The position numbers were made by a program, and so were the translations under genes. 38,811 nt of DNA from Streptosporangiaceae bacterium (lineage in GTDB: Bacteria; Actinomycetota; Actinomycetes; Streptosporangiales; Streptosporangiaceae): the NCBI GenBank assembly GCA_030040155.1, contig JASHUG010000316.1:1-38811 (forward strand), given 5' to 3'. Within the stretch, counting starts at the first letter, position 1; every line of letters begins with the position of its first letter. This document shows positions 1-38,811 of this stretch, piece after piece. The notes beneath the pieces are model-generated. The model was not told the DNA's origin and made no database searches. It saw only the letters and a program-made list of their open reading frames with translations.

Positions 1-212
1 CCGCCGCCGAACCGCCCGGTGTGGGCGATCGGGCAGCGCTGCCGCAGGTCGTCCTGGATCACGTAGGGATCGGCGGACCACTCGTCCTCAAGGTGGGAGA
101 AGTCCGTCGCCCAGTCGGACACCGGGCCCGTCACGATTTCGTTGCGTACGCCGAGCGGCCGCCCTTCCCGCGTCTCGCTGAAGTCCTTGGGGAACCGCTC
201 ATCAACGCTCAC
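1..212 (-). CDS. Cytochrome P450, N-terminal fragment (runs off window)
   Basis: This frame is open from a GTG at 212 to the window edge, so it is missing from the ORF track. The translation begins VSVDERFPKDF and contains the stretch DLRQRCPIAHTGRFGG, which is typical of the N-terminal region of bacterial class I P450s (a substrate mono-oxygenase of the cytosol that takes electrons from a ferredoxin). Only about 70 residues are visible; the I-helix, ExxR and heme-Cys motifs lie outside the window, so activity cannot be judged. The start lies one base after the ferredoxin stop, and a GGAGAG ribosome-binding site sits in the end of the ferredoxin gene, which argues for translational coupling. 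The ferredoxin is presumably its redox partner. The fragment is short, but the N-terminal motif plus the ferredoxin neighbour make the call fairly firm. Confidence 0.8.
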   Translation of the reverse strand, partial: MSVDERFPKDFSETREGRPLGVRNEIVTGPVSDWATDFSHLEDEWSADPYVIQDDLRQRCPIAHTGRFGG

Positions 213-213
213 G

Positions 214-414
214 TCAGCTCTCCTCGATAACCTCGACCGCGCGTTCCGGGCAGTTGGCAACCGCCAGGCGCGCCTCGCGCTCCTTGTCAGGCGGGACGTC
301 GCCGTCACCGAGAACCTGACCGAAGCCCTCTTCGTCCTCGCCGAAGAGGTCGGGAGCCAGGTCGTAGCAGCGGCCATGCCCCTGGCAGACGTCGGAGTTG
401 ATCCTCAGCTTCAC
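214..414 (-). CDS. Ferredoxin of the P450-partner [3Fe-4S] type
   Basis: A 66-residue protein starting at GTG 414 (VKLRINSDVCQGHGRC). The ORF track extends the frame upstream, but that part lies inside the TetR gene in another frame. Cluster ligands are visible as CQGHGRC near residue 10 and a later NCPERAV near the C-terminus. The canonical second Cys of a 4Fe-4S motif is replaced by His, as seen in single-cluster ferredoxins that feed P450s. The protein is acidic, as usual for such electron carriers. The GTG start overlaps the TetR stop by four bases (GTGA), and the P450 start follows the stop after one base, so TetR, ferredoxin and P450 form one transcript. Role: delivers electrons from a reductase, not seen here, to the P450. 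Confidence 0.9.
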   Translation of the reverse strand: MKLRINSDVCQGHGRCYDLAPDLFGEDEEGFGQVLGDGDVPPDKEREARLAVANCPERAVEVIEES

Positions 415-1031
415 TGCTCGCTCCCTGTGGGTGCGGTCGAGGTGCCAGCCAGGCCGAGGCCGGCGACCACGCGACCGAGCAACGCGGCCCACTCGGCGTC
501 GTCGACCGCATGAAGAGCCGGGGTTACGAGCGCGCTGCCCATCGAAAGCAGCAGGCAGAAGTGCGCGAGCGCAACCGGCGACAGCGAGGGGTCGAGCTCC
601 TGCTGGTCCTGGGCAGCCCGCATGAGATCGGCCAGCCAGTCCGCTCGTTCGCGGACATAGCGTCGCATCGGCCGGGCAACGTCCGCGTCCCGCCTGGCGG
701 CAACGAGCGCTTCGACGAGGAGTGAGCCACTCTCGTCGGTGCGGCGAATCAGTCCGCGACCGATGCTGAGCAGCACGTCCATGATCGACTTGTCGGGATC
801 GGCGGCGAGAGCTTCCGCGAGCACTTGCCGGCCGTGGGTACGCAACGCGCCGACCAGTAGCTCGGCCTTGGACCCGAAGTGCGCGTACATCGCGCCGTTG
901 CTCACGCCCGCAGCCGCGGCGATGTCAGCCACCCTGGCGCCGTCGTACCCGCGTTCCGCGAATACTGCCGCAGCTGCCTTCAGCAACCGTTCACGCGTCT
1001 CGGTAGCCGTTACACCAGCGATGCGGCCCAT
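411..1031 (-). CDS. TetR-family transcriptional regulator
   Basis: A 206-residue protein, the usual length for TetR regulators. The N-terminal helix-turn-helix is clear: ETRERLLKAAAAVFAERGYDG leads into VADIAAAAGVSNGAMYAHFG at about residues 12-53. The rest is an Ala/Leu-rich helical ligand-binding and dimerisation domain. The start is ATG 1031; a GTG seven codons later is possible. It is the first gene of an operon with a ferredoxin and a P450, and a 24-bp palindrome lies 6 bases upstream of its start codon. The simplest reading is autorepression together with control of the P450 pathway, relieved by a substrate-like ligand. The ligand is unknown. Confidence 0.92.
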   Translation of the reverse strand: MGRIAGVTATETRERLLKAAAAVFAERGYDGARVADIAAAAGVSNGAMYAHFGSKAELLVGALRTHGRQVLAEALAADPDKSIMDVLLSIGRGLIRRTDESGSLLVEALVAARRDADVARPMRRYVRERADWLADLMRAAQDQQELDPSLSPVALAHFCLLLSMGSALVTPALHAVDDAEWAALLGRVVAGLGLAGTSTAPTGSEQ

Positions 1032-1036
1032 GAGAG

Positions 1037-1060
1037 AATTAAACGAACGTTCATCTAATT
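1037..1060. promoter_or_regulatory. 24-bp palindrome, likely TetR operator
   Basis: AATTAaAcGAACGTTCaTcTAATT reads as an interrupted palindrome: an 8-bp perfect core GAACGTTC and AATTA/TAATT outer arms, with 20 of 24 positions symmetric. It starts 6 bases upstream of the tetR start codon and ends just before the LysR stop codon. It is AT-rich in a GC-rich region, as expected for a promoter/operator. Binding by the adjacent TetR protein is inferred from position and symmetry. Confidence 0.75.
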
Positions 1061-1062
1061 CG

Positions 1063-1974
1063 TCAACCCCGGCCTGAGGTCAGGATGCTTGCCGCGCGCG
1101 CCGCGTCGGCGAGGGCGTCGAGGACGGCGGCGGTGGGCGGGGCGGGCTGCGCCTGGCCTGCCCGGTGCCAGGCGGCGATATGCCGTCCGCCAAGCGGTGG
1201 CAGGGCGCAGACGGTTACATGAGCCTGCCCGAGGGCCAGCTGCGGGATGATGGCCGCGCCGCGGCCGGCCGCGACGAGAGCCAGTACAGAGGGGAACTCG
1301 ACGCAGACGTCCCCGGCCGCGATGGCGATGTCGGCCTCGGCCGCCAGTCGCCGTAGGGCATGGTCGCATGCTGTGCCGGGCGGCCCGGCTACCCATGGCT
1401 GGCCGGCCAGGTCCTGCACGCTGCGGACGACGACCTGCCAGTCGGGCGGGATGACCAGGAGGTAGGGGTCGAAGGCAAGGTGGCGCAGCGCGAGTCCGGG
1501 CTCGGCTGGAGGCGGATTCGCGGCGTCGTACTCGGCGAGCACGATGTCCAGGTCGCCGAGGCGCAGTTCCGCTACGGCAGCGGGCCCGTACCGCTCGGTG
1601 ATGATGGGCTGGATGGCAGGGCAGACGGCGGCGAGGGCGCGCAGGGCGGGTGCGATCAGCGGGCCCATGACGGTCTGGAACGCTGTGATCCGCACCGGGC
1701 CGGCCGCCTGGCCGGTCAGCTCGGCCAGGTCGCGTTCGGCCTGGCGCAATTGCGCGGCGATACGCTCGCCGTGGGCGGCCAGCAGGCGTCCGGCTGCGGT
1801 CAGGGTCACCTGCCTGCCTGAGCGGTCGATGAGGCTCGCGCCCGTTTCCCGTTCCAGGGCCAGCAGCTGCTGGGAAACAGCGGGCGGGCTTAGGTGCAGT
1901 GCGCCGGCGGCGGCTGCCACGCTGCCGTGCCCGGCGACAGCCTGGAGAACGCGCAGCCTGCGGGGATCGATCAT
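1063..1974 (-). CDS. LysR-family transcriptional regulator
   Basis: A 303-residue protein starting at ATG 1974 (MIDPRRLRVLQAVAGHGSV). The ORF track's 430-residue version adds an upstream part that reads antisense through the neighbouring gene and should be dropped. The winged HTH is obvious at residues 1-60, with LHLSPPAVSQQLLALERETG and the family's LTAAGRLL segment. The remainder is the two-lobed substrate-binding domain (VRITAFQTVMGPLIAPALR, then LDIVLAEYD). It is divergent from the small monooxygenase-like gene at 2041 with 66 bp between the starts, the usual arrangement for LysR control of an adjacent gene. It ends two bases from the TetR operator, so read-through into the TetR operon is possible. 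Confidence 0.92.
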   Translation of the reverse strand: MIDPRRLRVLQAVAGHGSVAAAAGALHLSPPAVSQQLLALERETGASLIDRSGRQVTLTAAGRLLAAHGERIAAQLRQAERDLAELTGQAAGPVRITAFQTVMGPLIAPALRALAAVCPAIQPIITERYGPAAVAELRLGDLDIVLAEYDAANPPPAEPGLALRHLAFDPYLLVIPPDWQVVVRSVQDLAGQPWVAGPPGTACDHALRRLAAEADIAIAAGDVCVEFPSVLALVAAGRGAAIIPQLALGQAHVTVCALPPLGGRHIAAWHRAGQAQPAPPTAAVLDALADAARAASILTSGRG

Positions 1975-1999
1975 CCGGAACTTCTGCTTTCGCTTCGCG

Positions 2000-2024
2000 G
2001 TAGATAATTCACCTTTACTTCTAC
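2000..2024. promoter_or_regulatory. Inverted repeat in the lysR/2041 divergent promoter
   Basis: GTAGA-N15-TCTAC, perfect 5-bp arms, in the AT-rich 66-bp gap between the divergent LysR gene and the gene at 2041. LysR proteins usually bind interrupted dyads in such gaps, so this is a reasonable candidate site. The arms are short and chance is not excluded. Confidence 0.4.
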
Positions 2025-2040
2025 ATCGGAGCGGGTCACG

Positions 2041-2385
2041 ATGCCTGTCATGACACAGACAGAGGGCATGATGGTCAGGACCTGGTCGGCGACAGCCGAT
2101 GCCGTGGGCGCGGGGAAATACAGCCGCTACTTCGACGGCACACTGCTGCCTGAGCTGCGCAAGCTGCCAGGGTTCCACGGCGCTTACCTGCTCCGCCGTG
2201 ATCTTGGCGATGATGGCAGCGTCGAGTTGACCACGCACACGTTCTGGGATTCTGCAGACGCGATCCGCGCCTTCGCGGGAGACGACATCACCGTGTCCGT
2301 GGTCGAGCCGGAAGCCCAGGCTATGCTGCTCGACTTCGGCCGCACCGCTGCTCACCGCAGCGTGGTAGTCGATGCCCGTGGCTAA
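2041..2385 (+). CDS. Small dimeric alpha/beta-barrel protein (antibiotic-biosynthesis-monooxygenase-like)
   Basis: A 114-residue protein with the features of the ABM/dimeric ferredoxin-like barrel fold: an opening beta-strand (MMVRTWSATADAVG), a helix (YFDGTLLPELRKLPGFHGAYLLRR), then VELTTHTFWDSADAIRAFAGDD and a final strand. The W-S/DSADAIRAFAG part is typical of this fold. Members act as cofactor-free monooxygenases or heme-degrading enzymes, or are of unknown function. GGAG lies 9 bases before ATG 2041; ATG 2050 is an alternative. It is divergent from the LysR gene, which probably controls it. Substrate unknown. Confidence 0.7.
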   Translation: MPVMTQTEGMMVRTWSATADAVGAGKYSRYFDGTLLPELRKLPGFHGAYLLRRDLGDDGSVELTTHTFWDSADAIRAFAGDDITVSVVEPEAQAMLLDFGRTAAHRSVVVDARG

Positions 2386-2468
2386 CCCGTTGCTGTCGTC
2401 GGCACGGGAACGGGCACCAATCCGAGGCCGCGGAAATCTGATGGGGATTATGCGGCAGGCAACTTAGG

Positions 2469-3686
2469 GTGTCGAACGTGACGGACGAGCTCGATCTGGT
2501 GTCCTTCGACGAAGACTCCTACCACCAGGATCCGGAGCGGCTCCTCGCGCGGCTGCGCACGTCCCGGCCAATCGCCCCAGCGCGGACGCCGGACTACGGC
2601 CGGATATGGATCATTACCCGCTACGCCGACGTGCGGACGGCCCTGGCCGACCCCAGGCTGGCCAAGGACGTCCACCGATGGCCGGGCGGCGGCAAGTCCC
2701 GGCCGAGCGAAACGGTGAACCTCCACGCGCACATGCTGAATAGCGACCCGCCTGATCATGCGCGGCTGCGCCGCCTCGTGCAGAAGGCGTTCACGCCGCG
2801 CCGCGTCGAGCAGCTGCGGCCGCGCGCGGAGGAGATCGCCGCGTGCCTGCTTGACGAGCTAGCGGAGGCGCGCGGAGACGTCGTTGACCTGCTCGACCAG
2901 TACGCGCGCCCCCTCCCGATCGCGGTGTTCTGCGACCTGCTCGGTATCCCGGTGGCAGACCGCGAGCGGATCTCGGTCGCCGTAGTCGACTACGGCAAGC
3001 GCGAGGAATCCGAACGCGCCATACGGGAGCTGGCCGCTTATTTCACGAAGCTGGTGGCGGCCAAGCGGGCCGAGCCCGGCAACGACCTGCTGTCGGCGCT
3101 GGTCCTGGCTCGCGACAACGCCGAGGAGAGCGGCACCGAGGACGAGCTGACCAGCACCGAGCTGCTGTCCACCGCCTTCCAGCTGGCCACGGCGGGCTTC
3201 GACACCACCGTCAACTTGATCGCCTCCGGGACCCTCGCGCTGCTGACGCACCCCGCCGAGATGGCCCGGCTGCGCGAGAAGCCGGCGTTGCTCCCGGCGG
3301 CTGTCGAGGAGCTTCTCCGGTTCACCAATCCGGTGAACCACGCGACCGACCGGTTCACCACCGAGGACGTGCCGATCGGCGACGTAGTGATCCCGGCGGG
3401 CGAGTGGGTTCTCAGCGTCATCACGTCCGCCAACCGGGATCCCGCCCAGTTCCCCGAGCCTGGCCGCCTCGACCTGCGCCGTGACGCCAGCGGTCATGTT
3501 GCCTTCGGCTATGGCATCCACTACTGCCTGGGCGCTTCCCTGGCCCGCATGGAGGCCGAGGTCGCCTTCGGCGCGCTGCTCGCCCGCTTTCCGCGGATGT
3601 CGCTTGCAGGCTCCCCGGAGGAACTCCGCTGGCGTCAAGTCAGCCTGATGAACGGCCTGGAGTCCCTTCCCGTCCGCCTCGGCTGA
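2469..3686 (+). CDS. Cytochrome P450, complete
   Basis: A soluble bacterial P450 of about 405 residues, the normal length. The diagnostic motifs are all present: I-helix ATAGFDTTVN, the K-helix ExxR in VEELLRFTNP, and the heme-binding loop FGYGIHYCLGASLAR with the Cys thiolate ligand. RLRRLVQKAFTPRRV is the C-helix region that contacts the heme propionates. It is closest in feel to actinobacterial CYP105/CYP107-type enzymes, but a family number needs a comparison. The start is GTG 2469 or, with a better-placed AGGG, GTG 2478. No ferredoxin gene is adjacent on this strand; the ferredoxin at 214-414 could serve it. The last 47 bases overlap the convergent MmcQ-like gene. Confidence 0.95.
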   Translation: MSNVTDELDLVSFDEDSYHQDPERLLARLRTSRPIAPARTPDYGRIWIITRYADVRTALADPRLAKDVHRWPGGGKSRPSETVNLHAHMLNSDPPDHARLRRLVQKAFTPRRVEQLRPRAEEIAACLLDELAEARGDVVDLLDQYARPLPIAVFCDLLGIPVADRERISVAVVDYGKREESERAIRELAAYFTKLVAAKRAEPGNDLLSALVLARDNAEESGTEDELTSTELLSTAFQLATAGFDTTVNLIASGTLALLTHPAEMARLREKPALLPAAVEELLRFTNPVNHATDRFTTEDVPIGDVVIPAGEWVLSVITSANRDPAQFPEPGRLDLRRDASGHVAFGYGIHYCLGASLARMEAEVAFGALLARFPRMSLAGSPEELRWRQVSLMNGLESLPVRLG

Positions 3687-4053
3687 CGGGCACGGACCAC
3701 GATCCCGCTAGTGGTTCAGGAGCGCGCATCCGCCACGCGTCGGTGACGAGTTCGGTCAGCCGGTCGACGTCAACGGCATCGAGCCGTACCATCACCAGCG
3801 GCCAGCCATCGTAGGCCTGGGTCGTGAAGAACAGGTCCGGCTCGCCGAGAAGTAGGGCCTGCTTTTCGGCCTCGTCGCCGACAAAAAGCACGGCAATGTC
3901 GGTGCGCAGCCTTCGCGGCTGGCCCGCTCGGCGCTCTGGGTACGACCAGACGAACCCCTGGCCGCCGACCCGAAAATCGAAGCCATCGCAGTCAATCTCT
4001 TCTACTTCGGGCAACGCCAGGGCAAGACGCCGCACGTCTTCTTCATCAGCCAT
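3640..4053 (-). CDS. MmcQ/YjbR-family protein
   Basis: A 137-residue protein with the MmcQ/YjbR (CyaY-like fold) pattern: an N-terminal helix EEDVRRLALALPEVEE, then DFRVGGQGFVWSYPER, a LFVGDEAEKQALL helix, and FFTTQAYDGWPLVMVRLDAVD. Members are often annotated as DNA-binding, but the biochemical role is unclear. The C-terminal 15 or so residues are Ser/Gly/Arg-rich and lie over the end of the convergent P450 gene. ATG 4053 is the natural start. It appears to be a single-gene unit. Confidence 0.82.
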   Translation of the reverse strand: MADEEDVRRLALALPEVEEIDCDGFDFRVGGQGFVWSYPERRAGQPRRLRTDIAVLFVGDEAEKQALLLGEPDLFFTTQAYDGWPLVMVRLDAVDVDRLTELVTDAWRMRAPEPLAGSWSVPVSRGGREGTPGRSSG

Positions 4054-4131
4054 GGGCCCTGTCCGGGATTGAGCAACTGGAGCGCGACCATGCTAGGACT
4101 CGGCACTGACATCTGCGTCGGCCGCGGCGGC

Positions 4132-5841
4132 CTAGCCGGACCCGAGCCGCGAACTAGGCTGCCGCAGTGGGCCAGCCGGGGGCGCCAGGCCGCCCGGCGG
4201 GCTCGCCATCTGGCGCATGGCTCTCACCATGTTCCACCGCAGCGCGCCGACGAGGTCGCGCGCGTGCTCGGTGGCGGTGTAGTCGGGCCGGGCCCGGCTC
4301 GCCGCGACGGCTGCGTCGAGGTCATAACCGCACTGGTCGAGGACGATCGAGAAATCCCGTCGGACCGGATCGAGCCGGTCATACCCGAACGACCGCTGGA
4401 TCCGCGGAAACAACGACCGGTACAGCCGGGCTCGCTCGTGCAGGCCGGAGGAGTGCGACATCGGGTTCTTGGGCCGCTCAAGGACGTAAGCGGGCAGCAT
4501 GTCGCGGAATGCACGCCGCACGATCCATTTCTCCTGGCCGTCGCGGATCTTCAGCGCAGCGGGAATCCGCATGGCCAGTTCGACCAGCGCAAGGTCAAGG
4601 AACGGCACCCTCGCCTCGACGCCCTGACCCATGCTCACCCGGTCGACTCGCTGCAGCTCCGTCCGGTGCAGATTCCTGATCTTGTACTGGAACAGGCGCC
4701 GCGACGAGGCCGGCCCGATCCGTTCGTACATCGCGTACCCGCCGAACAGCTCGTCCGAGCCGTCTCCGGTCAGCACGACCTTGATCCCCAGCTCATGGGC
4801 TCGCGCGAACAGCGGCACCGAGACGACGGCGTTGATGATGTCTCCGTATTCGGTGAGCTCTGACATGCGGATCGCCTCCCGAATGAGGCGTGGGCCGATG
4901 CCAAGACGCGATACTGACACGACCTCGTGCCGTACCCCGAGGTCGGTGGCTAGGCGGCGAGCGTAGTACAGGTCCTCGCTGTCGGCTGAGCCGATCGTGA
5001 GCGCGACGCAGTCCGGGTGCATCTCCCTGACGTGCAGCAGCACCAGCGAGCTATCCAGACCACCCGACAAGATCACGCCGACTGTCAGGTCGGTGTCGAC
5101 CCGAACGCGAATGCTGTCCTCGAGCGCGAGCCGCAGCTGCTTGGCGGCCTCGGCCGGATCGTCGATAGCGTCCTTATCCTCGCCGAGAAGCTGGAGGTTG
5201 ACGTACGGGGTCAGAAGCGGGCCGAGGATCGGGGCTCCGCCGGCGAAGCAAACCCAGCCATGATGCCCAGGCGGAACCTCGGACACCGGCATACCGGTCG
5301 GCACGAGAGCCTTGATCTCGGAGGCGACATACAGCCGCCCGGCACCAGCCGACCAGTACAGCGGCTTCACTCCGACCGGATCACGGGCCAGGTAGGTCCG
5401 CCCCTGGGCGCGATCCACGACGGCAAAGGCGAACTCGCCGCGGAAGCGCGCGACCGCATCCTCACCCCAGTGCGCAAACGCCTCGAGCACGACCTCGGTG
5501 TCGCTCTCGCTGCGAAATTCCCGGCCGACCCTGAGCAGTTCCGTGCGAAGCTGCCGGTAGTTGAAGAGCTCGCCGTTGTAGCACAGCAACCAGCGGCCGT
5601 CGGCGGACTGCCACGGCTGAGCGGCGCGCTCACGGTCCACGATGCGCAACCGCTGCGTGCCCGCGAGCAGGCCGGGCTCACAGACGGTCTCCTCGACCTC
5701 ACCACGCGGCGCCAGCGACTCCAGCATCCGCCCGAACAGAGCCTGATCCGCGTCGCTGACGCCGGACGCGCCCGCGTCTGACCGGTCCGTGCTAGGCCCA
5801 GGCGCTACGCCGGGCCCGACGATCAGCCCAATCCCGCACAT
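4132..5841 (-). CDS. asnB: Asparagine synthetase (glutamine-hydrolysing), AsnB type
   Basis: A 569-residue protein starting at ATG 5841, so that Cys2 (MCGIGLIVG) becomes the N-terminal nucleophile of a class II glutamine amidotransferase domain. The ORF track's 23 extra N-terminal residues would block that and are rejected. LRIVD, CYNGELFNYRQL and FRSESDTEVVLEAF mark the glutaminase half; VGVILSGGLDSSLVL is the ATP-pyrophosphatase loop, and LTGDGSDELFGGYAMYE follows. It probably transfers ammonia to aspartate, but actinobacterial homologues also amidate other carboxylates such as diaminopimelate in peptidoglycan. It begins 5 bases after an M15-peptidase-like gene, which supports a cell-wall or peptide substrate as an alternative. 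GGAAG in the end of the upstream gene serves as ribosome-binding site. Confidence 0.9.
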   Translation of the reverse strand: MCGIGLIVGPGVAPGPSTDRSDAGASGVSDADQALFGRMLESLAPRGEVEETVCEPGLLAGTQRLRIVDRERAAQPWQSADGRWLLCYNGELFNYRQLRTELLRVGREFRSESDTEVVLEAFAHWGEDAVARFRGEFAFAVVDRAQGRTYLARDPVGVKPLYWSAGAGRLYVASEIKALVPTGMPVSEVPPGHHGWVCFAGGAPILGPLLTPYVNLQLLGEDKDAIDDPAEAAKQLRLALEDSIRVRVDTDLTVGVILSGGLDSSLVLLHVREMHPDCVALTIGSADSEDLYYARRLATDLGVRHEVVSVSRLGIGPRLIREAIRMSELTEYGDIINAVVSVPLFARAHELGIKVVLTGDGSDELFGGYAMYERIGPASSRRLFQYKIRNLHRTELQRVDRVSMGQGVEARVPFLDLALVELAMRIPAALKIRDGQEKWIVRRAFRDMLPAYVLERPKNPMSHSSGLHERARLYRSLFPRIQRSFGYDRLDPVRRDFSIVLDQCGYDLDAAVAASRARPDYTATEHARDLVGALRWNMVRAMRQMASPPGGLAPPAGPLRQPSSRLGSG

Positions 5842-5846
5842 CGCGC

Positions 5847-6770
5847 TCAGCTTCCGCTTACCTGCTCGGGTATTAGCCGCAATGCGCGCCCGGCTCCCGG
5901 ACGAGCACATATGTGCCAGGCCTGGCCCTCGTCGATCACATTGACCTCGCCCGCTCGCTGACGCTCGAGCAGGACTGCCTGCAACGCCCCGTCGACGTCG
6001 AACCGGCGGAACCAGGCCATCTCAACGTCGGCGGCGTACCCGACGCAGTGCGCGCTCGGCACCACGGCCGCGTATCCGAGGGCACGGAGATTGCGCTGAT
6101 AGCTCACGCTGCGCGTCAGGCTCGTGACCCACAAGCGGGGCGTGCCGGGCGGCGTCCGGCTCGCGAACTCGGCAGCAATCTGGTTGAGCAGGACCACGAG
6201 TTCGGCGCGAGCACACGGGAACCTGAGCCCGGCGGTGCGCGGCCTTCGACCGGGCATCGCGTGCCGCTCCGCGGACCTGGCGACCCGGCCTGGCAGCGTC
6301 GTGTACTGCAGCCGGTAGCTGAACAGCAGCCTGTCGTCCCGCCTGAGTGCCTCAAGGTGCAGCAGGTCAGGCGCGTTGACCACGTCCGCATCGGTCGCAA
6401 GCATGGGCAGGAAGCCCCACCACAGCTGGTCGATCTGCGCTAGCAGCGCGATGCGAATCATCGCCGTGAGGTTGTCCGCGGAACTGCGCGGGCTGCGCCG
6501 GTACGTGCGCGCCTCGCCAAGCACGCGGTCGACGACGGCATCGGGCCCGCCGGGAACAGCTCCGAGGACCGGCGCGAACGAAGGCTCACGCAGCCGCCGC
6601 GCCAGGATCCGCTCGGTCGCCGCCGGACCGGTCGACCGGCGCGAGCCTGCTAGCTCTGCCAGCACGTCGGCCACGGCTTCGCGGTAGGCCGCTACGTCCC
6701 GGTCGCGCCGTGCCTCGCCCGGAGGTATGCCGCCGCCGTCCGGTCCCCAGCTCGTCAGCCGTTCAGTCAC
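5847..6770 (-). CDS. M15-metallopeptidase-like protein coupled to AsnB
   Basis: A 307-residue protein. The C-terminal third has the zinc-peptidase pattern of the M15/VanY and DUF5715 group: TSLTRSVSYQRNLRALGY (about 216-233) as the substrate-strand motif, SAHCVGYAADVEM with candidate zinc ligands H241 and D248, and QAWHICARP with H286. These match the usual SxHxxGxAxD ... WH arrangement. The N-terminal 200 residues are helical and unrecognised. No signal peptide is visible, so a cytoplasmic location or a non-peptidase role is possible. The start is GTG 6770 behind a G-run. The stop is 5 bases upstream of asnB, so the two are one operon. The likely activity is cleavage or binding of a D-amino-acid or small peptide; this is inference. 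Confidence 0.65.
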   Translation of the reverse strand: MTERLTSWGPDGGGIPPGEARRDRDVAAYREAVADVLAELAGSRRSTGPAATERILARRLREPSFAPVLGAVPGGPDAVVDRVLGEARTYRRSPRSSADNLTAMIRIALLAQIDQLWWGFLPMLATDADVVNAPDLLHLEALRRDDRLLFSYRLQYTTLPGRVARSAERHAMPGRRPRTAGLRFPCARAELVVLLNQIAAEFASRTPPGTPRLWVTSLTRSVSYQRNLRALGYAAVVPSAHCVGYAADVEMAWFRRFDVDGALQAVLLERQRAGEVNVIDEGQAWHICARPGAGRALRLIPEQVSGS

Positions 6771-6821
6771 GTACGCCCCCCGCTAAGCGACCAAGGCCCC
6801 CACCTTGTCTGCCGTACGCAA

Positions 6822-6839
6822 AGTTACAGGAAGATAACT
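6822..6839. promoter_or_regulatory. Inverted repeat upstream of the M15-like/asnB operon
   Basis: AGTTA-N8-TAACT, perfect 5-bp arms, about 52 bases upstream of the GTG at 6770 and AT-rich against its surroundings. It lies between two minus-strand genes. It may be an operator of the M15-like/asnB transcript. Short arms make this tentative. Confidence 0.35.
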
Positions 6840-6919
6840 CCAAGTGATGGCATACGACTCGACTGCCGCCTCGGGCGCGCTAAATCCGCGCGCGTTCAGC
6901 GGTGGCCAGCCAGGCGCGG

Positions 6920-7366
6920 TCAGCCCTCAAGCAGGAAATAGACGTCCGTCTGCCGCTTGGCGGGGTTCTCTTCCCAGTCGCCATAGACCTCCCAGCGCAG
7001 GCCAGCCTGGCGGCCGTTGGCCACGCACCAGCGCTCGAGGACTTCGTGGGCCGCGGCCAGGTCTGAGTACTCGCCGAAATGCGATGTCGTTGCCACCTCG
7101 CCCGCAGGGGTTGCCACGCTGTTGACGTCGCCGCTCGCGAAGAACCCGGACGCCTCTACGCCGACGTCAACGCTTATCGTCTCCAGGTCGCCGGCGTAAT
7201 AGATCACGACATTGTGCCCGGTGACGACGCCCTGCCTGCGCACGACCGGCCACACACGGTCAAACAGCGCAAGGATCTCCCCGCTCAGCCGTCGCCGGGA
7301 CACGGTTGCGTGCGTCGCGGCCAGCCGGCGTGGTGCAACCTGCTCGACGCGTACCTCGTAGGCCAC
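6920..7366 (-). CDS. GyrI-like small-molecule-binding protein
   Basis: A 148-residue stand-alone GyrI-like/effector-binding (SHS2-repeat) domain. MAYEVRVEQVAPRRLAAT is the opening strand, ending in the usual residue pattern; LSGEILALFDRVWPVVRRQG is the first helix; GHNVVIYY and VDVGVEASGFF follow, and the closing part TTSHFGEYSDLAAAHEVLERW is a hallmark of the family. In MerR/AraC regulators this domain binds drugs; stand-alone forms bind or hydrolyse small molecules, or are of unknown function. The start codon is GTG 7366 with only a weak ribosome-binding site. No DNA-binding domain is fused. Confidence 0.82.
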   Translation of the reverse strand: MAYEVRVEQVAPRRLAATHATVSRRRLSGEILALFDRVWPVVRRQGVVTGHNVVIYYAGDLETISVDVGVEASGFFASGDVNSVATPAGEVATTSHFGEYSDLAAAHEVLERWCVANGRQAGLRWEVYGDWEENPAKRQTDVYFLLEG

Positions 7367-7455
7367 GTCGCCGGAAGCTAGCAGCCGGCTACCGAAGTCG
7401 CAACACCGACAGCGCGATAGCGACCACGATCTGCCAGATTCGTGAACCAGAGTCG

Positions 7456-8055
7456 TTAACCCTGCCTACTCCACCCTGGGCCGACCGCCAGCCACTCGGT
7501 CTCCCATTCGGTGAGTCTGCGCCGGTCAAGCATCCGGCGGACCGCCCACGTCAGACCGGTCAGCAGTACCGCGAGAGCGGCGAGCGCGACCATCGTGTCG
7601 GCTAGGACGCGGTCGTCAAGCTGGGCAGCGGACAGCGGCGGAATCTCGAGCTTCTCCGCCCGGTTCAGCCAGATCTTCACCTGCGTGTCAGCCGGAGTTC
7701 CGGCCGCGACGGGGTAATTGGCCGTGTGCGCTTGCCCGTTCAGGACCCAGCGGACCGGGGTCACGACGGTCCAGGTATTCGCGCTGCGGCCCGATCTCTG
7801 CGGGCCCGCGGCCGCCTGCAACGCCTCGGCGTTGACCTGATGCCAGGTCACTTTGGCATGCTGCAGCGCCGCATTGTCGGCTCGCACCTGCAGGTCGGTA
7901 AGGGTGTAGATAATCGGGCCCAGGAAGAGGAACAGCAAGATCGCCACCGGCAGCAGCCAGCCGGCGATCACGTCCGAGCGACGGCGCAGCGGGTTGCCGT
8001 CGATGCCCAGCCGGCGAGCCAGCCGTGTCCACCTCGTCGTGGGCGATGCCCTCAT
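7456..8055 (-). CDS. Rv1733c-like membrane protein
   Basis: A 199-residue protein from ATG 8055, chosen because CTGGAG lies 6 bases upstream; the ORF track's longer start has no such site. Layout: basic cytoplasmic N-terminus (TRLARRLGIDGNPLRRRSD), a first membrane helix AGWLLPVAILLFLFLGPII, an extracytoplasmic stretch of about 90 residues, and a second helix MVALAALAVLLTGLTWAV followed by a C-tail ending in WETEWLAVGPGW. This two-helix plan and the terminal W..W..VGP.W pattern match the actinobacterial Rv1733c family, whose function is unknown. A monocistronic unit, divergent from the zinc-ribbon gene at 8457. Confidence 0.8.
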   Translation of the reverse strand: MRASPTTRWTRLARRLGIDGNPLRRRSDVIAGWLLPVAILLFLFLGPIIYTLTDLQVRADNAALQHAKVTWHQVNAEALQAAAGPQRSGRSANTWTVVTPVRWVLNGQAHTANYPVAAGTPADTQVKIWLNRAEKLEIPPLSAAQLDDRVLADTMVALAALAVLLTGLTWAVRRMLDRRRLTEWETEWLAVGPGWSRQG

Positions 8056-8456
8056 ATCTACTCCAGTGACGGCCGGCCACACTCTCACCCTCGCGGCCAG
8101 CACTAATCCGATTGTCCCCCTTCGCGTAACGTCACGGCTACCCGGATACGACTGACTCATCCGCCGGACAGCGCGGTCGGTTCTCCTCGATCATCGTGAC
8201 CGGTCTCCAGGCCACCGGGCCGGCGCGCCGCTGTGAAGGACCGTCGTCTGGGGCGCGCCTCGTTCCCCGCGACTCACCCTCTTGACAAGCGCAACCATTT
8301 CGAGTAATGGCAAATCTGTTGCCTGGGAACCGGATTTCAAAGTAAACCGGTCTGCAGGTTACTCGCGTCTAAGTAGGGACTAGGCGATTGCGCTGCAGAT
8401 GTTGCGAGCGTATTTTCTGGTTACAGCTTGGGGGGGACGGAGAATTGGATACACGT
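8056..8456. other. 401-bp divergent intergenic region with a promoter
   Basis: It separates the minus-strand Rv1733c-like gene from the plus-strand zinc-ribbon operon. It holds a promoter candidate near 8282 and two copies of AACCGG 24 bp apart (8328-8360). I see no credible coding frame: the short ORFs here have no ribosome-binding site. The GC content drops after 8280, as expected for a regulatory region. Confidence 0.5.
8282..8310 (+). promoter_or_regulatory. Candidate promoter of the zinc-ribbon/ATPase operon
   Basis: TTGACA (8282-8287), a perfect -35 hexamer, followed by AGTAATGG at 8303-8310 as a weak -10 region with a 15-17 base spacer. It would give a leader of about 140 bases before ATG 8457. 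The -35 is strong and the -10 poor, so the assignment is moderate. Confidence 0.4.
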
Positions 8457-9251
8457 ATGCCGTGCCCAAGGTGCGGCGCGTCCAACAGGGCGCAGGCACG
8501 CTTTTGCCACGATTGCGGCTCGTCACTCGGGGTCGCCGAGCAGCAGACCCCGGTCGCTGATACTCCCCCAATCACTCAGACCGCATTAGCGGCTACGGCC
8601 TCAGCAGAAAGCGAAGTCCCGGCCTCACCAGCCGATCGGCACGCAGACGCAGGCCAGAGCCAGGAATTGTCATTTGGTCCTGGCCGCCGGGGTGACGGAT
8701 CGTCACCGCTGCGGCGTCCGGCCGTCGCCATTCCGCTCTCGGCCGCGGCCGTCGTGGCCGTGCTCGCACTCGTCGGCTGGCAGGCGAAATGGCCGACCAG
8801 CGTATTCGGCGCGAAGCAGGCAGCTGCGATCTCACGCGAGTCGCCTGTGCGTACCGGGCAGGCAACTCCGGAGTCGTCGTATTCGGCCACGCAGACGCCG
8901 CTCTCGCCGTCACCCACCGCTACTCAAACGGCTTCCCCGACTGCCAGTCCGACGCCAGCGCCCAACCCGGCGGTGGCCACGGTCGACGCCTATTTCGCCG
9001 CGATCAATCACCGCCATTACTCGACAGCGTGGAACCTGCTGGGCGGAGACGGCGGCACCAGTTACGCCGCCTTCGTTAAGGGCTTCAGCGGCACCATAAA
9101 GGATACGGTGACCATTCTCGCTGTACGTGGCGGAGTGGTAACAGTACGACTATCGGCGTTGCACTCGAACGGCGAGGTTCAGGTATTCGAGGGCACCTAC
9201 ACGGTTCGGAACGGAGTCATTGTGAGCTCGAACATCCAGCAGGTCAGCTAG
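8457..9251 (+). CDS. Zinc-ribbon membrane protein with extracytoplasmic NTF2-like domain
   Basis: A 264-residue protein from ATG 8457, chosen so that the zinc ribbon is at the extreme N-terminus: C3, C6, C17 and C20 (CPRCG...FCHDCG). A Ser/Pro/Ala-rich linker, one membrane helix (AIPLSAAAVVAVLALVGW, about residues 90-107), a second Ser/Thr/Pro-rich linker with repeated SPT/ASPTP, then a C-terminal domain beginning AVATVDAYFAAINHRHYSTAWNLLGG, which reads as an NTF2/SnoaL-like fold. The topology is zinc ribbon inside, NTF2-like domain outside. First gene of an apparent operon with a second zinc-ribbon protein and a VirD4-like ATPase. The function is unknown; a sensory or scaffold role is inferred from the layout. 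Confidence 0.72.
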   Translation: MPCPRCGASNRAQARFCHDCGSSLGVAEQQTPVADTPPITQTALAATASAESEVPASPADRHADAGQSQELSFGPGRRGDGSSPLRRPAVAIPLSAAAVVAVLALVGWQAKWPTSVFGAKQAAAISRESPVRTGQATPESSYSATQTPLSPSPTATQTASPTASPTPAPNPAVATVDAYFAAINHRHYSTAWNLLGGDGGTSYAAFVKGFSGTIKDTVTILAVRGGVVTVRLSALHSNGEVQVFEGTYTVRNGVIVSSNIQQVS

Positions 9252-9290
9252 GACTGTCAACCACAGATTCGAAGGGGTGGGTCAGCGCGG

Positions 9291-10214
9291 ATGAATTGCA
9301 CGTCCTGCGGTGAGGTTGTGACCGGAAACTTCTGTGACATATGCGGGTTGGCCGTGGAGGCGCAGCGGCCGCCAGAAATCCCCGATACGGTTCAGCCGGC
9401 CGCCAGCACGGCCGCGTCGCCGACGGCCTCCGCCGCGGTCGCGGCTCCGGCACCGGTCGCGGCTCCCGCACCGTCCGCGCTGGCACCGTCCGCGCCGGTG
9501 ATGACCGGAGCGACCGCGATTGCGGACGCTGGCAAGCTCCCAGGGTCTCCCGTATTTCTGTGCCAGAACGAGCACCTGCTCCGCAGGTACCAGGCGGTCC
9601 AACTACGCACGGCGAGGCGTGGCCAGGGCACGCTCTTCGTCACCGATGCCCGGCTGGTCTTCTACGCGCGAGCCGCAGGACGCGGTACCCAGCGCGCAAG
9701 CTCGATCGTCCAGCAGACGAAGCTGGAGGACGTCACCGGGATGTCGGCGTTCGTGTCCCGCCGGGTGAGCGCGTTCTTTCTCGTCCTGATCGTGCTGTTC
9801 GGGCTGGCCGCAGTTGGCTCGCTGATTACGCTCCAGATCCTCGGGCTCGTCATCTCCCTCGCGGTCGTGGCCGCCTGCCTGATCATGGTGGCTGGGGGCG
9901 CGGCCGAACGGGGGCGGGCTGGCGTCACGATCCACTCGCAGGCGACCCAGACCAGTCCCATCGTGTTCGGCAGTTTCGAGCACAAGAGTCCTTTCGCCAC
10001 GATCCTGAGCGCCTTCTTCAGCCCGTTGCTGATGTTCACGCGCGCCGAAACAGCGTTCGACGTGCTCGTCGGCCGGCCGGGTCCGGACTCAGAGAAGCTG
10101 ATCGCCGAGCTCGGTGCCTTGATCCTCGACCTCCAGACCCGCGGAACGCTGTCCCTCGATCACTGGGGCGAGGTCGGCACCGAGGTGCCAAGGCAGCGGT
10201 CCGCCACGGCCTGA
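9291..10214 (+). CDS. Zinc-ribbon membrane protein with PH-like domain
   Basis: A 307-residue protein. It has an N-terminal zinc ribbon (CTSCG...FCDICG, Cys 3, 6, 15, 18) and an Ala/Pro linker with repeated APAPVAAPAP-type units. The segment FLCQNEHLLRRYQAVQLRT...GTLFVTDARLVFYARA looks like a bacterial PH domain, and a pair of closely spaced hydrophobic helices (AFFLVLIVLFGLAAVGSLI and LGLVISLAVVAACLIMVAGG) follows. A C-terminal alpha/beta stretch ending in a helix (SEKLIAELGALILDLQTRG) completes it. The gene follows the first zinc-ribbon gene after 39 bases and precedes the ATPase gene by 61 bases. The shared N-terminal ribbon suggests the two proteins meet a common partner, perhaps the ATPase. 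No known pathway recognised. Confidence 0.68.
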   Translation: MNCTSCGEVVTGNFCDICGLAVEAQRPPEIPDTVQPAASTAASPTASAAVAAPAPVAAPAPSALAPSAPVMTGATAIADAGKLPGSPVFLCQNEHLLRRYQAVQLRTARRGQGTLFVTDARLVFYARAAGRGTQRASSIVQQTKLEDVTGMSAFVSRRVSAFFLVLIVLFGLAAVGSLITLQILGLVISLAVVAACLIMVAGGAAERGRAGVTIHSQATQTSPIVFGSFEHKSPFATILSAFFSPLLMFTRAETAFDVLVGRPGPDSEKLIAELGALILDLQTRGTLSLDHWGEVGTEVPRQRSATA

Positions 10215-10275
10215 CCAGCCCGGAAGATGCACCGGCTGGACCAGCCCGCGAAATCAACTCAGCTAGGACGGATCT

Positions 10276-11592
10276 ATGGGTCAGCCCGGTGAACTGCGCG
10301 TGTCGATCCTCGAGGGTCAGAGCCTGCGGCGGGCCGACGGAGTGATCGGCTCGGCCGTCGAGCGGGAAAAACAGCAGATCTTCCGGGTAGTGCACGGGCG
10401 CAATGGTGCACTTCGTTTCGACCAGGACTACCTCAGCAGGCACGTCCTGTTCCTCGGCGGGATCGGCACCGGCAAGACCGACGCCATGAAGCACTTCGTC
10501 AAGACCTTGCTCGAGAAGGCGAGCAGCGACGACGTCTTCGTGGTCTTCGATACCAAGGCCGACTTCCTGAAGGCGTTCTACCGGGCGGGCGACGCCGTAA
10601 TCTCCAGCGCACCAGACACCGACCCTGGCGGCGTGCGGTGGAACTTGTTCTCCGACCTGCTCGGTGACGATCGCGCTGACCGGTCGGATCAGATCTACGA
10701 GATTAGCTCCACGATCTTTGGCGACGTGACGTCGCCATCGGCGCAGAACTACTTCTTCGGCGCCGCCGCACGAGACATCTTCGCTGCCGTGGTGGAGGCG
10801 ATGCACCGGGATGGGGGCGCCCATTCCAACTCCGATCTAAGGCAGCAGCTGGAAACGCCAGCCACGGAACTCCTCGACCTGCTCGCTGAGCACCCCGATC
10901 TCGCTGGCTCGGCTCGCTACCTGCAGGGCGAACGAACTCCAGAGCAGATCCTGGCGTTCTTGCAGCAGACGCTGAACACATCGCTGTCCGGCGTCTTCTG
11001 CGAGAAGGGGAACTTCTCGGTCCGCGAGTTCATCCGCCGCCGGGGCGGTCACACCCTGTTCATCGAGTACGACGTCTCGATGGGCAGCCGGCTGTCACCG
11101 ATCTACCGGGTGCTCATGGACCTGGCCATCAAGGAGGCGCTCGGGCTCGGCCGAGCGGGCAAATCGGGAAACGTGTTCTTCCTGATGGACGAGTTCGCCC
11201 TGCTCCCGAGGCTCACGCACATAGGTGACGGCATCAATTTCGGCCGGAGCCTTGGCCTGAGGTTCCTGGTAGCGGCACAGAACGTCAACCAGGTGCTACA
11301 CGCTTACGGCAGCGCCGTCGGCACGAGCATCCTGTCGGGCTTCGGTACGGTGCTGGCGTTCCGCCTCATGGACTCCGGTAGCCGCGATCTTGTCCGCGAA
11401 CGCCACGGCGTCAATCGCAAGGAGATCACGACGTTCGCGCCAGTCCGCTCCGATGGCGTGCACCAGATGACGGTCATGGGCAGCGTCATCGAGGACTGGG
11501 AGATGTCGCGCCTAAGGCGCGGCGAGTGCATAGCGTCCTTCCCCGATGGCCCGCCCTGGGTGTTCGAGTTCGCGAAATACGACGGGTCCTAG
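10276..11592 (+). CDS. VirD4/TraD-like (FtsK-HerA superfamily) ATPase without membrane anchor
   Basis: A 438-residue P-loop ATPase. Walker A is GGIGTGKTD (residues 61-69) after RHVLFL. VFVVFDTKADFLKAFY matches the conserved strand following it. Walker B is NVFFLMDEFALLP (about 301-313), followed by RSLGLRFLVAAQNVNQV, the TraM-recognition/TraG-like segment of type IV coupling proteins. There is no membrane helix, unlike plasmid VirD4, and no relaxase or secretion-channel gene is nearby, so a conjugation role is unlikely. AGGA lies 8 bases before ATG 10276. Third gene of the zinc-ribbon operon. It probably forms a hexameric ring that moves DNA or protein; the membrane could be supplied by the zinc-ribbon partners. 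The substrate is unknown. Confidence 0.85.
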   Translation: MGQPGELRVSILEGQSLRRADGVIGSAVEREKQQIFRVVHGRNGALRFDQDYLSRHVLFLGGIGTGKTDAMKHFVKTLLEKASSDDVFVVFDTKADFLKAFYRAGDAVISSAPDTDPGGVRWNLFSDLLGDDRADRSDQIYEISSTIFGDVTSPSAQNYFFGAAARDIFAAVVEAMHRDGGAHSNSDLRQQLETPATELLDLLAEHPDLAGSARYLQGERTPEQILAFLQQTLNTSLSGVFCEKGNFSVREFIRRRGGHTLFIEYDVSMGSRLSPIYRVLMDLAIKEALGLGRAGKSGNVFFLMDEFALLPRLTHIGDGINFGRSLGLRFLVAAQNVNQVLHAYGSAVGTSILSGFGTVLAFRLMDSGSRDLVRERHGVNRKEITTFAPVRSDGVHQMTVMGSVIEDWEMSRLRRGECIASFPDGPPWVFEFAKYDGS

Positions 11593-11602
11593 GGCTGCCT
11601 TG

Positions 11603-12301
11603 TCAGCCGAGTTCCATTTCCACTTCCGGTCCAGCTGGCTCGATCTTGAGATTCGGCTCGGCCTCATGCGCTATCTGATGAACCACGAGAACGCTCACGG
11701 CATCGTGGGCCCACACGGAAATGTCGTGCGAGATCTCGTGCTGTGTCGTCACGGTCAGCGTCAGGGCAATCTGAAGCGCGACGCTGGCTAGCACCTTAGC
11801 GACTCGTTTGAGCAGCGATATCGCCCGCCGACGGCGGACTGACGAGGTCGTGAGATCGCGCGCTAACGTGCAGACCTCGCGGCGCAGGTCCTCCACCCGG
11901 CGCCTGGCCAGCTTCAGCAGTGCCTCGCGCCTGCTCTTGCCGTGATACTTGGCTGTTTCCTTCACGGCAAGGCGAGCCTCGTCCACGTACGTCTCGTGGA
12001 TCGACACTCCGCGCCTGGCCAGCATGCCGATGGCGTCCCTGAAGGTCGGGCTTAGCAGGTGCACGAAGTCGTCTTGATCAGGGATCGCCTCGGCGATGGT
12101 GCCATCGGTCGGGCGCAGGCCCTGCCACCAGTCGCTGTCGGCCAGCCAGTCTGTGAGGAGGCCGCACGCCTCGCGGCACGCTGCCACGAGCGCCTCGTCT
12201 GCCTCCCGATGCGAAGCGGGGCCACTGGCAGCTGCCTTGTTCACTGCCTCGGTGATGTCCGCGCTGGTCATCGCGATGCGATCGATGGTCACGGCGGCCA
12301 C
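11603..12301 (-). CDS. Unknown helical protein with C-terminal membrane helix
   Basis: A 232-residue protein of no family I recognise. GTG 12301 is supported by AAGGAG five bases upstream. The N-terminal 170 residues are helical and charged, with a His/Asp-containing middle (DQDDFVHLLSPTFRDAIGML) and a very basic stretch (YHGKSRREALLKLARRRVEDLRRE). One membrane helix (VLASVALQIALTLTVTT) is followed by a His-rich tail (HEISHDISVWAHDAV). It is convergent with the ATPase gene, with only 10 bases between the stops. Its conservation beside the ATPase would need testing. The membrane-tail architecture resembles that of toxin or effector proteins, but that is only an impression. Confidence 0.6.
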   Translation of the reverse strand: MAAVTIDRIAMTSADITEAVNKAAASGPASHREADEALVAACREACGLLTDWLADSDWWQGLRPTDGTIAEAIPDQDDFVHLLSPTFRDAIGMLARRGVSIHETYVDEARLAVKETAKYHGKSRREALLKLARRRVEDLRREVCTLARDLTTSSVRRRRAISLLKRVAKVLASVALQIALTLTVTTQHEISHDISVWAHDAVSVLVVHQIAHEAEPNLKIEPAGPEVEMELG

Positions 12302-12497
12302 GGCGACTCCTTCAGGTGCAGTGCGCGATATTCCGGGGATGGGGTCTCATTATGGTGCGGAACCCAGGCAGGCGGTTGACTGCTTGCCCGCCGGTCCGGC
12401 CCCGCCGGGGCAAGAAACCAATTCGCCTGCAGACGGCGTGCCGGGTACGCTCGCTGGACGCATCCTCACGCGAATCCCTGGCTAAGAGGTAGTGATC

Positions 12498-12533
12498 ATG
12501 GCGAACCTCTGCCCGGACGGGCAGCGGACCTAG
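12498..12533 (+). CDS. Possible 11-residue leader peptide (MANLCPDGQRT)
   Basis: ATG 12498 has GAGG eight bases upstream, and the frame stops at TAG 12531-12533, 15 bases before the MFS start. The last half of the frame forms a hairpin CTGCCC-GGAC-GGGCAG (12509-12524). A translated leader with an internal hairpin upstream of an exporter gene is the plan used for ribosome-stalling attenuation of resistance genes. The frame is too short for codon statistics, so it may be chance. Confidence 0.3.
   Translation: MANLCPDGQRT
12509..12524 (+). promoter_or_regulatory. Hairpin in the leader of the MFS gene
   Basis: CTGCCC-GGAC-GGGCAG: a 6-bp perfect GC-rich stem with a tetraloop inside the short leader frame, 25 bases before the MFS start. 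No U-run follows, so it is not a classic terminator; it could pause ribosomes or RNA polymerase. Confidence 0.4.
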
Positions 12534-12548
12534 CGGGTCAGTCGAGCA

Positions 12549-13847
12549 TTGGATGGGGTGACCCCGGCACCGCACCGCCGACGGACCCTGGGCCGCGACT
12601 TCTGGCTCTATTTCGGCGGTCAGCTAACGTCCCAGGTGGGCAGTTCCTTCACCCTTTTCGCACTGCCGCTGCTGGTCTTCAAGCTCACCCACTCTGCCAC
12701 CAACCTGGCGCTCACCACCGCGTCGAACTTCGTGCCCTACTTGCTATTCGGGCTGGTCCTTGGGGCTCTGACCGACCGCGTCAATCGCAAGCGGATGATG
12801 CTGCTCACTGACGTGGGCCGCGCGGTCGTGATCGCCGTACTGCCTGTGCTCGCCCTATCCGGCGCGCTTCGGGTTGAAGATATCTATGCGGTCGCCTTTG
12901 TCCAGTCCACGTTGGGGATCTTGTTCAACTGTGGCGAGTTCGCAGCGATCCCCAGCCTGGTCGGCCGCGGCGATCTGGTTGCCGCCAACGGCCGGATCAT
13001 GGCAACGAACTCGGCCGGCCAGATCCTGGGGCCGATTCTCGCCGGGGTGCTGGTCACCATTATGTCGCCGGCCGACCTGCTGTTCTTTGATGCGGCCAGC
13101 TTCGCCGTCTCGGCTGCTTCGCTGGCGGTCATCCGCCGGAGCTTCAACGCCGCCGACCGGCCAGGACCGGCCAAGGTTGGTGTCGCCGGACTGCTGCGAG
13201 ACGTCCGGGCGGGCCTGCAGTACGTCTGGTCGCAGCCGGTGCTCCGGGGCATCTCGATCATGATGGCCTTGATCAACTTCGTCTCGACCACCGAGATCAG
13301 CCAGCTGGTCCTGTTTGCCAAGCGTGTCCTTGGTGCCACCGACAGCGAGGTAGCCCTGCTGTACGCGGCCGGAGCCGCGGGTGTGGTGATCGTCAGCATG
13401 TCGGCGGCAGCGATCCGCCGGCGACTGAGCTTCGCCGTCACCGCGCTCGGCGCACTTGTCATCGCCGGTCTCTCGGTCACGGCTATGGCCTTGATCGGCT
13501 CGTACCCGGCAGCGCTCGTCCTGTGGGCTGCGGCCTCCGGGTTCGGGCTGCTGTTGAACATCAACACATCGGCGCTACGCCAGGCCATCGTGCCGGATGA
13601 AATGTATGGCCGCGTCATCAGCATCGCTCAGGTGCTGGCCTGGTCAGCAATTCCGCTCGGCGCGCTCGCCGGCGCGGCCGCCATCCAGCTGTCTGGCAGC
13701 GTCGTCGATGTCTATGCCGCGACCGGGGCGTTGACAGCACTGATCGCGCTTTCGTTCGCCTTTTCGTCGGTCGCACATGGTGACCGCTACCTGGCCGAGG
13801 CGGCCCGCCCGGCACCCGCGAACGAAGCCACAGTCGCCGAGACCTGA
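12549..13847 (+). CDS. MFS transporter, drug/siderophore-exporter-like (MFS_3)
   Basis: A 432-residue integral membrane protein with about 12 hydrophobic helices in two halves. FWLYFGGQLTSQVGSSFTLFALPLLVF opens the first helix. LGALTDRVNRKRMMLLTD is the loop 2-3 signature of the facilitator superfamily. IMATNSAGQILGPILAGVL and MYGRVISIAQVLAWSAIPLGALAG are characteristic of the MFS_3/EntS-MefA branch that exports macrolides or siderophores. The start is TTG 12549, or GTG 12558 with GGATGG nearby. It stands alone on its transcript behind a possible leader peptide. The substrate is unknown. Confidence 0.9.
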   Translation: MDGVTPAPHRRRTLGRDFWLYFGGQLTSQVGSSFTLFALPLLVFKLTHSATNLALTTASNFVPYLLFGLVLGALTDRVNRKRMMLLTDVGRAVVIAVLPVLALSGALRVEDIYAVAFVQSTLGILFNCGEFAAIPSLVGRGDLVAANGRIMATNSAGQILGPILAGVLVTIMSPADLLFFDAASFAVSAASLAVIRRSFNAADRPGPAKVGVAGLLRDVRAGLQYVWSQPVLRGISIMMALINFVSTTEISQLVLFAKRVLGATDSEVALLYAAGAAGVVIVSMSAAAIRRRLSFAVTALGALVIAGLSVTAMALIGSYPAALVLWAAASGFGLLLNINTSALRQAIVPDEMYGRVISIAQVLAWSAIPLGALAGAAAIQLSGSVVDVYAATGALTALIALSFAFSSVAHGDRYLAEAARPAPANEATVAET

Positions 13848-13962
13848 CATAATCGCTCGTGGCCACGGCGCCTCGCGCGCCGCGATTGGTGATCCGCCTA
13901 TTGTCACCAGGGTCACCAGAGGCGCGTGCATACCAGCTCATGAGACAAGGAAGGCTGACGCC

Positions 13963-14484
13963 ATGTCCGACTCTTCGAGCATCCAGATCCCCCCGGCCGG
14001 GACCTACCCGCTCGATCCTCAAGCCTCCTCGATCGGGTTCTCCACCAAGCACATGTTCGGCCTGGCCGGAGTCACCGGCACCTTCCGGGTGATCTCCGGG
14101 GAGATCACCATAGCCGACCCCGTAACCGACTCAACCGCATCAGCGGTGATCGATGCAGGCAGCTTTCACACCGGCCTGGCCGCCCGCGACAAGGACGTCA
14201 AGTCTGCGAACTTCCTGCACGCCGAGCAGCACCCGCAGATCACGTTTGCCTCGACCGACGTGGCTCGCGACGATGACCGGTGGCTGGTACGCGGGCAGAT
14301 CACCGTCAGGGGAAACAGCGCCCCGGCCGAACTGGTCGTGACCGAGCTCCGTACCGACGAGAGCGGCCTCTTCCTCAAGGCCACAACCCGGGTCGACAGA
14401 TACGCTCAGGGCCTCACCAAGAAGAAGGGCCTGGCGGCGCGGTTCCTGGACTTGACGATCACCGCCCACGCCACCCGCGGGTAA
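13963..14484 (+). CDS. YceI-family lipid-binding protein
   Basis: A 173-residue protein from ATG 13963 with AAGGAAGG upstream; the ORF track's longer form adds 62 unrelated residues. The YceI motifs are complete: GTYPLDPQASSIGFSTKHMFG, VTGTFRVISGEITI, then DKDVKSANFLHAEQHPQITF, and the closing EVxL/LKATTRVDRYAQGLTKKKG. The fold is a lipocalin-like beta-barrel that binds polyisoprenoid or other long lipids. No signal peptide is seen, so this version is probably cytoplasmic, as in other actinobacteria. The gene follows the MFS gene after 115 bases and probably has its own promoter. Confidence 0.92.
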   Translation: MSDSSSIQIPPAGTYPLDPQASSIGFSTKHMFGLAGVTGTFRVISGEITIADPVTDSTASAVIDAGSFHTGLAARDKDVKSANFLHAEQHPQITFASTDVARDDDRWLVRGQITVRGNSAPAELVVTELRTDESGLFLKATTRVDRYAQGLTKKKGLAARFLDLTITAHATRG

Positions 14485-14627
14485 AGCCGCCCGAACGGGC
14501 TCCGGGCAGGTCAGCCGAGCCAGGTGCCTGGCCCGCCGCGCGTTCAGGAAGTGCAGCATCAGCGCGCAGATGAACGCAATGTCACGCCGCGGTGATCACG
14601 GCGCGACCGCATCGATAGAGTCTGCAT

Positions 14628-14903
14628 GTGACCTCGCCTGGAGCAGAACATCTTGACAGCCGTCATCGCGATACGCTGCGCCAGATCATGGAGCATCCGG
14701 CCAGCCACAACATCGAATGGCGGGCGGTCATGTCGCTGCTGGAAGCCGTCGGCGAGGTTACCGTGCGCCATGACGGCAAGGTCGCCGTCAAGATAGGGCC
14801 TGAACTGGAGTTCCTCGTGCCGCCGACCGGCAAGGACATTGACGATCAGATGGTCATTGACCTGCGCCGCATGCTGACTAACGCTGGCTACGGCCGGGCG
14901 TAA
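14628..14903 (+). CDS. Small conserved actinobacterial protein (HicA-like fold suspected)
   Basis: A 91-residue protein with HRDTLRQIMEHPASHNIEW, WRAVMSLLEAVGEVTVRHDGK and a terminal helix DDQMVIDLRRML. I recognise the SHNIEW sequence as widespread in actinobacteria, usually as a hypothetical protein. The helix-strand-strand-strand-helix plan, with one conserved His, is reminiscent of HicA toxins, but no HicB-like antitoxin is adjacent. Start GTG 14628. It precedes the HerA gene by 209 bases. Confidence 0.65.
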   Translation: MTSPGAEHLDSRHRDTLRQIMEHPASHNIEWRAVMSLLEAVGEVTVRHDGKVAVKIGPELEFLVPPTGKDIDDQMVIDLRRMLTNAGYGRA

Positions 14904-15112
14904 GGTCACGCAGGCCGAGCGTCTGCGGCGGGCCTTGCCCGCGGCAACCACGGGCTTGGCCCGGGTACTGGATCGACGCAGAGTCGAAGCATCGCCCAGA
15001 TCTCGCGTTGACCGGCCGTCTCGTGACCGGTCCCGGCACCATAGCTCCTGTAGAACCAGCGTGCTAGGTAGGCTCACGCGCAGCAATCAGGCTCTGGGTT
15101 GAGGAATTCATA

Positions 15113-16873
15113 GTGCCGGAAGCATTCGATGCCGAGCGTACTGTCGGGCTCGTTGTCGGGACGGTCGCGGCAACGCCGCTGCAGTTCTCGGTGGCGGTCA
15201 GCCCAGAGCAGTACTTGCAGCTAGACGACGTTGTCGTCACCTCCCGCCAGCTCCCCGACCAGCCACCCGTACAGGTCTGCGGCGTGGTCACAAACGTCGA
15301 GGCCGTGCACGAAGGCGCGCGGTTCGCGTCCGATGTGTTCCTGATTCAGCAGGGAGCACTTCCGGCCGAGGTCGCCGAGGTCGCGCAGGTGTCGGTGACG
15401 AGGGTCGAACCCGAGGTGTACGTGCCGCCCCTGCCTGGCGCGGTCGTCCAGCGGGCCACCGGCAAGCAACGCGAGTCGGCGCTGTATTTCGACGAAATGG
15501 GTGAGGCGAAGGTCCCGGTCGGGTTCGGCCGCGACGGTAACCCCGTCTACATCAACTTCGAGTTCGTGGACGGCACCCGTGGCGCGCACGTCAGTATCTC
15601 GGGCGTGTCCGGCATCGCAACCAAGACCAGCTTCGCGCTTTTCCTGCTGCACTCGATTACCAGCTGCGGCGTGCTCCAAGCCGAGGCGCACAACACCAAG
15701 ATTCTCGTGTTCTCGGTCAAGGGCGAGGACCTGCTCTTCCTGGACTACGCGAACTCAAGGCTGGCGCCCGGGCAGCGCGAGCGTTACGGAGCGCTGGGAC
15801 TGCCTGCTACCCCGTTCCGGAATGTAAGGGTTTTTGCGCCTCCGCGGCCCGGCGACCCGTCAGGCACGCCGGATGTGGCTGCGAGGGACAAGGCCGTTAG
15901 CCCGTTCTACTGGACGCTCGCGGAATTCTGCGCCGACGAGCTGCTGCCGTTCGCCTTCGCCGATGCCGAGGACGAGCGCGCCCAGTACACGATGCTCATC
16001 GGCCAGGTCGCCGCCAGGCTCAGGCGCGACGCCATTCCCACGGGCAACGACGGTGCCGTCAAGATTGCAGGCGTCGACCCGGCCAATGACAAGATCATCC
16101 GGTCCTTTGGCGATCTGGTTGAGCTGCTCGAGGCGGAGCTGGGTGACGACGCGACCAGGGGCACCTGGGTCGCCGGGAGCGCGGTCACGGGCAGCGTCAA
16201 CGCGTTGCTGCGGCGGCTGCGCTCGGCGATCAAGCCGCTCAACGCGATCATCCGTGGTGATCTCACCCACAAGGGCGAGCGCTCGATCACGACGTCACGG
16301 GCGCAAGTGACCGTTGTCGACCTGCACAACCTGCCGGACCGGGCGCAGCGGTTCGTGGTCGGGGTCACGTTGCGCGGCGAGTTCGCCAGCAAGGAGCGTC
16401 AGGGTACCTCCCGGCCACTCATGTTCGTCGTCCTCGACGAGCTCAACAAGTACGCGCCGCGCGAGGGCGACAGCCCGATCAAGCAGATCCTGCTCGACGT
16501 CGCCGAGCGTGGGCGGTCGCTCGGCGTCATCCTCATCGGCGCGCAGCAGACGGCCAGCGAAGTCGAGCGCCGCATCTTGTCCAACTGCGCGATCAAGGTA
16601 GCCGGGCGGCTCGACCCGGCCGAGGCCGAGCGGCCCGAGTACGGCTACCTGCCGCCGCAGCAGCGGGTCCGGGCAATGCTGGCCAAGCCCGGCACGATGT
16701 TCATCGCGCAGCCCGACATTCCGGTGCCGCTGGCGGTGGACTTCCCGTTCCCGGCGTGGGCAACGAGGCCGAGCGAGAAGGGCGCCTGGGCCGGGGTCGA
16801 CGAGGGACCGGCCGCGCCGTCCGACCCGTTCGCCACGATCCCCGGCGCGCGTGACGACCCGCCGCCGTTCTGA
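15113..16873 (+). CDS. herA: HerA-like ATPase (DNA-end-resection translocase)
   Basis: A 586-residue protein. Residues 1-115 form the HAS-barrel domain (VGLVVGTVAATPLQFSVAV, VQVCGVVTNVEAVHEG), then a RecA-like motor core. The P-loop region reads SISGVSGIATKTS (162-173) where HerA usually has GxxGSGKS/T: the Lys and Thr are kept but the Gly before Lys is Thr. Walker B is LMFVVLDELNKYAP (about 437-450), followed by VAERGRSLGVILIGAQQTASEV and SNCAIKVAGRLD, both typical of HerA. Homologues form hexameric rings that work with NurA nuclease; a NurA-like gene sits 8.4 kb downstream. GAGGAATTC precedes GTG 15113. The gene is single-cistron by spacing. The odd Walker A may mean altered ATP use, or may be normal in actinobacteria. 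Confidence 0.85.
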   Translation: MPEAFDAERTVGLVVGTVAATPLQFSVAVSPEQYLQLDDVVVTSRQLPDQPPVQVCGVVTNVEAVHEGARFASDVFLIQQGALPAEVAEVAQVSVTRVEPEVYVPPLPGAVVQRATGKQRESALYFDEMGEAKVPVGFGRDGNPVYINFEFVDGTRGAHVSISGVSGIATKTSFALFLLHSITSCGVLQAEAHNTKILVFSVKGEDLLFLDYANSRLAPGQRERYGALGLPATPFRNVRVFAPPRPGDPSGTPDVAARDKAVSPFYWTLAEFCADELLPFAFADAEDERAQYTMLIGQVAARLRRDAIPTGNDGAVKIAGVDPANDKIIRSFGDLVELLEAELGDDATRGTWVAGSAVTGSVNALLRRLRSAIKPLNAIIRGDLTHKGERSITTSRAQVTVVDLHNLPDRAQRFVVGVTLRGEFASKERQGTSRPLMFVVLDELNKYAPREGDSPIKQILLDVAERGRSLGVILIGAQQTASEVERRILSNCAIKVAGRLDPAEAERPEYGYLPPQQRVRAMLAKPGTMFIAQPDIPVPLAVDFPFPAWATRPSEKGAWAGVDEGPAAPSDPFATIPGARDDPPPF

Positions 16874-16960
16874 GTTCTTGACGCGTGTGGGGGCAACACT
16901 GGTTGCGGCTTCTGCGGTAGACAAGCAAGCGCGAAGGAGAGCTGACCGGGTTAACGGAGT

Positions 16961-17224
16961 GTGAGCCAGCAGCAGGTCGAGTTCGCCGAGTTCTTCGAGT
17001 CAAGCTGGGATCCGTGCCGGCGCGCGGTGCTCGCCGGCGTCGGCAACCCGCAGCAGGCCGAGGACCGGGTGGCCGAGGCATTCGCCCGGGCGTGGCGGTC
17101 GTGGGGAACGGTCAGCCGCCATCCCGCGCCGCGCGGATGGGTGGTGCGGACCGCACTCAACACCGGGACACCGTGGGTCCCCGCCGGTCGGGCCCGTCAG
17201 AGCCTAGGGCGTCCTGGCCGCTAA
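16961..17224 (+). pseudogene. Truncated ECF sigma factor (region 2 only)
   Basis: The 87-residue frame carries a clear ECF sigma-70 region 2: FAEFFESSWDPCRRAVLAGVG, AEDRVAEAFARAWRSW and PRGWVVRTALNTG. After ALNTG the family continues with a basic segment and region 4, but here the frame turns into a Pro/Arg-rich tail and stops at TAA 17222, in the CTAA that also holds the amidase stop. Region 4, needed for -35 recognition, is absent from the 160 bases searched around it. Truncation by a rearrangement that brought in the amidase gene is the best explanation. A short regulatory version is possible but unlikely. Confidence 0.75.
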
Positions 17225-18432
17225 ACGACCAGCGCACCGTCAGGCGGGCAGATCGCCCTGGCGAGCCCAAGCAGTTCGACGTCGGCCCCGGCCGGGCCGA
17301 GAATACCGACGCCGACCAGCTTGCCGCTCGCCCTGTGGCGGACGGGGATAACCAGTTCAGGCCGCCCGGACAGGCTCGCGGGGGTCGTGAACCGCAAGGC
17401 CCCAGCCCGGAACTCGGCCAGTTCATCCGCCGATGCGCTCCGCAACGGAGGGAGGTCAGGCATCACCGGCACGACCAGGACCGTATCGGCGGGCACAGCG
17501 TCGTTGAGGGCGGCTGTGTACGCCCGCCACGCTCGCTCGTCCGCGTCCTGCTCGTGCTTCGGATCCGCACTGAGTTGCTGCCCGCGCCGCACCCGGCCCG
17601 CCACGTCCGGCGCGAGGGAGTCGATATGCGCAGCAAGCCACGGGCCGTGCATGGTCCAGACCTGCCTGGCCTGAATGCGGGAGAACAAGTCCCCGACCTC
17701 GCCGAGGAAGAATTCGGCAAGTTCCCCTTCGGCCAGCTCGCAGCCAAGCGTCCGCGCGAGGGCCATCGCTACGGCGCGGACCGACTCCGATGTCGCAGTG
17801 CCTACGCCAGCCAGGAGTAGATCAACCGCCAGCGCGACGCGGGCGAGGCGGGCCGCCACCGGCTCATCAGCGATCACGTCCAGGACGGGCCGCAGAAATA
17901 CCAGGTCACGGGCGATGACCCCGACGGTGTCGAACGAGGGCGCCAGGGGCAGCACGCCCTCGGTGCTTATCAGTCGGTGCGTCGACCGCAGGCCGTACAG
18001 CCCGCAGGCCGCCGCAGGTGCCCGAACCGAGCCACCCGTATCGGTGCCGAGGCCCACGTCGGCCAGCCCGGCCGCCACCGCCGAGGCCGGCCCGGAAGAC
18101 GACCCGCACGTAAACCGGTCTGGGTATGCCGAGTTCAGCGGCGCGGTGCCCTCCCCCACGTTCCCGATGATCGACCACGCAAGCTGGTCCAGTTTCGCCA
18201 GGCCAGCCACCGACGCGCCGGCAGCCAGCAGCCTGGCCAGGACGGGCGAGGTGTACTTCGACGGCGAGTGCGTTTCCCGCCACCGGGCAAGCCCGAAGGA
18301 CGAGACATGCCCCTCGATGGCGAACATGTCTTTCACCGCGACCGTCACCCCGGTCAGCGGCCCGGAACTGACCGCCGGGATTCCGAACGACCTCGGCACC
18401 CAGCAGTCCGGCGGCCGCGATTCGCCCTCCAT
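17221..18432 (-). CDS. Amidase-signature hydrolase
   Basis: A 403-residue protein from ATG 18432, where GGAGG sits five bases upstream. It has the amidase-signature Ser-cisSer-Lys triad: Lys34 in VTVAVKDMFAIEGH, the cis-Ser in CGSSSGPASAVAAG, and the acylated Ser in GLGTDTGGSVRAPAAACG. The end region IPVRHRASGKLVGVGILGP is also typical. At about 400 residues it is a compact member, closer to short bacterial/plant AMI1-type amidases than to GatA. It hydrolyses an amide to carboxylate plus ammonia; the substrate cannot be told. It is convergent with the sigma fragment and shares its stop tetranucleotide. Confidence 0.92.
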   Translation of the reverse strand: MEGESRPPDCWVPRSFGIPAVSSGPLTGVTVAVKDMFAIEGHVSSFGLARWRETHSPSKYTSPVLARLLAAGASVAGLAKLDQLAWSIIGNVGEGTAPLNSAYPDRFTCGSSSGPASAVAAGLADVGLGTDTGGSVRAPAAACGLYGLRSTHRLISTEGVLPLAPSFDTVGVIARDLVFLRPVLDVIADEPVAARLARVALAVDLLLAGVGTATSESVRAVAMALARTLGCELAEGELAEFFLGEVGDLFSRIQARQVWTMHGPWLAAHIDSLAPDVAGRVRRGQQLSADPKHEQDADERAWRAYTAALNDAVPADTVLVVPVMPDLPPLRSASADELAEFRAGALRFTTPASLSGRPELVIPVRHRASGKLVGVGILGPAGADVELLGLARAICPPDGALVV

Positions 18433-18477
18433 GATCACCTCCGCCTAGCCGGTCGCGCGCCTAGCGCTCACGTCCTC

Positions 18478-18498
18478 GTCACTACGGATCGTAGTCAC
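18478..18498. promoter_or_regulatory. 21-bp palindrome in the amidase/18602 divergent gap
   Basis: GTcACTACG-GAT-CGTAGTcAC: a perfect 6-bp dyad (ACTACG/CGTAGT, 18481-18495) extended by GT/AC with one mismatch per side. It lies 46 bases upstream of the amidase ATG and 104 upstream of the gene at 18602. It looks like the binding site of a dimeric repressor for one or both genes. No regulator gene is adjacent. Confidence 0.6.
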
Positions 18499-18601
18499 CG
18501 CAGGCCGGCGATCCTGGCCATGCCCCGGTCCCGGATTGCGCCAGAAAATCGCGGGTAGGGCAGCTTTGAGCGGCCAGGACGCGTCGAAAGGAGAAGCCGC
18601 G

Positions 18602-19102
18602 ATGTCGACCACCAAGCAGAAGGAAGCCGCCAAGAAGAACATCGCCAAGGCCCGCGAAGTCCAGAGCGAGCGGGCCCACGGCGCGAAGATCCCGAGGCAG
18701 ACCAGGGGCCTGAGCACCGCGCAAGAAGACAGGCTGCCCGACAAGGACTTTGCCTTCCCCAAGGAGCGCAAGGAACCGCTGACCGACGCCAGGCACGTAC
18801 GCAACGCGGTCGCGCGCTTCGATCAGGTCGAGGGCGTTACCGACTCCGAACGGGACAAGGCCTGGAAGCGGATACGCGCCGCAGCCAAGCGCTTCGACGT
18901 CGATGTATCCGAGTCCGACTGGCGCGACCTCTACAAGGGGGACAAGAAGGCGGCCAAGGCGCCCGCCTCCAGGGCAGCTAAGCCATCGGCGTCCAAGGCA
19001 CCAGCAGCAAAGACACCCGCGGCCAAGGCACCAGCAGCCAAGACACCCGCCGCCAAGGCATCCGCAGCAAAAACACCCGCGGCCAAGGCAGCCAAGCGCT
19101 AG
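18602..19102 (+). CDS. DUF6582-like protein with histone-H1-like Lys/Ala/Pro tail
   Basis: A 166-residue basic protein from ATG 18602 with AAAGGAG nine bases upstream. Residues 1-40 are Lys-rich. Residues 45-110 (LPDKDFAFPKERKEPL, DARHVRNAVARFDQVEGV, AWKRIRAAAKRFDVDV) match the DUF6582-type domain seen alone in many bacteria. The last 50 residues are repeats of KAPAAKTPAA ending in AAKAAKR, very like histone H1 and the tail of actinobacterial HupB/Lsr2-associated proteins. The tail should bind DNA or RNA non-specifically. The gene ends about 50 bases before a strong hairpin and 124 before sbcD. A role in DNA compaction near the repair genes is only a suggestion. Confidence 0.75.
   Translation: MSTTKQKEAAKKNIAKAREVQSERAHGAKIPRQTRGLSTAQEDRLPDKDFAFPKERKEPLTDARHVRNAVARFDQVEGVTDSERDKAWKRIRAAAKRFDVDVSESDWRDLYKGDKKAAKAPASRAAKPSASKAPAAKTPAAKAPAAKTPAAKASAAKTPAAKAAKR
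18995..19084 (+). repeat. Three tandem 30-bp repeats coding for the KAPAAKTPAA tail
   Basis: Units at 18995-19024, 19025-19054 and 19055-19084 differ at only a few bases. They start AAGGCACCAGCAGC and contain a shared ACACCCGC. Each codes for ten residues. A fourth partial unit (AAGGCAGCCAAG) ends the gene. Near-identity at the DNA level suggests recent expansion, and the copy number may vary between strains. Confidence 0.9.
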
Positions 19103-19154
19103 CGATCCTGAGCGTGGCAGGACAGTCCGCCCCCCGCTGACCCATTCCGTGATC

Positions 19155-19193
19155 ATGTAGTGTTTGGGCTCCAACAGCGCCCAAACACTACAT
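19155..19193. terminator. 15-bp perfect inverted repeat, terminator or operator
   Basis: ATGTAGTGTTTGGGC - 9-base loop - GCCCAAACACTACAT: a 15-bp stem without a mismatch. It lies 53 bases after the stop of the Lys-rich gene and 34 bases before the sbcD start. It lacks a clear U-run on the plus side, and is rather AT-rich at the outer end, so a Rho-independent terminator is possible but not classic. It also overlaps where a -35 element of sbcD would be, so an operator is a real alternative. Confidence 0.7.
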
Positions 19194-19226
19194 TCAAGTG
19201 CGTCTACGCTGACTAAAGTTCAGGTC

Positions 19227-20387
19227 GTGAAGATCCTGCACACCAGCGACTGGCACGTCGGCAAGGTTCTCAAGGGCCGGGACCGCTTCGACGAGCATGA
19301 GGCCGTGCTGCGCAGCCTGGTCAGCATCGCGAGGGCCGAGGACGTCGACCTCGTGTTGATCGCGGGCGACCTATTCGAGACAACCGCCCCGAGCCCGCGG
19401 GCGCAAGGCCTGGTCATGCAGGCGCTGCTCGCCCTTCGCGGCGACGGGCGCCAGGTGGTTGCGATCGCTGGCAACCACGACAACGCCAGCCTGCTGGACA
19501 GCGTGTACCGGCCGGCTCTGGGCGAACTCGGCCTGCACGTGCTCGGTACCCCGAAGCCGCCGGAAACGGGCGGTACTGTCAGCCTCACGACTCGCGGTGG
19601 TGAGCGGGCCACGGTCGCCGCGCTTCCGTTCCTGAACCAGCGGTACGCCGTGCGGGCGGCCGAGTTGCTGCTGCATGAGCAGTCCGAGCACGCGCTCGAC
19701 TACGCCCGTCGCATGGCGGAGATCGTCCGGCTGCTGACCGCGCAGTTCACGCCGGACAGCGTGAACATCGTGATGGCTCACGTCACGCTGCTCGGTGGCC
19801 GGCGCGGGGGCGGCGAGCGAGAGGTGCAGACGAGCTTCGAGTACGAGGTGCCGGCAAGCATCTTCCCCGCGACCGCGCACTACGCGGCGCTTGGGCACCT
19901 GCACCGGCAGCAGGAGATCCCGGCGCCGTGCCCGGCGTTTTACCCGGGCTCGCCGCTCGCGATCGACTTCGGCGAAGAGGCCAACGAGCCCGCCGCCTTG
20001 ATCGTGACCGCGGCGCCGGACGCCCGCGCCGACGCCCGCCGGGTCGACGTTCCCGGCGGGCGCAGGCTGAAGACCCTGAGAGGCTCACTTGATCAGGTCA
20101 TAGCAGAAGGTGAGCGTGCGGGCGATGCGTACCTGCGCGTCATCCTGGCCGAGTCGGCCCGCGCCGGTCTCGGCGACTACGTCAGGGAGAAGCTGCCCGA
20201 CGCCCTCGAGGTCCAGTTGGATGAGGCCCATCGGCCACGGCCTGGCAGCCACGGGCCGGACCGGCCCAGCCGCGCCGACCGCTCGCCGGTCCAGCTGTTC
20301 GGCGATTACCTGGCCGAGCAGAGAGTAAGCGACGAGCGGATCGAGCGCATGTTCGCCGAGCTGCTCGAGGAGATGACCGACCGCTAA
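19227..20387 (+). CDS. sbcD: SbcD (Mre11-type) DNA exonuclease
   Basis: A 386-residue metallophosphoesterase. The start is GTG 19227 (VKILHTSDWHVGK); the ORF track's 21 extra residues run through the hairpin. The Mre11/SbcD motifs are complete: HTSDWHVGK, IAGDLFE, AIAGNHDNA, IVMAHVTL, and YAALGHLHRQQ with PAFYPGSP after it. These residues hold two Mn ions. With SbcC it forms an ATP-dependent double-strand exonuclease and hairpin endonuclease. A C-terminal acidic stretch ends in LLEEMTDR. sbcC does not follow directly: about 2.4 kb and three genes lie between. Only TACGCT (19205-19210) fits a -10, which would leave a leader of roughly ten bases. Confidence 0.93.
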   Translation: MKILHTSDWHVGKVLKGRDRFDEHEAVLRSLVSIARAEDVDLVLIAGDLFETTAPSPRAQGLVMQALLALRGDGRQVVAIAGNHDNASLLDSVYRPALGELGLHVLGTPKPPETGGTVSLTTRGGERATVAALPFLNQRYAVRAAELLLHEQSEHALDYARRMAEIVRLLTAQFTPDSVNIVMAHVTLLGGRRGGGEREVQTSFEYEVPASIFPATAHYAALGHLHRQQEIPAPCPAFYPGSPLAIDFGEEANEPAALIVTAAPDARADARRVDVPGGRRLKTLRGSLDQVIAEGERAGDAYLRVILAESARAGLGDYVREKLPDALEVQLDEAHRPRPGSHGPDRPSRADRSPVQLFGDYLAEQRVSDERIERMFAELLEEMTDR

Positions 20388-20408
20388 GTCCCCCCAAAGG
20401 ATGCTGGT

Positions 20409-20507
20409 ATGGCAGGTCGGCGGCGTCCAAAGCACCGCGGACGAGCGCCGGTAGCCTTCGCGGACCAGCGCCAGGCGGCCTCCGCGGCCGACGCGATGAT
20501 GCAATAG
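20409..20507 (+). CDS. Possible 32-residue Arg-rich small protein
   Basis: The frame ATG 20409 to TAG 20507 is too short for the ORF track. It translates to MAGRRRPKHRGRAPVAFADQ followed by RQAASAADAMMQ. AAAGG lies about ten bases upstream, and the stop is four bases before the GTG of the alpha/beta hydrolase. The basic N-terminus and position between sbcD and the hydrolase make it plausible as a small nucleic-acid-binding protein. GC3 is only moderate, and I recognise no homologue. Confidence 0.35.
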   Translation: MAGRRRPKHRGRAPVAFADQRQAASAADAMMQ

Positions 20508-20511
20508 GTCC

Positions 20512-21396
20512 GTGTCGCAGGGACAGGCAGTCAGCGTCAATGGTGTCGAGTTGTTCGTTCGCAAGTTCGGCGACCCGGGACTGCCGATGCTCGTCGTGAT
20601 CCACGGCGGCCCGACCTGGGATCACTCCTACCTGCTCCCCGCAGTTGCCGACCTCAGCGATGTGTCTCAGGTGGTCATGCTTGACCTGCGGGGCTGCGGG
20701 CGTAGCAGCAGGACGCCGCCCATCGGGGACCTTCCGGTCGAGGCGCTCCAGCCCGACTACCTGGCCGATGACGTAGCCGCCCTAGTCCGCCATCTCGGCG
20801 CCGATCGCGCGCACATGCTCGGCTTCTCCTACGGCGGCGGTATCGCGATGCGAGTCATCGACCAGCACCCGGACCTCGTCCGCAGCGTGATCCTGGCCTC
20901 CACCACCGCCTACCAGGACTTCCGGGAAGAGCTCGAGGCTTCGGCCGACTATCACGAGCGGGGCACACTGTGCACCGACATCGACTTCGCCGATCCGGCG
21001 GTGACCGGGCCAAACGCTGCGGACGGGGCACTGAGCCGGGCGATGGCATTTGGCGGCGCACCGCGTGACATCTGGCAACTCGGCCGGATCGATGAGTGGC
21101 ACGAGGTCCTCGGGAACGTGCGCTTCTCCAGCGACTGGAACGCGCCCTTTGCCGCGGGCCTGCTGCGGCGCGCTGCCCCCGATGACCCGGCTGAGGCGCT
21201 GACGTCGTGGGGCGGGCCGGTACTCCTCCTGCAAGGGCGCCATGACCTGGCGTTTCCGATCGGCGTGGCCCGCCGACTGCATGCCGAAGTGCCGGGCAGC
21301 GTGCTCGTCGAGGTAGCGGACGCGGGGCACATGGCACACTTTGACAACCCGTCTGCCTGGATCTCGGCCATCCGGACGTTCCTTGGGTCAAGCTGA
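20512..21396 (+). CDS. Alpha/beta hydrolase, proline-iminopeptidase-like
   Basis: A 294-residue alpha/beta-hydrolase. VIHGGPTWDHSYLLP is the oxyanion-hole loop; LDLRGCGRSS follows; GFSYGGGIAMRVID gives the nucleophile elbow (Ser in GxSxG); GRHDLAFPIGVARRL carries the acid; and DAGHMAHFDNP carries the catalytic His. The HGGP and GCGRS pattern is that of prolyl aminopeptidases and related esterases or haloalkane-type hydrolases. The start is GTG 20512, four bases after the small ORF. The intervening position between sbcD and sbcC does not point to a DNA-related job; substrate unknown. Confidence 0.88.
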   Translation: MSQGQAVSVNGVELFVRKFGDPGLPMLVVIHGGPTWDHSYLLPAVADLSDVSQVVMLDLRGCGRSSRTPPIGDLPVEALQPDYLADDVAALVRHLGADRAHMLGFSYGGGIAMRVIDQHPDLVRSVILASTTAYQDFREELEASADYHERGTLCTDIDFADPAVTGPNAADGALSRAMAFGGAPRDIWQLGRIDEWHEVLGNVRFSSDWNAPFAAGLLRRAAPDDPAEALTSWGGPVLLLQGRHDLAFPIGVARRLHAEVPGSVLVEVADAGHMAHFDNPSAWISAIRTFLGSS

Positions 21397-21431
21397 CTTT
21401 TGCGTCCCGCGTAGACAAGGACGGTCATTCG

Positions 21432-22139
21432 ATGGAAGTGCAGGCTGCACGGACCTACTTCGATCTCAGCGACGAGGCGGTCAGGCGCATCTTCGCGCGG
21501 GTCGAGCGGGTCTGGGACATCCTCACCTGCCTGCCCGCGGTGCTCGACGAACTCGTCGGCAGCCGCCGGATCATCAAGGGCACGGTCATGCCAGGCGCCA
21601 TGCTGGCCGACGGGCCGCTTTACATCGGAGACGGGGCGGTCATCGAGCCGGGCGCTTACGTCTCAAGCTCGGCATACATTGGCGATGGCGTGACGATCAG
21701 GCATGGAGCGTACGTCCGCCGGAATTGTGTTTTCCTGCAGGGAAGCCTTCTGGGTCACGCCAGCGAGGCGAAGTCTGCACTGTTCTTGCCCGGCGCGAAG
21801 GCACCGCACTTCGCATACGCGGGGGACAGCGTCCTCGGTCATCGCGTGAACCTTGGCGCCGGCACGAAGCTCAGCAACTTGCGGCTGACCTCGGGCGACA
21901 GCGGTACGCTCCGCGTAGTTGCGGCAGGTAGGGAGTTCGACACCGGCCTGCATAAGCTCGGCGCAATCCTGGGCGATGACGTCGAGGTCGGCTGCAATGC
22001 CGTCCTGAACCCTGGTGCGTTCGTCGGACCCCGCTGCGTCATATACCCAGGCACTGTTGTCCCCAAGGGCTTCCACGCGGCGGGCACGATCCTCAAGCTG
22101 CGTCAGCGCCATGAACTGGGGTCGCTCGACCAGCCCTAG
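21432..22139 (+). CDS. Left-handed beta-helix protein, GlmU-C-terminal-like
   Basis: A 235-residue protein built of hexapeptide repeats (IGDGAVIEPGAYV, IGDGVTIRHGAYV, VEVGCNAVLNPGAFVGP), which code for a left-handed parallel beta-helix. HASEAKSALFLPGAKAPHFAYAGDSVLGHRVNLGAGTKLSNLRL matches the acetyltransferase-side region of sugar-nucleotide enzymes of the archaeal GlmU type (the conserved GAGT...N segment). There is no nucleotidyltransferase domain; the first 40 residues are a helical cap. The likely activity is acyl transfer onto a sugar phosphate, or a scaffold role. It begins 35 bases after the hydrolase and shares a stop tetranucleotide (CTAG) with the convergent YCII gene. Confidence 0.75.
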   Translation: MEVQAARTYFDLSDEAVRRIFARVERVWDILTCLPAVLDELVGSRRIIKGTVMPGAMLADGPLYIGDGAVIEPGAYVSSSAYIGDGVTIRHGAYVRRNCVFLQGSLLGHASEAKSALFLPGAKAPHFAYAGDSVLGHRVNLGAGTKLSNLRLTSGDSGTLRVVAAGREFDTGLHKLGAILGDDVEVGCNAVLNPGAFVGPRCVIYPGTVVPKGFHAAGTILKLRQRHELGSLDQP

Positions 22140-22555
22140 CCCGCCGCGCCCGAAGTCGGCGTCGCCGGCCCGCTCAGCCCGGTGGTCGGAGAGTGACGGG
22201 GATACTCGACGTACGCCCGCAGCTCGAACGTGCCATACGCGCCGGTCGGATGCCGCGACGCCACCTCGATAGCCTCAGCCAGATCCGCGCACTCGAGCAC
22301 CGCGTAACCGGCGATCTGCTCCTTGGTCTCGGCGAACGGGCCGTCAGTGATCAGAACCTTGCCGTCGCGGACGCACAGCGTCGTGGTCTCGCGAGGGCGG
22401 TCAAGAACGCCGCCGCCCACGAGGATGCCGCGCTCCTGCATCTCCTTGTCCCAGGCCTCGCGGATCCGCACCTCCTCAGGATCCTCGACGTTTTCGCCGT
22501 TCTCGTCCCAGCTCAGAACCGACTCGTCGAGGTAATGGATCATCATGAAGCGCAT
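22136..22555 (-). CDS. YCII-domain protein
   Basis: A 139-residue protein with the YCII ferredoxin-like fold: MRFMMIHYLDE, LVGGGVLDRPRETTTL, ITDGPFAETKEQIAGYAVLECAD and AIEVASRHPTGAYGTFELRAYVE. The DGPFAETKEQIAGY motif is diagnostic of the DGPF/YCII group often found with ECF sigma factors in actinobacteria. No intact sigma gene adjoins it here, although a truncated ECF sigma is 5 kb upstream. GGAGATCAG precedes ATG 22555. The terminal 20 residues are Pro/Gly/Thr-rich. Function unknown. Confidence 0.9.
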   Translation of the reverse strand: MRFMMIHYLDESVLSWDENGENVEDPEEVRIREAWDKEMQERGILVGGGVLDRPRETTTLCVRDGKVLITDGPFAETKEQIAGYAVLECADLAEAIEVASRHPTGAYGTFELRAYVEYPRHSPTTGLSGPATPTSGAAG

Positions 22556-22753
22556 CTGATCTCCTCGGCCAGGCAGGCGCCCGGCGCGTTTCGCTGGCCG
22601 CCTGTCCTGCTGAAGCCGGCCATATCACCAGCACGACGGTCCGCGGTCGGCTCGATGGACACCAGCCGCGGAGAAATCCCTGAACCGCCGAAGTATCCCG
22701 CCTCCCCGGCGGCACCGGCGGCAGAACGTCCGGACAACGCGGTATTCGAGCAA

Positions 22754-22776
22754 GTGTCCGTACGTTGCGCCAGACT
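22754..22776 (+). promoter_or_regulatory. Candidate DNA-damage (PafBC/RecA-NDp-like) promoter of sbcC
   Basis: GTGTCCGTA (22754-22762), eight bases, then CAGACT (22771-22776). The RecA-NDp pattern bound by PafBC in mycobacteria is TTGTCRGTG-N8-TANNNT; six of nine positions of the first part match, and the spacing is right. It would start transcription about 30 bases before the sbcC ATG. The -10 part is weak. Established consensus from mycobacteria; application here is inference. Confidence 0.3.
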
Positions 22777-22812
22777 GGTGGAGTCGCGGGAGGGACATCG
22801 GGAGGGTGGGAG

Positions 22813-25263
22813 ATGCGACCGCTTCGGCTCATCCTCGACGGCTTCGGGAGCTACCGGCACGAGACCGAGATCAACTTCACCGACGTCGACTTCTTTGCCC
22901 TCGTCGGCCCGACCGGATCCGGCAAGAGCACGGTCGTCGACGCGCTCTGTTTCGCCCTGTACGGAACGGTCCCCCGGTGGGACAACGAGAAGGAGGTTCG
23001 CAACGCCCTCGCCCCGTCGGCGAACGCCTGTCACGTCAGCCTGATCTTCGAACTATCCGGCGAGCGCTATGTCGCAGCCCGCCAGTTGCAGCGCGACAAG
23101 CGGAACAACGTCACTACGAAGGCCGCGCGCCTTGAGCGCCTCGATCCCGCGATCCCACGGGACGCGCCGCTGGCCGAGCTGCTCGAGGCCAGCGTCGAGC
23201 AGCTGGCGGAGGGCCCCGACCAAGTCAAGCTCAAGGTCTCTGAACTCCTCGGCCTCAGCTACAAGCACTTCACTCAGTCGGTGCTGCTGCCGCAGGGCAG
23301 CTTCTCCGAGTTCCTGCGCGCGAACCCGGCCGACCGTCAGAAGCTCCTCGTCGAACTGCTCGCCTTCGGCGTTTACAAGGAGATCGGCCAGCACGCCCGC
23401 ATCCGCGCCGAGCGTGCCGAGGACCTGCGCAAGCTCGCCGAGCAGGCCCGCGACCAGCTCGCCGGCGCCACGCCGGACGCCGAGACGGCTGCGGCGGCGC
23501 GCCTCGCCGGGCTGACCACCCTCGCCCAGACCGCCGACGCGAGCCTGGCCGAGCTGACCGAGCTTGGCCGCCAGGCTGACGTTGCCCGCCAGATCGCCGC
23601 GCAAAACGAGGACGAGGCGCACCTGCTCGCGGCCCTCCGCATGCCTGCCGAGGTCCCGGATCTGGCGGGCCAGATCGCGGCGGCCGATTCGCTGGTCGCG
23701 GACTGCCGAATTCGTCGTGATGAAGGGGAACGAGGCGCGACCGAGGCTGCCGAAGTCCGCTCCAGGCTCCCGGATAAGGCGGCCACGCAGCAGCAGCTCG
23801 GGTACTACGCCCTCCGTCGGGATCTGGAGTCCGAGGCCGAGGAGCAGAAAACCGCGCTGGCCGCCCGTGCCAGCCACGAGGAACAGCTCGCCCGCGAACT
23901 GCAGGCGGCCGATCTCGAGCTGACGCGCGCACAGGAGGCGCTCGAGACCGCGCAGCGCTCGCACGCCGCAGCCGACCTGGCCGAGACCTTGCATGTCGGC
24001 GAGGACTGTCCGGTATGCCGTCAGCAGGTCCGCGTGATGCCGCCGCACCAGACCCCGGCCAGCGTGAGCGCGGCCAGGTCCTCGCTGGACATCGCCAAGA
24101 AGGCGCAGCAGCAGGCCGCGAGCATCCGTCATGAGGCAGCCAAGTCGGCGGCCTCGGCCAAGTCCGCCCTGGACAACACACAGGCCCGGCTCGAGAAGGC
24201 GGCGGAGGTCATGGCCGGCACGCCGCCCGAGGCGGAGCTGGCCGGGCGGCTCGGCGAAATCGCCGCGGCCGACGAGGCCGTGGCCGCCACTCGCGCCCAG
24301 GCGACCGCGCGCCAGGCGGAGCTAGTGGCCGCGGAGGACTCGCGCCAGTCGCTGACCGCGGCCGAAGACAAGGCCTGGGCCACGCTCGGCACAGAGCGCG
24401 ACCGACTCGTCGGCCTCGGTGCGCCGGCCGTCGGCTCGGCAGGCCAGGGGCTCGCAGGAGCCTGGACCACGCTCACGGACTGGGCTGCGGCCGAGCGCGG
24501 CAAGCGCGAGACGCAGCTACCGGAACTGAAAGAGACCGCTGCCAAGCTGCAGCAGCGACTGGCCGACGCGGTCGACGCGCTGGCCGGCTTGCTGGCCGAG
24601 CACGGCATCACCGACGTTGACCCGCCGGCGAAGATCCCCGCAGTGGTGGCCGAGGCTCGAGTCCGTGCCGAGGCCGAGCTCTGCCGGATCCGGGCGGACA
24701 GGAAGAAGGCCGACCGGCTGGACAGCGAGATCACGGCCCGCAAGCAGGAGGCGGACGTCGCTTCGATGCTTGGCAACTTGCTGCGCGCCAACAAGTTCGA
24801 GAGCTGGCTATGCAGCGAGGCCCTCGACTCGCTGATCACCGAAGCGTCGGCGACGCTCCTGGAGCTGTCGGGCGGGCAGTACGAGCTCGACCAGGACGAG
24901 CGTACTCATGACCTAGTCGTAATCGACTACGCGGATGCGGCGACCAAGCGCCCCGTTCACACCCTGTCGGGAGGAGAGACCTTCCAGGCCTCGCTTGCGC
25001 TGGCGCTGGCGCTGTCCCGGCAGGTGATCGGCTTGTCGGCGGGCCTCCGCGAGCTGAACTCCATGTTCCTCGATGAAGGCTTCGGCACGCTCGACAGCGA
25101 CACGCTGGACACGGTTGCGAGCACATTGGAGCGACTCGCGGCAGACTCAGATCGCATGGTGGGTGTTATCACGCACGTCAGCGAACTGGCCGCGCGCGTG
25201 CCGGTCAGGTTCGTTGTCAGCCGCACCGCAGCGACCTCCACGATCGTCAGGGAAGCTTCGTGA
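22813..25263 (+). CDS. sbcC: SbcC (Rad50-type) SMC-like ATPase
   Basis: An 816-residue protein from ATG 22813 behind GGAGGGTGGGAG. It is somewhat shorter than E. coli SbcC (1048) because of a shorter coiled coil. N-terminal ATPase half: LILDGFGSYRHET, Walker A LVGPTGSGKSTVV (about 30-42) and the Q-loop SVLLPQGSFSEFLRA. Two long Ala/Glu-rich coiled-coil arms flank the zinc hook CPVC at residues 399-402 (GEDCPVCRQQ). C-terminal half: signature LSGGETFQASLALALALS (about 717), Walker B SMFLDEGFGTLD (about 748), and the H-loop GVITHVSEL. It partners SbcD for ATP-driven DNA-end processing. Its GTGA overlap with the NurA-like gene shows that both are translated together. Confidence 0.95.
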   Translation: MRPLRLILDGFGSYRHETEINFTDVDFFALVGPTGSGKSTVVDALCFALYGTVPRWDNEKEVRNALAPSANACHVSLIFELSGERYVAARQLQRDKRNNVTTKAARLERLDPAIPRDAPLAELLEASVEQLAEGPDQVKLKVSELLGLSYKHFTQSVLLPQGSFSEFLRANPADRQKLLVELLAFGVYKEIGQHARIRAERAEDLRKLAEQARDQLAGATPDAETAAAARLAGLTTLAQTADASLAELTELGRQADVARQIAAQNEDEAHLLAALRMPAEVPDLAGQIAAADSLVADCRIRRDEGERGATEAAEVRSRLPDKAATQQQLGYYALRRDLESEAEEQKTALAARASHEEQLARELQAADLELTRAQEALETAQRSHAAADLAETLHVGEDCPVCRQQVRVMPPHQTPASVSAARSSLDIAKKAQQQAASIRHEAAKSAASAKSALDNTQARLEKAAEVMAGTPPEAELAGRLGEIAAADEAVAATRAQATARQAELVAAEDSRQSLTAAEDKAWATLGTERDRLVGLGAPAVGSAGQGLAGAWTTLTDWAAAERGKRETQLPELKETAAKLQQRLADAVDALAGLLAEHGITDVDPPAKIPAVVAEARVRAEAELCRIRADRKKADRLDSEITARKQEADVASMLGNLLRANKFESWLCSEALDSLITEASATLLELSGGQYELDQDERTHDLVVIDYADAATKRPVHTLSGGETFQASLALALALSRQVIGLSAGLRELNSMFLDEGFGTLDSDTLDTVASTLERLAADSDRMVGVITHVSELAARVPVRFVVSRTAATSTIVREAS

Positions 25264-26228
25264 CGACCGCTTCGCCGACGCTCTCGTTCTCCGTCGACCC
25301 GTGGGATCCCGGCTACGGGATGGCCTTCGGCGAGGAAATGGCCGGTCAGGCGCTCCAGGAGTCCTCCGCCGAGCTCAATCTCGACCTCGAGCTTCCGCGT
25401 GACAAGTGGCGGCCGCTGAGCCATGCCACAAAGACCGAGCCGCCCGAAACAGTGCTGTTCCTCGATGGCGTGCGCCGGATCGACGCCCGCATCTGGGTCC
25501 ACGGCACTGACCCGCAGCCGGCGCCCGGCATCGCCGCGTCCTACGCGGCCGGCCTCGTCTGCATCAACGGATCGGCCCGCATCAGTGAGGTCGCCGTTCA
25601 GCGCGGCCTGTTCACGGCCGCGCCCGAGGCCACCGCCCTCGCCAGCCGCCACGGCGACTACCCGGCCGTCCGGGCCGCCGGGCCTGGTCTTGACCAGCTC
25701 TCCCTGGCCCTGCAGCAGCGCCTGAGTGACGCCGAGGTCCAGCTGGCGCTGCTGTTCCGGAAGGAGAACCCGGACGCCAACGACCTGCTGTTCGTCGACG
25801 GCCCGCTGCGCGGCCGCACGCACCTGGACCGCACGATCGGCTTCATCAAAACTCACCACACCACCTACCTGCCGTCCGAGCAGGCGGCGGTGGTGGGCAT
25901 GCTCGAGCCTGGCCAGCGCACGCCAGCCTTCACGATGGGCACGTCCTGGCGCCGCAACTCCTGGTACCTCAAGCTGGCCGGCCCCCCCGGCGCACCCTGG
26001 TCGGGAGTCGTGCGGCTTGAGTGCTCGGCCGAGCTGCCTGCGCCCGAGGTCACGCGCCTGGCCGACCTCAGCGCAAGGCTGCTGCCGCCGCTGGCCAGCG
26101 CACCGCACAAGGACCCGCGGGCCCCGCAGAACCTGGTCCCGATCGGCGGCCTTGAGCGCGAACTCCGCCGCCGCCTCGGCGATCAGCAACTCCTTTACCG
26201 GTCGCTGCGGGCTGCCGCGGCCGGCTGA
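25260..26228 (+). CDS. nurA: NurA-like 5'-3' nuclease
   Basis: A 322-residue protein. NurA nucleases carry two DG motifs and a later Lys/Thr motif, and all are here: VLFLDGVRRIDARIW (about 64-78), DLLFVDGPLRGRTHLD (about 177-192) and TIGFIKTHHTTYLPS (about 193-207). The acidic residues of the two DG motifs should hold Mn. MGTSWRRNSWYLKL and WSGVVRLECSAEL match the C-terminal half. The GTG start overlaps the sbcC stop (GTGA), so it is in the same transcript. Its partner HerA is encoded 8.4 kb upstream. The sequence is divergent, so I give the call good but not full confidence. Confidence 0.8.
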   Translation: MTTASPTLSFSVDPWDPGYGMAFGEEMAGQALQESSAELNLDLELPRDKWRPLSHATKTEPPETVLFLDGVRRIDARIWVHGTDPQPAPGIAASYAAGLVCINGSARISEVAVQRGLFTAAPEATALASRHGDYPAVRAAGPGLDQLSLALQQRLSDAEVQLALLFRKENPDANDLLFVDGPLRGRTHLDRTIGFIKTHHTTYLPSEQAAVVGMLEPGQRTPAFTMGTSWRRNSWYLKLAGPPGAPWSGVVRLECSAELPAPEVTRLADLSARLLPPLASAPHKDPRAPQNLVPIGGLERELRRRLGDQQLLYRSLRAAAAG

Positions 26229-26341
26229 TCCCGGCCACCGGACTCCAGCTACGGAAAGTGCCACGGGTCTGGCCGGATAGGACGGTGGCATGCCGGTCAA
26301 TCGCCCGGCGAGACGCGTAAGAGATCGCAATCGCGGGCACT

Positions 26342-26366
26342 ATCGCTGGATCATCACCACAGCGAT
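26342..26366 (+). promoter_or_regulatory. Stem-loop just before the ribosome-binding site of 26379
   Basis: ATCGCTG-N11-CAGCGAT, perfect 7-bp arms, ends 12 bases before ATG 26379, directly ahead of GGGGGA. It may be an operator or may affect translation. Confidence 0.35.
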
Positions 26367-26378
26367 CGGGGGATATCC

Positions 26379-26669
26379 ATGCGAGTCATGGCGAGAGTGC
26401 TTATCCCGGCGCAGGCCGGCAACCGCGCGGTCAGCAACGGAACCGTCGGCAAGATCATCCAGACGACGGCCGAGCAGTGGAAGCCGGAAGCAATGTACTT
26501 CACCGCATCTGAGGGCAAGCGGTGCGCGTACATGATCTTCGATATGCCGGACTCCTCGGACCTGCCGCCCTTCGCCGAGCCGCTGTTCAGCGGGCTCGAC
26601 GCCGATATCGAGATAGCACCAGTGATGGACGTGGAGGACCTGCAGCAGGGGCTAGCCAAGCTCGGCTGA
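26379..26669 (+). CDS. Small conserved protein of unknown function
   Basis: A 96-residue protein: MRVMARVLIPAQAGNRAVSN, WKPEAMYFTASEGKRCAY, MIFDMPDSSDLPPFAEPLF, then ADIEIAPVMDVEDLQ. The strand-helix-strand-strand-helix plan looks like a dimeric alpha/beta barrel or ferredoxin-like fold, and similar sequences occur widely as hypothetical proteins with the WKPEA...FFD pattern. It appears monocistronic. GGGGGA lies six bases before ATG 26379; ATG 26388 is an alternative. I do not know its role. Confidence 0.75.
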   Translation: MRVMARVLIPAQAGNRAVSNGTVGKIIQTTAEQWKPEAMYFTASEGKRCAYMIFDMPDSSDLPPFAEPLFSGLDADIEIAPVMDVEDLQQGLAKLG

Positions 26670-26749
26670 GGTCGGGCGGCGGGGGCCGCAGCCAGCGCCG
26701 CTCAATAACCCGTGGAGTGCGACGTCGGGCCCGTGCGACAATCCCGCCC

Positions 26750-27640
26750 GTGCGAAAGGCTGATATTACGGTCGATCTTGTCCGCCGGCTGGTCGCGGAC
26801 CAGTTCCCTGACTGGGCCCACCTGCCCGTGTGCCCGGTCGAGGTCGACGGCTGGGACAACGCCACGTTCCGGCTCGGCGAGACCATGTCGGTCCGGCTGC
26901 CCAGCACCGAGCACTACGTCGAAGCCGTAGAGAAAGAGCAGCGCTGGCTGCCGGTCCTGGCCCCGCAGCTGCCGCTGCCCATCCCAGTTCCGCTCGGACT
27001 GGGCCGGCCGGGCTGCGGCTTCGCGCGTCCGTGGTCGGTGTACCAGTGGATCGAGGGTGATCCGGTCACTGAGGAAACGGTCAAGGACATGCCTGCGCTC
27101 GCGGCCGACATAGCCGACTTTCTCGCCGCTTTGTACCAGATCGACCCGGCCGGTGGACCGGAACCCGGACTCCACAACTGGTACCGCGGCGGGCCGCCAG
27201 CCGTCTTTGACGAGGACACCCGGAAGGCGCTGGCCGTGTTGGAGGGGCACATTGACACGACGCTCGCCGCCGAGGTCTGGCAGGCGGCTCTCGACTGCCC
27301 GGTCGACGGTCCTCCGGTCTGGTTTCACGGCGACGCTCAGCCTGGCAACCTGCTGCTGCGGAACGGCCGCCTCGGCGCCGTTATCGACTTCGGCACGTCG
27401 GGCGTGGGCGACCCGTCCTGCGACACCACGATCGCCTGGACGTTCCTGTCCGGTGAGAGCGCTCGCGTATTCAAGGAGCGGCTGCCGGTCGATGCCGCTA
27501 CCTGGGTCCGCGGCCGCGGCTGGGCGATCTGGAAAGCCATGATCGTCCTCGTCGGCGCGCTCGAGAACGATCCGCAGGACGCTGCCTACACCAAGAACGT
27601 CATCGAGAAGATCCTCGACGACCACCTGGCGGCCGGCTGA
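26750..27640 (+). CDS. Aminoglycoside-phosphotransferase-family kinase
   Basis: A 296-residue protein of the APH/choline-kinase-like fold. The start is GTG 26750 (VRKADITVDLVRRL); the ORF track's 76 extra residues read over the upstream gene. WDNATFRLGETMSVRLPS is the ATP-binding sheet with the anchor for the phosphates; YQWIEGDPV is the hinge; WFHGDAQPGNLLLRNGR is the catalytic loop (HGDxxxxN), and AVIDFGTSGVGDPSCD carries the metal-binding Asp. It phosphorylates a hydroxyl of a small molecule. The exact substrate, an antibiotic or a metabolite, cannot be told. No Shine-Dalgarno sequence is clear, so it may be leaderless. Confidence 0.92.
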   Translation: MRKADITVDLVRRLVADQFPDWAHLPVCPVEVDGWDNATFRLGETMSVRLPSTEHYVEAVEKEQRWLPVLAPQLPLPIPVPLGLGRPGCGFARPWSVYQWIEGDPVTEETVKDMPALAADIADFLAALYQIDPAGGPEPGLHNWYRGGPPAVFDEDTRKALAVLEGHIDTTLAAEVWQAALDCPVDGPPVWFHGDAQPGNLLLRNGRLGAVIDFGTSGVGDPSCDTTIAWTFLSGESARVFKERLPVDAATWVRGRGWAIWKAMIVLVGALENDPQDAAYTKNVIEKILDDHLAAG

Positions 27641-27660
27641 CCAAGCCGAGTCGCGCCGGA

Positions 27661-28035
27661 CTACCGGCGGATGCGGGCGGCGAAGAGCTCGCGCAGGCTG
27701 ACGACGCCGCACACCTCCCGGCCTTCCACGACCGGCAGGTGGCGGAAGCCGCCCCGCAGCATAATCTGCGCGGCCTCCTCCGCGGTCGCGCTCGGGTCGG
27801 CTGACAGCGGGTCTGGGGTCATCCACTCGGAGACGACCGACTCGCTCAGGTCTTCACCCGATGCCGCGGCCCGCAGCACGTCGCGCTCGGTCAAGATCCC
27901 GGCCAGGAATGCACCTTGCATGATCACGGCGGATCCGACGCTGGCCGCCACCATCCTGGCCGCCGCCTCTGCGACCGCGCAGTCCGGCGTGGCGCTGACG
28001 ACGGACGTGTTCATTAGATCGCGAAGCGTCGCCAT
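27661..28035 (-). CDS. Two-CBS-domain protein
   Basis: A 124-residue protein with a CBS pair: TLRDLMNTSVVSATPDCAVAEAAARM to GILTERDVLRA, and SEWMTPDPLSADPSATAEEAAQIM to GVVSLRELFAARIRR. CBS pairs form a dimer that binds adenine nucleotides such as AMP or ATP and sense energy or act as a regulatory module. It stands alone without an effector domain. It begins 2 bases after the stop of the 80-residue gene upstream, so the two form an operon. The ATG 28035 start is secure. Confidence 0.93.
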   Translation of the reverse strand: MATLRDLMNTSVVSATPDCAVAEAAARMVAASVGSAVIMQGAFLAGILTERDVLRAAASGEDLSESVVSEWMTPDPLSADPSATAEEAAQIMLRGGFRHLPVVEGREVCGVVSLRELFAARIRR

Positions 28036-28037
28036 CG

Positions 28038-28280
28038 TTAGCCGCTCTCGCCGATCTCGTCCAGGTCAGGGTCGTCGAGCGCGGCCGCCCGCTCGGCCAG
28101 CTCGGCCGAGAGCATCGTCCACAAGGATCCGGCCCAGCCCGACAGGTGCGGCCACTTCTTCCAGAAGACCTGCAAGGTCGTCTCATCGAACTCGGTCAGC
28201 GCGCGCTGCGCAGGCATGCTGCTCGCCACTTCTTCCAGCTCGTGGATGAGTTCCAGGAACCTGTCAGCAATCTCGTCCAC
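28038..28280 (-). CDS. Small acidic helical protein in operon with the CBS gene
   Basis: An 80-residue acidic protein, mostly helical: EIADRFLELIHELEEVASSM, TLQVFWKKWPHLSGWAGSLW, then LAERAAALDDPDLDEIG. The Trp-rich middle is distinctive. GGAGG is seven bases before GTG 28280. It ends 2 bases before the CBS-domain gene, so the product probably works with it. I do not recognise the family. Confidence 0.7.
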   Translation of the reverse strand: MDEIADRFLELIHELEEVASSMPAQRALTEFDETTLQVFWKKWPHLSGWAGSLWTMLSAELAERAAALDDPDLDEIGESG

Positions 28281-28593
28281 CGGCGAACCTCCAGAACGCC
28301 GACTGCCGTCCGCCGGCAGCGACTGAGTTTGACATTGACGGTAACCGACAGCGCGGTCGCGGTCACGGACATCTTCGGGAGCGGGCCCGAGGGCGCAGGC
28401 TCAGGCCGCTGGCATCTTCCAGATGCCGGTCATCGGCCGCCAGGACCGCCATCGTTCTCGTCCCAGGTGAGGGATCACCAGGCTGTCGTGCGTCATTGCC
28501 TACGTTACGTAGCCGCCAAAGTGCATCCGCAGCCAGGTGTCACTGGCGCCGCAACAATCGTGCATATCCCCACAAAGACTCAACTGCGGCCAG
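28281..28593. other. 313-bp gap with two perfect short dyads
   Basis: It lies between two minus-strand genes, the NlpC/P60 end and the 80-residue start. GGCATCT-TCC-AGATGCC (28411-28427) is a perfect 7-bp hairpin. CTACGT-T-ACGTAG (28500-28512) is a perfect 13-bp palindrome. Either may be the operator of the CBS operon or a terminator of the NlpC gene reading the other way. No credible coding frame. Confidence 0.45.
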
Positions 28594-29145
28594 TTAGACG
28601 CGGACCTCGAAGTACATCGTCGGATGCCAGAACGAATTCATCTCGTGGAATCCGACCAAGGTCCCGGTCGTCGCCGCGCCAAACGTCCAGTTGCCCCCGG
28701 CATACAGCTCGACGTGACCCGAGCCAAAGAACGCCAGGTCACCGCGCTGCGCCTTCCACTTGGGGATCCGTACGAGCCGCCAGCTGTCGAGCATCTCGTA
28801 GGTGGTCCGCGGCAGCGTCACGCCCGCTGCCCGGTACGCGGCGTAGACAAGCCCAGAGCAGTCGAAGCCGAAAGGCCCGATGCCACCCCAAATGTAAGGC
28901 TTGCCGCGCTGGCGCAGTGCCCATCGCCAGGCTCTGATCCGGACCCGCGCCGCCCTTGCCGCCGCCGCTGCGGCCGGGCTTCTCGCCGCCTGAGAGGGCG
29001 GTCTGATGGACGACGCACGGGCAGGAACGGGCTGTGAAAGCCCTGCGGTTCCGACGACTACGAGGATTGCCGCGAGCGCGGCCAGCATCACGCCGCGCAG
29101 GTGAATACTTAGACGAGTAGCGCGGCGTCTGATGCCTTCGCTCAC
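28594..29145 (-). CDS. Secreted NlpC/P60 peptidoglycan hydrolase
   Basis: A 183-residue protein from GTG 29145, chosen because AAAGG lies five bases upstream; the ORF track's version adds 17 residues. An N-terminal basic stretch (RRRATRLSIHLRG) and membrane/signal helix VMLAALAAILVVVGTAGLS lead to an Ala/Pro linker, then the catalytic domain: GKPYIWGGIGPFGFDCSGLVYAAY (Cys nucleophile in DCSG), RGDLAFFGSGHVELYAG (catalytic His in GHVELY) and a further polar residue. It cleaves gamma-D-Glu-mDAP-type bonds in cell-wall peptides. No bait domain is visible. The long structured 5' region may regulate it. Confidence 0.9.
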   Translation of the reverse strand: MSEGIRRRATRLSIHLRGVMLAALAAILVVVGTAGLSQPVPARASSIRPPSQAARSPAAAAAARAARVRIRAWRWALRQRGKPYIWGGIGPFGFDCSGLVYAAYRAAGVTLPRTTYEMLDSWRLVRIPKWKAQRGDLAFFGSGHVELYAGGNWTFGAATTGTLVGFHEMNSFWHPTMYFEVRV

Positions 29146-29163
29146 ATACGCCTTTCTGACGCA

Positions 29164-29189
29164 GTTGCGCCCGGACGCAACACGGGCGC
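29164..29189 (-). promoter_or_regulatory. Mutually exclusive hairpins in the NlpC/P60 leader
   Basis: Read on the minus strand, GCGCCCG-N9-CGGGCGC (29167-29189, 7-bp stem) and GTTGCG-N6-CGCAAC (29164-29181, 6-bp stem) share bases, so only one can form. They lie about 20 bases upstream of GTG 29145. This is the geometry of a switch. It lacks the conserved motifs of the c-di-AMP (ydaO) riboswitch often found before such genes. Confidence 0.4.
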
Positions 29190-29315
29190 CTGACATTCCA
29201 CATCGTGGCAGCCCGGCTTGTACCCAGGCGCTAATGCGCCGACACCCGCTGAAGGCTCTATCCGGGGACTGCCGGCCTTTCTAGCCCGACGCTTAGCCGG
29301 CCCTTTCCGCAATTC

Positions 29316-29693
29316 CTACCGTTCGGCCAACCGCGGACCGTGCTGCCACACCCCAATGGCGTTACCCGCCGGATCAGCGGTCATCGCGACCCAGAGGTCA
29401 CCTTCTGGATAAGGCTCGGTGCTGACCTTGCCGCCCGCGTTGCGGACCTTGTGCAGGGTCTCGTCGATATCCTGCACATATATATAAGGCACTACGCCCG
29501 CCTCGCCCGCTACCGGCAGGTCCGGCATGAAATGGCCGATAACGTGTCCGGTCCCGTCCTCGAAGCTGGCCGAACCGGGCCGGACCTTCCACCCGAAGAC
29601 GGCCGGATAGAACTCAGCCGCACGTGCCGGATCCGGGGCCGGGATGCGCATATAGGACAAGCCGCCCGGCCGGAACACCGAGACCTCTGCCAC
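29316..29693 (-). CDS. VOC-family (glyoxalase/bleomycin-resistance-like) protein
   Basis: A 125-residue protein from GTG 29693. The upstream part of the ORF-track frame has no family similarity and is left out. It has the VOC fold: YMRIPAPDPARAAEFYPAVFGWKV is the usual opening, then TGHVIGHFMPDLPVAGEAGVVPYIYVQDIDETLHKVRNAGGKV and PAGNAIGVWQHG. The family contains isomerases, dioxygenases and drug-binding proteins; the metal-binding residues are not clear, so the activity is unknown. Confidence 0.88.
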   Translation of the reverse strand: MAEVSVFRPGGLSYMRIPAPDPARAAEFYPAVFGWKVRPGSASFEDGTGHVIGHFMPDLPVAGEAGVVPYIYVQDIDETLHKVRNAGGKVSTEPYPEGDLWVAMTADPAGNAIGVWQHGPRLAER

Positions 29694-30093
29694 CTGCCTG
29701 ATGCTACGCCGGTCAAGGCCGGTCAAGGCAACCGGCCGAAATGGCGAGAAGTTGCCCAGGGCGGCGTGTCCGGGTCTTGTGCAGGAAAGGGCGGAGACGC
29801 GCGACGGCAATGGCAGGCCGCTGGCCGCGGTGCCGAGCAATCCGGGACCCTGTCGGGCTCGTGTCCAGCATCGACCGACGTCGAGACCTTCCTCGCGCCG
29901 ATCGACTCGATGAGGCGCTGAGGCGGACAAGATCACTTCTGGCAGCCCTCGCGGTCACGAGCGGGTAAACCGCGGGCCGGGTGACGCCCTCCCAGTCCTA
30001 AAGATTTTGATTTGTCAGCGCACCAGAAGCTGGCTCACCTCCCTCGCGGGGGGGTAGGACTTATCCGAAGGGGCGGCTGACAGGAGGTCACCC
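29694..30093. other. 400-bp divergent gap
   Basis: It lies between a minus-strand VOC gene and the plus-strand PLP decarboxylase. It holds GGCCGGT-CAAGGCA-ACCGGCC (29717-29737), a 7-bp hairpin, in the VOC leader, and two adjacent copies of CGGTCAAGGC. Close to the decarboxylase are the G-run GGGGGGG and AGGAGG. The ORF frames in this gap lack support. Base composition is mixed; I see no further structure. Confidence 0.45.
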
Positions 30094-31482
30094 GTGCCGG
30101 GGTTCGCGCTCGACGTTCAGTCCACGCTCGCGGGGCGCGCAGCGCTGCTGCGCGATGCCTGCGAACGGGCGTTGGCCTACCTCGATGGCGTTGCGGACCG
30201 GCCGGTCGCGCCAGGCGAGCAGGCAGTCGACGGCCTGGCAGAGCTGGGCTTTCCGCTGCCAGAGCGAGGGCTGGGCGGGACGCAGGCGCTGCGCCTGCTC
30301 GACGAGCTCGGTTCCCCGGCCACAGTCGCCAGCAACGGCCCGAGGTACTTCGGATTCGTCACCGGCGGGGCCCTTCCCGCGGCCCAGGCCGCCGCATGGC
30401 TAAGTGCGGGCTGGGATCAGAACGCTGCCCTCAGCGTGATGTCTCCGGTCGCGGCGCGCTGCCGCGACGTGGCGATCGGCTGGATCGCGGAGCTGCTCGG
30501 CCTGCCGCCCGGCACCAGCGGTGCGTTCGTCACCGGCGCCACCATGGCCAACGCGACCTGCCTGGCAGCGGCGAGGGACGCCATGCTGACCCGCTGCGGC
30601 TGGGATGCCGCCAGCCAGGGCCTGATCGGCGCACCGGCCGTCACCGTAGTCGTCGGGGCCGAGGTGCACACGACCCTGCGCAAGGCCCTCGGCATCATCG
30701 GCCTGGGCCGCGATCGCGCCGTCGTCCTGCCGGCGGACAGCCAGGGCCGCATTGACGCGCGCGACCTGCCGGAGATAACCGCCCCGGCCATCGTCTGCCT
30801 GCAGGCCGGGAATGTGAACACCGGGGCAAGTGACCCCTTCGGCCCCCTGGTCGAGTGGGCGGCCAAGCGCCAGGCCTGGGTACACGTGGACGGTGCGTTC
30901 GGGTTGTGGGCCGCGGCCTCGCCGACGACCAGGGCCCAGGTCGCCTTCGTGGAGCAGGCCGACTCGTGGGCGACAGACTGCCACAAGTGGCTGAACACGA
31001 CCTACGACTGTGGCCTGGCCCTGGTGTCTGACCTGGGGACGCTGCGCCGCTCTATGGAGGCCACGGCATCCTACCTGCCGGGCTCTGAAGCCGAGGCCAT
31101 GGGCCTGAGTCCGGAGTCGTCCCAGCGCGCCCGTGGCGTCGAGGTCTGGGCGGTGCTCGCTTCGCTTGGCCGGGATGGCGTAGCCGAGCTGGTGGACCGG
31201 TGCCGCCGGCTCGCCCGGCGATTTGCCGATGGGATGCAGGCGGCGGGATTCGACGTGCTCAACGACGTAGTGCTGAACCAGGTGCTCGTGTCGTTCGGGT
31301 CGCAGCAGCGCACCGACTCGGTCATCGCGGCCGTCCAGGACGAGGGAACCTGCTGGTGTGGGCCGACGACATGGCACGGTCACCGGGCAATGCGCATGAG
31401 CGTTAGTGGCTGGAGCACGACAGAAGACGACATCGACCGGAGCATCGCTGCAGTGCGTGCGTGCGCGCTGCAGTCGACGTGA
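30094..31482 (+). CDS. PLP-dependent amino-acid decarboxylase (group II, AADC-like)
   Basis: A 462-residue protein of the aromatic-L-amino-acid/glutamate decarboxylase superfamily. RYFGFVTGGALPAAQAA and GAFVTGATMANATCLAAARD form the cofactor pocket, VVVGAEVHTTLRKAL and VHVDGAFGLWAAAS give the PLP-ring His and Asp, and WATDCHKWLNTTYDCG holds the Schiff-base Lys in HKW. The substrate, an aromatic or other amino acid, cannot be read off. AGGAGG lies about 7 bases before GTG 30094. The next gene's start overlaps its stop (GTGA at 31479), so they form a unit. Confidence 0.9.
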   Translation: MPGFALDVQSTLAGRAALLRDACERALAYLDGVADRPVAPGEQAVDGLAELGFPLPERGLGGTQALRLLDELGSPATVASNGPRYFGFVTGGALPAAQAAAWLSAGWDQNAALSVMSPVAARCRDVAIGWIAELLGLPPGTSGAFVTGATMANATCLAAARDAMLTRCGWDAASQGLIGAPAVTVVVGAEVHTTLRKALGIIGLGRDRAVVLPADSQGRIDARDLPEITAPAIVCLQAGNVNTGASDPFGPLVEWAAKRQAWVHVDGAFGLWAAASPTTRAQVAFVEQADSWATDCHKWLNTTYDCGLALVSDLGTLRRSMEATASYLPGSEAEAMGLSPESSQRARGVEVWAVLASLGRDGVAELVDRCRRLARRFADGMQAAGFDVLNDVVLNQVLVSFGSQQRTDSVIAAVQDEGTCWCGPTTWHGHRAMRMSVSGWSTTEDDIDRSIAAVRACALQST

Positions 31483-32090
31483 ACCACACGCTGGCAGTCG
31501 GCGCCCTTGCGTGCTGGCTGCTAGCAGAGGCACTGGGCCTGCTCATGCTGAGTAAGTGGGTCTCCAGCGGTGCCGCCCGGCTGCGGAAGACTAGGCCCGA
31601 CGGCATGTCGCTGCCGGTCCTGGCGAGTCACGCTGGCCTGAATCTCACCGGGATGCTGTGCTGGGTCGCTTTTGTCCTCAGCAAGGCGCCGGTCGCGGCC
31701 TGGCTAGCGCTCTCGTTCATGGTTCCGGCCATTGGCCTCGGCGTCTCTACCGTGAGTGTCTGGACGCCGTATCCGGTGAAGCGAGCGCAGCCGGAGGTAG
31801 AGCGGTTCCCCGGTGACGAGCTGGAGGGCCGCGCGCCCATAGGGTCAGGCGGCCAGGTCGACTGGCGGCACGCTTCAATTCCCGACGAGGTCCTGGCCCG
31901 GGCGATGGAGGACGAGGCCTTCGCGAGCAAGCTGGCCGAAGACCTGCTCATTCGCAACCTGGCGTACGAGGCGCGGACCACCGAGCGCACGGTCCGGCTT
32001 GACGTACGAGCTGCTATCCCGCTCGCCCATGGGGTACTTGCCATCGCCACGTTCCTGCTGGCGACGCTCGCGGCCATCAGCGCGTCGTAA
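31479..32090 (+). CDS. Membrane protein coupled to the decarboxylase
   Basis: A 203-residue protein from GTG 31479; the ORF track's start at 31461 lies inside the previous gene. It has about four hydrophobic helices: LAVGALACWLLAEALGLLML, SLPVLASHAGLNLTGMLCWVAFVL, VAAWLALSFMVPAIGLGVSTVS and, at the very end, GVLAIATFLLATLAAIS. A soluble stretch of about 80 residues (residues 100-180) sits before the last helix. I do not recognise a family. Coupling with a decarboxylase suggests transport of the amine product or substrate, but this is only a suggestion. Confidence 0.75.
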   Translation: MNHTLAVGALACWLLAEALGLLMLSKWVSSGAARLRKTRPDGMSLPVLASHAGLNLTGMLCWVAFVLSKAPVAAWLALSFMVPAIGLGVSTVSVWTPYPVKRAQPEVERFPGDELEGRAPIGSGGQVDWRHASIPDEVLARAMEDEAFASKLAEDLLIRNLAYEARTTERTVRLDVRAAIPLAHGVLAIATFLLATLAAISAS

Positions 32091-32109
32091 ACCGAGCCAT
32101 CGGACGACG

Positions 32110-32160
32110 TGCGGGTGCCAGGGCAAATTGCCGGAGTTATGACACCGGCCGGCGCCCGCA
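32110..32160. promoter_or_regulatory. Nested hairpins between 32090 and 32258
   Basis: TGCGGGTGCC (32110-32119) pairs with GGCGCCCGCA (32151-32160): ten pairs, one a G-U. Its loop holds GGCAAATTGCC (32122-32132), itself an inverted repeat. It sits 20 bases after the stop of the membrane-protein gene. It may be a terminator without a U-run, or an RNA structure in the leader of the next gene. Confidence 0.45.
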
Positions 32161-32257
32161 CTGAGGCCGGGTGGATGCAGAAGACCCCGGACCGGGTAAT
32201 GCAGTCGCGTAATAAAACTTCGCCCTAGGGGACTGATCCACCACGCAGAGGTCAGAC

Positions 32258-32587
32258 ATGTATAGCGAACTCACCGTGCCTGATTTTCCGGACCTGCCGG
32301 AACTGGCCGACAGCATCGGGCCAGCGGAGGCAGAACGGGCGTTGCCCGACATCCTCGCGGCCGTTGCCGGTGCCAACCGCATACTTTCCAGCAACGAGCC
32401 GGCGCCCATCACCGCACCGCAGGCCGAGACGCTGGCCGGCTACACGGCGGGCCTAGTCGAAAAGCTCAGGCAGTGGCTCCAGGCGCTCTACGCACGGCTG
32501 CGCGCCATCGCCCTTGCGCTGGGTGCTCTGTCGTACTCGGTCACGGTCGGGACATCGATCAGTGTCACGATTGGTTTCGGCGACTGA
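32258..32587 (+). CDS. Small protein of unknown function with hydrophobic C-terminus
   Basis: A 109-residue protein: acidic, Pro-rich N-terminus (TVPDFPDLPELADSIGPAEA), a helical middle ending EKLRQWLQALYARLRAIALAL, then a Ser/Thr/Val-rich end SYSVTVGTSISVTIGFGD resembling two beta-strands. No family recognised with confidence. The combination of an amphipathic helix and a terminal hydrophobic hairpin is seen in small proteins that go with larger conflict-system proteins, but no partner is adjacent. CAGAGGTCAGAC before ATG 32258 supports a true start. Confidence 0.65.
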   Translation: MYSELTVPDFPDLPELADSIGPAEAERALPDILAAVAGANRILSSNEPAPITAPQAETLAGYTAGLVEKLRQWLQALYARLRAIALALGALSYSVTVGTSISVTIGFGD

Positions 32588-32648
32588 GATCAGCCAGAAA
32601 GCAACGCCCGCCGTGCACCGCGGGCCCGAACCGCGATGGAGGATCCCG

Positions 32649-33068
32649 ATGAGCCAGGATGATCGCCCAAACCCGGAGACAGGCTTCGTTCTGACGCACT
32701 TCCTGGTCGTCGCCGATCAGGACCGGTCCCGTGACTTCTATGCGGACGTGTTCGGGGCGAAGGTCGTCCGGGAGCGCGATCCGGTCATCATGAAGCTGGC
32801 GAACAGCTGGCTCATCTTGAACGTAGGCGGAGGACCAACTGACGACAAGCCAACCGTCACGCTCATCACCCCGCCCGACCCCAATCAGACAAGCGCCTTC
32901 CTGAACATCCGGGTCGCTGACATCCAGGCTGTGTACCGCGATTGGTCTGCGCGCGGCGCCGAGTTCCTCACCGAGCCCAAGGACCATCCCAGCGAGTTCC
33001 GCGCATACATCCGCGACCCGGACGGCCACCTCATCGAGGTTGGCCAGTCGAAGGCCAGGACGGGCTAG
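32649..33068 (+). CDS. VOC-family (glyoxalase-like) protein
   Basis: A 139-residue VOC protein from ATG 32649, preceded by GGAGG. The ORF track's longer start runs into the previous gene. FVLTHFLVVADQDRSRDFYADVFGAKVV is the typical opening with helix, then PVIMKLANSWLILN and SAFLNIRVADIQAVYRDWSARGAEFL, and the final YIRDPDGHLIEVGQ, the metal-binding Glu segment. It ends 33 bases before a strong bidirectional terminator. Substrate unknown. Confidence 0.9.
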   Translation: MSQDDRPNPETGFVLTHFLVVADQDRSRDFYADVFGAKVVRERDPVIMKLANSWLILNVGGGPTDDKPTVTLITPPDPNQTSAFLNIRVADIQAVYRDWSARGAEFLTEPKDHPSEFRAYIRDPDGHLIEVGQSKARTG

Positions 33069-33101
33069 GGCTCGCCTTCTACCGCGCCGGCCACGTGCGA
33101 G

Positions 33102-33135
33102 AGTGCCCCGCCCCCTCGGGGAAGGGCGGGGCACT
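33102..33135. terminator. 12-bp GC-rich hairpin between convergent genes
   Basis: AGTGCCCCGCCC-N10-GGGCGGGGCACT, twelve perfect pairs. It lies between the plus-strand VOC gene (stop 33068) and the minus-strand secreted protein (stop 33220), and is symmetric, so it can stop both. No U-run follows, which is common in actinobacteria. Confidence 0.8.
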
Positions 33136-33219
33136 GGTCCGCGCGGCCGGCCGTGCGATAGCCCAGGCGGGGGTGACCTGAGCCGGGGGTGGCATCGGCC
33201 GCGCGGCGGTCAGGAGGGG

Positions 33220-33975
33220 TCAGAAGCCGGGAGTGGCCGTGGAGATGTCGTAGTTCGACCCCCAGTACCACTGCGTGGCCGAAGACCCAGGCACCACGTG
33301 AGGCACACCGGTCGGGTCCGCGATCCACCAGCGCACGTGCGACTGCTCCGCGCCCGGCACCGCGGCGTGCACTGCCGACTGCGCGGCAGACCATTCCGAC
33401 CGCATTGTGTAGATGATCGCCTGTCCGCTCGGGTCGGCATGCAGCTTCTGCGCCGCCCAGCTGCCGGCCGCGGCCGGTGTCACATCACCAGGCTCGACGT
33501 CCAGGGCACTGGCTCGCGGGTCCGACCCGTTGGTGTCGATCCACAGCACCTTCTTGCCGGCCATCGCGCCCGGCGAGACCGCGAACGGCCCGTCGGCATA
33601 GGTGGCCTCTTCATGGCCCGACGGGATCGCCGACGGTGTCACCGAGTCATAGATCTCGTATGGCCGGGCCCGCGCGGAATCGCCTCGCACCGACGGCGCA
33701 TCCGCCCGGCGATCACTCACGAGCGTGGCATGCCGAGATACGGGCACGTGACGCTCAGCCGCAGTGCGGCGCTCGGTCGCCCCAAGCTGATCGCGCTCGT
33801 GTGCCACGGCGGCGACAGTCGCCGCGTGCTGGCCGGGCGTGTACGGCGAGGCGGCACCGACGGTCGCGGCAGTGGCGGTGCCCGCACCGGCCGCCAGCGC
33901 GGCGGCGGCGCCGAGAAGTGCTGCAGCCTTACGATGACCGCGCAGCGCATCGGTCAGTCGGGCAGTGCGGGGCAT
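33220..33975 (-). CDS. Secreted protein, possibly a GH25-like fold
   Basis: A 251-residue protein from ATG 33975, where AGGAAGG lies seven bases upstream. It has a Sec-type signal sequence (LRGHRKAAALLGAAAALAAGAGTATAATVGA). A linker of some 60 residues follows, then YEIYDSVTPSAIPSGHEEATYADGP, KVLWIDTNGSDPRASALDVEPGD, QAIIYTMRSEWSAAQSAV and a final ATQWYWGSNYDIS. The repeated strands, acidic residues after strands (DTN, DVEPGD) and terminal QW...YD resemble the GH25 lysozyme or DUF1906-like barrel. The active-site assignment is uncertain. It is presumably exported and acts on or outside the cell wall. Confidence 0.65.
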   Translation of the reverse strand: MPRTARLTDALRGHRKAAALLGAAAALAAGAGTATAATVGAASPYTPGQHAATVAAVAHERDQLGATERRTAAERHVPVSRHATLVSDRRADAPSVRGDSARARPYEIYDSVTPSAIPSGHEEATYADGPFAVSPGAMAGKKVLWIDTNGSDPRASALDVEPGDVTPAAAGSWAAQKLHADPSGQAIIYTMRSEWSAAQSAVHAAVPGAEQSHVRWWIADPTGVPHVVPGSSATQWYWGSNYDISTATPGF

Positions 33976-34283
33976 GAAGCGTCCTTCCTGTGGGGGGTTC
34001 CGCGCGGCCTGGGCGACTCGCCCGGTGTCCGTCACGGTGAGCAACGGGAGGTTCGACGTCGCGCGAGCGAAGCTGGTTTCGCACTGAGACCTACTTCACT
34101 ACTGGCGGGTAATGCTGCTGCCCGGTTATCCGGATATAGACCGGCAAACCGTCGGCGAAGACGGGCCAGCGGCCGACTGTCCGAGGGCAGAAACCGACCA
34201 GAAACGGCCGTTAAATGGGGTTCTGGGGTCGCCGACAGCCGGCGGAACCAGTACCGGCTAGGCCGCCCACGAGGTTGACCGCC
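33976..34283. other. 308-bp gap with palindromic sites
   Basis: It lies upstream of the secreted protein and downstream of the methyltransferase stop, both on the minus strand. It contains TATCCGGATA (34127-34136), a perfect 10-bp palindrome, with CCGG on both sides. On the minus strand TTACCCGCCAGTA lies at 34102-34114, with TAC-N6-GTA symmetry as used by actinobacterial TetR repressors. Coding ORFs here (33040..34278 plus) are shadows. Confidence 0.4.
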
Positions 34284-35051
34284 CTATGCGGCCATCGGAG
34301 CCGTGGCCGTAGCCATGAGCCGGCGCATCAGGCCGAACGTCGGCAGCACGCTGACAGCCTCATCGTGGAGAGATTGCAGCGCCGCATCGTCGCCAGGGTC
34401 AAGCGCGGCTGCCTCCTCCCACATCGCCAGCTCGCGCTCCCGCCAGCCGGGCCGGTCCAGCACCTCGACGCTCGCGAAGCCGGCCCCGGTCAGCCCGCCG
34501 CCGAGGTCGACAAGGCGCAGTCGTTCCGGTATGCGCTCGTCGGCGCTGCTTGTTTCCCAGCAGGTCAGCACCGCCCGCCCGCCCGGACCAAGCACCCGCC
34601 GCAACTCCGCATAGGCGGCGGCTGGGTCACGTGCGAACTGAATGGCGTCGACGCACAGCACACCGTCGACCGAACCAGAATCCAGGCCGGTCGCGGCGAG
34701 GTCTGCGACCCGAAAGTCGGCCGCGCGACCCAGGCGCCGCGCGTGCTCACGGGCCTGGCGCACAGCCTCGGCGGAAAAGTCAACCCCGATCAGCGCGGCG
34801 CCGCTACGGCCCGCAACCTCCAGGCCGTAGCCGCCGCGGCCGCATGCGAGGTCGAGCAGCGTGGCACCCGGATTGAGTTGGAGGGCAGCCACAACCTCGC
34901 CGATGCCCTCCCAGCCCAGCAAGCTGCTCGACAGCAGGGCTGGCGGCAGGCCTAAGTGTCGCTGCACGATCTCGTCTTTGACCGGCGAGCCCGCCATATC
35001 GGCGTACCAGTTGTTGAACGTCGTCACCTCAGGCCACGGCTTTGGCGCCAT
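34284..35051 (-). CDS. SAM-dependent class I methyltransferase
   Basis: A 255-residue protein from ATG 35051; the longer ORF-track start reads through a repeat. The Rossmann motif I LLDLACGRGGYGLEVA (about 63-78) binds SAM. LIGVDFSAEAVRQA is motif II, DGVLCVDAIQFA is motif IV, and LGPGGRAVLTCWE follows. It is similar to small-molecule methyltransferases (ubiE-like or sugar/polyketide). No clear neighbour in the same operon, and the substrate is unknown. The 5' region holds the left copy of the 39-bp repeat, so its promoter may lie in or upstream of that repeat. Confidence 0.88.
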   Translation of the reverse strand: MAPKPWPEVTTFNNWYADMAGSPVKDEIVQRHLGLPPALLSSSLLGWEGIGEVVAALQLNPGATLLDLACGRGGYGLEVAGRSGAALIGVDFSAEAVRQAREHARRLGRAADFRVADLAATGLDSGSVDGVLCVDAIQFARDPAAAYAELRRVLGPGGRAVLTCWETSSADERIPERLRLVDLGGGLTGAGFASVEVLDRPGWRERELAMWEEAAALDPGDDAALQSLHDEAVSVLPTFGLMRRLMATATAPMAA

Positions 35052-35094
35052 TCGCCCAGTATGCACCCGAAGGATTGTGGTCGTCCGGTGCTGC

Positions 35095-35133
35095 GCCACG
35101 CTCGGCCCAAACCTGCCTGCGATTCGCTCGGAC
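35095..35133 (+). repeat. Left copy of a 39-bp direct repeat
   Basis: Begins GCCACGCTCGGCCCAAACCT and ends TCGGAC; 37 of 39 bases match 36283-36321 in the same orientation. It contains CGCTCGG twice. The shared peptide ATLGPNLP.IRSD in the shadow ORFs 34861..35262 and 36109..36396 confirms the match independently. Confidence 0.95.
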
Positions 35134-36282
35134 CTGAGTTGGCTCACGTTACGCGAACTGGCTAGCGAGTCGCCAGATGACGCCGTGGAGAGACCTCCTA
35201 TGCCGGGCGAGATGAGAAAACGAGAACCGCAAAGATGCCTGTACAGGCCCAGACAGCTATGAAGCCGACACCGAGGCAGTTGACGGTAACCCAGTTCTTT
35301 CCGCGCCCGCGGAACAGGGCCGGCAGGTGTTTATGCTCCCGCCTGCGTTCGGATTGCCTGCGGCCGACCAGCGAGTAGATCGACTCGGAGGTTTTTAGCA
35401 GCTCAAGCGAGGCGCCGACGTCGGCGAAATTCAGCCTGAACAGGTACCAGAAGATGACGGAGAGGCTAAAGCCAGCGAGAATGATGATGAGGCTGAACGC
35501 GAACACCTCCGCCCGAAGCTCAAGGCGGGCGGGTGATGTCATGCCAGCGACTACGCTGACCAGCGAAGCTGCAGTAGCGAGGAAGATCGACTCGGCGACA
35601 AGGAAGAACGCCACTCGCTGCGAAAGCTGATTGTCATCGTGAGCGAAGTACTGCCACAGCCTGTCTAGATCGCGCTCTTCGAGAGTGACCGGGCCTTGCA
35701 CTTGTCCCGCTATTTCTTCTGGCATCCCCCGCGCTTGCTGCGGCTCGCACATACCGGGCCGGTCGAGCGGTTGTCCCGGAGGTGGGCCCTCTTCCGGCAA
35801 GCGCTCGTAACCACCGGCCATATCAGGCTGCATCGGCATCTCCCATTGCAGACGTTCAGATAAGAGACGGTTGTTCAGTGGTGCAGGGTTACCGGTCAGC
35901 TCGGCGACCACCGGCCAGCTAGCCTTCCTCGGGATCTCGGTAGGGCTCTTGGCGGGCCAGCCGAGCCACATGAAGACCTGCTGGGTTTGAGTTCTCTGGC
36001 GCTCATCCGCCTGCTATTGCGGCTCGTCGAGTGGCTCGTGCAGTTCCTGGACCTGCAGATCGGGAGCTGCGGCGAGTCTCGTCCGTCCGCTGCCGGTCGC
36101 AAGCCTGAGTGGACAACCTGCACCGCCGCTGCGCCCGACGCGGTCCTGACCGTCCAGACGTACGCGCGCACCACGCCGCTCTAAGGATCCGAATGAGTGC
36201 GCAGATTCGCTCAACAAAAGCCGGCAACCCGCAGGTCAGCGCGCTGAGGCCGCCGCAACTCCATGATCGTGAGCCAACTCAG
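35134..36282. mobile_element. Candidate mobile cassette with 15-bp terminal inverted repeats
   Basis: The ends are perfect inverted repeats, CTGAGTTGGCTCACG at 35134-35148 and its reverse complement at 36268-36282, directly inside the 39-bp direct repeats at 35095-35133 and 36283-36321. The interior holds one membrane-protein gene (35198..35833) and no transposase or integrase frame. Duplications of 39 bases are longer than the target duplications of ordinary IS elements, so alternatives are a palindromic short repeat (B'-A-B) that has lost one arm at each copy, or an old recombination site. It is either a transposase-less element or a rearranged pair of dispersed repeats. Confidence 0.5.
35198..35833 (-). 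CDS. Unknown membrane protein inside the repeat-bracketed segment
   Basis: A 211-residue protein from ATG 35833, where GGGAG lies 6 bases upstream; the ORF track's earlier start has no such site. A Pro/Glu/Gln-rich N-terminus of about 55 residues leads to EERDLDRLWQYFAHDDNQLSQRV. Three hydrophobic helices follow (VAFFLVAESIFLATAASLVS, VFAFSLIIILAGFSLSVIFWYLF and VTVNCLGVGFIAVWACTGIF), with a basic loop (RRQSERRREHKH) before the last. This tail plan reminds me of SLATT-like or other bacterial effector membrane proteins, but I cannot confirm it. It is the only gene of the candidate cassette. Confidence 0.7.
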   Translation of the reverse strand: MQPDMAGGYERLPEEGPPPGQPLDRPGMCEPQQARGMPEEIAGQVQGPVTLEERDLDRLWQYFAHDDNQLSQRVAFFLVAESIFLATAASLVSVVAGMTSPARLELRAEVFAFSLIIILAGFSLSVIFWYLFRLNFADVGASLELLKTSESIYSLVGRRQSERRREHKHLPALFRGRGKNWVTVNCLGVGFIAVWACTGIFAVLVFSSRPA

Positions 36283-36361
36283 GCCACGCTCGGCCCAAAC
36301 CTGCCTGGGATTCGGTCGGACATCCAAAAGCAACGGCGCTGGCCCGCGCCAACTGGGCGTC
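35834..36361. other. 528-bp gap: cassette right part, repeat copy, conservon 3' flank
   Basis: It lies upstream of the cassette membrane gene and downstream of the GTPase stop. It holds the right inverted repeat and the right 39-bp repeat. One short plus-strand frame at 35987-36184 (TTG start, 65 residues, beginning LSSLALIRLLLRLVEWLVQF) has high GC3 and an amphipathic helix, but no ribosome-binding site. I regard it as unproven and see no other gene. Confidence 0.4.
36283..36321 (+). repeat. Right copy of the 39-bp direct repeat
   Basis: Same orientation as 35095-35133, two mismatches (GGGATTCGG here, GCGATTCGC in the left copy). It directly follows the right terminal inverted repeat of the candidate cassette. 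Confidence 0.95.
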
Positions 36362-36964
36362 TTACCGGTGGGCGGCCGCCGCTCGGTGCTTGGTGAGCGA
36401 GTGCGTTACCGACGCTATGAGGATCTCCTTGACGGAATCCCGGCGGCGCGCATCGCACAGCAGGACGGGCACGTCGGAATCCAGGTCCAAGGCATCGCGG
36501 ATCGTCTCGGTGTCGTACTCGGGCGCACCGTCGAACTTGTTAGCCGCGACCACGAACGGGGTCCTCCGCCGCTCGAAATAGTCGACGGACGAGAAGCAGT
36601 CGGCCAATCGCCTGGTGTCGGCGAGCACGACAGCACCGAGCGCACCGTAAGCAAGCTCGTCCCACATGAACCAGAATCGTTCCTGCCCCGGCGTGCCGAA
36701 CAGGTAAAGCACGACGCCGCTCGGAAAGGTGATCCTGCCGAAGTCCATCGCCACCGTCGTCGTGTGCTTGTGTTCCACCACGGCCGTGTCATCGACTCCG
36801 ACTCCGACCTCGCTGAGCACCTCCTCCGTGCGCAGCGGCCGTACCTCGCTGATCGCCCCAACCAGCGTGGTCTTCCCTACCCCGAAGCCCCCCGCGATCA
36901 GGATCTTCGTGACGACCGGCGCAGCTATGGCTCCCGCCACTGCCTCATAGCGCGCGGAGTCCAT
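36362..36964 (-). CDS. cvnD: Conservon Ras-like GTPase (CvnD)
   Basis: A 200-residue small GTPase from ATG 36964. The P-loop is IAGGFGVGKTTLVGAISE (about residues 24-41). FGTPGQERFWFMWDEL replaces the usual DxxG motif by TPGQ, a mark of bacterial conservon/MglA-type GTPases. NKFDGAPE is the G4 motif. It is the fourth gene of a kinase-roadblock-DUF742-GTPase set; in Streptomyces such sets form a membrane-linked complex resembling eukaryotic G-protein signalling. It overlaps the DUF742 gene by 20 bases, so it is translationally coupled. Confidence 0.95.
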   Translation of the reverse strand: MDSARYEAVAGAIAAPVVTKILIAGGFGVGKTTLVGAISEVRPLRTEEVLSEVGVGVDDTAVVEHKHTTTVAMDFGRITFPSGVVLYLFGTPGQERFWFMWDELAYGALGAVVLADTRRLADCFSSVDYFERRRTPFVVAANKFDGAPEYDTETIRDALDLDSDVPVLLCDARRRDSVKEILIASVTHSLTKHRAAAAHR

Positions 36965-37316
36965 CAAGCACGCTCCTCATCACACTTTCTTCCAGAGTGC
37001 ACACCGCGGGCGGGCGGGCAACGGTCACCGCGCCGCGTTCCAGGAGGTCGCCGAGCAGGACCCGCACGACGCCCAGCGGCAGGTCCGTTTCTGACGCGAG
37101 TTCCGCAACCGCGGTGGGCGCGCGGCACAGGTGCAGCAGGCGCCGATGCTCGGGCCCCAGCCCTCGGGCGTCGACCACGAGAGGCCCGGCTGCCGCAACA
37201 TGGTCGATCAAGCCCAGCGCGGCGCCGTGCGGCCTCGTCCGGCCACGGGTAAGTGCGTACGGTCGGACGACCGGACCGGCCTCCCGATCGAGCCACCTAT
37301 CTCCGCCGTCAGTCAT
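36945..37316 (-). CDS. cvnC: Conservon DUF742 protein (CvnC)
   Basis: A 123-residue protein from ATG 37316; the ORF track's upstream 49 residues read over cvnB. VVRPYALTRGRTRP is the signature opening of DUF742, and a winged-helix-like core follows (EHRRLLHLCRAPTAVAELASETDLPLGVVRVLLGDLLERGAV). The stop of cvnB overlaps its start (ATGA), and its end overlaps cvnD by 20 bases. It is thought to assemble with the kinase and GTPase; no DNA target is known. Confidence 0.95.
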   Translation of the reverse strand: MTDGGDRWLDREAGPVVRPYALTRGRTRPHGAALGLIDHVAAAGPLVVDARGLGPEHRRLLHLCRAPTAVAELASETDLPLGVVRVLLGDLLERGAVTVARPPAVCTLEESVMRSVLDGLRAL

Positions 37317-37747
37317 TCCATCAGCCGATCCACTGCCGCCACGGCGACTTCCGCTGACCTCGGGTTCGTCGACAGGTACTGACCAAGGCGCTTGACGAGC
37401 ATGGCCATCTCGTAAACGACAAGGCCGTGGTCTGCATCTGCCGGGCAAAGCGCCGCAAGGCAACTTCCCTGTCCGGCGGCCATGACGAACATCAGAGCCG
37501 TATCCATCTGAACAATTGTCTGCCGGGCCTCGCCACCGTGGAAGCGGAGGGCGGCACCGCGCGCGAGGCTCTGCATTCCGGCCGCCACCGCGGCCATGTG
37601 CTCGGCGTCCTCGCGACTCAGGCCGTCTGACGCTCCGAGCGTTAGGCCGTCGCGGGACAGGAGGACCGCCTGACTGATGCCGCTGACCCTGCGCACCAGA
37701 TCATCGAGAACCCAGTCCATCGTCGCTGAAAAGGCCCCCTGCTCCAT
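37313..37747 (-). CDS. cvnB: Conservon roadblock/LC7 protein (CvnB)
   Basis: A 144-residue protein from ATG 37747, one base overlapping the kinase stop (TGATG), with GGGGGAG upstream. It has the roadblock/LC7 fold: FSATMDWVLDDLVRRVSGISQAVLLSRDGL, EDAEHMAAVAAGMQSLARGAALRFHGG, and VMAAGQGSCLAALCPADADHGLVVYEMAML. It usually acts as GTPase-activating or adaptor partner of CvnD. Confidence 0.95.
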   Translation of the reverse strand: MEQGAFSATMDWVLDDLVRRVSGISQAVLLSRDGLTLGASDGLSREDAEHMAAVAAGMQSLARGAALRFHGGEARQTIVQMDTALMFVMAAGQGSCLAALCPADADHGLVVYEMAMLVKRLGQYLSTNPRSAEVAVAAVDRLME

Positions 37748-38811
37748 CACTCCCCCCCATCGTCCTCCGGCCAGGCGGCCAGATCCGGGTTTCCGGCTGG
37801 CGATGGCCACGACTCCCCGGCCGACGGCGGCGTCCAAGACTCACCGGGCGTCGGCGGCCGCGACTTGTCGGCAGGTGTCGAACCGGCTCCTTCCCCCGGT
37901 TCGCCAGAGGACTTAGCGAGTTCGAGTCCGAACTGCAGCGACTGTACGAGGGCTCGGGTCTCCGCCGGGTTGGGTCCGTAGCCGGCCGGCTCGTTGTTGC
38001 CTTCTGGCTCGCTCGCGCTCACCTGAGTGCTCTCGGGTACCAACGGATCATCAGTCTTGAGCTGTGGCGCGAGGCTAGCCTGGCGGACCCGGCGTGGCAA
38101 CCACGGCTTATCGGAGTCGACCGGCCTTGGCGCAACCAGGCGCGGGGACTCCGGCCAGGCAGAGTCGTCGTCGTCGTCGGTCACCGCAGATGCATGTCTG
38201 CCGTTCCCCGGTCCGGGCGCCGAGGTATCGGCACCGTTAGGCGATCCGACCGACGGATTGATGCGGAACATATCGAATGCCTGACCGCTGGGAGCCCCCG
38301 GCTGCCGCGCCGCGCCCGCAGGCTCGCCGACGTCGTCGAGCGGGCCGGATCGGTTGCCGACCAGATCCAGACCGCCGCCGGGCAGGTTCAGGCCACCACC
38401 CGCGGGCTCAAACCTGGGACCAGGGGGCTGCAGGTCGGAACCGGCGGGCTGCAGGCCGGGACTGGAGGGCTCCTGCACTGGCCCCTGAGCACCAACGGCC
38501 AGGTCCAGGTCATCGTGCGCCAGGCCGGTGGTGGCTAGCTCTTGACCGGCGTTGCCGACAACCCCGGGGCCAGCGGCGGCCAGCCCGGGGCCGGCGTTGC
38601 TGACGAGCCCGGGTCCAGTGGAGGCGAGCCCAGGGCTGGTGTCAGCGACGTCCCCGCCACCGCCGGCCGCGAGCTCGCGCCCACCGCCGGGCTCGTGCGC
38701 AACGCCGCGGAAATCCGGTCCGCTGCCGCCCTGGTCGCGTCCGCTGCCGGCAAGTTCCCGGCCTGCGCTGATGAGCTCGCGGCCGTTCCCGATGACGCGA
38801 ACTCCGGGGGT
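37747..38811 (-). CDS. cvnA: Conservon sensor kinase (CvnA), C-terminal tail only
   Basis: The frame is open from the window edge to TGA 37747, 354 residues. I translated past the ORF track's first start (38478): no stop occurs to 38811. The visible part is low-complexity, with repeated GPGL, NAGPGL, AGRELAGSGRD and GGGLNLPGGGLDL units, followed by an acidic middle (AVTDDDDDSAWPES) and a Pro/Ser-rich end. This is the disordered tail found in conservon histidine kinases; the HATPase and membrane domains lie upstream, outside the window. The call rests on the next three genes. Confidence 0.85.
   Translation of the reverse strand, partial: TPGVRVIGNGRELISAGRELAGSGRDQGGSGPDFRGVAHEPGGGRELAAGGGGDVADTSPGLASTGPGLVSNAGPGLAAAGPGVVGNAGQELATTGLAHDDLDLAVGAQGPVQEPSSPGLQPAGSDLQPPGPRFEPAGGGLNLPGGGLDLVGNRSGPLDDVGEPAGAARQPGAPSGQAFDMFRINPSVGSPNGADTSAPGPGNGRHASAVTDDDDDSAWPESPRLVAPRPVDSDKPWLPRRVRQASLAPQLKTDDPLVPESTQVSASEPEGNNEPAGYGPNPAETRALVQSLQFGLELAKSSGEPGEGAGSTPADKSRPPTPGESWTPPSAGESWPSPAGNPDLAAWPEDDGGE

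Follow-up and report, generated by a model that had tools for sequence, protein, structure and literature searches.

The window, by which we mean the whole 38,811-nucleotide stretch of Streptosporangiaceae DNA analyzed here, carries a locus that we read, at a probability of roughly 0.55, as a split coupling-type motor, in which a soluble VirD4-type ATPase (gene 3) is anchored at the membrane by the product of gene 2, with no linked relaxase or channel gene. The core of this idea, that a partner encoded alongside it brings a soluble VirD4-type motor to the membrane, was put forward in an earlier note made from the letters of the DNA, and it survives examination of both the co-occurrence of the genes and the family of the motor. 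To our knowledge, VirD4-type motors are known almost solely in the role of gatekeepers, in conjugation and in type IV secretion. If the reading is correct, a conserved clade of anchor-less VirD4 proteins that are accompanied by a dedicated membrane protein but by neither a relaxase nor a channel at the locus would represent a motor class with an independent job. A coupling ATPase lacking transmembrane (TM) segments and having a separate proposed anchor has a published precedent (TraJ/TraI, see below); the association of this motor with the same membrane protein in distant bacteria suggests an undescribed two-part pump. The unit is small, with two conserved genes, and its function is thus directly testable in a laboratory host.

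The locus comprises four open reading frames (ORFs), which lie where the earlier note had placed them (Table 1) and are separated by gaps of 39, 61, and 10 bases. The remainder of the window is ordinary chromosome, with LysR, P450, asparagine synthase, amidase, SbcD/SbcC-like, APH, and PLP decarboxylase genes. The absence of relaxase, channel, or plasmid genes from the surroundings had been remarked upon, and we recognized no relaxase, channel, or replication genes among the window proteins scanned with Pfam; the genome assembly is in 508 contigs and 74% complete, such that the relaxase and type IV secretion system (T4SS) negatives refer to its sequenced part. A scan for promoters and terminators found none.

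Table 1. Coordinates of the cassette and its features in the window
Feature	Position	Strand	Remarks
Accessory cassette, ~4.1 kb	8276..12408	none	Matching site empty in congener G943; edges +/- a few tens of bases
Possible promoter, TTGACA-17-TAATGG	8282..8310	+	Just within the left cassette edge; by eye; weak; consensus scan scored no match
Gene 1	8457..9251	+	Zinc ribbon 8463-8528; one TM segment 8715-8786; extracytoplasmic-type domain 8991-9248
Gene 2, membrane protein	9291..10214	+	N-terminal CxxC pairs; GRAM/PH-like stretch 9558-9707; TM hairpin 9741-9908; conserved ELGALILDLQTRG tail 10107-10145
Gene 3, TM-less TrwB/VirD4-type ATPase	10276..11592	+	Walker A 10456-10479 (GGIGTGKT); Walker B 11179-11196 (FLMDEF)
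Gene 4, convergent helical protein	11603..12301	-	39% identical protein in the same place in G264; no Pfam family

Gene 3 is a TrwB/TraD-type ATPase, as had been proposed. It matches PF10412 over most of the family core with an E value of 2.4e-41 (142 bits against a cutoff of 20.5), its solved relative is TrwB (1e9r; E 3e-14), and the Walker A and Walker B motifs are at residues 61 and 302, respectively. No 19-residue hydropathy window exceeds 1.9, so the protein has zero hydrophobic segments and the N-terminal TM domain of coupling proteins is missing; coupling proteins normally require this membrane domain. The central domain of HerA (DUF87) scores 22.3 bits, below its cutoff of 23.2, and PADLOC gives only weak ATPase matches to gene 3, including Mad8 at an E value of 2e-11, and zero matches to the three other cassette proteins. 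Gene 3 resembles the MADS Mad8 and HerA defense ATPases in being a P-loop motor of the same superfamily, but no further components of those systems were recognized in the cassette. The motor falls in no known chromosomal family with an assigned role.

The distribution of the genes was determined in about a thousand genomes of one phylum, with other phyla reached via plasmids only. The motor profile matches two of 250 genomes of the family (G000 and G264, the latter belonging to another genus) and none of eight congeners; genes 2 and 4 are each present in two of 150 family genomes, the same two that have the motor. The motor, gene 2, and gene 4 are adjacent and identically arranged in both genomes, and the G264 proteins are 55% (motor), about 45% (gene 2), and 39% (gene 4) identical to those of the window. 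Wider sampling of the phylum yielded one further, distant motor (G720). The clade's motor is present on four of 72,556 plasmids, two Curtobacterium and two Paenibacillus megaplasmids, and the gene 2 family is found on those four motor-bearing plasmids and on no others. Gene 2 is directly upstream of the motor in Paenibacillus, and in Curtobacterium it is 2.4 kb upstream with two ORFs between. No motor was found in the viral contigs scanned, the phages scanned gave one weak partial match, and PHROGs gave no useful match; a single Treponema match to the ATPase in a scan of genome contigs was rejected as an antisense fragment inside an unrelated gene.

We compared 16 kb of DNA against congeners and then used local alignment to define the cassette edges (Table 1). 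In G943, the counterparts of window positions 7462-8164 and 12415-13863 are ~110 bp apart on one contig (C417), and the ~4.1 kb of extra DNA in the window corresponds to exactly these four genes. Because this congener lacks precisely that stretch, the four genes constitute a single block, which was probably acquired; gain here is likelier than loss elsewhere, given how few family genomes have the motor. No terminal repeats or target-site duplication were found at the cassette edges, and the cassette differs little from its flanks in base composition. Genes 2, 3, and 4 are a real unit, and one that is more than a chance association, because it is found in two phyla and the empty site of the congener lacks exactly this stretch. 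The supposition that all of the genes travel together stands in part: the motor, gene 2, and gene 4 were never seen apart in the family, and the motor and gene 2 are paired on plasmids, but a domain of gene 1 occurs widely without the motor.

The gene 2 product has two adjacent hydrophobic helices (residues 151-206 by hydropathy), in agreement with the TM pair described earlier. A PH-like nature is plausible; the match to GRAM, a member of the PH superfamily, is subthreshold (18.0 bits against a cutoff of 23.6; E 0.0026), GRAM is matched by two of five gene 2 homologues (best E 0.002), and an AlphaFold model built on a two-row alignment is poor (pLDDT 50) and too weak for fold assignment. The zinc ribbon previously attributed to gene 2 is not sustained, as the N-terminal CxxC pairs correspond to no significant Pfam zinc ribbon; the homologues of G264 and Curtobacterium lack the feature, which in that of Paenibacillus is C-terminal, and so it is not a conserved part of the protein. 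The suggestion that zinc ribbons are a shared device for recruiting the motor was rejected for the same reason. In G264, Curtobacterium, and Paenibacillus, a homologue of gene 2 is encoded in the locus that has the motor, and the homology across phyla is evident at BLASTP E values of about 1e-6 to 1e-15. In the open-access literature, we found no described system that pairs a GRAM protein with a coupling ATPase.

Gene 1 is a different case. Its zinc ribbon (DUF7577; 30.7 bits against a cutoff of 28) and single TM segment by hydropathy are as anticipated, with alternative in-frame TTG starts being possible at 8388 and 8445, and these are followed by a C-terminal domain that is present in 20 of 150 family genomes. 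Among the loci read, this domain is mostly at the end of PknB-type Ser/Thr kinases, and with its frequency in the family this identifies it as a common extracytoplasmic module. Inclusion of gene 1 as a strict member of the unit is unsupported outside the window; in G264, the stretch just upstream of gene 2 is an assembly gap, a run of Ns. We note that the domain (8991-9248; also L021-L025, L027, L030, and L031), recurrent as it is in the family's PknB-type kinases, has no Pfam family. Gene 4 likewise has no Pfam family, and its description as a TM protein is doubtful, since its best 19-residue hydropathy window is just 1.76; its model is all-helical at low confidence (pLDDT 62; two-row alignment), which is insufficient to assign a fold.

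A maximum-likelihood tree of 18 motors, which is small in sampling and rooted only at its midpoint, places the six gene-2-linked motors together with a support of 91/92. With G720, these form a clade with a support of 99/98, outside of which are all eleven comparison coupling proteins, most of them relaxase-linked. None of the seven clade members have a hydrophobic segment, whereas nearly all of the comparison proteins have one or more; a Xanthomonas protein of 407 residues that lacks one may be a truncated call. The Walker A motif is at residue 40-61 in the clade, compared with residue 131-245, with one exception, in the relaxase-linked homologues in which the motif was found. The nearest outside group in the tree contains haloarchaeal coupling proteins (for example, those of Haloarcula JP-L23 and Halomarina BND7), which differ from the window motor in that they have hydrophobic segments at the N-terminus and, in many cases, a relaxase gene next to them. 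Because relaxases are annotated beside some copies in this group, it is a reasonable inference that the motor originated from conjugation proteins via loss of the anchor.

The G720 motor is in an operon (L012:3164-14814) of vWA, PP2C, kinase-like, TM-less VirD4-type ATPase, transglutaminase, and FHA genes, and the kinase-like protein has a possible zinc ribbon and TM segments. The window and G720 both have TM-less motors of the one clade, but G720 has vWA, PP2C, kinase, transglutaminase, and FHA genes where the window has genes 1, 2, and 4. No gene 2 homologue was recognized at the G720 motor locus, and gene 2 is therefore not universal in the motor clade. With its vWA, PP2C, kinase, and FHA genes, the G720 operon is much like the TerY-P loci, for which an association with restriction and defense systems has been described (PMC11090510).

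A precedent for separating the motor from its anchor is TraJ of pIP501, a VirD4-type coupling protein without a TM domain, for which the small, separate membrane protein TraI is proposed as the anchor that completes it (PMC7434980, PMC13037476). The published description is similar to our locus in that a soluble VirD4-type ATPase is encoded beside a membrane-protein gene, but here the partner has two helices and a stretch that weakly resembles GRAM, and the cassette is chromosomal, with no linked relaxase, VirB4, or channel gene. No relaxase, VirB4, channel, or other tra/mob gene was recognized near any motor copy examined, so the motor is not part of a tra operon, and the pairing of motor and membrane protein is kept in G264 and Paenibacillus, with both genes at the same locus in Curtobacterium. 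Relative to TrwB/VirD4 coupling proteins, gene 3 shares the PF10412 core and both Walker motifs, but not the N-terminal TM domain or the linked relaxase and T4SS. The earlier view that the set comes from no described pathway holds in that no described set was matched, but TraJ/TraI does provide a precedent for a TM-less ATPase with a separate anchor.

In the mechanism that we envisage, gene 3 would be a VirD4/TrwB-like ATPase that lost, or never had, its N-terminal membrane anchor, and the gene 2 product, which has two membrane helices and a cytoplasmic region resembling PH/GRAM, most likely provides that anchor as a separately encoded protein; the topology of gene 2, its adjacency to the motor, and their co-inheritance fit such a role. 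Gene 2 would contact the motor and hold it at the inner face of the membrane, and the motor, presumably a hexamer by analogy, would translocate a polymer, with its family resemblance pointing to DNA as the most likely substrate.

We tentatively suggest that the split motor serves as a stand-alone defense/stress or DNA-handling device rather than as an ordinary conjugation module, a weakly held preference that derives from the lack of a linked relaxase or channel gene at every copy examined. Put more specifically, and still as a tentative proposal, it could be a relaxase-free, membrane-tethered VirD4-type DNA pump, composed of the motor and a PH/GRAM-like subunit and encoded by a small cassette that has spread across phyla, and it would function on its own against invaders or in DNA transfer. 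It is very improbable that the locus is simply a chance neighborhood of unrelated genes, an explanation largely refuted for genes 2 to 4 by the same adjacency in another genus, the pairing across phyla, and the one-block empty site; gene 1, with its clearly promiscuous domain, is still a candidate for it. We also think it unlikely that the locus is a remnant or mobilization accessory of a conjugative element, with a TM-less coupling protein and anchor of the TraJ/TraI type served by a relaxase and channel in trans. The sequence family of the motor, the published TraJ/TraI precedent, the motor relatives on plasmids, and the haloarchaeal sister group with adjacent relaxases are all consistent with that explanation, but no relaxase or mating-pair genes are annotated within ~8 kb of the annotated plasmid copies or, on pS16 and pY5S7-1, within ~50 kb either side of the motor, and none are carried by the chromosomal cassette. 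Moreover, all four motor plasmids were typed as nonmobilizable (although such typing can miss Gram-positive systems), and the motor/partner pair is kept across phyla, unlike conjugation debris.

A defense or stress cassette, in which the membrane-tethered motor acts on invading DNA or triggers a membrane response, with gene 1 (and gene 4) as a sensor or regulator, is possible. It would account for the very patchy distribution, including absence from the eight congeners, and for a compact single-block difference with no mobility gene; the sister motor of G720 in its TerY-P-like operon, the occurrence of the gene 1 domain in signaling kinases, and the weak Mad8 match point the same way. The cassette is nonetheless without a nuclease or known effector, no other defense gene was recognized adjoining it, and PADLOC provides just the weak ATPase matches. 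VirD4 ATPases also move proteins, and the FHA, PP2C, and kinase genes of the G720 operon are company kept by some secretion systems, such that the motor might instead drive protein export in a VirD4 or type VII-like manner, with genes 1 and 2 as membrane parts; however, no WXG100, Ecc-type, or channel gene was recognized at any copy examined and there is no obvious substrate, and we regard this as improbable. The TerY-P-like operon of G720 and the patchy distribution tilt the balance slightly, and an accessory defense/stress role is slightly favored over a conjugation accessory and protein export.

Several further features were noticed on plasmids. In Curtobacterium, the coding sequence annotated on the minus strand between gene 2 and the motor (L004:6467-7741) has a W-, L-, and G-rich product and was probably called on the wrong strand, as the plus strand there holds a long ORF of P/E-rich repeats, and in Paenibacillus a 620-residue protein composed largely of acidic SEPEVEQ-like repeats is encoded ~1.7 kb downstream of the motor (L005:10883-12745). 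A third component common to Curtobacterium (L004:5554-6186) and Paenibacillus (L005:9216-10363) was considered, the two proteins being alike by eye, and was set aside when single-sequence comparison gave nothing. A 27% homologue of the Curtobacterium gene adjoining the gene 2 homologue is encoded on a 375-kb plasmid of Arthrobacter caoxuetaonis (L055:8947-9549), which has an RNA ligase gene and no match to the motor clade. Finally, Curtobacterium plasmid pS16 carries an array of 37 tRNA genes, which between them serve nearly all amino acids, together with a tmRNA (L057:30971-43025; NZ_CP126255.1, ~480-492 kb); the array is ~40 kb away from the motor. With this array on the plasmid, and with RNA ligase and DNA polymerase III alpha genes nearby, it is a strikingly self-sufficient megaplasmid.
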